Origin: Cytophagales bacterium
GTDB lineage: Bacteria > Bacteroidota > Bacteroidia > Cytophagales > Microscillaceae
Assembly: GCA_013298075.1 (NCBI GenBank)
Contig: JAAFJG010000044.1
Location: 1 to 38,362, forward strand
Direction: 5' to 3'
DNA length: 38,362 nt
In this document: piece by piece, positions 1-38,362 of the stretch
Numbering within the stretch: the stretch's first letter is position 1
Layout: each line of letters begins with the position of its first letter
Notes under the pieces: generated by a model
The model's database searches: none
Seen by the model: only the letters and a program-made list of their open reading frames with translations
Told to the model about the DNA's origin: nothing
Position numbers and translations under genes: made by a program

Positions 1-2
1 GC

Positions 3-584
3 AAACCTCCAGAATTAGTAGTAGAGATAGTGTCTAATAAAATAGGCAAAGAAGATGATTTAAAGATGAAAATCTATGCTTCTATGGGCGTTACTTATTA
101 TATTTTGGTTGATCCTTATCTTAAATTAGATAAAAAAGAAAGGCTAAAAGTGTATGTATTGCGTGAAGGTCGTTATGAATTGATTACTTCTCAACCTATT
201 TTTATGGAAGAAATTAATTTAGGTGTTATGCTTTGGCATGGAATTTTTGAAGGGAAGCAATCTCATTGGGCAAGATGGTGCAGTAAAGATGGTCACTTAC
301 TTTCTACGGGAGTAGAAACGAAGGCTGTACTTTCCCATAAGATTGAAGAACAAGAAGTACTTTTAGTTGAAAAGGACACTCTTTTGGTTGAAAAGGACAC
401 TCTTTTAGTTGAAAAGGACACTCTTTTAGTTGAAAAGGACACTCTTTTAGTTGAAAAGGATACTCTTTTGGAGGAAAAACAAAAAATGTTCGAAGAGCAA
501 AAGATTTTAGTCGAAATCGAAAAACAAAGAGTTGAGAAACTAATCGCTCAATTAAAAGCAATGGGGTTGACACCTATTGAATAA
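3..584 (+). CDS. Uma2-family (DUF820) PD-(D/E)XK nuclease-like protein, 5' end cut off by window
   Basis: The open frame runs in from the left edge, so the true start is outside the window; the GTG at 30 is internal. The first residues read PPELVVEIVS, then a Lys-rich helix, then GVTYYILVDP. That order (Glu in LVVEI, K in DDLKMKIYA, then the VDP strand) is the core of Uma2/DUF820 proteins, which have a PD-(D/E)XK fold; their cellular role is poorly known. After the domain comes a heptad-repeat tail with about six LLVEKDT-like units, predicted to be a coiled coil, ending in a Glu/Lys-rich stretch. A hairpin follows the stop. The family call is firm from the motif; nuclease activity is inference. 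Confidence 0.82.
   Translation, partial: KPPELVVEIVSNKIGKEDDLKMKIYASMGVTYYILVDPYLKLDKKERLKVYVLREGRYELITSQPIFMEEINLGVMLWHGIFEGKQSHWARWCSKDGHLLSTGVETKAVLSHKIEEQEVLLVEKDTLLVEKDTLLVEKDTLLVEKDTLLVEKDTLLEEKQKMFEEQKILVEIEKQRVEKLIAQLKAMGLTPIE
360..485 (+). repeat. 21-bp in-frame tandem repeat encoding LLVEKDT heptads
   Basis: Five near-identical 21-bp units (360-380, 381-401, 402-422, 423-443, 444-464) and a sixth degenerate unit to 485. Each encodes one LLVEKDT heptad, so copy-number change would lengthen or shorten the coiled coil without a frameshift. Differences between units are mostly silent (tta/ttg, gac/gat), which points to recent slippage or unequal exchange. Confidence 0.93.
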
Positions 585-601
585 ACAAAGAAAAAATACA
601 A

Positions 602-634
602 ATAATAAAACATTGATTATCAATGTTTTATTAT
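602..634 (+). terminator. Hairpin after the Uma2-like gene, probable terminator
   Basis: A perfect 15-bp inverted repeat with a 3-nt TTA loop (arms 602-616 and 620-634) lies 17 nt after the stop codon. It is AT-rich and lacks a clean T-run, so termination is likely rather than certain. A partial echo of the loop region (ATCAATG) recurs near 650. Confidence 0.5.
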
Positions 635-720
635 GATTTGTGTGGATAATCAATGGTTTATACTAAAATTGTATCAAAAATAAGAAATTATATTTTATTT
701 TTAAAAATAGTTTTAATTTT

Positions 721-751
721 TTGTAAAAATATAATTTTTTTGGTAACTTTG
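721..751 (+). promoter_or_regulatory. Bacteroidota-type promoter for the sugar operon
   Basis: TTG at 721-723 and TAACTTTG at 744-751 match the -33 (TTG) and -7 (TAnnTTTG) elements of Bacteroidota housekeeping promoters with a 20-nt gap. It sits about 80 nt upstream of the first aminotransferase gene and is the only good match before the run of tightly spaced genes up to 7808. Confidence 0.72.
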
Positions 752-832
752 CAATCAAATAATCGATACCTAAATAAAACAATAAAAATAATCAAAATCC
801 AAAAAAATAAACCTATTTTTTTGAGTAATTAA

Positions 833-1966
833 ATGATGCAAAATATACAAATGGTTGATTTATTCAGCCAATATAATCATATCAAAACCGAAATAGATAA
901 TGCTATTTTGGGAGTTATAGAAAAATCTACTTTTATCAATGGAGAGGCAGTAAAACAATTTAGTCAGCATTTGGCAGACTTCGTTCAAACAGACAATGTA
1001 ATTCCTTGTGCCAATGGGACAGATGCTTTGCAAATTGCGTTTTCTGCCTTAGATTTGCCAAAGCATTCCGAATTTATTGTACCAAGTTTTAACTATGTGG
1101 CAGCTGTGGAAGTGGGTGCTTTTTTAGGATATAAACCTGTTTTTGTGGATAGTTTATTGGGTACATATAATATGGATACTGATAAAATTGAACAAGCCAT
1201 TACGCCAAAAACTAAGGTAATTGTGGCAGTACATTTGTTTGGGCAATGCGTGAATATGGATAAAATAATGGGAATTGCTAAACAATATAATTTATACGTT
1301 ATTGAAGATACTGCACAAGCAATTGGTGCAAAATATAGCTCTCGACGAGGTTGGATAAGGTCTGCGGGAACAATTGGACACATTGGAACGACTTCATTTT
1401 TTCCGTCTAAAAATTTAGGTTGTATGGGTGATGGTGGAGCGATTTTTACTGATAATGAGGAATTAGCACAGAAAATGCGTTGCATTGCTAATCATGGACA
1501 AGCCGTAAAATATACCTATAAAATGATTGGGATAAATTCTCGTTTGGATACAATGCAGGCGGCTATTTTAGATGTAAAATTAAAACATTTGCATAAATAT
1601 ATTGAGGCAAGACAAAAAGTGGCTAATTATTATGATAATGCTTTCAAAAATAATAAAAATATAAAAATCCCTGTTAGATATGAATCTTCTACACACGTTT
1701 TTCATCAATATACTTTACAAACAATTAGCAAAGAAAAACGCAATGAAATTCAAAAAAAATTAGCAGAAAAAAATATTCCAACTATGATTTATTATCCTTC
1801 GCCTTTGCATTTGCAGGAAGCATATACTCATTTTGGGTATAAAAAAGGGGAATTTCCTGTGGCTGAAAATTTATGTGATACCGTTTTTTCGTTGCCAATG
1901 CACACAGAAATGAATGAAGAAATGTTGGCTTATATTTGTGAGAATTTGAATGAATTTTTAAAATAA
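833..1966 (+). CDS. DegT/DnrJ/EryC1/StrS aminotransferase, WbpE-like
   Basis: A PLP-dependent sugar aminotransferase. It carries the ANGTDALQIA nucleotide-sugar/PLP segment, IEDTAQAIGA (Asp binding the pyridine N), the Schiff-base lysine K193 in FFPSKNLGCMGDGG, and NSRLDTMQAAIL. The FFPSKNLG and GDGGAIFT wording is closest to P. aeruginosa WbpE, which converts UDP-3-keto-GlcNAcA to UDP-GlcNAc(3NH2)A. The length of 377 is close to normal for the family. It is the first gene after the 721-751 promoter. Its expected partners, a WbpB-like oxidoreductase and a WbpD-like acetyltransferase, come only after a three-gene insert. A second ATG three bases downstream is an equally possible start. The family is certain; the exact sugar is inference. 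Confidence 0.9.
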   Translation: MMQNIQMVDLFSQYNHIKTEIDNAILGVIEKSTFINGEAVKQFSQHLADFVQTDNVIPCANGTDALQIAFSALDLPKHSEFIVPSFNYVAAVEVGAFLGYKPVFVDSLLGTYNMDTDKIEQAITPKTKVIVAVHLFGQCVNMDKIMGIAKQYNLYVIEDTAQAIGAKYSSRRGWIRSAGTIGHIGTTSFFPSKNLGCMGDGGAIFTDNEELAQKMRCIANHGQAVKYTYKMIGINSRLDTMQAAILDVKLKHLHKYIEARQKVANYYDNAFKNNKNIKIPVRYESSTHVFHQYTLQTISKEKRNEIQKKLAEKNIPTMIYYPSPLHLQEAYTHFGYKKGEFPVAENLCDTVFSLPMHTEMNEEMLAYICENLNEFLK

Positions 1967-1972
1967 AAAAAT

Positions 1973-2191
1973 ATGTTAAACGATAAAGAAATAGATTTTT
2001 TGGAGCGTAAAATTCCAATGCTTGCAGAATTAGCAACAAAAAAAGCGTATCTTGAAGCATTAGCATCAGGAAGTACAGTAATGATTGCTCGAGATGGACA
2101 ACTGATTGAAATATTTCCTGATGGAACAGAAAAATTCTTTAAAGAAATTGATAAGCCTGTTATAGTAAAACAACTTATTTTTAATATTTAA
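1973..2191 (+). CDS. Small antitoxin-like protein upstream of a zeta-type kinase
   Basis: A 72-aa protein with an N-terminal charged helix (about residues 3-30) and a C-terminal part with the pattern ALASGSTVMIARDGQLIEIFPDG. Its order, size and 5-bp spacing before a zeta-like kinase are those of an antitoxin-toxin pair, and I recall similar small proteins next to such ATPases in other bacteria. It has no recognisable DNA-binding motif. It begins 6 nt after the aminotransferase stop, so it is probably cotranscribed with the sugar genes. The antitoxin role is inferred from context only. Confidence 0.6.
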   Translation: MLNDKEIDFLERKIPMLAELATKKAYLEALASGSTVMIARDGQLIEIFPDGTEKFFKEIDKPVIVKQLIFNI

Positions 2192-2196
2192 AAATA

Positions 2197-2931
2197 GTGT
2201 ATATACCACGAATAAGAATATTTGCGGGACCTAACGGTTCAGGTAAAAGTACCATTAAAACAATTATTCCAGAAAATTTATTGGGACATTATCTCAATCC
2301 TGATGAAATTGAAAAACAAGTACAAAATACATCTTTTTTTGACTTAACACCTTTTCAAATTCAAATGTATGAGAATGAAATTACGAATTGGTTCGAAAAA
2401 CACGATTTATCTAAAAAATTAAATAAAAGTAAAGATTTTGTAAATAATATTTTAGCAAATAAAAATCAAACTATTCAATTTCAGAAAGATAATTTTGATT
2501 CTTATATGAGTGCGATACTTGTTGATTTTTTAAGGCATAAATTATTAGAAACAAAACAATCTTTTACATTTGAAACCGTAATGTCGTCAGAAGACAAAGT
2601 AAAACTTTTAAAAAAAGCACAGGCTTTAGGATATAGAACTTATTTGTATTATGTAGCCACTGAAAGCCCAGAAATCAATCTTTTGAGAGTTAATCATAGA
2701 GTTAAGAATGGAGGGCATAATGTGCCAGATGAGAAAATAAGAGAAAGATATTACAAATCATTAGAATTACTCAAAGATGCTATAAGTCATACAAATAGAG
2801 CATTTATTTTTGATAATTCTGGGGAAACAAAGGTATGGATTGGAGAAATAATAGACGCAAAACAAATCAGATTAGAAATAGAGAAAATTCCTTATTGGTT
2901 TCAAAAATATTTCTTAGAAAAATTAGGTTAA
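2197..2931 (+). CDS. Zeta-toxin-type P-loop kinase (COG4185-like)
   Basis: The Walker A motif GPNGSGKST is at residues 11-19, followed by a YLNPDEIE segment that carries the acidic residue used as catalytic base in zeta/PezT-type kinases, a FTFETVMSS strand, and NHRVKNGGHNVPDEKIRERY, an Arg-rich segment typical of this family. Characterised zeta toxins phosphorylate UDP-GlcNAc and block cell-wall synthesis; whether this protein does so is unknown. The start is GTG, forced because Walker A begins at residue 11 and no ATG lies before it. A weak start after a strong ATG antitoxin-like gene would give more antitoxin than toxin. Residues about 45-95 form an extra helical insertion. Confidence 0.78.
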   Translation: MYIPRIRIFAGPNGSGKSTIKTIIPENLLGHYLNPDEIEKQVQNTSFFDLTPFQIQMYENEITNWFEKHDLSKKLNKSKDFVNNILANKNQTIQFQKDNFDSYMSAILVDFLRHKLLETKQSFTFETVMSSEDKVKLLKKAQALGYRTYLYYVATESPEINLLRVNHRVKNGGHNVPDEKIRERYYKSLELLKDAISHTNRAFIFDNSGETKVWIGEIIDAKQIRLEIEKIPYWFQKYFLEKLG

Positions 2932-2951
2932 AAAAATAAAATAAAATTTCT

Positions 2952-3560
2952 ATGGTTTACACAGATTTTAATTGGGATAATTTAGAAGAAAAATTGGGTA
3001 TTACCAACAAAAAAACAATTCTTTTTGATAAAATAAATCCTTTTTCTATTTCTGATACACTTTTAGAGGCAATTCAAGAAGCACAACAAATGCACCTTTC
3101 AAGTGAAAAATCAAGGTCAGAGTGGATTGTGGTACCTATTTTAAGAGAACTTCGTAAAAAAAATGATAATTTTTTTACTATTTTTTCGGGTGATTCGTTA
3201 AATGTAGATAGCAAAAAAGGATTAAAAGGAGAATGTGATTTTATTTTGGCAAAAGATACCAATTCGTTAAGTCTTAATTGTCCTATAATTCAAATTGTAG
3301 AAGCAAAAAAACATGATGTAGATCTTGGTATTCCACAATGTACCGCACAACTTTTTGGTGCAAGAATTTTTAATGAAGCAAGAGGTGTGATTTTACCCAA
3401 AATTTATGGGTGTGTTACGACAGGAAACGAATGGATTTTTATGTTCTTGCAAAATAATATTGTTTTTGTTGATACAAAAATTTATTATTTGAATGAAATG
3501 GAAAGTATTTTAGGCGTTTTTCAAAAAATAATAAATTATTATAAAGAGTTATTAAAATAA
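2952..3560 (+). CDS. PD-(D/E)XK nuclease-like protein
   Basis: A 202-aa protein of unknown role with the spacing of a PD-(D/E)XK core: E57 in a helix (SEWIVVPIL), D96 in GECDFIL, E117 and K119 in IVEAKK, and Q133 in the following helix (CTAQLFGARIF). The same layout appears in the four-copy family at 14117-17018, though overall similarity is low. It starts 20 nt after the zeta-like kinase gene and ends 1 nt before the WbpB-like gene, so it is probably read with both. It may be a third member of the toxin module or an independent passenger. The fold call is by motif; substrate and activity are unknown. Confidence 0.6.
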   Translation: MVYTDFNWDNLEEKLGITNKKTILFDKINPFSISDTLLEAIQEAQQMHLSSEKSRSEWIVVPILRELRKKNDNFFTIFSGDSLNVDSKKGLKGECDFILAKDTNSLSLNCPIIQIVEAKKHDVDLGIPQCTAQLFGARIFNEARGVILPKIYGCVTTGNEWIFMFLQNNIVFVDTKIYYLNEMESILGVFQKIINYYKELLK

Positions 3561-3561
3561 A

Positions 3562-4587
3562 ATGAAAAAAATAAAATTTGCCATCATAGGTGCAGGACAC
3601 ATAGGCAAACGCCACGCTACAATGGTATTACAAAATGAGGATTGCGAACTCGTTGGAATGGTTGATATTAACCAAAATTTAAAAAATGAAGTAGAAAGTA
3701 CATTTAAAGTGCCTTTTTTTGCATCTTTTGAGGATTTTTTGAAAGAAAATATGGCTACTGATGTTATCAATATTGCTACACCCAATTATCTGCATGCTTC
3801 CCAAGCAATTTTAGCCTTAGATAAAGGTTGTCATGTAGTATTAGAAAAACCTATGGCATTACATAAAGCCGATGCCGAAGAAGTGCTTTTTAAAGCATTA
3901 CAAGCACATAAATTGGTTTTTTGTGTGATGCAAAATCGCTATTCTCCGCCTTCTGTTTGGCTCAAAGAAGTGGTAAGTAGTGGCGTGATGGGTAAAATAT
4001 TTATGGTGCAAGTAAATTGCTATTGGAATCGTGATGAACGCTATTATAAAAAAGGCGGTTGGAAAGGTTTGCAAACACAAGATGGTGGAACATTATTTAC
4101 CCAATTTAGCCATTTTATTGATATTATGTTTTGGCTTTTTGGCGATATAACCAATATTCAAGCAAAATTTAATGATTTTACTCACGAAAATTTAACTGAC
4201 TTTGAAGATTCGGGTTTTGTGAGTTTTGATTTCAAAAAAGGTGGTATGGGAAGTATCAATTTTTCTACGGCTGTTTGGGATAAAAATTTAGAAAGTAGTA
4301 TCACAATTATTGCTGAAAATGGCTCTATTAAAGTAGGCGGACAATATATGGAAAATGTGGAATATTGCCATATTAAAAACTATCAAATGCCTGAACTTGC
4401 CCCATCTAATCCGCCAAACGATTATGGTGCATACAAAGGAAGTGCTGCTAATCATCATTATATTATTGAAAATGTAGTGGAAGTATTGCAAGGTAAAAGT
4501 ATTGCTACCACTAACGCCTTAGAAGGATTAAAAGTAGTGGAAATGATTGAAAATATTTATAATCTCAAAAAAACAAATAAAGGCTAA
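3562..4587 (+). CDS. Gfo/Idh/MocA oxidoreductase, WbpB/WlbA-like
   Basis: It has an N-terminal Rossmann fold with [10 protein letters not shown] at residues 9-18, then [11 protein letters not shown] and the EKPMA motif that carries the catalytic lysine of this family. The C-terminal substrate domain contains [14 protein letters not shown] and [12 protein letters not shown], wording shared with WbpB/WlbA. Those enzymes oxidise UDP-GlcNAcA at C3 to supply the aminotransferase. It starts 1 nt after the stop of the PD-(D/E)XK-like gene and is followed after 1 nt by the WbpD-like gene, so translation is likely coupled. The 341-aa length is normal. Confidence 0.88.
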
Positions 4588-4588
4588 A

Positions 4589-5170
4589 ATGCAAAATCAG
4601 GAATATTATGCCCACGAAACAGCCATTATTGATGAAGGTTGTGAAATTGGTGAAGGGACAAAAATTTGGCATTTTTCACATATTATGCCTCATTGCACGT
4701 TAGGAAAAAATTGTAATATTGGACAAAATGTAGTTATTTCACCCGAAGTTATTTTGGGAAATAACGTAAAAGTTCAAAATAATGTATCTATTTATACAGG
4801 CGTAATCTGTGAAGATGATGTTTTTTTAGGTCCGTCAATGGTTTTTACAAATGTTACTAATCCAAGGAGTGCAGTTAATCGAAAAGGACAATACGCAAGA
4901 ACAACCGTAAAACGTGGGGCAAGTATTGGTGCAAACGCTACCATTGTGTGTGGACATGATATTGGCGAATTTGCTTTTATTGGAGCAGGTGCGGTAGTTA
5001 CTAAAAATGTTCCTGCGTATGCGTTGGTGATAGGCAATCCTGCACGACAAACAGGTTGGATGTCAGAATTTGGGCATAAATTATCTTTTGATAATGGTAT
5101 TGCTATTTGTAAAGAAAGTAACGAAAAATATGAATTAAAAGAAGGAAAAGTTACTAAAATTTTCTCATAA
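4589..5170 (+). CDS. UDP-3-amino-sugar N-acetyltransferase, WbpD-like
   Basis: A left-handed beta-helix acyltransferase of 193 aa, close to the usual length. Hexapeptide repeats run from about residue 10 to 150. The segments [36 protein letters not shown] and [13 protein letters not shown] are almost those of P. aeruginosa WbpD, which N-acetylates the 3-amino group of UDP-GlcNAc(3NH2)A using acetyl-CoA. A longer frame from 4547 adds 14 residues inside the previous gene; I chose the ATG at 4589, 1 nt after the previous stop, because homologous N-termini begin at YYAHETA. With 833 and 3562 it forms a complete WbpE-B-D set. Confidence 0.9.
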
Positions 5171-5179
5171 AATTATACT

Positions 5180-6271
5180 ATGAATATTCCATTTGTCGAT
5201 TTGAAAATACAATATCAACATATTAAATTAGAAATTGATAATGCCATTCAAAGCGTTATCGAAGAAACCGCCTTTATAGGAGGCAAGTATCCTAAAAAAT
5301 TTGAACAAGAATTTGCTAATTTTTTAGGTGCAAATCATTTTATTAGTTGTGCCAATGGAACAGACTCTCTAGAAATTCTTTTGCAAGCGATGGAAATTGG
5401 GGAAGGAGATGAAGTAATTGTGCCTGCTTTTTCTTGGATTTCAACGGCTGAAGCGGTGAGTAATGTAGGTGCAAAACCTGTTTTTGTAGATATAGAAAAT
5501 GATTTTTATTGTATCAATCCAACATTAATTGAACAAAAGATAACTTCAAAAACGAAAGCAATTATTCCTGTTCATTTCTATGGACAACCTGCTAATATGC
5601 CTACGATTATCAAAATTGCTAAAAAATATAATTTGAAAGTATTGGAAGATTGCGCCCAAGCACATGGAGCAACTATTGAAAATAAAATGATAGGAACTTG
5701 GGGAGATGCCGCAAGTTTTAGTTTTTATCCGGGTAAAAATCTAGGAGCTTATGGAGATGCAGGTGGGATGGCAACCAATGATATAAATATAGCAGAAAAG
5801 GCAAAAAGGATAGCTAATCATGGACAACTGAGCAAACACGATCACCTCATAGAGGGGCGAAATAGTCGTTTGGATAGCATACAAGCATCAATTCTTTCTA
5901 CTAAATTGCCTTATCTTTTTGATTGGACAACAAAACGTATTCAAAATGCAAAATTATATAATGAATTATTGAATGATATAGTTGTAACGCCCAAAATACG
6001 TGAAAATAGTAAACACGTTTTTCATTTGTACGTTATTCGTACCAAAAATCGTGATAAATTGCAGCAAGAATTACTTCAAAATGGTATTCAAACCGCTATT
6101 CATTATCCAACTGCTTTGCCTTTTTTGCCTTGTTATGCAAATTATAATTTTTCAGAAAAAGATTTTCCAATCTCTTTTCAATTTCAAAAAGAAATATTAT
6201 CTTTGCCGATGTATCCTGAATTATCAGAAAAACAGATTACTTATATTGCGAATAAAATCATAAAAAAGTAA
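5180..6271 (+). CDS. DegT/DnrJ/EryC1/StrS aminotransferase, second copy
   Basis: A PLP-dependent sugar aminotransferase of 363 aa. It has ANGTDSLEIL, LEDCAQAHGA, Schiff-base lysine K186 in FSFYPGKNLGAYGDAGG, and NSRLDSIQASIL. The FYPGKNLGA wording differs from the first copy (FFPSKNLGC) and is nearer to the FdtB/QdtB/VioA branch, so the two enzymes probably act on different keto-sugars. It begins 9 nt after the WbpD-like gene and opens a second aminotransferase-oxidoreductase-acetyltransferase set. The product sugar cannot be read from the sequence. Confidence 0.88.
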   Translation: MNIPFVDLKIQYQHIKLEIDNAIQSVIEETAFIGGKYPKKFEQEFANFLGANHFISCANGTDSLEILLQAMEIGEGDEVIVPAFSWISTAEAVSNVGAKPVFVDIENDFYCINPTLIEQKITSKTKAIIPVHFYGQPANMPTIIKIAKKYNLKVLEDCAQAHGATIENKMIGTWGDAASFSFYPGKNLGAYGDAGGMATNDINIAEKAKRIANHGQLSKHDHLIEGRNSRLDSIQASILSTKLPYLFDWTTKRIQNAKLYNELLNDIVVTPKIRENSKHVFHLYVIRTKNRDKLQQELLQNGIQTAIHYPTALPFLPCYANYNFSEKDFPISFQFQKEILSLPMYPELSEKQITYIANKIIKK

Positions 6272-6325
6272 TTGATTCTTTTGTCAAGTGAAATTAAAGT
6301 TTAATAAAATATCGTAAATAATTTG

Positions 6326-7342
6326 ATGTCAAAAATAAAATTTTCCATTATTGGTTGTGGTAGAATAGCCCAACGTCATGCTGAACATATTTACAAACTA
6401 GGAACACTTGTATCTGTTTGTGATATTGATAAATCCAAAGCAAATGCCCTAGCAGAACAATATAATACAAAAGCTTATTACACCATAGAAAACTTATTAG
6501 AAAATGAAAAATATGCCGATGTTTTAGCAATATGTTCACCTAATGGTTTGCATGCTCTACATACTATTCAAGCACTTAAAGCGGGTTTTCACGTACTGTG
6601 TGAAAAACCAATGGCTATTTCTGTGTATGATTGTGGCGAAATGATAAAAGAAGCTGAAAAAGCAAATAAAAGACTTTTTATTGTAAAACAAAACCGTTTT
6701 AATCCTCCCGTTGCTGCCGTTAAAAAACTTATTGATGAAGGTATTTTAGGTACTATTTATAGTGTACAACTCTCTTGTTTTTGGAATAGAGATGAAAATT
6801 ATTATAAAAATTCTTGGAAAGGTACAAAAGTCTTAGATGGTGGTACTCTCTATACACAATTTAGTCACTTTATAGATTTGTTGTATTGGATGATTGGTGA
6901 TGTACAAAAAGTACAAGCTTTTGGTAAAAACTCTGCACATCAGAATATTATCGAATTTGAAGATAATGGCGTAATTGCTTTAGAATTTTATAATGGTGCC
7001 TTGGGAACAATTAATTACACAGTGAATAGTTTTCAAAAAAACATGGAAGGTTCCCTAACTATTTTCGGAGAAAAGGGTAGCATAAAGATTGGTGGACAAT
7101 ATCTCAATGAATTAGAATACCAAAATATAGAAAACTACGAAGTAAAAGATCTTCCTGCAGGTAATCCTGCTAATAACTATGGACAATATCAAGGGTCAAT
7201 GTCTAATCACGATAAAGTATATGAAAATGTAGTAGAAGTACTTACAAAACAAGGTATAATTGCTACAAATGGATTTGAAGGTTTAAAAACGGTAGAAATT
7301 ATTGATAAAATTTATCAAAGTGTAAGAAAAAATGAAATTTAA
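6326..7342 (+). CDS. Gfo/Idh/MocA oxidoreductase, WbpB/WlbA-like, second copy
   Basis: A paralog of the 3562 gene. It has GCGRIAQRHA near residues 9-18, CSPNGLHALHT, the catalytic-lysine motif EKPMA, then FWNRDENYY, SWKG and [12 protein letters not shown]. The TTG three bases upstream is in frame, but the ATG at 6326 is preferred. A 51-nt gap separates it from the aminotransferase gene, the largest gap inside the cluster, with no clear promoter. Its last codons overlap the start of the acetyltransferase gene by 11 nt, which suggests translational coupling. The likely role is C3 oxidation of a UDP-sugar uronic acid for the second set. Confidence 0.87.
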   Translation: MSKIKFSIIGCGRIAQRHAEHIYKLGTLVSVCDIDKSKANALAEQYNTKAYYTIENLLENEKYADVLAICSPNGLHALHTIQALKAGFHVLCEKPMAISVYDCGEMIKEAEKANKRLFIVKQNRFNPPVAAVKKLIDEGILGTIYSVQLSCFWNRDENYYKNSWKGTKVLDGGTLYTQFSHFIDLLYWMIGDVQKVQAFGKNSAHQNIIEFEDNGVIALEFYNGALGTINYTVNSFQKNMEGSLTIFGEKGSIKIGGQYLNELEYQNIENYEVKDLPAGNPANNYGQYQGSMSNHDKVYENVVEVLTKQGIIATNGFEGLKTVEIIDKIYQSVRKNEI

Positions 7343-7808
7343 CGAAAAAAAAATTGATATTGTAAATGCTATATTTGGCGAAAATGTTACTATTGTCCAG
7401 CCTAGTAATGTTTATGGTTGTCAAATAGGCAACAATACATTCGTTGGCCCATTTGTAGAAATACAAAAAGATGTTAAGATAGGTCAAAATTGTAAAATTC
7501 AATCTCATAGTTTCATCTGTGAATTAGTTACAATAGGTGATAATTGCTTTATAGGTCACGGGGTAATGTTTATTAATGATATTTTTTCTGAGGGAAAGCC
7601 CGCTGGTGGTAAAAAAGAACTTTGGAAAACTACAACTATTGGTAATAATGTTTCTATTGGTTCAAATGCAACTATTTTACCTGTTTCTATATGTGATGGA
7701 ACTGTAATAGGTGCAGGTTCAGTTGTGACTAAAGATATAACAGAAATAGGAATTTATGCAGGAAATCCTGCTAAAAAAATTAATGATATTTTTGTAAATA
7801 TAAAATGA
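7332..7808 (+). CDS. Hexapeptide-repeat acetyltransferase, second copy
   Basis: A 158-aa left-handed beta-helix protein with hexapeptide repeats through residues 20-145, a GHGVMFINDIF loop (aligned with VFTN in WbpD), SNATILPVSICDGTVIGAGSV, and a short tail AGNPAKKI. It lacks the C-terminal extension of the first WbpD-like enzyme (193 aa). It overlaps the oxidoreductase gene by 11 nt and closes the second set. It probably N-acetylates the amino group made by the 5180 aminotransferase. No promoter or strong terminator follows at once; 200 nt of AT-rich DNA separate it from the next gene. Confidence 0.85.
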   Translation: MKFNEKKIDIVNAIFGENVTIVQPSNVYGCQIGNNTFVGPFVEIQKDVKIGQNCKIQSHSFICELVTIGDNCFIGHGVMFINDIFSEGKPAGGKKELWKTTTIGNNVSIGSNATILPVSICDGTVIGAGSVVTKDITEIGIYAGNPAKKINDIFVNIK

Positions 7809-8011
7809 TTAATACGGGATTTTTCTTGTTTAAATATTATTTAACTGACTAATTATCGATGGGTTGTTTCGTTTTATAATAATGAGAAAAATTAGCGGTT
7901 AAGTGCTCTAAAATGAAGTTTAAGTTTTAATTACAATAGTAAAATTTTTATAAGTAAGTTATCTTATAGATTTCTCTATTAATCTTACTATTTTAAAATT
8001 ATAAAAAAATT

Positions 8012-9193
8012 ATGAAAATACTATATATTGCTTGGAAAGGAATAGGAAGTGGTGGTGCAAATGATAAAATTATTTCTCAAATAAATGGACTCAATAAAAA
8101 TGGGGTAGAATGTATTGGTTTATTTTTTGATGCAAATTTAAAAAGTATTTATCAAGATAATGAAAATAATGCTACCTATTTCCCTGTGGATATTACGAAA
8201 CCTCCTAAATTGTATTCTTACCATTTTTTTTGGAGGCTTTATCTTAATTATGAACAAGAAGAATTTTATAAAACAATAGAAGAAGTGATTAAAAATATGA
8301 AATATGATTTTATATTTTTTAGATATGATTTTGCAGATATTCATTTTCTTAGGTTTGTAAAAAAATTTGGTAAAAAAATATTTATTGAATATAATGCTAT
8401 ACCAGAAAGAGAATTTAAAAAAAATTCTGTTGGATCTCCACGGCATACTTATAGATATTACTGTGAAAAAATATTTTCAAAAAGTATTATTAGGTATGTC
8501 AAGGGGATTATTGGGGTAACAGATGAAATTACAAATTACCAACAAAAAAGACAAAAAAGAAAACTTGGTTATACACTTTCTAATGGTATTGATGTGGATA
8601 AATATCCATTAAAACAATATGTAGATTATAATGGTAGTGTTTTAAATATGATTATTTTAACAGGCTACACTTCTGATAAACATGGAATAGATAGAATACT
8701 AAAAAGTATGAGTCAATATCATGGAGAAATTATTATTAATTTTTATATAGTTGGAATGGTTGGTGAAAATGATAAATTATTAAGTAAAGAGTTAAAACTT
8801 GACAAACAAGTATTTTTTATCGATTTTTCTGAAAAAAAAGAAATTGATATTTTATTTAATCAAATACATATTGGTGTTGGTTCGATGGCATTTTTTAGAG
8901 AAGGTTTGCAAGAAGCAAGTCCATTAAAAGTGAGAGATTTTTTATCTCGAGGTTTACCTTTTTTCTATGGATATGAAGATACAGACCTTAATGCAAATAT
9001 TGATTCAAATCAATATTTCTTAAAATTTGAAAATAATAATTCTTTGATAGATATGCAAAAAGTAGTTGATTTTTTTGAACCTATTTTAAAAGATAAAACA
9101 CATATTCAAAAAATAAGAGAATATGCGTTACAAACAGTCGATTATCAATCTAAAATCCAAAAATTTATTTTATTTTTAAAAAATATCCAATGA
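8012..9193 (+). CDS. Glycosyltransferase, GT4-like (GT-B fold)
   Basis: A 393-aa protein starting MKILYIAWKGIGSGGANDK, a glycine-rich N-terminal loop typical of GT-B enzymes. The middle has LSNGIDVDKYP, the segment that begins the nucleotide-sugar-binding half in GT4 family members. The C-terminal part has EASPLKVRDFLSRGLPFFYG, the place where GT4 enzymes carry the E-x7-E motif; here E and K/R residues are present but the motif is not canonical. It probably adds a sugar to the polysaccharide repeat unit at the inner membrane. It overlaps the GT8 gene by 4 nt (ATGA), so the two are coupled. Confidence 0.77.
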   Translation: MKILYIAWKGIGSGGANDKIISQINGLNKNGVECIGLFFDANLKSIYQDNENNATYFPVDITKPPKLYSYHFFWRLYLNYEQEEFYKTIEEVIKNMKYDFIFFRYDFADIHFLRFVKKFGKKIFIEYNAIPEREFKKNSVGSPRHTYRYYCEKIFSKSIIRYVKGIIGVTDEITNYQQKRQKRKLGYTLSNGIDVDKYPLKQYVDYNGSVLNMIILTGYTSDKHGIDRILKSMSQYHGEIIINFYIVGMVGENDKLLSKELKLDKQVFFIDFSEKKEIDILFNQIHIGVGSMAFFREGLQEASPLKVRDFLSRGLPFFYGYEDTDLNANIDSNQYFLKFENNNSLIDMQKVVDFFEPILKDKTHIQKIREYALQTVDYQSKIQKFILFLKNIQ

Positions 9194-10062
9194 TTATTCC
9201 TATTGTACTTACTTTAGATAAAAAATATACACAACATTTGAGTGTCATGCTTGTTTCGTTATTTGAAAATAATACAAATTTAAGTTTTCATATTTATATT
9301 TTTTCAAATGAATTAGATACAAAAGATGAACAAATTACAAATGAACTCATTCAAAGATATGCCCAAAATGTATCATTTCATCAAATAAATATAGATAGTA
9401 TTAACCATTTTGGAGTACATGCCCATGTGTCATTGGCTACTTATTATAGAATTATAGTTTTTTCTTTACTCCCTGACTATGTAGATAAAGCTCTATATTT
9501 AGACCTTGATTTATTGGTGGTAAAAGATATTTCTTTTTTATATAATTTAGATATAGAAAATAAACTTTTAGGTGTAGTCCCAGAAGTAGATGAAATGATT
9601 TCACAAAAAAAAATATTAAATATTCCTGATGAAAAAATATATTTTAATGCAGGGGTAATGTTAGTCAATATAAAAAAATGGAAAGATGAAAAATGGACGG
9701 AGAAGGTAATAGAGTATATTAACATGAATCCTGAAAAAATAGAATTTTGGGATCAAGATGCGCTAAATGCCTTGTGCTATGATGAATGTATTTATATGGA
9801 TAAAAAATGGAATATGCAAGCAGGTTTCTTTCAAAAAAAATATAAAGACAATTTTGTTAAAACTGTTATTATTCATTTTACAGGCTCATCTAAACCTTGG
9901 CAATATATGAATAAACATATTTATAAAAAAATTTACTATCAATATTTAAAGAAAACTGATTTTAAAAATTATACTCCTCCAGATAAATCAATCGGTAATT
10001 TTTTTAGAAAGTATAAACTAATGCCAAAATTTTATGATAAACTATTTGAAAAAAAGAAATAA
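9190..10062 (+). CDS. Glycosyltransferase family 8
   Basis: A 290-aa GT8 enzyme. IPIVLTLDKKYTQHL opens the nucleotide-binding fold, YLDLDLLV supplies the metal-binding D-x-D (D105, D107), FNAGVMLVNIKKW and WDQDALNA are conserved GT8 segments, and IIHFTGSSKPWQY supplies the late His and Lys of the family. Relatives such as LgtC and WaaJ transfer hexoses in lipopolysaccharide synthesis, and the same kind of role at the cytoplasmic membrane is likely here. It shares 4 nt with the upstream glycosyltransferase and lies 9 nt before the membrane-protein gene. Confidence 0.88.
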   Translation: MIIPIVLTLDKKYTQHLSVMLVSLFENNTNLSFHIYIFSNELDTKDEQITNELIQRYAQNVSFHQINIDSINHFGVHAHVSLATYYRIIVFSLLPDYVDKALYLDLDLLVVKDISFLYNLDIENKLLGVVPEVDEMISQKKILNIPDEKIYFNAGVMLVNIKKWKDEKWTEKVIEYINMNPEKIEFWDQDALNALCYDECIYMDKKWNMQAGFFQKKYKDNFVKTVIIHFTGSSKPWQYMNKHIYKKIYYQYLKKTDFKNYTPPDKSIGNFFRKYKLMPKFYDKLFEKKK

Positions 10063-10071
10063 ATAAACTCT

Positions 10072-11178
10072 ATGCTTCAAAAAATACTAATAATCATTTT
10101 ATTTTCTTTATTTGTATGTTTTTTTGGAGCATATTTTTTATATGGGAAAGATTGGATAGAACAAGCCTATCAAAATAAACCTAATTTTTTTTTTGGTTCA
10201 ATCATTGATAATTTTTATCCAAGATTTTGGACTGAAAAACATAGATTTCAAGTCGATTTTTTTATTAATAAAGCCAATCAAGTCGTATTAAGATTATTTT
10301 TAGTTATTTCTTTCACTTCATTTACGTTATTGATTTGGTCTTTCAATTTTTTTCAATTTTCAACTCAGATTAAAAAATATTTTTCTCAAAAAGTTTCAAA
10401 AAAATACACTAGTTTTTTAAGAATTTGGTTGTGTTTGTTGATGTTGTATGTGGCTTATGATTGGATTTTTATTTTTCAAAATTTAGAAAATTGGAAAGAC
10501 TTTTATCATCCTGTTTTTTTATTAAAAATTTTTGGTCGTAATTTTCCACCTTTTTGGTTGTTAGCAACTTTGTGGTTTATTTGGTTATTCAGTACATTGT
10601 TTTTGTTATTTTTTAATTTTTACAGAATATTCTTTGGTATCGTTTGCGGAACTATTTTTATCTTTTTACAAGGTTTTTTATATAGTTTTCATAAAATAGA
10701 CCATACTTTTACATTGCTTAATTATTGTTTATTTTTATTACCTTTTCTGCTTTATTCCTATCAAAAAGTCAATATTTCTGAAAAATATCACGAATCTTGG
10801 GCATTAAAACTAATGCAACTCTCAATGATAAGTGCCTATTTTTTAGCAGGAATAGAGAAAATATTGATAGGTGGAACAACTTGGCTCGAACCAAATAATA
10901 TTCGTAATCATATCCATAATCACAAAATAATGCTTGGTGTTTGGTTATCAAACTCTGATTCTATATGTGTAATGATTGGTTTAGCAGGTATTTTATTTGA
11001 GATATTATTTCCATTAATTGTACTTTTTCAAGATTATAGAATATTATTTTTATGTATTGGAGTAGTATTTCATTTGGCAAACTTCTTTGTTTTGGGTGTT
11101 GGTGCGGTATTTCATCCTTGGATTCTTCTGTATGTGATATGGTTTGAAAATATAAATTTAAAGCAATTAAAGGAATAA
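10072..11178 (+). CDS. HTTM-like (vitamin K-dependent carboxylase-related) membrane protein
   Basis: A 368-aa integral membrane protein with about eight hydrophobic segments. In the second half LMQLSMISAYFLAGIEKILIGGTTWL, split over positions near 245-270, then a FEILFPLIVLF helix and a VFHLANFFVLGVG helix match the pattern of HTTM/VKG-carboxylase-like domains (Gln, Tyr-Phe-x-AGIEK and late His in helices). Bacterial HTTM proteins are mostly uncharacterised; no gamma-carboxylation role is claimed. It follows the GT8 gene after 9 nt, so it is probably cotranscribed and may act on the glycan or its lipid carrier. The polymer-like hydrophobic content rules out a soluble enzyme. Confidence 0.55.
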   Translation: MLQKILIIILFSLFVCFFGAYFLYGKDWIEQAYQNKPNFFFGSIIDNFYPRFWTEKHRFQVDFFINKANQVVLRLFLVISFTSFTLLIWSFNFFQFSTQIKKYFSQKVSKKYTSFLRIWLCLLMLYVAYDWIFIFQNLENWKDFYHPVFLLKIFGRNFPPFWLLATLWFIWLFSTLFLLFFNFYRIFFGIVCGTIFIFLQGFLYSFHKIDHTFTLLNYCLFLLPFLLYSYQKVNISEKYHESWALKLMQLSMISAYFLAGIEKILIGGTTWLEPNNIRNHIHNHKIMLGVWLSNSDSICVMIGLAGILFEILFPLIVLFQDYRILFLCIGVVFHLANFFVLGVGAVFHPWILLYVIWFENINLKQLKE

Positions 11179-11315
11179 TTTTGTAGTATATCTATAATTT
11201 TTATTTGTCTATCGAACTATTATTAACATTCATCTAATTATACTAACTAAGTTTTTTACGTTACGTTATTATGAATATAAAACATAATAAGAAAATATAA
11301 ATATTTAAAGAATTT

Positions 11316-11768
11316 ATGTTATCAATCATGTCAAAAATTTCATACACTATGTTAAACGAAGGAGAGTTATTTTTAGCCACACGTTATATACACGTTTATT
11401 GGGTCAATAGTAAAAAAACTATTATTTGTCAGGCGATTACTGATTATATTCCACATCAAGAATTTGAATTGATATTTTTAGATTTATTAGAATATATTTT
11501 TGACAATCCAACGGATATGTTTGTTTTTGATAAGTCCTCTTTGGTAACTTTTCACCAAGATACTTTGCGTTTCTTTTATTTTGATTGGAAACAAAAAGTT
11601 GAAGAATTGGGTATTAAAAAATTCAAACATATTTTACCTAATAACAAATCATTTATTACAAGCCTCAAAACCACTAAAGATATTTTGAGAAAAGAAAGAC
11701 CTGATGTGTGTATTGATGTGCCTTGTATCGAATATATTAGTAACTTAGATGATGCTTTTGAGAGATAA
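11316..11768 (+). CDS. Unknown 150-aa protein, possibly SpoIIAA/STAS-like
   Basis: I do not recognise this protein with confidence. It is soluble, rich in aromatic residues, with no signal peptide. The pattern of an HVYW strand, a short turn, an EFELIFLDLLEYI helix, a FDKSS turn, FHQDTLRFFYFDWKQKVEELG and IKKFKHILP resembles the small single-domain SpoIIAA/STAS-like proteins common in Bacteroidota. ATGs at 11328 and 11349 are alternative starts. The gene stands alone, 137 nt after the membrane-protein gene and 103 nt before tatA, and no clear -7 box precedes it. Confidence 0.55.
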   Translation: MLSIMSKISYTMLNEGELFLATRYIHVYWVNSKKTIICQAITDYIPHQEFELIFLDLLEYIFDNPTDMFVFDKSSLVTFHQDTLRFFYFDWKQKVEELGIKKFKHILPNNKSFITSLKTTKDILRKERPDVCIDVPCIEYISNLDDAFER

Positions 11769-11836
11769 TGGAAGATAATTATTGAGTTATCAATATTTTT
11801 TTAAAGAAAAAATATCAAAATAATGTTTTTATGTAT

Positions 11837-11844
11837 TATCTTTG
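11837..11844 (+). promoter_or_regulatory. -7 element TATCTTTG upstream of tatA
   Basis: TATCTTTG matches the Bacteroidota -7 consensus and lies 27 nt before the tatA ATG. No TTG is present at the ideal -33 distance. The TTG inside this box is in frame with tatA but is a promoter base, not a start codon. Confidence 0.55.
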
Positions 11845-11871
11845 CAAAAAAAAATTAATTTGATTTCAAAT

Positions 11872-12087
11872 ATGAATATTTCATCAATATTGTTGTTTTT
11901 GCCCAATTTAGGTGGTGGAGAATTATTGTTAGTGTTTTTTGTAATTTTATTATTCTTTGGGGCGAAAAAATTACCTGATTTAGCAAGAGGTTTAGGAAAA
12001 GGTATTCGTGAATTTAAAGATGCAACGAATGGCGTTAAAAAATCTTTGGAAGAAGGAATTAATACAGAAGACGAAAAGAAAAAATAA
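11872..12087 (+). CDS. tatA: Twin-arginine translocase subunit TatA/TatE family
   Basis: A 71-aa protein with one N-terminal membrane helix (about residues 12-30, [13 protein letters not shown]) followed by the hallmark [21 protein letters not shown] amphipathic helix, here reported in two parts, and a charged tail. TatA oligomerises to form the passage for folded proteins across the inner membrane with TatC. The frame could open at a TTG at 11842, but that TTG is part of the -7 box, so the ATG at 11872 is the start. tatC is not in the window, which is common in Bacteroidota. Confidence 0.92.
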
Positions 12088-12110
12088 AAATATATGGCAC
12101 TTGTATATTT

Positions 12111-12187
12111 TGCCTAATCATTACCCAAAAAATAAATATAAATCATTGATTTTCAATTATTTATATTATTTAAGAAATGATTGGGCA
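12111..12187 (+). repeat. Long imperfect inverted repeat before the Rpn-type gene
   Basis: Outer arms TGCCTAATCATT (12111-12122) and AATGATTGGGCA (12176-12187) pair over 12 bp with one T-G wobble. The interior also pairs imperfectly around a centre near 12150, giving a near-continuous 77-bp hairpin. It lies after tatA and 3 nt before a -7 box, so it could end tatA transcription, act as an operator over the -33 region, or be a small palindromic mobile element. Which of these holds cannot be read from one copy. Confidence 0.65.
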
Positions 12188-12190
12188 TCA

Positions 12191-12198
12191 TATTTTTG
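12191..12198 (+). promoter_or_regulatory. Possible -7 element TATTTTTG for the Rpn-type gene
   Basis: TATTTTTG fits TAnnTTTG and lies 51 nt before the ATG at 12250. No TTG is found at the expected -33 distance, where the right arm of the inverted repeat begins instead. Confidence 0.4.
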
Positions 12199-12249
12199 TT
12201 GTATATCACCAAAGATTATACTCACCAATCATTTTTAAATCTAAAAATA

Positions 12250-13104
12250 ATGGCAAAGAAAAAACCTACATCAAAACAAAACCAAAAAAAAGAATATGCC
12301 AACGCATACGATAAAATTTTAAAAGAAAATTTGATTGAAACTATCAAGCCTTTTTTTAAGCAATTATTTGGTTTTGAGATAAAAAATAAACAAATAGAAT
12401 ACATTCAACCAAGTTTACAAAAAACGTTTGAAGTAGAGGCTGATTTCCTAGCCAAAATAAAACATCAAAATCCTGCTGATGATTTTGTTTTGCATATAGA
12501 ATTTCAGACGCAAGATCATTTGACAATGGAAGTAAGAATGCTTTTTTATCAAGGTTTTATTCGAATTTCACACAATATTCCGATTAAACAATACGTTATC
12601 TATTTAGGAGAAGGGAAATCAAAAATGAAAACTTTTATCAAAGATGAAGACTTAGATTTTCGTTATCGTTTGATTAATTTCGAAGACATTGATGTAAATA
12701 CTTTTATCAATTCTGATATTCCTGAAGTAATTATTTTTGGTATATTAGCTGATTATAAAGGTGAAAAACCTGATAAAATAGCTGATATTATTCTCAAAAA
12801 ATTACTCAATTCAAATGTTGCCTTAGATAAAAAACAGAAATGTGTCAAACAATTAGAAGTTTTGTCAAAATTAAGAAATTTACAAGAAACAATTAAACAA
12901 AAAATAAATATTATGGCTTTTGCATACGATTTAAAAACTGATATTCGCTTTCTTGAGGGAGTTGAGGAAGGAGTAGAAAAAACTGTTCGTACTTCCGTGT
13001 TAAATTTGAATAAAAATAAAATAAATATTATTACTATTGCTGAAGCTTTTAATATTACTGAACAAGAAGTAATTGAAATTATCAATAAACAAGCAAAGAA
13101 ATAA
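12250..13104 (+). CDS. Rpn-family recombination-promoting PD-(D/E)XK nuclease
   Basis: A 284-aa protein. Residues about 15-130 form a PD-(D/E)XK core with D65 in EVEADFLAKI, E84 and Q86 in LHIEFQTQ, and the MEVRMLFYQGFIRIS helix. The E-x-Q form in place of E-x-K is typical of Rpn nucleases (E. coli RpnA has EHQ). Residues 222-284 are the tail: MAFAYDLKTDIRFLEG, a short E-G repeat, then an HTH-like ITIAEAFNITEQEVIEII. In E. coli, rpn genes encode a toxic anti-phage nuclease and, from an internal start, a C-terminal inhibitor. Here residue 222 is an ATG (12913) in an A-rich context. I chose ATG 12250; the earlier frame from 12181 is AT-rich leader. Four copies of the tail follow. Confidence 0.83.
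   Translation: MAKKKPTSKQNQKKEYANAYDKILKENLIETIKPFFKQLFGFEIKNKQIEYIQPSLQKTFEVEADFLAKIKHQNPADDFVLHIEFQTQDHLTMEVRMLFYQGFIRISHNIPIKQYVIYLGEGKSKMKTFIKDEDLDFRYRLINFEDIDVNTFINSDIPEVIIFGILADYKGEKPDKIADIILKKLLNSNVALDKKQKCVKQLEVLSKLRNLQETIKQKINIMAFAYDLKTDIRFLEGVEEGVEKTVRTSVLNLNKNKINIITIAEAFNITEQEVIEIINKQAKK
12913..13104 (+). CDS. Possible internally started 63-aa tail protein (RpnS-like) within the Rpn gene
   Basis: This ATG is codon 222 of the Rpn-type gene, in frame. The four downstream copies all start at the equivalent codon with the same A-rich 30-nt leader, which implies that this is a working translation start. By analogy to E. coli RpnA-S, the product would bind and restrain the full nuclease. 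No experimental sign can be seen in DNA alone. Confidence 0.45.
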   Translation: MAFAYDLKTDIRFLEGVEEGVEKTVRTSVLNLNKNKINIITIAEAFNITEQEVIEIINKQAKK

Positions 13105-13154
13105 ATTAAATATTCATTTTTACTCAAGAAACAATTAAACAAAAAATAAATATT

Positions 13155-13382
13155 ATGGCTTTTGCATACGATTTAAAAACTGATATTCGCTATCTTGAAG
13201 GACGTGAAGAAGGTATTGAGGAAGGTATCGAAAAAGGTATCGAAAAAGGACGTGAAGACACTATTTATACATCTGTATTAAATATGTATGAAAGCAGAGT
13301 AGATTTTATTACGATTGCTAAATTTATGAATATTACTGAACAAAAAGTAATTGAAATTATCAATAAGCAAGCAAAGAAATAA
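13155..13382 (+). CDS. Stand-alone Rpn tail copy 1 (75 aa)
   Basis: It begins MAFAYDLKTDIRYLEGREEG and ends NITEQKVIEIINKQAKK, matching the parent tail except for the middle. This copy has the longest E-G repeat (about five four-residue units, GIEEGIEKGIEKGRE). There is no nuclease domain, so it can only act as a tail: an inhibitor, a multimerisation partner or a DNA-binding piece. Its frame is intact although the repeat length differs from all other units, which suggests that coding is kept by selection. Confidence 0.7.
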   Translation: MAFAYDLKTDIRYLEGREEGIEEGIEKGIEKGREDTIYTSVLNMYESRVDFITIAKFMNITEQKVIEIINKQAKK

Positions 13383-13435
13383 TAAACTAAATATTCATTT
13401 TTACTCAAGAAACAATTAAACAAAAAATAAATATT

Positions 13436-13615
13436 ATGGCTTTTGAATATGATTTAAAAACTGATATTCGCTATCTTGAAGGACGCGAAGAAGTTATTCG
13501 TACTTCCGTGTTAAATTTGAATAAAAATAAAGTAAATATTATTACTATTGCTGAAGCTTTCAATATTACTGAACAAAAAGTAATTGAAATTATCGATAAA
13601 CAAACGAAGAGATAA
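13436..13615 (+). CDS. Stand-alone Rpn tail copy 2 (59 aa)
   Basis: The shortest tail copy. It reads MAFEYDLKTDIRYLEG, then REEVIRTSVLNLNKNKVN, then the ITIAEAFNITEQKVIEII module and the end KQTKR. The E-G repeat is reduced to one unit. The RTSVLNLNKNK segment and AEAF are shared with the parent rather than with the neighbours on either side, so units have not simply diverged in order. The ATG has the same A-rich leader as the others. Function as for copy 1. Confidence 0.66.
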   Translation: MAFEYDLKTDIRYLEGREEVIRTSVLNLNKNKVNIITIAEAFNITEQKVIEIIDKQTKR

Positions 13616-13665
13616 ACTAAATATTTATTTTTATTCAAGAAACAATTAAACAAAAAATAAATATT

Positions 13666-13857
13666 ATGGCTTTTGCATACGATTTAAAAACTGATATTCG
13701 CTTCCTTGAAGGACGTGAGGAAGGACGTGAGGAAACTATTTATACAAATGTATTAAATATGTATAAAAAGAAAATGGACTTTATTACTATTGCTGAAATT
13801 GCCAATATTACTGAACAAAAAGTAATTGAAATTATCAATAAACATACAAAGAAATAA
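13666..13857 (+). CDS. Stand-alone Rpn tail copy 3 (63 aa)
   Basis: It reads MAFAYDLKTDIRFLEG, two E-G units (REEGREE), TIYTNVLNMYKKKMDF, then ITIAEIANITEQKVIEII and KHTKK. It has the same length as the parent tail but not the same middle. The TIYTxVLNMY segment is shared with tail copy 1. The frame is intact. Function as for copy 1. Confidence 0.66.
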   Translation: MAFAYDLKTDIRFLEGREEGREETIYTNVLNMYKKKMDFITIAEIANITEQKVIEIINKHTKK

Positions 13858-13908
13858 ATTAAATATTCATTTTTATTCAAAAAAATAATTAAACAAAAAA
13901 TAAATATT

Positions 13909-14097
13909 ATGTTTCGGTATGATTTAAAAACTGATATTCGCTTTTTTGAAGGACGTGAAGAAGGACGTGAAGAAGTTATTTCTAACATCGTATTAAATAT
14001 GAATAAAAAGAAAATTGACTTTATTACTATTGCTGAAATTATAAATATTACTGAACAAAAAGTAATTGAAATTGTCAATAAACAAGCAAAAAAATAA
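13909..14097 (+). CDS. Stand-alone Rpn tail copy 4 (62 aa)
   Basis: The most diverged tail at its N-terminus (MFRYDLKTDIRFFEG) with two E-G units (REEGREE), VISNIVLNMNKKKIDF, ITIAEIINITEQKVIEIV and KQAKK. Its leader has also drifted slightly (AAAAAAATAATT instead of AAGAAACAATT). It ends 19 nt before the decayed first member of the next gene family, so both arrays could be read as one transcript. Confidence 0.64.
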   Translation: MFRYDLKTDIRFFEGREEGREEVISNIVLNMNKKKIDFITIAEIINITEQKVIEIVNKQAKK

Positions 14098-14116
14098 ATA
14101 AATTAAATATGCAAAT

Positions 14117-14785
14117 ATGGTCATAAAATCTTTTGAAAAATGGAGAATTGGAGAAGTAGAACGAACTTTTGGGATTCGTTTTCATAAGAAATTAGCGTTG
14201 ATGGATAAATGGCTCGATTTTGAAAAAGATATTACAACAGAAAAAAAATAGAATCGAACCATTAAGACTTCTTTTGGAAGAAATGGCGATATTTTGGGGA
14301 GAAGAAGACATTAAAGTTTTTTTTATTATTCCAATTATTTCTATCGTTAATTTTTATATATTTGATAAATATCGTACTTTTATGGAGGCAACTTTTCAGG
14401 CAGAAGTAAAAGATGTAGAGGATAATATTTATAATTTGCGTGGGGGTGTATAAATGGTCGTAGCAACAGGAAAACAAGACCCAGAAATTCCTTTTTTCTT
14501 TTTGAATGAATATAAAGCACAAGCAAAAGGAGGTTTTTTAGACCCCACAAGGACACTTTTAATCGCAATGTTAGCGGCACAAACCAAAAATAAGGCTATA
14601 AATTTTCCTATTTATGGCATGTATAATATTGGACAAAATTTTTTTTTCGTATTATTGGAACAAAAAAAAATTACACAATTAGTAAACAATTTGACGCAAC
14701 TGATAAACAAGATTTAGAAAAAATAGTTTCCATGTTACAATTTGTAAAAAATCATATTGAAAATATTGTTAATTCATCAATATAA
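14117..14785 (+). pseudogene. Decayed copy 1 of the tandem PD-(D/E)XK-like family
   Basis: It is almost identical to copy 4 (16350-17018) but broken. A 2-nt loss near 14241 shifts the frame into a TAG; a GAA-to-TAA change at 14451-14453 stops the second frame just before MVVATGKQD; paired small indels near 14545-14557 turn DPQGQLL into DPTRTLL; and another shift near 14668 loses the TISKQFDAT segment. The remaining sequence still follows the family to the end VNSSI and TAA at 14783. Two frames that look like genes at 14220-14453 and 14454-14717 are fragments of this pseudogene. Confidence 0.85.
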
Positions 14786-14806
14786 AAAGAAAAAAAACAT
14801 ACAAAT

Positions 14807-15469
14807 ATGGTCGTAAAATCTTTTGAAAAATGGCAAACGGAAGACTTACAACTAACGTTTGGCATCAAACCAAAACAAAATTCTGTTCTGATGGATAATT
14901 GGTTGAAAGCAAATGATAGTTTGTCTGATGAACAGAAAAATACGTTAGAAAATTTGCGTGAACGTTTATCTTATTTTGTAAATTATTGGAATGAACAAGA
15001 TTTGAAAAACTTTTTTATTATGCCAATTATCAATTTAATTGATTTTTGTCATCTTACAAAATATAGAACTTTTATGGAACACGTTTTTGCGGCTGATGTA
15101 GTAGATATTCATAATAATACGGTTTCTTTGCGTGGACGTGTGGAAATGGTGGTGGCAACAGGTGAACAAAAACCTCGAAATCCTTTTTTCTTTTTGAATG
15201 AATATAAACCGCAATTAAAAATACAAACTGACCCACAAGGACAATTATTGAGTGCAATGTTGGCAGCACAAGCGAATAATCAGAGCGATTTAGCCATTTA
15301 TGGAATGTATAATATTGGGCAATTATGGTTTTTTGTGGTGTTGGAAAGAAAAGAATATACAATCACCAAAGCCATCGATGCAACTAATAAACAAGACTTA
15401 GATAAAATAGTTTCGATGTTACAATTTGTAAAAAATCATATTGAAAATATTATTAATTCATCAAAATAA
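14807..15469 (+). CDS. PD-(D/E)XK-like family protein, copy 2
   Basis: A 220-aa soluble protein of unknown role. Motif layout: E63 in WNEQDLKNFFIMPII, E113 in RGRVEMVVATG, E132, K134 and Q136 in FFFLNEYKPQ, and Q144/Q146 in DPQGQLLSAMLAAQ. This resembles the E...D/E...E-x-K...Q order of PD-(D/E)XK nucleases, with Glu in the usual Asp position. The C-terminal helix QDLDKIVSMLQFVKNHIENI is shared by all copies. It is the most diverged of the four. Its TAA stop is exactly the left target-site copy of the MITE-like element that follows. Fold is inferred from motifs; activity is unknown. Confidence 0.72.
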   Translation: MVVKSFEKWQTEDLQLTFGIKPKQNSVLMDNWLKANDSLSDEQKNTLENLRERLSYFVNYWNEQDLKNFFIMPIINLIDFCHLTKYRTFMEHVFAADVVDIHNNTVSLRGRVEMVVATGEQKPRNPFFFLNEYKPQLKIQTDPQGQLLSAMLAAQANNQSDLAIYGMYNIGQLWFFVVLERKEYTITKAIDATNKQDLDKIVSMLQFVKNHIENIINSSK

Positions 15470-15641
15470 GGATCGAGAAAATAATAATGTAAACTTTTTA
15501 TTTTATTTATTTTTGAGATATAAAAAATGTTATCACTGCAAAAAATGGCTTAGTAATAAACAAACTAAATAACTAAAAAATAGAATAATTTTAATTTTAT
15601 ATTTACTTTTTTTAGTGTTTACATTATTTAAAATCCGATCC
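15470..15641 (+). mobile_element. 172-bp MITE-like element at the stop codon of copy 2
   Basis: The ends are GGATCG...AATAATGTAAAC (15470-15494) and its inverted partner (15617-15641): 25 bp with mismatches only around positions 7-13. It is flanked by TAA on both sides (15467-15469 and 15642-15644), a probable 3-bp (or TA-based) target duplication. Other family members have no such spacer between stop and next start, so the insertion is recent relative to the duplication. It holds no frame of useful length. Confidence 0.75.
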
Positions 15642-15664
15642 TAAAAAGAAAAAAACATATAAAT

Positions 15665-16330
15665 ATGGTCGTAAAATCTTTTGAAAAATGGAAAACGCAA
15701 GAAGTAGAAGATACTTTTGGTATACAATTTTTAGAAGAATATCTAAAAATGGATAAATGGTTGGAATCGGACATATTTATCACCGATTTAGAAGCAATAA
15801 GATTAGAAATTTTGAGAAAAAAACTAAAATTAAATGCTGATTTTTGGGGAGAAGAGGACATAAAAGCGTTTTTTATTTTTCAAATTATTGATATAATCGA
15901 TTTTTATGAATTTGGAAAATATCGTACTTTTACAGAAGCAACTTTTGAAGCAGAAGTAAAAGATATTCATCATAATAGTTGGAGTTTACGGGGGCGTGTG
16001 GAAATGATTGTTGCGACAGGAAAACAAGTTTTACAAACTCCTTTTTTCTTTTTGAATGAATATAAACCACAAATAAAAGCGGTTTCAGACCCAAAAGGAC
16101 AACTTTTAATCGCAATGTTAGCAGCACAAACCAAAAATAAAGATACAAATTTTCCCATTTATGGCATGTATAATATTGGGCAAAATTTCTTTTTTATATT
16201 ATTAGAAGAGAAAAAATATACGATTAGTAAACAATTTGATGCGACTGAAAAACAAGACTTAGAAAAAATAGTTTCGATGTTACAATTTGTAAAAAATCAT
16301 ATTGAAAACATTGTTAATTCATCAATATAA
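15665..16330 (+). CDS. PD-(D/E)XK-like family protein, copy 3
   Basis: A 221-aa member of the same family as copy 2, with WGEEDIKAFFIFQII, RGRVEMIVATGKQ, FFFLNEYKPQ and DPKGQLLIAMLAAQ, and the same C-terminal helix. All motif residues are kept. It follows the MITE-like element and is separated from copy 4 by 19 nt. The leader AAAAAGAAAAA...CATA is nearly the same before copies 2, 3 and 4, which shows that the duplicated unit includes the translation start region. Confidence 0.72.
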   Translation: MVVKSFEKWKTQEVEDTFGIQFLEEYLKMDKWLESDIFITDLEAIRLEILRKKLKLNADFWGEEDIKAFFIFQIIDIIDFYEFGKYRTFTEATFEAEVKDIHHNSWSLRGRVEMIVATGKQVLQTPFFFLNEYKPQIKAVSDPKGQLLIAMLAAQTKNKDTNFPIYGMYNIGQNFFFILLEEKKYTISKQFDATEKQDLEKIVSMLQFVKNHIENIVNSSI

Positions 16331-16349
16331 AAAGAAAAAACATACAAAT

Positions 16350-17018
16350 ATGGTCATAAAATCTTTTGAAAAATGGAGAATTGGAGAAGTAGAACGAACT
16401 TTTGGGATTCGTTTTCATAAGAAATTATCGTTGATGGATAAATGGCTCGATTTCGAAAAGGACATTACAATAGAAGAAAAAAATAGAATTGAACCATTGA
16501 GACTTCTTTTAGAAGAAATGGCAATATTTTGGGGAGAAGAAGACATTAAAGTTTTTTTTATTATTCCAATTATTTCTATCGTTAATTTTTATATATTTGA
16601 TAAATATCGTACTTTTATGGAGGCAACTTTTCAGGCAGAAGTAAAAGATATAGAAAATAATATTTATAATTTGTGTGGGCGTGTAGAAATGGTGGTAGCC
16701 ACAGGAAAACAAGACCCAGAAATTCCTTTTTTCTTTTTGAATGAATATAAAGCACAAGCAAAAGGAGGTTTTTTAGACCCGCAAGGACAACTTTTAATCG
16801 CAATGTTAGCGGCACAAACCAAAAATAAAGACATTAATTTTCCTATTTATGGCATGTATAACATTGGACAAAATTTTTTTTTCGTATTATTAGAACAAAA
16901 AAATTATACAATTAGTAAACAATTTGATGCGACTGATAAACAAGACTTAGAAAAAATAGTCTCGATGTTACAATTTGTAAAAAATCATATTGAAAACATT
17001 GTTAATTCATCAAAATAA
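16350..17018 (+). CDS. PD-(D/E)XK-like family protein, copy 4
   Basis: A 222-aa member with WGEEDIKVFFIIPII, GRVEMVVATGKQD, FFFLNEYKAQ and DPQGQLLIAMLAAQ. In the E-x-K-x-Q motif the Pro before Gln is Ala, and the usual RGR is CGR. It is nearly identical to pseudogene copy 1, so one was copied from the other recently across copies 2 and 3. The frame can be extended to 16302, but that part is the end of copy 3; ATG 16350 matches the starts of the others. It is 43 nt before the Fe-S protein gene. Confidence 0.74.
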   Translation: MVIKSFEKWRIGEVERTFGIRFHKKLSLMDKWLDFEKDITIEEKNRIEPLRLLLEEMAIFWGEEDIKVFFIIPIISIVNFYIFDKYRTFMEATFQAEVKDIENNIYNLCGRVEMVVATGKQDPEIPFFFLNEYKAQAKGGFLDPQGQLLIAMLAAQTKNKDINFPIYGMYNIGQNFFFVLLEQKNYTISKQFDATDKQDLEKIVSMLQFVKNHIENIVNSSK

Positions 17019-17061
17019 AAATAAAAAATATATACAAAAAAGTAAAAAATAAAGTAAAAAT

Positions 17062-18405
17062 ATGGCGTTTATATCTCAAATTATTTTCATTCTTGCCTTT
17101 GGAGTAGCAGCTTTTTTAATTCGTAAAAGAGTGCTAAGAATCGCAGGCAATGTGCAGTTAGGTAAAAGCATTGCACGCACAGATAACCCTTCTCAAAGAC
17201 TTAAAACAATGATTTTGATTGCTTTGGGGCAAGGAAAAATGTTTTCAAAACCAGTAGTTGGTTTGTTGCATTTTTTAATTTATATCGGTTTTATTTTGAT
17301 AAATATCGAAGTGTTAGAAATTGTATTAGATGGAATTTTGGGAACACACCGAATATTTTCTAGTGTTATGCCTGCTTCTTTGTATAGTTTTTTGATTAGT
17401 TTTTTTGAGTTTTTGGCGGTTGGCGTAATTGTGGCGTGTATTGCATTTTTAACTCGCAGAAATGTTATCAAAATACAAAGATTTATCAAGCCAGAACTAA
17501 AAGGTTGGGCAAAATTAGATGCCAATTTAATTTTAACGATTGAAATTGTGTTGATGTTTTTTATTTTGATAATGAATGCAACAGATAGCATTTTACAAAC
17601 GCGCACTTTCGAACACAATCATTATGCCCATCATCAAACTGCCCCTTTTTTGTTTAGTCAATTTTTGATGCCTATTTTTTCGGGAATTGAAAATAATACT
17701 ATTTTGGTTTTGATTGAAAGATTGTGTTGGTGGGGACATATTTTAGGCATTATGGCTTTTGCTTTATATGTTACATATTCTAAACATTTGCATATATTTT
17801 TAGCATTTCCAAATACTTATTTTTCAAATTTAGAACCCAAAGGAAAGTTTGAAAATATGTTATCTGTTACTAACGAAGTAAAATTAGCGCTAGGTTTGAT
17901 ACAAGATGATGGCTCAATGCTTCCACCAACAAGTTTTGGAGCAAATGATGTCAATAATTTGACTTGGAAAAATATTATGGATTCTTATTCGTGTACGGAA
18001 TGTGGAAGATGTACCGAAGTTTGTCCTGCTAATATTACAGGCAAAAAACTATCGCCAAGAAAAGTAATGATGGACACCAGAGATAGAGCCGAAGAAATTG
18101 GTAGTTTCATCGAAAAAGGAAAAACCATTGAAGAAGCATTGACATTAGGCAATACTTTATATAGCGAAACCTACGTTTCAAAAGAAGAATTAATGGCTTG
18201 TACAACTTGTAATGCGTGTGCAGATGCTTGTCCTATCAACATTGACCCTGTCAATATTATTATGCAAATGCGTCAATATGTCGCTTTAGAAGAATCATCT
18301 GTACCTCAACATTGGGCAAGAATTTTACAAAATATTCAAAATAACGGCTCGCCTTGGCAAATTTCTCCCGCAGAAAGATTTAATTGGGCAGAAGACGTAA
18401 AATAA
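17062..18405 (+). CDS. Membrane-bound (Fe-S)-binding oxidoreductase subunit
   Basis: A 447-aa protein. The first half has five to six hydrophobic segments, several with His residues, resembling a NarI-type heme b membrane domain. The second half has two 4Fe-4S motifs: CTECGRCTEVCP at about 312-323 and CTTCNACADACP at about 380-391. This is the layout of the membrane part of ETF:menaquinone-type or HdrDE-like oxidoreductases, which pass electrons to the quinone pool. The cysteine-rich CCG domain that usually completes the enzyme is neither fused nor encoded next door, so its partner must be elsewhere. A terminator follows. Confidence 0.77.
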   Translation: MAFISQIIFILAFGVAAFLIRKRVLRIAGNVQLGKSIARTDNPSQRLKTMILIALGQGKMFSKPVVGLLHFLIYIGFILINIEVLEIVLDGILGTHRIFSSVMPASLYSFLISFFEFLAVGVIVACIAFLTRRNVIKIQRFIKPELKGWAKLDANLILTIEIVLMFFILIMNATDSILQTRTFEHNHYAHHQTAPFLFSQFLMPIFSGIENNTILVLIERLCWWGHILGIMAFALYVTYSKHLHIFLAFPNTYFSNLEPKGKFENMLSVTNEVKLALGLIQDDGSMLPPTSFGANDVNNLTWKNIMDSYSCTECGRCTEVCPANITGKKLSPRKVMMDTRDRAEEIGSFIEKGKTIEEALTLGNTLYSETYVSKEELMACTTCNACADACPINIDPVNIIMQMRQYVALEESSVPQHWARILQNIQNNGSPWQISPAERFNWAEDVK

Positions 18406-18419
18406 TTTATTTTAACTAA

Positions 18420-18456
18420 AAAATCAGCAAAAAAGATATTTTTTGTTGATTTTTTT
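18420..18456 (+). terminator. Intrinsic terminator after the Fe-S protein gene
   Basis: A hairpin with left arm AAATCAGCAAAAAA (18421-18434), loop GATA and a right arm ending GTTGATTT, with one G-T wobble, followed by a T-run to 18456. It begins 15 nt after the stop codon. Confidence 0.78.
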
Positions 18457-18497
18457 CGTTTTAATTAACAAAAAACTTATTTAAACAAAATATACTT

Positions 18498-19475
18498 ATG
18501 TTATTATTTTTTGAATTTATTCCGCCTATTTTGTTCCTTTCTTTGTATTTTGGTGGAATGATTTTAACGTTATTAGGGGTGATAATTGGAAGAGGTTTGA
18601 TAGAAGGAGAAGGTTCAGAAAAACTAAAAATCCCTAATTTATCTAATACTTATGCAACCACAGGCAGTTTTTCGTTGATTGCGTATATGTTACGTGGGAC
18701 ATCAGGCGTGAGCGAAGTGTTATTATTGGCTTTAATTCAAAAAGGATATTTAAAAAGAAATATAAATGATGATAGTATTTTGGAGCAGGTAACTAATCAT
18801 CCTCCCATTGAAAAATTGACTGATTATGAACTCAAAATTTTTGATTGTTTTACCCACTCACTTTCTATCAAACAAGCCTTCGATATGTCCATTCTCAAAA
18901 ATGCAGTCGAAGAAGCTGGCTCACATTATGAAAAAGAATTAGTCAATTCAGGTTTAATTTTATCCCCAAAAACGCATCAAAATTTTAAAACATTTACTAC
19001 TTTATCCTTTGTAACTTTGTTTGGCGTAGGTTTGGCACGATTGATTTGGGCTTTATCATTAGGTTTTACCAATGTAGGTTTATTGGTTTTTATGTTGATA
19101 ATAGTGGGAACTTCTTTTCTTGTATCAAGCAAAGTTACCTTCAAACGCATCACCAAAAAAGGAAAAAAATATTTACAAGATTTAATTTCTGCTTTCTCAC
19201 CTTTAAAATCCAAAATCAAAGAAGAATATGCTACGGCTCAAATACAAGGAATTCCAAGCGAATATCTGCCTGTGGTCAGTGTTTTTGGATTGAGTGTTTT
19301 ATCAGACTCTCAAGATTACAAACGCCTTTCAACTGATAGTGGCAGCAGTATTAGTTCAGGTTTTGGTTGTGCAAGTAGTGGAAGTTTAGGAGATGCTGGG
19401 GGAGGAGGTAGCAGTTGTGGCGGTGGAAGTAGTTGTGGAGGTGGCGGCTGTGGTGGTGGTTGTGGGGGAGGTTAG
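18498..19475 (+). CDS. TIGR04222-like membrane protein with Gly/Cys-rich tail
   Basis: A 325-aa protein with an N-terminal membrane helix (about 5-30), a cytosolic middle (YATTGSFSLIAYMLRG, then VSEVLLLALIQKGYLKR and LTDYELKIFDCF), a pair of hydrophobic segments at about 160-205, and a tail rich in Ser, Gly and Cys ending CGGGGCGGGCGGG. This order matches the TIGR04222 domain family of bacterial membrane proteins, whose function is unknown. The ten or so Cys in the tail could bind metal or form disulfides; this is speculation. It is flanked by a terminator upstream and AT-rich DNA downstream, so it is probably its own unit. Confidence 0.68.
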   Translation: MLLFFEFIPPILFLSLYFGGMILTLLGVIIGRGLIEGEGSEKLKIPNLSNTYATTGSFSLIAYMLRGTSGVSEVLLLALIQKGYLKRNINDDSILEQVTNHPPIEKLTDYELKIFDCFTHSLSIKQAFDMSILKNAVEEAGSHYEKELVNSGLILSPKTHQNFKTFTTLSFVTLFGVGLARLIWALSLGFTNVGLLVFMLIIVGTSFLVSSKVTFKRITKKGKKYLQDLISAFSPLKSKIKEEYATAQIQGIPSEYLPVVSVFGLSVLSDSQDYKRLSTDSGSSISSGFGCASSGSLGDAGGGGSSCGGGSSCGGGGCGGGCGGG

Positions 19476-19567
19476 TAAAGAAAATTATATTTTTTTGTTA
19501 TCAAATTTGTTTTTTATAAAAAAAATTATCATTTTTGTATCAATAAAGCAAAATTTTATCATTTTTT

Positions 19568-21118
19568 ATGCAGCAAATCAATATTATCGCCTCGCCTGAT
19601 GTGGCTTTTGATACAGAAAATTTATATCAATTTATTCAAAAATCATATCAATTTACAGATTTTAGAGTTTTGAAAAGGTCTATTGATGCTCGTCAAAAAA
19701 CTATCAAAGTAAATTTAACGATTGCTTTGTATCAAAATGAAATTTTACCCAATTTACTTTCAACTCAACTCAAATATCAAGATGTTCATCAAAAACAACA
19801 AGCAATTATAGTAGGAGCGGGTCCTGCGGGACTTTTTGCAGGTTTGAGATTGATAGAATTGGGCATAAAACCTATTATTTTGGAGCGTGGACAAGATGTA
19901 AGGGCAAGACGCAGAGATTTGGCGGCTATCAATAAAGCCCAAATTGTCAATACAGAATCTAATTATTGTTTTGGAGAAGGGGGTGCGGGAACGTATTCTG
20001 ATGGTAAACTTTATACACGTTCTCACAAGCGAGGAGACATGATGCGTGTGTTAGAAACTTTAGTTGGACACGGAGCGACAGAAGATATTTTGATAGATGC
20101 ACACCCACATATTGGCACAAATAAATTGCCTGTTATTGTCCAAAATATTCGAGAAACAATCTTAAAATATGGTGGAGAAGTACATTTTAATACCAAAGTT
20201 ATCGATTTTATAGTAGAAAAAAATAAAATGAAAGGCGTTATTACTGCTGATAATAAAACTTGGGAAGGAGTAGGTGTGATTTTAGCCACAGGACATTCTG
20301 CTAGAGATATTTTTTCATTATTAGACCAAAAGAAAATTGATATTGAATTTAAACCTTTTGCTTTGGGAGTTCGAATCGAGCATCCACAAAAATTGATTGA
20401 TAAAATACAATATCATTGTGAAGAAAGAGGCGATTATTTGCCTGCTTCTTCTTATAGTTTGGTTAGTCAAGTCAATTATAAAAATAAACAAAGAGGCGTT
20501 TTTTCATTTTGTATGTGTCCGGGCGGTTTTATTGTACCTGCGGCTACCGAAAATGGCGAAATTGTAGTCAATGGTATGTCTCCTTCTCGTCGAAATTCTA
20601 AATTTGCTAATTCAGGAATTGTAGTGGCGATTGATGAAGAAGATGTAAAAAATTTTAAATCTTTTGGGGCATTGGCAGGCGTGGCTTTTCAAAAATCAGT
20701 AGAAGAAAAATCTTGTCAATTAGCAGGCAATACCCAAAAAGCACCTGCACAAAAAATGGTAGATTTTATACAAAAAAAGAAATCCAACGATTTATTAGAT
20801 TGTTCATATCAACCTGGACTTTCTTCAGTGGTATTAGATGAAGTTTTACCTGATTTTGTTGCTCATACTTTGCGAGAAGGTTTTATTGATTTTGGAAAAA
20901 AAATGAGCGGATATTTAACAAACGAAGCCCAAATTATAGGAGTAGAAAGTCGTACTTCTTCGCCTATTCGTATTCCTCGTGACCCAAAAACTTGCGAACA
21001 TACACAAATTTCAAACTTTTTTCCTTGTGGAGAAGGTGCAGGATATGCAGGAGGAATTATGTCAGCGGCTATGGACGGTGAAAAATGTGCGGAGAATTTG
21101 GTGAGTTTGATGGGGTAG
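19568..21118 (+). CDS. Uncharacterised FAD-dependent dehydrogenase (COG2509)
   Basis: A 516-aa flavoprotein. A short N-terminal domain of about 75 residues precedes the dinucleotide-binding motif GAGPAGLFAGLRLIELG (about 80-96) with ILERG at the end of strand two. The segments RARRRDLAAIN and CFGEGGAGTYSDGKLYTR are the signature of the COG2509 group. The C-terminal part has RIPRDPKT and FPCGEGAGYAGGIMSAAMDG, the second FAD-contact region. The substrate is unknown for the group. The gene is isolated and the next one converges on it. Confidence 0.88.
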   Translation: MQQINIIASPDVAFDTENLYQFIQKSYQFTDFRVLKRSIDARQKTIKVNLTIALYQNEILPNLLSTQLKYQDVHQKQQAIIVGAGPAGLFAGLRLIELGIKPIILERGQDVRARRRDLAAINKAQIVNTESNYCFGEGGAGTYSDGKLYTRSHKRGDMMRVLETLVGHGATEDILIDAHPHIGTNKLPVIVQNIRETILKYGGEVHFNTKVIDFIVEKNKMKGVITADNKTWEGVGVILATGHSARDIFSLLDQKKIDIEFKPFALGVRIEHPQKLIDKIQYHCEERGDYLPASSYSLVSQVNYKNKQRGVFSFCMCPGGFIVPAATENGEIVVNGMSPSRRNSKFANSGIVVAIDEEDVKNFKSFGALAGVAFQKSVEEKSCQLAGNTQKAPAQKMVDFIQKKKSNDLLDCSYQPGLSSVVLDEVLPDFVAHTLREGFIDFGKKMSGYLTNEAQIIGVESRTSSPIRIPRDPKTCEHTQISNFFPCGEGAGYAGGIMSAAMDGEKCAENLVSLMG

Positions 21119-21553
21119 TTTTTTAGTTTTATTTTGGTGAAATTTCACACGTCATTAGTTCGTAAGTTGGTTTACTTGTAAAAATATGAAACTGCACGAT
21201 AGAACTATGCTAAGAAATGAGAATTAATTTTACATAACTATTTGTTTAATTTTAATATTTTCCTTGTTAAAAATTTTATATTTATTTACAAATTAAACAG
21301 AAATATTATAAAAAAAAATTTAAAAGCTAATGAAAAGCCTACAAAAGTTTAACATAACCTTTTCGTTCAGTTTCCTAAATTTTAGTATCTGGTTAAATGA
21401 ATAAAAAATACTTACCGATTTGTCGTATCTATTTTTAATTAATGTTTTAAATACAAAAAATTCTTTTATACTAAATTTAAGCCTTTATAGCCTTTACAAC
21501 TATGTCACCCATACTGAAGAGTCAAATATTTTATTATTTTTGGAGTATATTTT
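21119..21553 (+). other. Gene-free convergent spacer
   Basis: The 435 nt lie between the 3' ends of two converging genes. The only structures I see are a 12-bp palindrome GTGAAATTTCAC at 21137-21148 and long A/T runs. A 62-codon frame on the plus strand (21420-21608) overlaps the end of the opposing flavoprotein gene and has no start context, so I do not call a gene. Confidence 0.5.
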
Positions 21554-22771
21554 TTATATTTCACTCGCATTTTTTCCTGCTAAAAACCCAGTTGTCCAAG
21601 CCGATTGAAAATTAAAACCACCTGTAATGCCATCAATATCTAATATTTCTCCTGCAAAAAATAAGTTTTTTATTTTTTTACTTTCCATTTTATTATAATC
21701 AACATCGTCTAAACTTACGCCGCCACAGGTTACAAATTCTTCTTTGAAAGTAGTTTTACCTTTTACGTGATAAGTGTCATTAGTCAATAATTCGATGAGT
21801 TTATTTTGTTCATTTTTTTTCAAATCGCCTGCTTTTTTTTCGAGGTCAATAGTTGCTTTTTCCAACAAAAAAATCCATAATCTTTTGGGTAAATCAGTCC
21901 AAATATTTTTCATTTGTTTGTTTGATTTTTTCCATTCTTCTATTTCTTGTTGCCAATCAGTTGCTTTTTTTTCGTTTATCCATTGAATAGAAACCATAAA
22001 ATCGTAATTTTTTTCAGCCAAAACTCTCGCTCCCCAAGCCGATAATCTAAGAATTGCTGGTCCGCTCATTCCCCAATGTGTAATTAAAATTGCTCCATTT
22101 GACACCAAATTTGTGCCTTGTATGCGGGCTTGTGCGTGTGAATAAGCAACACCTTGTAATTCTAAAATTGGATTTTTAGGCATATTAAACGTAAAAAGAG
22201 AAGGTAAACAAGGAATAATGGTATGTGAGCCAAAATTTTTTATCCAATCTAAATTTTCTGTTTTTGGGCTTCCACCTGTCGTGATAATTACTTTTTTGGC
22301 GATAATATTAGCCTGATTTTTTATTTTCAATACAAAATTTTCTTTTGAATTGATAGATATTTCTTGTAATTCTGCCCCCAAAACAAGTTGAATATGTTGT
22401 TTTTTTCTTTCTTTTTCTAAAATATCAATAATCGTTTGAGAATCATCTGTAGTAGGAAACATTCTATTATCTGGCTCTGCTTTTAAATTTACACCTCTGC
22501 TTTCGAACCATTCAATCGTGTCTTTGGTATAAAAATATTGAAAAGATTTTTTTAGAAATTTTTCACCGCGTGGATAATTTTTAGATAATTCTGAAATTTG
22601 CATACAAGCATTCGTAACATTGCAACGTCCGCCTCCTGAAACTTTTACTTTTGATAAAACTTTATTCATTTTTTCTATCAAAATTACTTCATAATTTTTA
22701 TTTTCTGCTGCGTGAATAGCCGCAAAATAACCCGCTGCTCCTGCTCCTACGACAACTATTTTTTCAATCAT
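21554..22771 (-). CDS. HI0933/YhiN-type FAD-binding flavoprotein
   Basis: A 405-aa protein with GAGAAGYFAAIHAAE at about 8-22, the family signature VSGGGRCNVTNA near 44, TTGGSPKT in the middle, and a C-terminal TCGGVSLDDVD and FFAGEILDIDGITGGFNFQ FAD-contact segment. It belongs to the HI0933/TIGR00275 family of NAD(P)/FAD-dependent oxidoreductases; the physiological substrate is not established. It is transcribed leftwards, 79 nt after the OmpA-family gene in the same direction, and may be read from it. Length is normal. Confidence 0.9.
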   Translation of the reverse strand: MIEKIVVVGAGAAGYFAAIHAAENKNYEVILIEKMNKVLSKVKVSGGGRCNVTNACMQISELSKNYPRGEKFLKKSFQYFYTKDTIEWFESRGVNLKAEPDNRMFPTTDDSQTIIDILEKERKKQHIQLVLGAELQEISINSKENFVLKIKNQANIIAKKVIITTGGSPKTENLDWIKNFGSHTIIPCLPSLFTFNMPKNPILELQGVAYSHAQARIQGTNLVSNGAILITHWGMSGPAILRLSAWGARVLAEKNYDFMVSIQWINEKKATDWQQEIEEWKKSNKQMKNIWTDLPKRLWIFLLEKATIDLEKKAGDLKKNEQNKLIELLTNDTYHVKGKTTFKEEFVTCGGVSLDDVDYNKMESKKIKNLFFAGEILDIDGITGGFNFQSAWTTGFLAGKNASEI

Positions 22772-22850
22772 TTTTTACCAAGATTTTTATAATTTTTTAT
22801 GATTTTAAAGGTTGATTAACTTTATTTTAAAAGATTATATCTTAAAAATA

Positions 22851-24785
22851 TTATAAAATTTTAAATTCAATTCTACGATTTTTGGCTTTATTTTCTTCAG
22901 AATCATTAGCAACATCTGGTTTTGATGCGCCATATCCTTTGAAAGTCAATCGAGATTTATCGATACTATTATTGATTAAATATTCATAAACCGATTTGGC
23001 ACGATTCAAAGAAAGCGTTATGTTGTCTTCTGCTTTTCCAACATTATCTGTATGTCCCGATATTTCTCCACGAATATCAGCATTATTTTTCATAAATTTA
23101 ATCAATTCATCTAATTCGGTTTTAGATTTATCTTTCAATTCAAATTTATTGTAATCAAAGAAAATATTATTCAACCTAAAAACTGTTCCTTTTGCCAATG
23201 GCTCCAACGGAATATCAATTTCAATCGGTTTCATTTCTTTGGTTTCTACATAATTAAAACTCAAACTTTTGAACGCATATCCTTTTTTATGAACTTCTAG
23301 CGCATATTCTGAACCTTGCGTCAAAACAATCGTATATTCACCATTTTGAGCATCTGAAGTAGTAGAAGATAATTTTGTTTTTTCGTTAATATCAAATAAA
23401 TCAATATTTGATTCCAATTTTTGTTTGGTTTTTATATCATAAACATTTCCTTTTACAAAATTACTTTTGAGCGTAGGTCGAATTTGTTGTGGCACATCAA
23501 ACACGTATAAAATACTACTCAATTCTTTTCTACCCAAATTTTTATCCACAGAATAATACCCTTTCTGCCCATCAGCAGTCAAAAATAACGCTAATTCGTC
23601 TTGATGTGTATTGATAGGATAGCCTAAATTTTGTGGCGTAGTCCATTTTTTATTTATTTTTTCGGTTTTATACAAATCATATCCGCCCAATCCCAAATAT
23701 CCTGCAGAACTAAAAAATAAAGTTTTTCCATCGGGATGAATAAATGGTGAAACTTCATCTTTTTTTGTGTTGATGTCTTCTAAATTTTCGGGAGAAGTCC
23801 ATTGATCATCTTCGCCTTTTTTTGTCATCCATATATCACGTCCCCCTTTTCCACCTGCACGATTAGACACAAAATAAATTATTTTTCCATCAGCAGAAAG
23901 AGTTGGTTGGGAATCCCAATTTCTTGAATTGACCACAGCACCCAAATTTTGAGGTTTACTCCAATCTTCACCTGTTTTATAAGAAATAAAAATATCACAT
24001 TCTCCATAAATATCTCTCATTCCTCTGCCACCTCTTTCATTACAAGCCGTAAAAACCAATACTTTTCCATCAGCAGAAATACTTGCCGTTCCTTCATTCA
24101 TTTCTGTATTGATATTTTTAGAAATAGACGTTGGTTCTGTCCATTTGTCTGTTTCTGTTTGATAAGAAATATATAAATTTTCGTCATCATCTCCTCTTTT
24201 TTCAGATTTACGAGCCGTAAAAACTAATGTTTTTTGGTCAGCTGTAATGGCTGGAAAATATTGTAAATGAAATTGATTGACAGGTTTTGGCAATGCTTTT
24301 GGTTTAAAATCGAGTGGAGTTTTCATTGTTTCTTTAGCAAAATCACAATCGCTCATTAATTTTTTGATGTTCTCAATCTCTTTTTCGAGAGCCGTTCCAG
24401 ATAGTGTTAAAAATTTTTCACCTGCTTTTTTTGATTGTTCATAATTTCCTTCTTTCAAATAAAACCAAGCCAACTGATAATGGGCAGCTTTGAATTTAGG
24501 AGAATCAGGAGAGGCTTTGACTGTATTTTTGAAATATTCAAAAGATATTAAATATTCTTGAAAAAGTTGATAAGTTGTGGCTAATTTATAGTGTGCTTCT
24601 GCGAAATTATTATCTGCTTTTACGGCTTTTTTTAGTTCTTTTACCGCGTCATCAAATTGCCTTGCTCTAAATAAATTTTCAGCATTTTCATAATATTTGA
24701 TGGCTTTTTTTGAGGTAGTAGAATAGCGTTGTGCGTATAAAGAATACGGCAAAAAGACTATTAAAATTAAAAAAATAATTTTCAT
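22851..24785 (-). CDS. OmpA-family protein with TPR and PD40 repeats, PorE-like
   Basis: A 644-aa exported protein. Signal peptide MKIIFLILIVFLPYSLYAQ; TPR helices at about 25-135; a PD40/WD40-like propeller at about 160-425 with repeated blades such as GKVLVFTA, GKIIYFVSNRAGGKGGRDIW and GKTLFFSSAG; a carboxypeptidase-regulatory-like beta domain at about 445-530; and a C-terminal OmpA domain with FDYNKFELKDKS, GHTDNVG and NRAKSVYEYL. This domain order is that of PorE, the peptidoglycan-associated part of the type IX secretion system, but similar proteins of other function exist in Bacteroidota. The signal peptide end YAQ does not show a lipoprotein Cys. No other T9SS gene is near. Confidence 0.8.
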   Translation of the reverse strand: MKIIFLILIVFLPYSLYAQRYSTTSKKAIKYYENAENLFRARQFDDAVKELKKAVKADNNFAEAHYKLATTYQLFQEYLISFEYFKNTVKASPDSPKFKAAHYQLAWFYLKEGNYEQSKKAGEKFLTLSGTALEKEIENIKKLMSDCDFAKETMKTPLDFKPKALPKPVNQFHLQYFPAITADQKTLVFTARKSEKRGDDDENLYISYQTETDKWTEPTSISKNINTEMNEGTASISADGKVLVFTACNERGGRGMRDIYGECDIFISYKTGEDWSKPQNLGAVVNSRNWDSQPTLSADGKIIYFVSNRAGGKGGRDIWMTKKGEDDQWTSPENLEDINTKKDEVSPFIHPDGKTLFFSSAGYLGLGGYDLYKTEKINKKWTTPQNLGYPINTHQDELALFLTADGQKGYYSVDKNLGRKELSSILYVFDVPQQIRPTLKSNFVKGNVYDIKTKQKLESNIDLFDINEKTKLSSTTSDAQNGEYTIVLTQGSEYALEVHKKGYAFKSLSFNYVETKEMKPIEIDIPLEPLAKGTVFRLNNIFFDYNKFELKDKSKTELDELIKFMKNNADIRGEISGHTDNVGKAEDNITLSLNRAKSVYEYLINNSIDKSRLTFKGYGASKPDVANDSEENKAKNRRIEFKIL

Positions 24786-25249
24786 AAATGATAAAGTTTG
24801 TGTTATTTTAATGTGAGTTTGAGATATTTATTCTATTTATTCTTTGTATAAGTTTCTTATTTTCTTTTGTATTATTTTTTATGCGAATTTTCAAAAGTAT
24901 TCTTATAACGTCCTTTTGCCTTTGTTATTGTATCAATTTGTTCTAAAATATTTTAACTTTTCATTATCTACTCGAAATACAATAGTAAACATATTTTTAT
25001 TAAGAAAATATACGAAAATTTTTTGAGAAAGAAATATATTCAAGAGAGTTCATAAGTTGTATATCTTCTTATTTTCATACTAAGAAGTTATTTATTTTAT
25101 GCAAATTTATGACTTTTTTTTGTTATTTCAAAAGGATTAACCTAAATTTGTATAATCTTTTAAATAAATTAAAATAACTTTTATGTATCAGTCCAAGCAT
25201 TCATAAAAGCCAAATAAATTAAAATCCTCAAAAATCATAACATTGAGAA
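24786..25249 (+). other. Divergent spacer between the PorE-like gene and the radical SAM gene
   Basis: 464 nt of AT-rich DNA. The right part holds the promoter at 25120-25150. In the left part no convincing TAnnTTTG on the minus strand was found for the PorE-like gene. A 60-codon plus-strand frame at 24844-25026 has the hydrophobic bias expected of random AT-rich DNA and is not called. Confidence 0.5.
25120..25150 (+). promoter_or_regulatory. Bacteroidota-type promoter for the radical SAM gene
   Basis: TTG at 25120-25122 and TAAATTTG at 25143-25150, 20 nt apart, the same spacing as the 721 and 32092 promoters. The distance to the ATG is about 100 nt, which leaves a leader of some 90 nt. Confidence 0.65.
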
Positions 25250-26272
25250 ATGAATCAAAATTTCACAGACGGAATTAACTTACTTTCAAAACTTACTCCA
25301 AAAAAAATTAAAAATGCTTATCAAATTTGGAAAAGTTATCACCACTCGAAAAAAACAGGAATCGTAAAACACAAAGGTTTGCCGATTAGTTTGGCTTTCG
25401 AACCAACTACTTCTTGTAATCTGAGATGTCCCGAATGTCCGAGTGGATTGCGAAGTTTCACACGTCCGACAGGTATGATGCCCGAAGATTTGTTCAAACA
25501 AACGATAGATGAATTGTATCAAACTTTAATTTATTTGATATTTTATTTTCAAGGAGAACCTTTTTTGCACCCAAAATTTTTAGATTTAGTAAAATATGCT
25601 TCCCAAAAAGGAATTTATACGGCTACTTCTACTAACGCCCATTTTTTACACGCCGATTTAGCCAAAAAAACAATAGAATCTGGTTTGGATAGATTGATTA
25701 TTTCGATTGATGGCACCACACAAGAAACTTATCAAGCCTATAGAATTGGGGGGAAATTAGAAAAAGTAATAGAAGGAACAAAAAATATTATTCATTGGAA
25801 AAAAGAATTAAAATCAAAAACGCCTCACGTAATTTTTCAATTTTTGGTCGTAAAACCTAATCAACATCAAATAGAAGACGTAAAAAAATTAGCTAAACAA
25901 TTAGGTGTCAATGAAGTAGGACTTAAAACGGCTCAAATTTATGATTATGAAAATGGCTCTGATTTAATTCCAACCATAGAAAAATATGCTCGATATAAAT
26001 TGGGCAAAAATGGATTGTACGAAATAAAAAATACCTTAGAAAATCATTGTTGGAAAATGTGGAATGCTTGTGTGATTACTTGGAATGGTGCGGTTGTACC
26101 TTGTGCTTTTGATAAAGATGCACATCATCAATTAGGTGATATTTCTCAAAAAACATTTACAGAAGTTTGGCAAAGCAATGAATATCAACGATTTAGGCAA
26201 TTAGTTCTCGAATCGAGGTCAAATATTGATATGTGTAAAAATTGTACGGAAGGCACAAAAGTTTGGGGATAA
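25250..26272 (+). CDS. Radical SAM/SPASM domain protein
   Basis: A 340-aa protein. Radical SAM cluster Cys are C56, C60 and C63 in CNLRCPEC, followed by FYFQGEPFLHP (the GEP-type motif) and IISIDGTT. The C-terminal SPASM region has Cys in CWKMWNACV and VVPCAFD, then a GDI turn, and C329 and C332 in MCKNC, enough for auxiliary 4Fe-4S binding. Related SPASM enzymes modify peptides or act in cell-surface and cofactor pathways. There is no small precursor peptide next to it; the next gene encodes a small exported protein without a clear link. The substrate is unknown. Confidence 0.87.
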   Translation: MNQNFTDGINLLSKLTPKKIKNAYQIWKSYHHSKKTGIVKHKGLPISLAFEPTTSCNLRCPECPSGLRSFTRPTGMMPEDLFKQTIDELYQTLIYLIFYFQGEPFLHPKFLDLVKYASQKGIYTATSTNAHFLHADLAKKTIESGLDRLIISIDGTTQETYQAYRIGGKLEKVIEGTKNIIHWKKELKSKTPHVIFQFLVVKPNQHQIEDVKKLAKQLGVNEVGLKTAQIYDYENGSDLIPTIEKYARYKLGKNGLYEIKNTLENHCWKMWNACVITWNGAVVPCAFDKDAHHQLGDISQKTFTEVWQSNEYQRFRQLVLESRSNIDMCKNCTEGTKVWG

Positions 26273-26300
26273 TTATTTGTCTTTTTACCTATATTGTTTT

Positions 26301-26316
26301 TAACGAATTTTCGTTA
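26301..26316 (+). other. Small perfect hairpin between radical SAM and outer-membrane genes
   Basis: TAACGAA and TTCGTTA pair over 7 bp with a 2-nt loop, 29 nt after the radical SAM stop. There is no T-run, so termination is uncertain. Confidence 0.35.
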
Positions 26317-26358
26317 TACATCTAATTATCTACAATATCAATTAAAATATTTCTACCA

Positions 26359-26883
26359 ATGAAATTTTATTTTCCTTTATTTTTTGCGATAATATTATTT
26401 TTTTCGCACCATTCTCAATCATTGGCACAACTCGAATACAGAGGAATTACCCCAAAAATAAATGCTGGAGTTCACAGAGGCGGTTTTTATACGGATATAA
26501 ATCTTTTATTTGGATATAGAAATGTAGATAAATCCTCAAATAGTTTTGTGCCTGTCAATATTCCTGAGCGAGGATTTATGTGGAGTATGGGCGTAGAAAG
26601 TAATTATTTTTTTAAGACAGATTTTCGACTTACACCTAAAATCACTTTCGAATATCACGATTATTTGAATCTACTTATTTTTCGTTTGCAAAATAGATTA
26701 TATCCTGCCCAAGATATGAATTTTGCTAAGGCATCTTTCCAAACTTGTCCCGAAGTAGGTATAAATATTTTTGGATTAGTGTTTTTGACTTATGGATATA
26801 GTTTTGGATTGACCAATAGAGATGTTACCAAAGATTTAGGGCATCAAGTAAATATAGGTTTTGCTTTGCCTTTTGGTGATTAG
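26359..26883 (+). CDS. Exported protein, probable small outer-membrane beta-barrel
   Basis: A 174-aa protein with signal peptide MKFYFPLFFAIILFFSHHSQSLAQ given here as about residues 1-24. The mature part has alternating polar and hydrophobic strands rich in Tyr, Phe and Gly (GGFYTDINLLFGYRN, WSMGVESNYFF, FLTYGYSFGL) and ends HQVNIGFALPFGD, a terminal strand typical of beta-barrels. I cannot name a family. It follows the radical SAM gene by 86 nt and is closed by a hairpin in a convergent spacer. Confidence 0.62.
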   Translation: MKFYFPLFFAIILFFSHHSQSLAQLEYRGITPKINAGVHRGGFYTDINLLFGYRNVDKSSNSFVPVNIPERGFMWSMGVESNYFFKTDFRLTPKITFEYHDYLNLLIFRLQNRLYPAQDMNFAKASFQTCPEVGINIFGLVFLTYGYSFGLTNRDVTKDLGHQVNIGFALPFGD

Positions 26884-26919
26884 TAGTTTTAAAATATTTG
26901 GTTTTTATAAAAATTTGAT

Positions 26920-26948
26920 ATTGTCCTCCAGATAAATCTGGAGGCAAT
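26920..26948. terminator. Bidirectional hairpin in a convergent spacer
   Basis: CCTCCAGAT and ATCTGGAGG pair perfectly with a 2-nt loop, and the stem extends by ATTG/CAAT with one bulged base. T-rich and A-rich DNA flank it on both sides. It separates a plus-strand gene ending at 26883 from a minus-strand gene ending at 27003. Confidence 0.7.
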
Positions 26949-27002
26949 TCAAGATAAATTTTTATTTCCATTGAAAATTTTTTAAGATGTAAAAAGCCAA
27001 TT

Positions 27003-27683
27003 TTAAGTAATACACAAATATTTAGCATACCAATATTTATCGCTTAATTTATTGGTTGTGTGAGTTAAAATATCTAAAATTGCTATAAGAGCAGGAATAG
27101 TCATTTCTTTCGATTCAATAAAATAGGTTATTTCTACGTATTCGAATACATCAAAAGGTAAAATAGTTCCTTTACTATTACCCGTTGACTTCAAACCTCG
27201 AGTATCATAAGAAGTAAGAAAAGTTGGGTTAGAAGCATAATCCGTTTCCCCAAAACTATTCAGCATTAGTAAATCTGCTGGCTTTAAAAATTGAGTTGTT
27301 AGCAATTTATTTTTTGTTTCTTCTAATGCTTCGAGTTCATTTTCCCTATAAAAACCATCTCCATAAAACGCATGCTCATAATTTCTAATGAAGTATTTAT
27401 CATTGTCTAATGTTTCAAAAATATTGATACATTCCAACAAAAAAAGATTTAATTTTGGAAGAATACTATCAGGATTGAACATATAAAATTCGTATTTTAT
27501 GTGTTCTCCTGATAAAATACTATCGTAATCTTTTAATTCAGATGCACTAAAATCACCTGCAGGAAAATAAAACCCTTTTCTTTTATCAGCCTCAATTTGA
27601 ATAAAATCATTTTTGTAGATTTCGAAAGCATCTTTATTTTTGGGTGCCACACCAATCACCAAAGGCAATACTATTTCACACAT
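27003..27683 (-). CDS. Unknown protein, tandem paralog A
   Basis: A 226-aa soluble protein of no family I recognise. It begins MCEIVLPLVIGVAPKNKDAFE, is acidic, and shares most of its length with the gene at 27806: EFYMxNPDSILPKxNLFLLECINIF, NKLLTTQFxKPxDLL, LTSYD and YFIxxKEMxIP are common. No catalytic motif or membrane segment is visible. The size, acidity and tandem copies would fit an immunity-type or regulatory protein, but there is no toxin gene near by. It is transcribed leftwards, as is paralog B, with a spacer that is itself duplicated. Confidence 0.6.
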   Translation of the reverse strand: MCEIVLPLVIGVAPKNKDAFEIYKNDFIQIEADKRKGFYFPAGDFSASELKDYDSILSGEHIKYEFYMFNPDSILPKLNLFLLECINIFETLDNDKYFIRNYEHAFYGDGFYRENELEALEETKNKLLTTQFLKPADLLMLNSFGETDYASNPTFLTSYDTRGLKSTGNSKGTILPFDVFEYVEITYFIESKEMTIPALIAILDILTHTTNKLSDKYWYAKYLCIT

Positions 27684-27805
27684 ATTTTTTTATTTTTATT
27701 TTTCACTTAAAATAGACGAAAAAAATTATACCATTTTGAAACAAAATATCAATTTTATTTATTTATTTATTTATCTACTTTATTTAAGCCAAAACCTTAC
27801 CAATT

Positions 27806-28477
27806 TTAACCAACAGACAAATATTTAGCAAACCAATATTTATCAAGAAGTTTGTCGGTTGTATAATTTAAAATATCCATAACCGCTATGGTGGTAGGAA
27901 TATTCATTTCTTTGTCTTGAATAAAATATTGTATTTTTACATATTCAAATACATCAGAAGGTAAAATACTTCCTTTACTATTTGTCAATAACATCAGACT
28001 ATCATCATAAGAAGTAAGAAAACGTAAATCAAAAGCATCATATTTTTCTTCATAATCATTGATGATTAATAAATCAGATGGTTTCGAAAATTGAGTTGTC
28101 AGCAATTTATTTTTTATTTCTTCTAATTCTTCGAGTTCATCTTCATCATAAAAACCATCTCCATAAAATGCACACTCAAAATTTCTAATCAAGTGTTTGT
28201 TATTATCTAATGTTTGAAAAATATTGATACATTCCAACAAAAAAAGATTGAATTTTGGAAGAATACTATCAGGATTTAACATATAAAACTCATAGTTCAT
28301 ATATTCTTTCGATATAATATCGTTGTAATCTTCTAATTTAGAAGTATTGAAATTATTTTTAGGAAAATAAAAATCTTTTGTTTTATCCATCTGAATAAAA
28401 TCATTTTTATAGATTTCGAAAGCGTCTTTATTTTTAGGTTTTACGCCAATCACCAAAGGTAAAATTAATCTACACAT
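27806..28477 (-). CDS. Unknown protein, tandem paralog B
   Basis: A 223-aa paralog of the 27003 gene, with MCRLILPLVIGVKPKNKDAFE at the start and DKLLDKYWFAKYLSVG at the end. Differences are spread evenly, with a few short indels (for example around residues 30-35 and 165-175), so the pair is not very recent. The leader has a stretch resembling ACCATTTTGAAACAAAATATC (plus-strand reading) that is repeated upstream of paralog A, so the duplicated segment covers gene plus leader. It lies between carB and paralog A, both in the same direction. Confidence 0.6.
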   Translation of the reverse strand: MCRLILPLVIGVKPKNKDAFEIYKNDFIQMDKTKDFYFPKNNFNTSKLEDYNDIISKEYMNYEFYMLNPDSILPKFNLFLLECINIFQTLDNNKHLIRNFECAFYGDGFYDEDELEELEEIKNKLLTTQFSKPSDLLIINDYEEKYDAFDLRFLTSYDDSLMLLTNSKGSILPSDVFEYVKIQYFIQDKEMNIPTTIAVMDILNYTTDKLLDKYWFAKYLSVG

Positions 28478-28585
28478 ATTTATTTTATTTTTTTACTTTT
28501 CACTTAGAATATACGAAAAAATATCTTGTTTCAGAACAATATAATCCTAAAAAAATCGTACCATTTTGAAACAAAATATCAAATT

Positions 28586-31465
28586 TTATCTACTCAAATA
28601 TAAATTTCTTTCGCCATAAATTTTTAGAAAAAGGTCATCTTGCAAACTTTCAATAAAATAAATGGCTTCGCCTGTAGATTTCATTTCAGGTCCTAATTCT
28701 TTGTTTACATTAGGGAATTTATTGAAAGAAAAAACGGGTACTTTGATAGCATATCCACGCCCGACAGGCACAAAATAAGAAGTAGCAGACTTATCTAAAT
28801 CAAAATCTTTTAATTTTTTTTCGCCCAACATTATTTTTGTGGCAATATTAATATAAGGTTTTTGATAGGCTTTACAAATAAAAGGCACAGTTCGTGAGGC
28901 ACGCGGATTGGCTTCGATAATATAAACAATGTTATCTTTTATCGCAAATTGAATATTTATCAAGCCAACAGTTTGTAAAGCCAAAGCAATTTTTTTGGTA
29001 TGTACCGCAATTTGTTCCATCAACAAAGGACTTAATGAAAACGCAGGCAAAACTGCATTAGAATCGCCAGAATGAATACCTGCAGGCTCAATATGCTCCA
29101 TAATTCCGATAATATATACATTTTCACCATCACAAATCGCATCTGCTTCAGCCTCGATTGCCTTGTCCAAAAATCTATCAATTAAAATATTATTATCAGG
29201 AAAATCAGCCAATACTTCGACTACGTGTTGCTCTAATTCTTCTTCATCAATCACAATTTTCATTTTTTGTCCGCCCAATACATAAGAAGGACGCACCAAC
29301 AAAGGAAAATCCATTTTTTTGGACAATTCAACCGCATCTTCTGCATTTCTGACCGCTCCAAATTCAGGATAAGGAATGTTCAAATCTCTCAATAAAGACG
29401 AAAAACGCTCTCTATCTTCTGCCAAATCTAAGGCTTCATAAGTAGTGCCAATGATTTTTATGCCATATCTATTTAGTTTTTCTGCTAATTTCAGAGCTGT
29501 TTGTCCGCCTAATTGCACAATTACTCCTTCAGGTTTTTCGAGTTTAATAATTTCATAAATATGCTCCCAAAAAACAGGCTCAAAATATAATTTATCAGCA
29601 ATATCAAAATCAGTAGAAACTGTTTCGGGATTGCAATTTATCATAATCGTTTCATAACCACATTCTTTTGCCGCCAAAACTCCATGCACACAACAATAAT
29701 CAAACTCAATTCCTTGCCCAATTCGATTCGGTCCCGCACCCAAAATCAAAACTTTCTTTTTATCAGATTGAATAGACTCATTTTTAAGATTTTGCGTTTG
29801 TTCTGCGCGCGTTTCGCCCGCACTTACGCCATGAAAAGTAGAATAATAATAAGGAGTTTTTGCTTCGAATTCAGCCGCACATGTATCGACCATTTTATAA
29901 ATTCTATGGATATTTAACTCTTGTCTTTTTTGAAAAACTTTACTTTCCAAACAACGCAATAAATGAGCAATTTGTCTATCTGCATATCCTTTTTGTTTGG
30001 CGTTCAGGAGCAATTCGTGGGGAATATTTTCGATAGAATATTGTTGCATTTCCTTGTCTGTTTCTGCCAAATCTTGAATTTGTGATAAAAACCATTTATC
30101 AATTTTTGTCAATTTTTGGATAGTTTTAGGCGAAATTCCCATCATAAAAGCATCTTTGATATGAAAAAATCTATCCGCGCTCGGAAATTCTAAACTCTTT
30201 AAAATCGATGCTTGTTCTGTCAATTCTTTGCCATCTGCTCCTAATCCATTTCTACGATTTTCGAGAGATTGACACGCTTTTTGTAAGGCTTCTTGAAATG
30301 TTCTTCCAATGCCCATTACTTCTCCCACTGATTTCATTTGCAAACCTAAAGAAGTATCTGCTCCTTTGAATTTATCAAAATTCCATCGAGGAATTTTAAC
30401 AATTACATAATCAATACTTGGCTCAAAATACGCCGAAGTTGTCTTTGTAATTTGGTTTTTTAATTCATCTAAATTATAACCTATGGCTAATTTGGCTGCA
30501 ATTTTTGCAATCGGATAGCCTGTTGCTTTGGACGCTAAGGCAGAAGAACGCGAAACTCTTGGATTGATTTCAATGACAATAATTTGGTCATCTTCGGGAT
30601 TTAAAGCAAATTGAATATTACAACCGCCCGCAAACATTCCGATTCCATTCATACATTTAATCCCCAAATCACGCATTTTTTGATATACTTTATCAGAAAG
30701 TGTCATCGCAGGAGCGACCGTTACGGAGTCACCTGTATGTATGCCCATTGGGTCAAAATTTTCAATCGAGCAAATAATAATCACGTTTCCTAAATTATCA
30801 CGCAATAATTCTAACTCAAATTCTTTCCAACCTACAATGCTTTGCTCGACCAGAACTTCGTGAATCGGTGAGGCTTGCAAGGCTCGCGTGAGCATTTCGT
30901 TAAATTGTTCGAGAGAATGAACAAAACCGCCGCCAGTTCCTGCCAACGTATAAGAAGGACGCAAAACCAAAGGAAAACCAATTTCTTGAGCAATTTTTTT
31001 ACCTTCGAGAAAACTTGTTGCAGTGCGTCCTTTGCAAACATTTGCGTCCAGTTTTTGCATCAACAACCTAAATTTTTCTCTGTCTTCTGTGGTTTCTACG
31101 GCATCAATATCTACCCCGATAATTTCAACGTTATATTTTTCCCAAATTCCTGCTTTTTTGCAATCAATCATTAAATTTAAAGCCGTTTGACCTCCGACAG
31201 TGGGCAAAACGGCTTGAATTGTATGTTTTTCTAAGATTTCAATAATCGACTTTTTATCTAATGGCTTTAAATAAATATGGTCTGCCACAGTGCTATCGGT
31301 CATAATGGTGGCAGGATTTGAGTTGATAAGCACGACTTCAATTCCTTCTTCTCTCAACGACCTTGCGGCTTGCGAGCCAGCATAATCAAATTCACAAGCT
31401 TGTCCAATAACAATCGGACCTGAACCTATGATGAGTACGGTTTTTATTTTTTTATTGCGAGGCAT
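28586..31465 (-). CDS. carB: Carbamoyl-phosphate synthase large subunit
   Basis: A 959-aa enzyme with both ATP-grasp halves: IGSGPIVIGQACEFDYAGSQA opens the first, and LGAGPNRIGQGIEFDYCC near residue 575 opens the second. Motifs such as LVRPSYVLGGQKM and IEANPRASRTVP are intact. It joins ammonia from CarA with bicarbonate and two ATP to make carbamoyl phosphate for pyrimidine and arginine synthesis. The usual length is near 1,070 aa; the missing part is the C-terminal MGS domain that binds UMP and ornithine in E. coli, a feature I associate with Bacteroidota CarB. carA is not adjacent. Confidence 0.96.
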   Translation of the reverse strand: MPRNKKIKTVLIIGSGPIVIGQACEFDYAGSQAARSLREEGIEVVLINSNPATIMTDSTVADHIYLKPLDKKSIIEILEKHTIQAVLPTVGGQTALNLMIDCKKAGIWEKYNVEIIGVDIDAVETTEDREKFRLLMQKLDANVCKGRTATSFLEGKKIAQEIGFPLVLRPSYTLAGTGGGFVHSLEQFNEMLTRALQASPIHEVLVEQSIVGWKEFELELLRDNLGNVIIICSIENFDPMGIHTGDSVTVAPAMTLSDKVYQKMRDLGIKCMNGIGMFAGGCNIQFALNPEDDQIIVIEINPRVSRSSALASKATGYPIAKIAAKLAIGYNLDELKNQITKTTSAYFEPSIDYVIVKIPRWNFDKFKGADTSLGLQMKSVGEVMGIGRTFQEALQKACQSLENRRNGLGADGKELTEQASILKSLEFPSADRFFHIKDAFMMGISPKTIQKLTKIDKWFLSQIQDLAETDKEMQQYSIENIPHELLLNAKQKGYADRQIAHLLRCLESKVFQKRQELNIHRIYKMVDTCAAEFEAKTPYYYSTFHGVSAGETRAEQTQNLKNESIQSDKKKVLILGAGPNRIGQGIEFDYCCVHGVLAAKECGYETIMINCNPETVSTDFDIADKLYFEPVFWEHIYEIIKLEKPEGVIVQLGGQTALKLAEKLNRYGIKIIGTTYEALDLAEDRERFSSLLRDLNIPYPEFGAVRNAEDAVELSKKMDFPLLVRPSYVLGGQKMKIVIDEEELEQHVVEVLADFPDNNILIDRFLDKAIEAEADAICDGENVYIIGIMEHIEPAGIHSGDSNAVLPAFSLSPLLMEQIAVHTKKIALALQTVGLINIQFAIKDNIVYIIEANPRASRTVPFICKAYQKPYINIATKIMLGEKKLKDFDLDKSATSYFVPVGRGYAIKVPVFSFNKFPNVNKELGPEMKSTGEAIYFIESLQDDLFLKIYGERNLYLSR

Positions 31466-31491
31466 TTTGTAAGAACTTTTTTATTTTTTTG

Positions 31492-31499
31492 CAAAGGTA
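31492..31499 (-). promoter_or_regulatory. -7 element TACCTTTG for carB
   Basis: On the minus strand TACCTTTG lies 26 nt before the carB ATG and fits TAnnTTTG. A TTG at the -33 distance is not evident. Confidence 0.5.
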
Positions 31500-31687
31500 T
31501 AAAAAATTTAGATTTATTTTGTTATTTTTGATGAGTAATATTGTTCATTTTTTTTTATTTTTGAAAAGAATAAATGTTATTTCATTTTATCGTTATTTGT
31601 TGAATAGATTTGTGCTGAAAATAAAAATATATTTTCCATTTTTTTTGTGTTGTATTTTGAATTGCCTCAAATTTATCTCGAGGATAA

Positions 31688-31920
31688 TATAACCGACTTT
31701 CCGCACCCCTGTTTTAGTTTAGAGTATTTACTCAAAAAAATATAAATATTTAAAAATTTACACATAAAATATATTTAATTTATCTGAAAATTTACCCGAT
31801 TTATTAATTTTTATTCAGTTTATTGTTAAAATAAAAATTATTAGATGATTTTGCCAATAAATTCTCGAATTTTAACGATAATACTCATTTTTAAAAATAG
31901 GGTGCGGAAGGTCGGATATA
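31688..31920 (+). mobile_element. 233-bp MITE-like element with terminal inverted repeats
   Basis: The ends CCGACTTTCCGCACCC (31693-31708) and GGGTGCGGAAGGTCGG (31900-31915) are inverted partners with one mismatch, and TATA lies just outside both. The interior is AT-rich without a frame. It occupies a third of the 687-nt divergent spacer between carB and rlmD; the remaining parts hold AT-rich DNA and the promoters of those genes. The likely parent is an IS with the same ends, not present in the window. Confidence 0.7.
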
Positions 31921-32091
31921 AAATTTAATTGTTAGCTTTAGCCAAAATATCTATGTTTTTCAAATTGCATTTTTCTATATTTTAAAATAAATGGCTATCT
32001 ACAACACAATACAATTAGCTCCGCAATGATATTTCGTGAATCAATTTTTTTTAGGTTGATAAAAGGAAGAACAAAATACAATTCAATTCGT

Positions 32092-32122
32092 TTGTTATTT
32101 TGAATATTTGTGATTATTTTTG
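32092..32122 (+). promoter_or_regulatory. Bacteroidota-type promoter for rlmD
   Basis: TTG at 32092-32094 and TATTTTTG at 32115-32122 are 20 nt apart. The TTG at the end of the -7 box is in frame with rlmD and would add 11 residues, but it is upstream of the expected transcription start and so cannot be the start codon. Confidence 0.68.
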
Positions 32123-32152
32123 CAAATTAAATTCAAAAACTCACAAAAACAA

Positions 32153-33580
32153 ATGAGCAGAAAAAAAAAAACATTGCCTATTATCGAAAATTTAACCGTT
32201 TTAAGATTGGGAGCAGAAGGAAAAGCAATCACAAAACATAATGAAAAAGTTGTTTTTTTAGAAGGAAATACGGTCGCAGTTGATGATGTGGTTGATGTAC
32301 AAATTATCAGACAAAAAACAGGGTATAGCTATGGAAAAGTAATTAAATATCATCAATTATCCGAAAAAAGAACTACTCCAGTATGTGAACATTTTGGCGT
32401 ATGTGGTGGTTGCAAATGGCAACATTTACCTTATGAAGTACAATTAGAAGCAAAACAACAGCAAGTGATTGATAATTTAACTCGATTAGCAAAAATTGAT
32501 TTGCCTGCGGGTAAACCTATTTTAGCGTCTGAAAAAATATATAACTATAGAAATAAATTAGAATTTACTTTTTCAAATTTTAAATGGCTTGATACAGAAG
32601 CATTTCAAAAACAAAAAGAAGAAGGAGCAGAAAGAGAAGGCGGTTTGGGCTTTCATCTCCCCGGACATTTTGATAAAGTGTTAGAAATAAATCATTGTCA
32701 TTTGCAACAAGACCCATCTAATGCGATTCGTGAGGCTGTCAAAAAATTTACGCGAGAAAAAAAATGGGCTTATTTTAATCTCAAACATAAAAATGGTTTT
32801 CTAAGAAATTTACTCATTCGCAATTCAAATACGAATAATTTGATGGTTGCCTTGATTTTTTTTGAAGATAAAAAAGAAGAAATCACTGAAATTTTATCAT
32901 TCTTGCAACAAAAATTTCCACAAATTACTTCTTTACAATATTTTATCAATCCAAAAAATAATGATAGTTATGCTGATTTAACGCCTGTTTTATTTGCAGG
33001 AAAATCTTATATAGAAGAGAAAATGGATAATTTAATTTTCAGAGTGGGCGCAAAATCTTTTTATCAAACCAATCCCGAACAGGCTTATAATCTCTATAAA
33101 ATTGCGGTTGAAATGGCTGATTTGCAAGGCACTGAAATTGTGTATGACCTTTACACAGGCACAGGAACGATTGCTCAATTTGTTGCCAAAAAATCAAAAA
33201 AAGTAATTGGAATTGAATACATAGAAGAAGCAATTTCTGATGCGAATGCGAATGCAAAACTAAATAATTTACATAATATTGATTTTTTTGCAGGAGACAT
33301 GAAAGATATTTTAAATCAAAATTTTATCTATCAACACGGAAAACCTGATGTAATTATCACCGATCCACCGCGAGCAGGTATGCACGAGGACGTAATTGAG
33401 GTCATTAAAAAAGCATCGCCACAAAAAATTGTCTATGTAAGTTGCAATCCTGCCACGCAAGCCCGAGATATAAGTTTATTGGCTGATATGTATGAATTGA
33501 TTGATTATCAAGCAGTTGATATGTTTCCACAGACTTATCACGTCGAAAATGTGGTTTTATTAGTAAAAAAAATTATCTAA
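32153..33580 (+). CDS. rlmD: 23S rRNA (uracil-C5)-methyltransferase RlmD/RumA type
   Basis: A 475-aa enzyme. An N-terminal TRAM domain (to about residue 70) is followed by a 4Fe-4S site with C78, C84 and C87 in CEHFGVCGGC and a fourth Cys in the INHCHLQ segment. The methyltransferase half has VYDLYTGTGTIAQF (SAM binding), TDPPRAGMHEDV, and YVSCNPATQARD with the catalytic Cys. The family methylates U1939 (and in some phyla also U747) of 23S rRNA. The start ATG 32153 is chosen because the upstream TTG lies in the -7 box. It is 21 nt before the thioesterase gene. Confidence 0.92.
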   Translation: MSRKKKTLPIIENLTVLRLGAEGKAITKHNEKVVFLEGNTVAVDDVVDVQIIRQKTGYSYGKVIKYHQLSEKRTTPVCEHFGVCGGCKWQHLPYEVQLEAKQQQVIDNLTRLAKIDLPAGKPILASEKIYNYRNKLEFTFSNFKWLDTEAFQKQKEEGAEREGGLGFHLPGHFDKVLEINHCHLQQDPSNAIREAVKKFTREKKWAYFNLKHKNGFLRNLLIRNSNTNNLMVALIFFEDKKEEITEILSFLQQKFPQITSLQYFINPKNNDSYADLTPVLFAGKSYIEEKMDNLIFRVGAKSFYQTNPEQAYNLYKIAVEMADLQGTEIVYDLYTGTGTIAQFVAKKSKKVIGIEYIEEAISDANANAKLNNLHNIDFFAGDMKDILNQNFIYQHGKPDVIITDPPRAGMHEDVIEVIKKASPQKIVYVSCNPATQARDISLLADMYELIDYQAVDMFPQTYHVENVVLLVKKII

Positions 33581-33601
33581 AATTATTAAAAATAAAAAAG
33601 T

Positions 33602-34024
33602 ATGGCAATCTGGAGTACAGAAATTGATCTTGAAAGATTAAATAAACTTTCGAAGGGTTCGATGGGTGGATTTTTAAACATAGAAATCACTGAAATTGGA
33701 GAAGATTTTATGGTCGGAAAAATGCCCGTAGATGAAAGAACAAAACAACCTTTTGGCGTTTTGCATGGGGGGGCTTCTGTGGTTTTGGCAGAAAGTATTG
33801 GAAGTGTTGCCTCTAATTGTATTGTTGATGTAACAAAATTTAGATGTTTTGGTTTAGAAATAAATTCTAATCATCTTAGACCTGTTTCGGGTGGTTTTGT
33901 GTATGCGAAAGCAACACCTTTGCATATTGGCAAAACTACACACGTTTGGGACATCAAAATCACCAATGAAGAAGGGAAATTAGTCAATGTAAGTCGATTG
34001 ACAATGGCAATCGTTCCTTATTAG
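33602..34024 (+). CDS. Hotdog-fold thioesterase, PaaI/MenI-like
   Basis: A 140-aa hotdog protein. FGVLHGGASVVLAESIGS contains the HGG turn and the Glu of the helix that act in PaaI/YdiI thioesterases, and GLEINSNHLRPV with FVYAKATPLHIGKTTHVWDI follows. YdiI/MenI cleaves 1,4-dihydroxy-2-naphthoyl-CoA in menaquinone synthesis; that role is plausible in a menaquinone-using Bacteroidota but not shown by context. It is read after rlmD, and an intrinsic terminator follows 6 nt after its stop. Confidence 0.86.
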   Translation: MAIWSTEIDLERLNKLSKGSMGGFLNIEITEIGEDFMVGKMPVDERTKQPFGVLHGGASVVLAESIGSVASNCIVDVTKFRCFGLEINSNHLRPVSGGFVYAKATPLHIGKTTHVWDIKITNEEGKLVNVSRLTMAIVPY

Positions 34025-34030
34025 TATCAC

Positions 34031-34061
34031 AAGGCAATCTCAAAAATTGCCTTTATTTTTT
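34031..34061 (+). terminator. Intrinsic terminator after the thioesterase gene
   Basis: AAGGCAAT (34031-34038) and ATTGCCTT (34046-34053) form a perfect 8-bp stem with a 7-nt loop, followed by a T-rich run. It ends rlmD-thioesterase transcription. Confidence 0.88.
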
Positions 34062-34068
34062 TATTTTT

Positions 34069-35289
34069 GTGAATTTTATTTTACTACAATTAGCGTTTCG
34101 CAACCTATTTTATTACCCAAAAAACACACTAATATTGTTATTTTCGGTGATTTTTGGTGTTTCTTTGGGTTTGTTGGGCGTTGGAATTATCAATGGTTTG
34201 GTGGTGCAGAGGCAAATAGAAAAAATGGACACAAGTTTGCCGCATCTCAAAATCACGCACCCCAATTATCAAAGTGATAAGCAAGCAAATTTTTATATTT
34301 CGAATACAGAATATATTATTTCAAAAATTTTCAAAGAAAATAAAAACGAAATTGAAGCCATTACCAAACGAATTAATATCAGAGGAATGATTCTGCACGC
34401 AAAACAAAATTTTCCTGCGGATATATATGGTGTGGATATTATCAACGAAAAAAAAGTTTTAAAACTTTCAAAATATATCCAAAAAGGAAATTATTTATCC
34501 CAAAAAACATCGCCAACCATTATCGTTGGACAAATAGTAGCCCAAAAATTACAAAAAAAAATCAACGATACTTTACAAATTCAGTGTGTCAATATAGAAA
34601 ATAAAAGCGTTTTGTTTACTTGTAAAATTGTAGGAATTTATCATATTGGACAAGAACAATTTTCAAAAACACATCTATTTATGCCTTTTGATTTTTTAGA
34701 AAAACATATTTTTTTGAAAGAAAATCAAGATTTTTCTCATCAAATTTCTATCAAATTAAAAGAAAAAAAAGAAGCAAATTATATCAAAAAAAGGATAAAA
34801 AAATCATTTGAAAACCAAAAAATAGATTTACAAATTAGCACTTGGATAGAAAATGCGCCCGACTTAGCTTATTGGTCTTTGATTTTAGACGTTTTTTTCT
34901 TTACTTTTTTAGGATTGATATTTTTTGCTTTGGGCATTACGTTATTTAATTTGATGGCGATGTCAGTTTGGAGCAGAAAAGAAGAATTATATCGATTGTA
35001 TGTGTTAGGAATCCCGAAAAAAAAAGTACAATTATTGATTATATTCGAAACAATTTTATTATTAATTGTTGCTTTGCCTTTGTGTTTTTTGATTTGCTAT
35101 AGTACTATTTTTTATTTTCAAATGTATGGATTAGACTTAAATTTCTGGAATCAGGCTTTATCTGTGTGGGGATATAATTCAAAAATATATCTATTTTTAT
35201 CATTACAATATTACTTTTATACGCTTTTTTTGGCATTTTTTACGTCTTTATTGGCTGGTTTTTTAGTAAGTAGAAATGTTTTTAAATGA
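34069..35289 (+). CDS. ABC-transporter permease, FtsX/MacB/LolCE-like
   Basis: A 406-aa membrane protein. One membrane helix near residues 17-40 (LILLFSVIFGVSLGLLGVG), a periplasmic MacB-core-like domain from about 45 to 270, and three helices at about 275-300, 320-345 and 375-400 give the FtsX-type fold; QLAFRNLFYYPKNT is the cytosolic start typical of the family. An ATPase gene is not adjacent. The only start that keeps this N-terminus is the GTG at 34069, just 7 nt after the upstream terminator, and that GTG overlaps a TATTTTTG box. How it is transcribed is therefore unclear. Confidence 0.76.
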   Translation: MNFILLQLAFRNLFYYPKNTLILLFSVIFGVSLGLLGVGIINGLVVQRQIEKMDTSLPHLKITHPNYQSDKQANFYISNTEYIISKIFKENKNEIEAITKRINIRGMILHAKQNFPADIYGVDIINEKKVLKLSKYIQKGNYLSQKTSPTIIVGQIVAQKLQKKINDTLQIQCVNIENKSVLFTCKIVGIYHIGQEQFSKTHLFMPFDFLEKHIFLKENQDFSHQISIKLKEKKEANYIKKRIKKSFENQKIDLQISTWIENAPDLAYWSLILDVFFFTFLGLIFFALGITLFNLMAMSVWSRKEELYRLYVLGIPKKKVQLLIIFETILLLIVALPLCFLICYSTIFYFQMYGLDLNFWNQALSVWGYNSKIYLFLSLQYYFYTLFLAFFTSLLAGFLVSRNVFK

Positions 35290-35294
35290 TTTTT

Positions 35295-35319
35295 TTGTCA
35301 AGACTTTCGTGATTGACAA
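35295..35319 (+). repeat. Short inverted repeat after the permease gene
   Basis: TTGTCAA and TTGACAA are inverted partners with an 11-nt spacer, right after a T-run that follows the permease stop. It could help stop transcription from the other side, or be part of a dispersed repeat. The evidence is weak. Confidence 0.4.
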
Positions 35320-35360
35320 GATTGATTTATTTGATTTTAAATGTATAAAAAAGGAATTAA

Positions 35361-35395
35361 AATCCGCCTAAATCTGTGTTATCCGCGTGCCAAAA
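35361..35395 (+). repeat. Dispersed repeat, copy 1 (AATCCGC...TGTTATCCGCGTGC type)
   Basis: This stretch contains AATCCGCCTAAATCTGTG followed by TTATCCGCGTGCCAAAA. A close relative occurs at 36817-36860. The high C+G for this genome and the position in non-coding DNA mark it as a short dispersed intergenic repeat, of a kind I know from other Bacteroidota. Confidence 0.65.
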
Positions 35396-35517
35396 AACCC
35401 TCAATTTATCATAAAATATTTCTATGTTTTTATCTTGAACGATTACTTAAAAGATTACAAAATCAATTATTTTTTAGAATATTTTTTTAATTTCATTATA
35501 ATTTAATTTTTTATTTT

Positions 35518-35525
35518 TATCTTTG
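35518..35525 (+). promoter_or_regulatory. -7 element TATCTTTG for the Ezrin-like gene
   Basis: TATCTTTG lies 33 nt before the ATG at 35559. Its last three bases are an in-frame TTG that would otherwise be taken as a start. No TTG at the ideal -33 distance. Confidence 0.55.
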
Positions 35526-35558
35526 CAAAAAATAAATTTTCACTTTATCACTATTTAT

Positions 35559-36149
35559 ATGCGTTTAAAATATAGTTTGTTTATTATTTTTTCATGGTTG
35601 ATGATAAATAATATATTGGCACAAAAACTTTCAAAAGAAGAAAAAAAAGTACTTCAAAAAGAATTAAAAGCACTCCAAAAAGACCCTGCAAAATACAAAG
35701 CATTGAAAGATGCTGTGGAAGAAAGAAAGGCAAATGCGAACAAATTAGATGGACAAATGACCGAAATTACTACTTCTATCACCGAAGTTCAAGCTCAAAT
35801 TGTTGAAAAGGATAAACGAATTAAAGAATTAGGCGATGAATTTGCACGCATTCAAACTGAAAATAAAGATACTCAAAAAGTAGTTAAAAAAGAAAGTAAT
35901 GCCGAAGGAGTAGTCTATAAAGTACAAGTTCCTATCGATGAATCTTCTTTGTATGAAGAAATGAGCGAAATTGATGGCAAAAAACGTCCAGTATTTTCAG
36001 GCGACCAAGATGAAGACGGAAAGAAAAAATATACTTTTGGGTATTTTAAAGAGAAAAAAGATGCAGAAACTTTTAAATCATATTTACAAATATTGCGCAT
36101 CAAAGACGCAAAAGTTGAAATGTATAAAGATGGCGTAAAAGCAAAATAA
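35559..36149 (+). CDS. Exported coiled-coil protein, Ezrin-like with SPOR-like end
   Basis: A 196-aa protein with a signal peptide of about 22 residues ending NNILAQ, then a Lys/Glu-rich coiled coil at about 25-115 (KKVLQKELKALQKDP, ITTSITEVQAQIVEKDKRI), then a compact C-terminal domain with VVYKVQVPID, YTFGYFKEKKDAETFKSYL and IKDAKVEMY. The latter has the strand-helix-strand pattern of SPOR-type domains, in which case it may bind peptidoglycan. Similar Bacteroidota proteins are labelled Ezrin/radixin/moesin family because of the coiled coil. The ATG at 35559 is chosen because it opens a proper signal peptide. Confidence 0.68.
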   Translation: MRLKYSLFIIFSWLMINNILAQKLSKEEKKVLQKELKALQKDPAKYKALKDAVEERKANANKLDGQMTEITTSITEVQAQIVEKDKRIKELGDEFARIQTENKDTQKVVKKESNAEGVVYKVQVPIDESSLYEEMSEIDGKKRPVFSGDQDEDGKKKYTFGYFKEKKDAETFKSYLQILRIKDAKVEMYKDGVKAK

Positions 36150-36201
36150 TTGACAGCATTTTGTTTAAAAAAAATGGTTGTCTGATAATTTTTGTGAACT
36201 T

Positions 36202-36232
36202 TTGATAAATTATGAAAAAAAGCCTATCTTTG
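36202..36232 (+). promoter_or_regulatory. Intact promoter in front of a broken transposase
   Basis: TTG at 36202-36204 and TATCTTTG at 36225-36232 have the 20-nt gap of the other promoters. The ATG of the transposase remnant is only 4 nt after the box, so any transcript would be nearly leaderless. Confidence 0.5.
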
Positions 36233-36236
36233 TGTA

Positions 36237-36752
36237 TGGAAAATTTGTTACTTTATGAGGTATTACTGAACTTGCATTTTTTGAAAATTCAGTCGGTTAT
36301 TTTAGAAGAAAGAGAAATATTGGTGTAATGTAATCTAAATAATTCATCTGAGAAATGTCCAACTTGTAAGAATGATTGTTCTGTTGTCAATCAATCTTAT
36401 GAGCGTACTTTACGGGACTTAAATATTTCTCTTAGGGAAGTTATTTACATTTAAAATACGCCAATTTTATTGTAAAAATTACCATAAATATTTTGTTGAA
36501 TCTCTTCCTTTTGCAGATGCTAATAAATCGCATACACATAGACAAGCCGATTTTATGTTTTTAGTAGGTAGCAAACAAAGTTATGCCCAAGCTGCTATTA
36601 TTTTGAATACAAATCCTAAAAATGTGGAGCGCAATATCCTAAAAATGTGCGAGAAAAAATCCGATGTTTCGTTGCGTTATGCAAAAGTGAAACGTTTAGG
36701 GATCGATCAAAAAGTCATTGAAAAGGTAAAAAAAATTATATTTGCCTATTAG
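36237..36752 (+). pseudogene. Broken ISL3-type transposase, N-terminal part
   Basis: Read across frames, this gives MENLLLYEVLLNL, then CPTCKNDC, then RTLRDLNIS, then RQFYCKNYHKYF and THRQADFMFLVGSKQSYAQA. The order of a zinc-finger-like CPTC, R-LRDL and a second Cys/His segment before an HTH is that of ISL3-family transposases. An in-frame TAA near 36327 and a frameshift near 36450 break it, and the DDE catalytic part is missing altogether. Clear inverted repeats of an IS were not found, so only a remnant is left. Confidence 0.72.
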
Positions 36753-36816
36753 AGTTTTTTAAATGGTAGCCAAAAATTGACAAAAATCATTAAAAATTCG
36801 AGCAAAAACAAAAAAA

Positions 36817-36860
36817 ATCCGTATTAATCCGCTAAATCCGTGTTATCTGTGTGCTAAAAT
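36817..36860 (+). repeat. Dispersed repeat, copy 2
   Basis: It contains AATCCGCTAAATCCGTG followed by TTATCTGTGTGCTAAAA, matching the 35361-35395 copy with a few changes, and is preceded by an extra ATCCGTATT, which suggests a partial tandem unit. Confidence 0.65.
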
Positions 36861-37154
36861 TTCTATCATTTAAAAAATACTATTAAAAAATATACTTTTA
36901 TTTCGCCCAATTACTTATAAGTTTAAATTGATACAAAAATGCTGTAAAAATTATTACTATTTACTCCTACAATTAGCTATCATTATTCAAAAAAACTATA
37001 ATTCTTTGCATTGATAACGTTATTTACTCAAAAAAGTTTTATTTCTATGTTTATTTTTCAAGATAATAAAAGACAAAATCTCGAGTAATTTAGCAAAAAT
37101 GTTATTTTTTTTAAAAGATATACAAAAATATATGGTTTTCTCATTTTTTATTTA

Positions 37155-37162
37155 TAACTTTG
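37155..37162 (+). promoter_or_regulatory. -7 element TAACTTTG for the secreted nuclease gene
   Basis: TAACTTTG lies 37 nt before the ATG and matches the consensus; the -33 region is degenerate. Confidence 0.55.
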
Positions 37163-37199
37163 TTTCATTGTTTTAAATCATCTTAAAAATTCAAAAAAT

Positions 37200-38129
37200 A
37201 TGAAACTATACCTTTTTTTATTTGTATTTTTTTTGCAAATATCTGTGAATATATTTGCACAAAATCCACCACGCCGTCCTAATCCTCCTAAATCTCCCAA
37301 AGAAGAGATAAAAAAAGAAATTATCAATGAGGAAAAAGACGAGGACGTTTTTGAAGAGCCAGAAAAAAATGATGCTGCACTCAATTTGCAAGCAAAAGCA
37401 AGACCGAAAAAACAAACCGAAGGCAATAAACGTAATCTTGAAGACGATGAATTGTGGGGACTTCCTGCCCATAAAAAAAATGATGAAGCAATTATTCAAC
37501 ATAAATATTATACGTTAAGATATAGAGAAGACCACGAACAAGCAGAATGGGTAGCCTATAAATTGACCGCAGATGAAACCGAAGGAGATAGTGAAAGAGA
37601 TAAATTTATGGAGGATAAAATGGTCAAAACCAAATCGGCAAAACCTACTGATTATACTAAATCGGGCTATGATAGAGGGCATTTAGCACCTGCAGCTGAT
37701 TTTAATTTTTCGCAAGAGGCAAAAAGTGAAAGTTTTTATATGAGCAATATGTCCCCACAAGCACCACAATTTAATCGTGGTATTTGGAAACATTTAGAAA
37801 CAAGAGTGCGTTATTGGGTACAAAATAAAGAAAATTTATATATCGTAACAGGTCCTATTCTAAAAAAAGGATTAGATAAAATTGGTACAAAAACTCAAAT
37901 TTCTGTTCCTGAATATTTCTATAAAATTTTATTGGAAAGAAGAAAAAATGGAACGTATAGTGCCATTGCTTTTAAAATGAAAAACGAAGGTTCTAAAAAA
38001 GTTTTAGCAGAATTTGTGGTATCGATTGACTCTTTGGAAGAAGAAACAGGTATTGATTTTTTTCCTAATCTGCCTGATAATATCGAAAAATCTTTAGAAA
38101 AAATAATTTCTACAAAAAGTTGGTTTTAA
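37200..38129 (+). CDS. Secreted DNA/RNA non-specific endonuclease (NucA family)
   Basis: A 309-aa protein with signal peptide MKLYLFLFVFFLQISVNIFAQ described as residues 1-21, a Pro/Lys/Glu-rich linker to about 90, then the nuclease domain. SGYDRGHLAPAADF carries the beta-beta-alpha-metal active site with the catalytic His H161, and MSNMSPQAPQFNRGIWKHLE carries the metal-binding Asn near 194. YYTLRYREDHEQAEWVAY opens the domain as in NucA relatives. It likely degrades nucleic acids in the periplasm or outside the cell. No inhibitor gene adjoins. It is the last complete gene of the window. Confidence 0.92.
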   Translation: MKLYLFLFVFFLQISVNIFAQNPPRRPNPPKSPKEEIKKEIINEEKDEDVFEEPEKNDAALNLQAKARPKKQTEGNKRNLEDDELWGLPAHKKNDEAIIQHKYYTLRYREDHEQAEWVAYKLTADETEGDSERDKFMEDKMVKTKSAKPTDYTKSGYDRGHLAPAADFNFSQEAKSESFYMSNMSPQAPQFNRGIWKHLETRVRYWVQNKENLYIVTGPILKKGLDKIGTKTQISVPEYFYKILLERRKNGTYSAIAFKMKNEGSKKVLAEFVVSIDSLEEETGIDFFPNLPDNIEKSLEKIISTKSWF

Positions 38130-38183
38130 AAAATATTAAAATATTTTTTTAGGGACTAAATAAAAAATAATATACCTAAAAAA

Positions 38184-38216
38184 ACTCCCTCACCTTCGGG
38201 GAGGGCTGGGGTCAGT
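38184..38216 (+). repeat. GC-rich palindromic intergenic repeat (CTCCCTCACC...GGGAGGGCTGGGG)
   Basis: CTCCC and GGGAG pair around CTTCG, and GGCTGGGGTCAG follows. Its composition is very unlike the AT-rich surroundings. Repeats with nearly this wording occur between genes in many Bacteroidota; a second copy is not in the window. It may also act as a terminator after the endonuclease gene. Confidence 0.6.
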
Positions 38217-38362
38217 GTTGTTAAATTCTTTTCTTTTTAACAAGTAAAATAGAAATTAACTTGTATAATATTCTGTAAAAAATCTATAATTTTTTGAAAA
38301 TCTTATAGATTTGGCAAATTATATTTTGATTTGTAAAATAATTTACCTGACAAATATTAGAA

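Follow-up and report, generated by a model that had tools for sequence, protein, structure and literature searches.

We conclude with high confidence that a non-autonomous MITE of 172 bp, mobilized in trans, entered the TAA stop codon of the second gene of a tandem array and duplicated that stop codon upon insertion. The array lies in a stretch of 38,362 nucleotides from a Cytophagales bacterium, which was analysed as a whole and is referred to below as the window. The insertion is observed directly, together with its 3-bp duplication, paralogous sites that are empty, and dispersed copies of the same sequence. A sequence-only reading of this DNA had proposed a MITE-like element at this position, and the 17 copies in the genome, the inverted ends (35 end matches, 4 for a control), the RNA fold (z -4.5) and the empty paralogous spacers bear the proposal out. 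The element is a new MITE family of a well-known kind and an ordinary example of it. The interest of the case is modest: it is a clean instance of a TAA-target transposon in a stop codon, with the protein unharmed and empty sites available in the same array, and it adds one MITE family, apparently limited to one species, whose parent was not found with the transposase families tried.

The element occupies positions 15470..15641 on the plus strand and has a G+C content of 18%, compared to 29% in the whole window. It starts with GGATCG and finishes with CGATCC. The left inverted repeat (15470..15494, plus strand) has the form GGATCG-N7-AATAATGTAAAC, and the right one (15617..15641, minus strand) repeats this bipartite pattern on the opposite strand. 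When the two ends are paired with each other, 18 of 25 positions agree, comprising 6/6 in the outer block, 0/7 in the middle and 12/12 in the inner block. The earlier description of the ends as well matched therefore applies to the two blocks but not to the full end, and the string GGATCG...GTAAAC that it quoted joins the two blocks present within every end, outer and inner, and does not give the two termini of the element. There is no gene that belongs to the element: in a list of ORFs of at least 30 aa, the two that reach into it, of 43 and 77 aa, cross only part of it. TAA stands on both sides, at 15467..15469, where it terminates array copy 2 as its stop codon, and at 15642..15644 (both plus strand), and the end of the left flank equals the start of the right flank at length 3 only. 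As had been claimed, the 220-aa ORF 14807-15469 terminates at the left TAA and is intact; with the left target copy still acting as the stop, copy 2 encodes an unaltered protein.

The array consists of four tandem paralogues on the plus strand, and the element sits between the second and the third. Copy 1 (14117..14785) is broken by frame changes and internal stops. Copy 2 (14807..15469, 220 aa) is intact and PD-(D/E)XK-nuclease-like by PADLOC profile. Copies 3 (15665..16330) and 4 (16350..17018) are intact, the latter with homology from 16350 and a start in the ORF list at 16302. The PADLOC PD-(D/E)XK profile matches copies 2 and 3 with 39 and 38.7 bits; Pfam gave no match for copies 2, 3 and 4 at 0.001, and copy 2 had no solved relative at E up to 1. 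The gene family is large in relatives, with 60 matches in one genome (G004) and 24 in the bacterium's own genome. Upstream of the array, in the segment 12181-14097, an Rpn-like ORF (TIGR01784, 24.5 bits, below the cut-off of 52.1) is followed by four short tandem ORFs of 59-75 aa in which, by eye, its C-terminal part is repeated.

Since both neighbouring array spacers are without the element, the window contains its own paralogous empty sites. One comprises the stop codon of copy 1 and the spacer to copy 2 (14783..14806), the other the stop codon of copy 3 and the spacer to copy 4 (16328..16349), both on the plus strand. Each consists of TAA, AAAG, a run of A and CATACAAATATG, with the element absent from both (2/2), and the flanks of the element, when joined after removal of one TAA, reproduce these sister spacers save for the length of the A run and single bases. 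Empty sites, which the sequence-only reading had proposed to look for in other strains, are thus present as paralogous ones within the window itself. In a genome of the same genus (G001), four spacers inside homologous arrays are likewise short and without the element; the best match to copy 2 in that genome has 74% identity, but its contig stops 9 bases further on and cuts the spacer there, so that G001 showed no orthologous empty site.

The genome contains 17 copies of the element, 90-99% identical to the window copy, so that the proposed search for other elements with GGATCG ends was successful. This number derives from the 18 strong rows among 26, where two rows in C132 represent one interrupted copy; the count leaves aside L019-L026, the 8 weakest rows, which are partial matches of short length. 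Twelve copies are two-ended and uninterrupted, the C132 copy has its ends 390 bp apart, and four are truncated or situated at a contig edge. Exact 3-bp duplications border 10 of the 13 two-ended copies (TAA in 7, TTA in 2, CAA in 1), which, with TAA on both sides of the window copy, upholds the 3-bp target duplication claimed for it. The ten include a head-to-tail pair in C2 with one common TAA. The copies in C16, C64 and C132 are without exact duplication, having decayed ends or mismatched flanks, and the left boundary in C16 is uncertain. Scanning the genome for the end pattern produced 35 matches (18 forward, 17 reverse) versus 4 for a reversed-pattern control; five of the 35, with 3 mismatches, are not family-like. 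Four loci (L083, L084, L085 and L086) carry lone left ends, which are probably old decayed copies; L083, L084 and L086 adjoin other small repeats. By eye, the copies fall into two subfamilies, each including one pair that does not differ: C94 and C63 have 0 differences over 171 columns, and C83 and C24 have none except a one-base gap. Because these pairs are without differences, movement of the element was recent.

The earlier reading also regarded the insertion as a dated marker inside the array. This claim has weak support, since the insertion is shown to be younger than the gene duplications but yields no absolute date. Between the window copy and the sibling closest to it there are 2 differences in 172 bases, and the proteins of array copies 2 and 3 have 60% identity; for this reason the insertion postdates the duplications that formed the array.

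The position in a stop codon could suggest that such codons are targeted. This was rejected, given that of the window's 552 non-coding TAA/TTA triplets 28 (~5%, with the author's choice of genes) are stop codons and that the chance of at least one stop-codon insertion in 16 is 0.565. With respect to the ends of ORFs of at least 70 aa (16 entries spanning 17 copies), the window copy alone lies at distance 0. Insertion into a stop codon is the expectation for a TAA-type target in non-coding DNA and is unremarkable. Two other copies touch reading frames. The mechanical start of a minus-strand ORF of 248 aa (L008:799-1545, C94) falls within an element copy, which may place the element immediately upstream of that gene, and a 71-aa ORF in C83 (L004) extends into the element copy there.

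A second dispersed repeat of ~200 bp, GGTTCATGGGAAATTATTGC ... CCGCACAAATTTCCC, has inverted ends similar to those of the first element. One copy of it (L017:1604-1814, G000:C132) splits a first-element copy and is flanked on both sides by AACTAAAT, an apparent 8-bp duplication. Further copies are located in L004 from 1312, in L006 from 2584, in L018, and in L007 from 483 to ~640 on the minus strand. By eye, the first-element copies in C83, C71 and C70 sit at the 3' end of the second repeat. Within the window, positions 26927-26956 match the interior of the second repeat (TCCAGATAAATCTGGAGGCAATTC) over 30 bp with at most 3 mismatches; this segment, a small palindrome, lies downstream of ORF 26359-26883.

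Among 36 other genomes of the order, nine gave weak short matches to the element, the best at 45.5 bits. Of 389 other genomes of the order, 5 carry the end pattern with at most one mismatch, always single, and the exact pattern has 3 single matches in GTDB r220 contigs. At these eight outside loci (3,025 or 8,000 bases around each) there is no partner end at up to 4 mismatches, and the eight matches are consequently taken as chance. The end pattern has 0 matches in viral contigs, and the element has no match in phages or plasmids. The element family is apparently restricted to one species; some of the outside databases may omit records very near the window's genome. In those parts of the literature that were accessible, no account of this element family was found, which is a weak negative. 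The sequence-only reading had named a segment with no other copies, and with the same spacer in distant relatives, as the finding that would make it an ancient spacer; with 17 copies in the genome, this test did not refute the proposal.

MITEs rely on a transposase acting in trans. For the present element, we infer the chemistry as follows: a transposase supplied in trans would bind both bipartite ends, the 172-bp piece would be moved to a TAA/TTA-type target and joined there across a staggered cut of 3 bp, and the TAA would thereby be duplicated, the target in this case being the TAA that ends array copy 2. Only the spacer from copy 2 to copy 3 was lengthened.

The search proposed earlier for an IS with the same ends found none in the 153-contig draft with the transposase families tried, namely PF13359, PF13340, PF05598, PF13586, PF13612 and PF01609. 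The first five had 0 matches in this draft, and PF01609 matched four loci, which are IS4-like, IS1634-like, ISAs1-like (below cut-off) and unclear IS4/IS701-like (below all cut-offs). Inverted repeats around three of the PF01609 loci (L087, L088 and L090; for the latter two, among the 25 longest listed) did not show the element ends, and the 35 genome end matches include no facing pair at IS spacing. For an IS5-superfamily derivative one would look for a 3-bp duplication of the TNA/TWA type. Nine of the ten exact duplications are TAA or TTA and one is CAA; the target of bacterial IS5 is given as ANT (PMC4482050). On the hint given by the TAA/TTA duplication we lean slightly towards a missing transposase of the IS5 superfamily, an assignment that one source disputes. 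The element is not filed as an IS5 derivative, because no IS5-type transposase element with its ends was found in the genome with the profiles tried. To an element of the same kind whose parent lay outside the IS5 superfamily, has been lost or escaped assembly, we would allow not quite an even chance. Such a parent would agree with the lack of genome matches to the IS5-type domains PF13359, PF13340, PF05598 and PF13586 and with the statement that bacterial IS5 elements duplicate ANT, not TWA (PMC4482050); it agrees less well with the duplication of TTA/TAA by IS1237, a member of the IS5 family (PMC2516522), and of TWA by PIF/Harbinger, which is related to IS5 (PMC4482050).

The sequence-only reading supposed that the added bases could provide copies 3 and 4 with a promoter or terminator, and a recruited MITE could act in this manner, or as an mRNA-processing hairpin, to part copy 2 from copies 3 and 4. 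A long inverted repeat between co-directional genes would be suited to such a role, and in Coxiella QMITE1 reportedly has sigma-70 promoters and QMITE2 reportedly alters gene ends (PMC5896051). Against this, the segment 15380-15760 contains 5 promoter-like matches versus 3.6 (sd 1.6) in shuffles, with a scan confined to sigma-70-type patterns, and 0 terminator-like sites, and the spacers of the other array copies manage without the element; we consider recruitment unlikely. It is far less probable still that the segment between copies 2 and 3 is an intergenic spacer of ancient origin or a regulatory RNA element that has been conserved. Its position between co-directional genes and its predicted RNA fold (z -4.5, with 0/200 shuffles as good) are what could be said for such an origin. 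However, none of the 36 predicted pairs shows a two-sided pair-keeping change when 11 of the 17 copies are aligned, so that the fold may simply reflect the inverted repeats and gives no pointer to selection on RNA, and no Rfam family matches the window at gathering thresholds. The absence of the element from the paralogous spacers, the near-identical dispersed copies with target duplications, and the restriction of matches elsewhere in the order to the weak short ones (9/36 genomes, at most 45.5 bits) all argue against an ancient spacer.

A more ambitious interpretation is that this is an orphan, recently active MITE family confined to a single species, with TAA-type targets that leave reading frames unharmed and a transposase of a type new to such ends. 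The targets that spare frames would be the stop codon described here and the 3' end of the second MITE-like repeat, the latter in 3/17 copies. We regard this interpretation as improbable. Known systems resemble the element in several respects. PIF/Harbinger elements share the 3-bp TWA target duplication (PMC4482050) but differ in having eukaryotic hosts and the PF13359 transposase, which is absent from this genome. IS1237 similarly has a 3-bp duplication, TTA (TAA), and ends that begin with G, but it is 899 bp long and encodes a transposase, and its ends read GAGGTGGTTTC... (PMC2516522), whereas the present element is gene-less and has other ends. Compared by description, MITECca01 of Cardinium (~240 bp) differs in that its parent, the IS982-family element ISCca4, is resident (PMC9769881), where none was found here; it was likewise not found in other sequenced Cardinium strains (PMC9769881). 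MITECca01 and the QMITE1 and QMITE2 elements of Coxiella are like the present element in that they are short and gene-less, with inverted ends and many dispersed copies (PMC9769881, PMC5896051), and QMITE1 has direct repeats of 2-3 nt (PMC5896051), to be compared with the 3-bp duplication described here.
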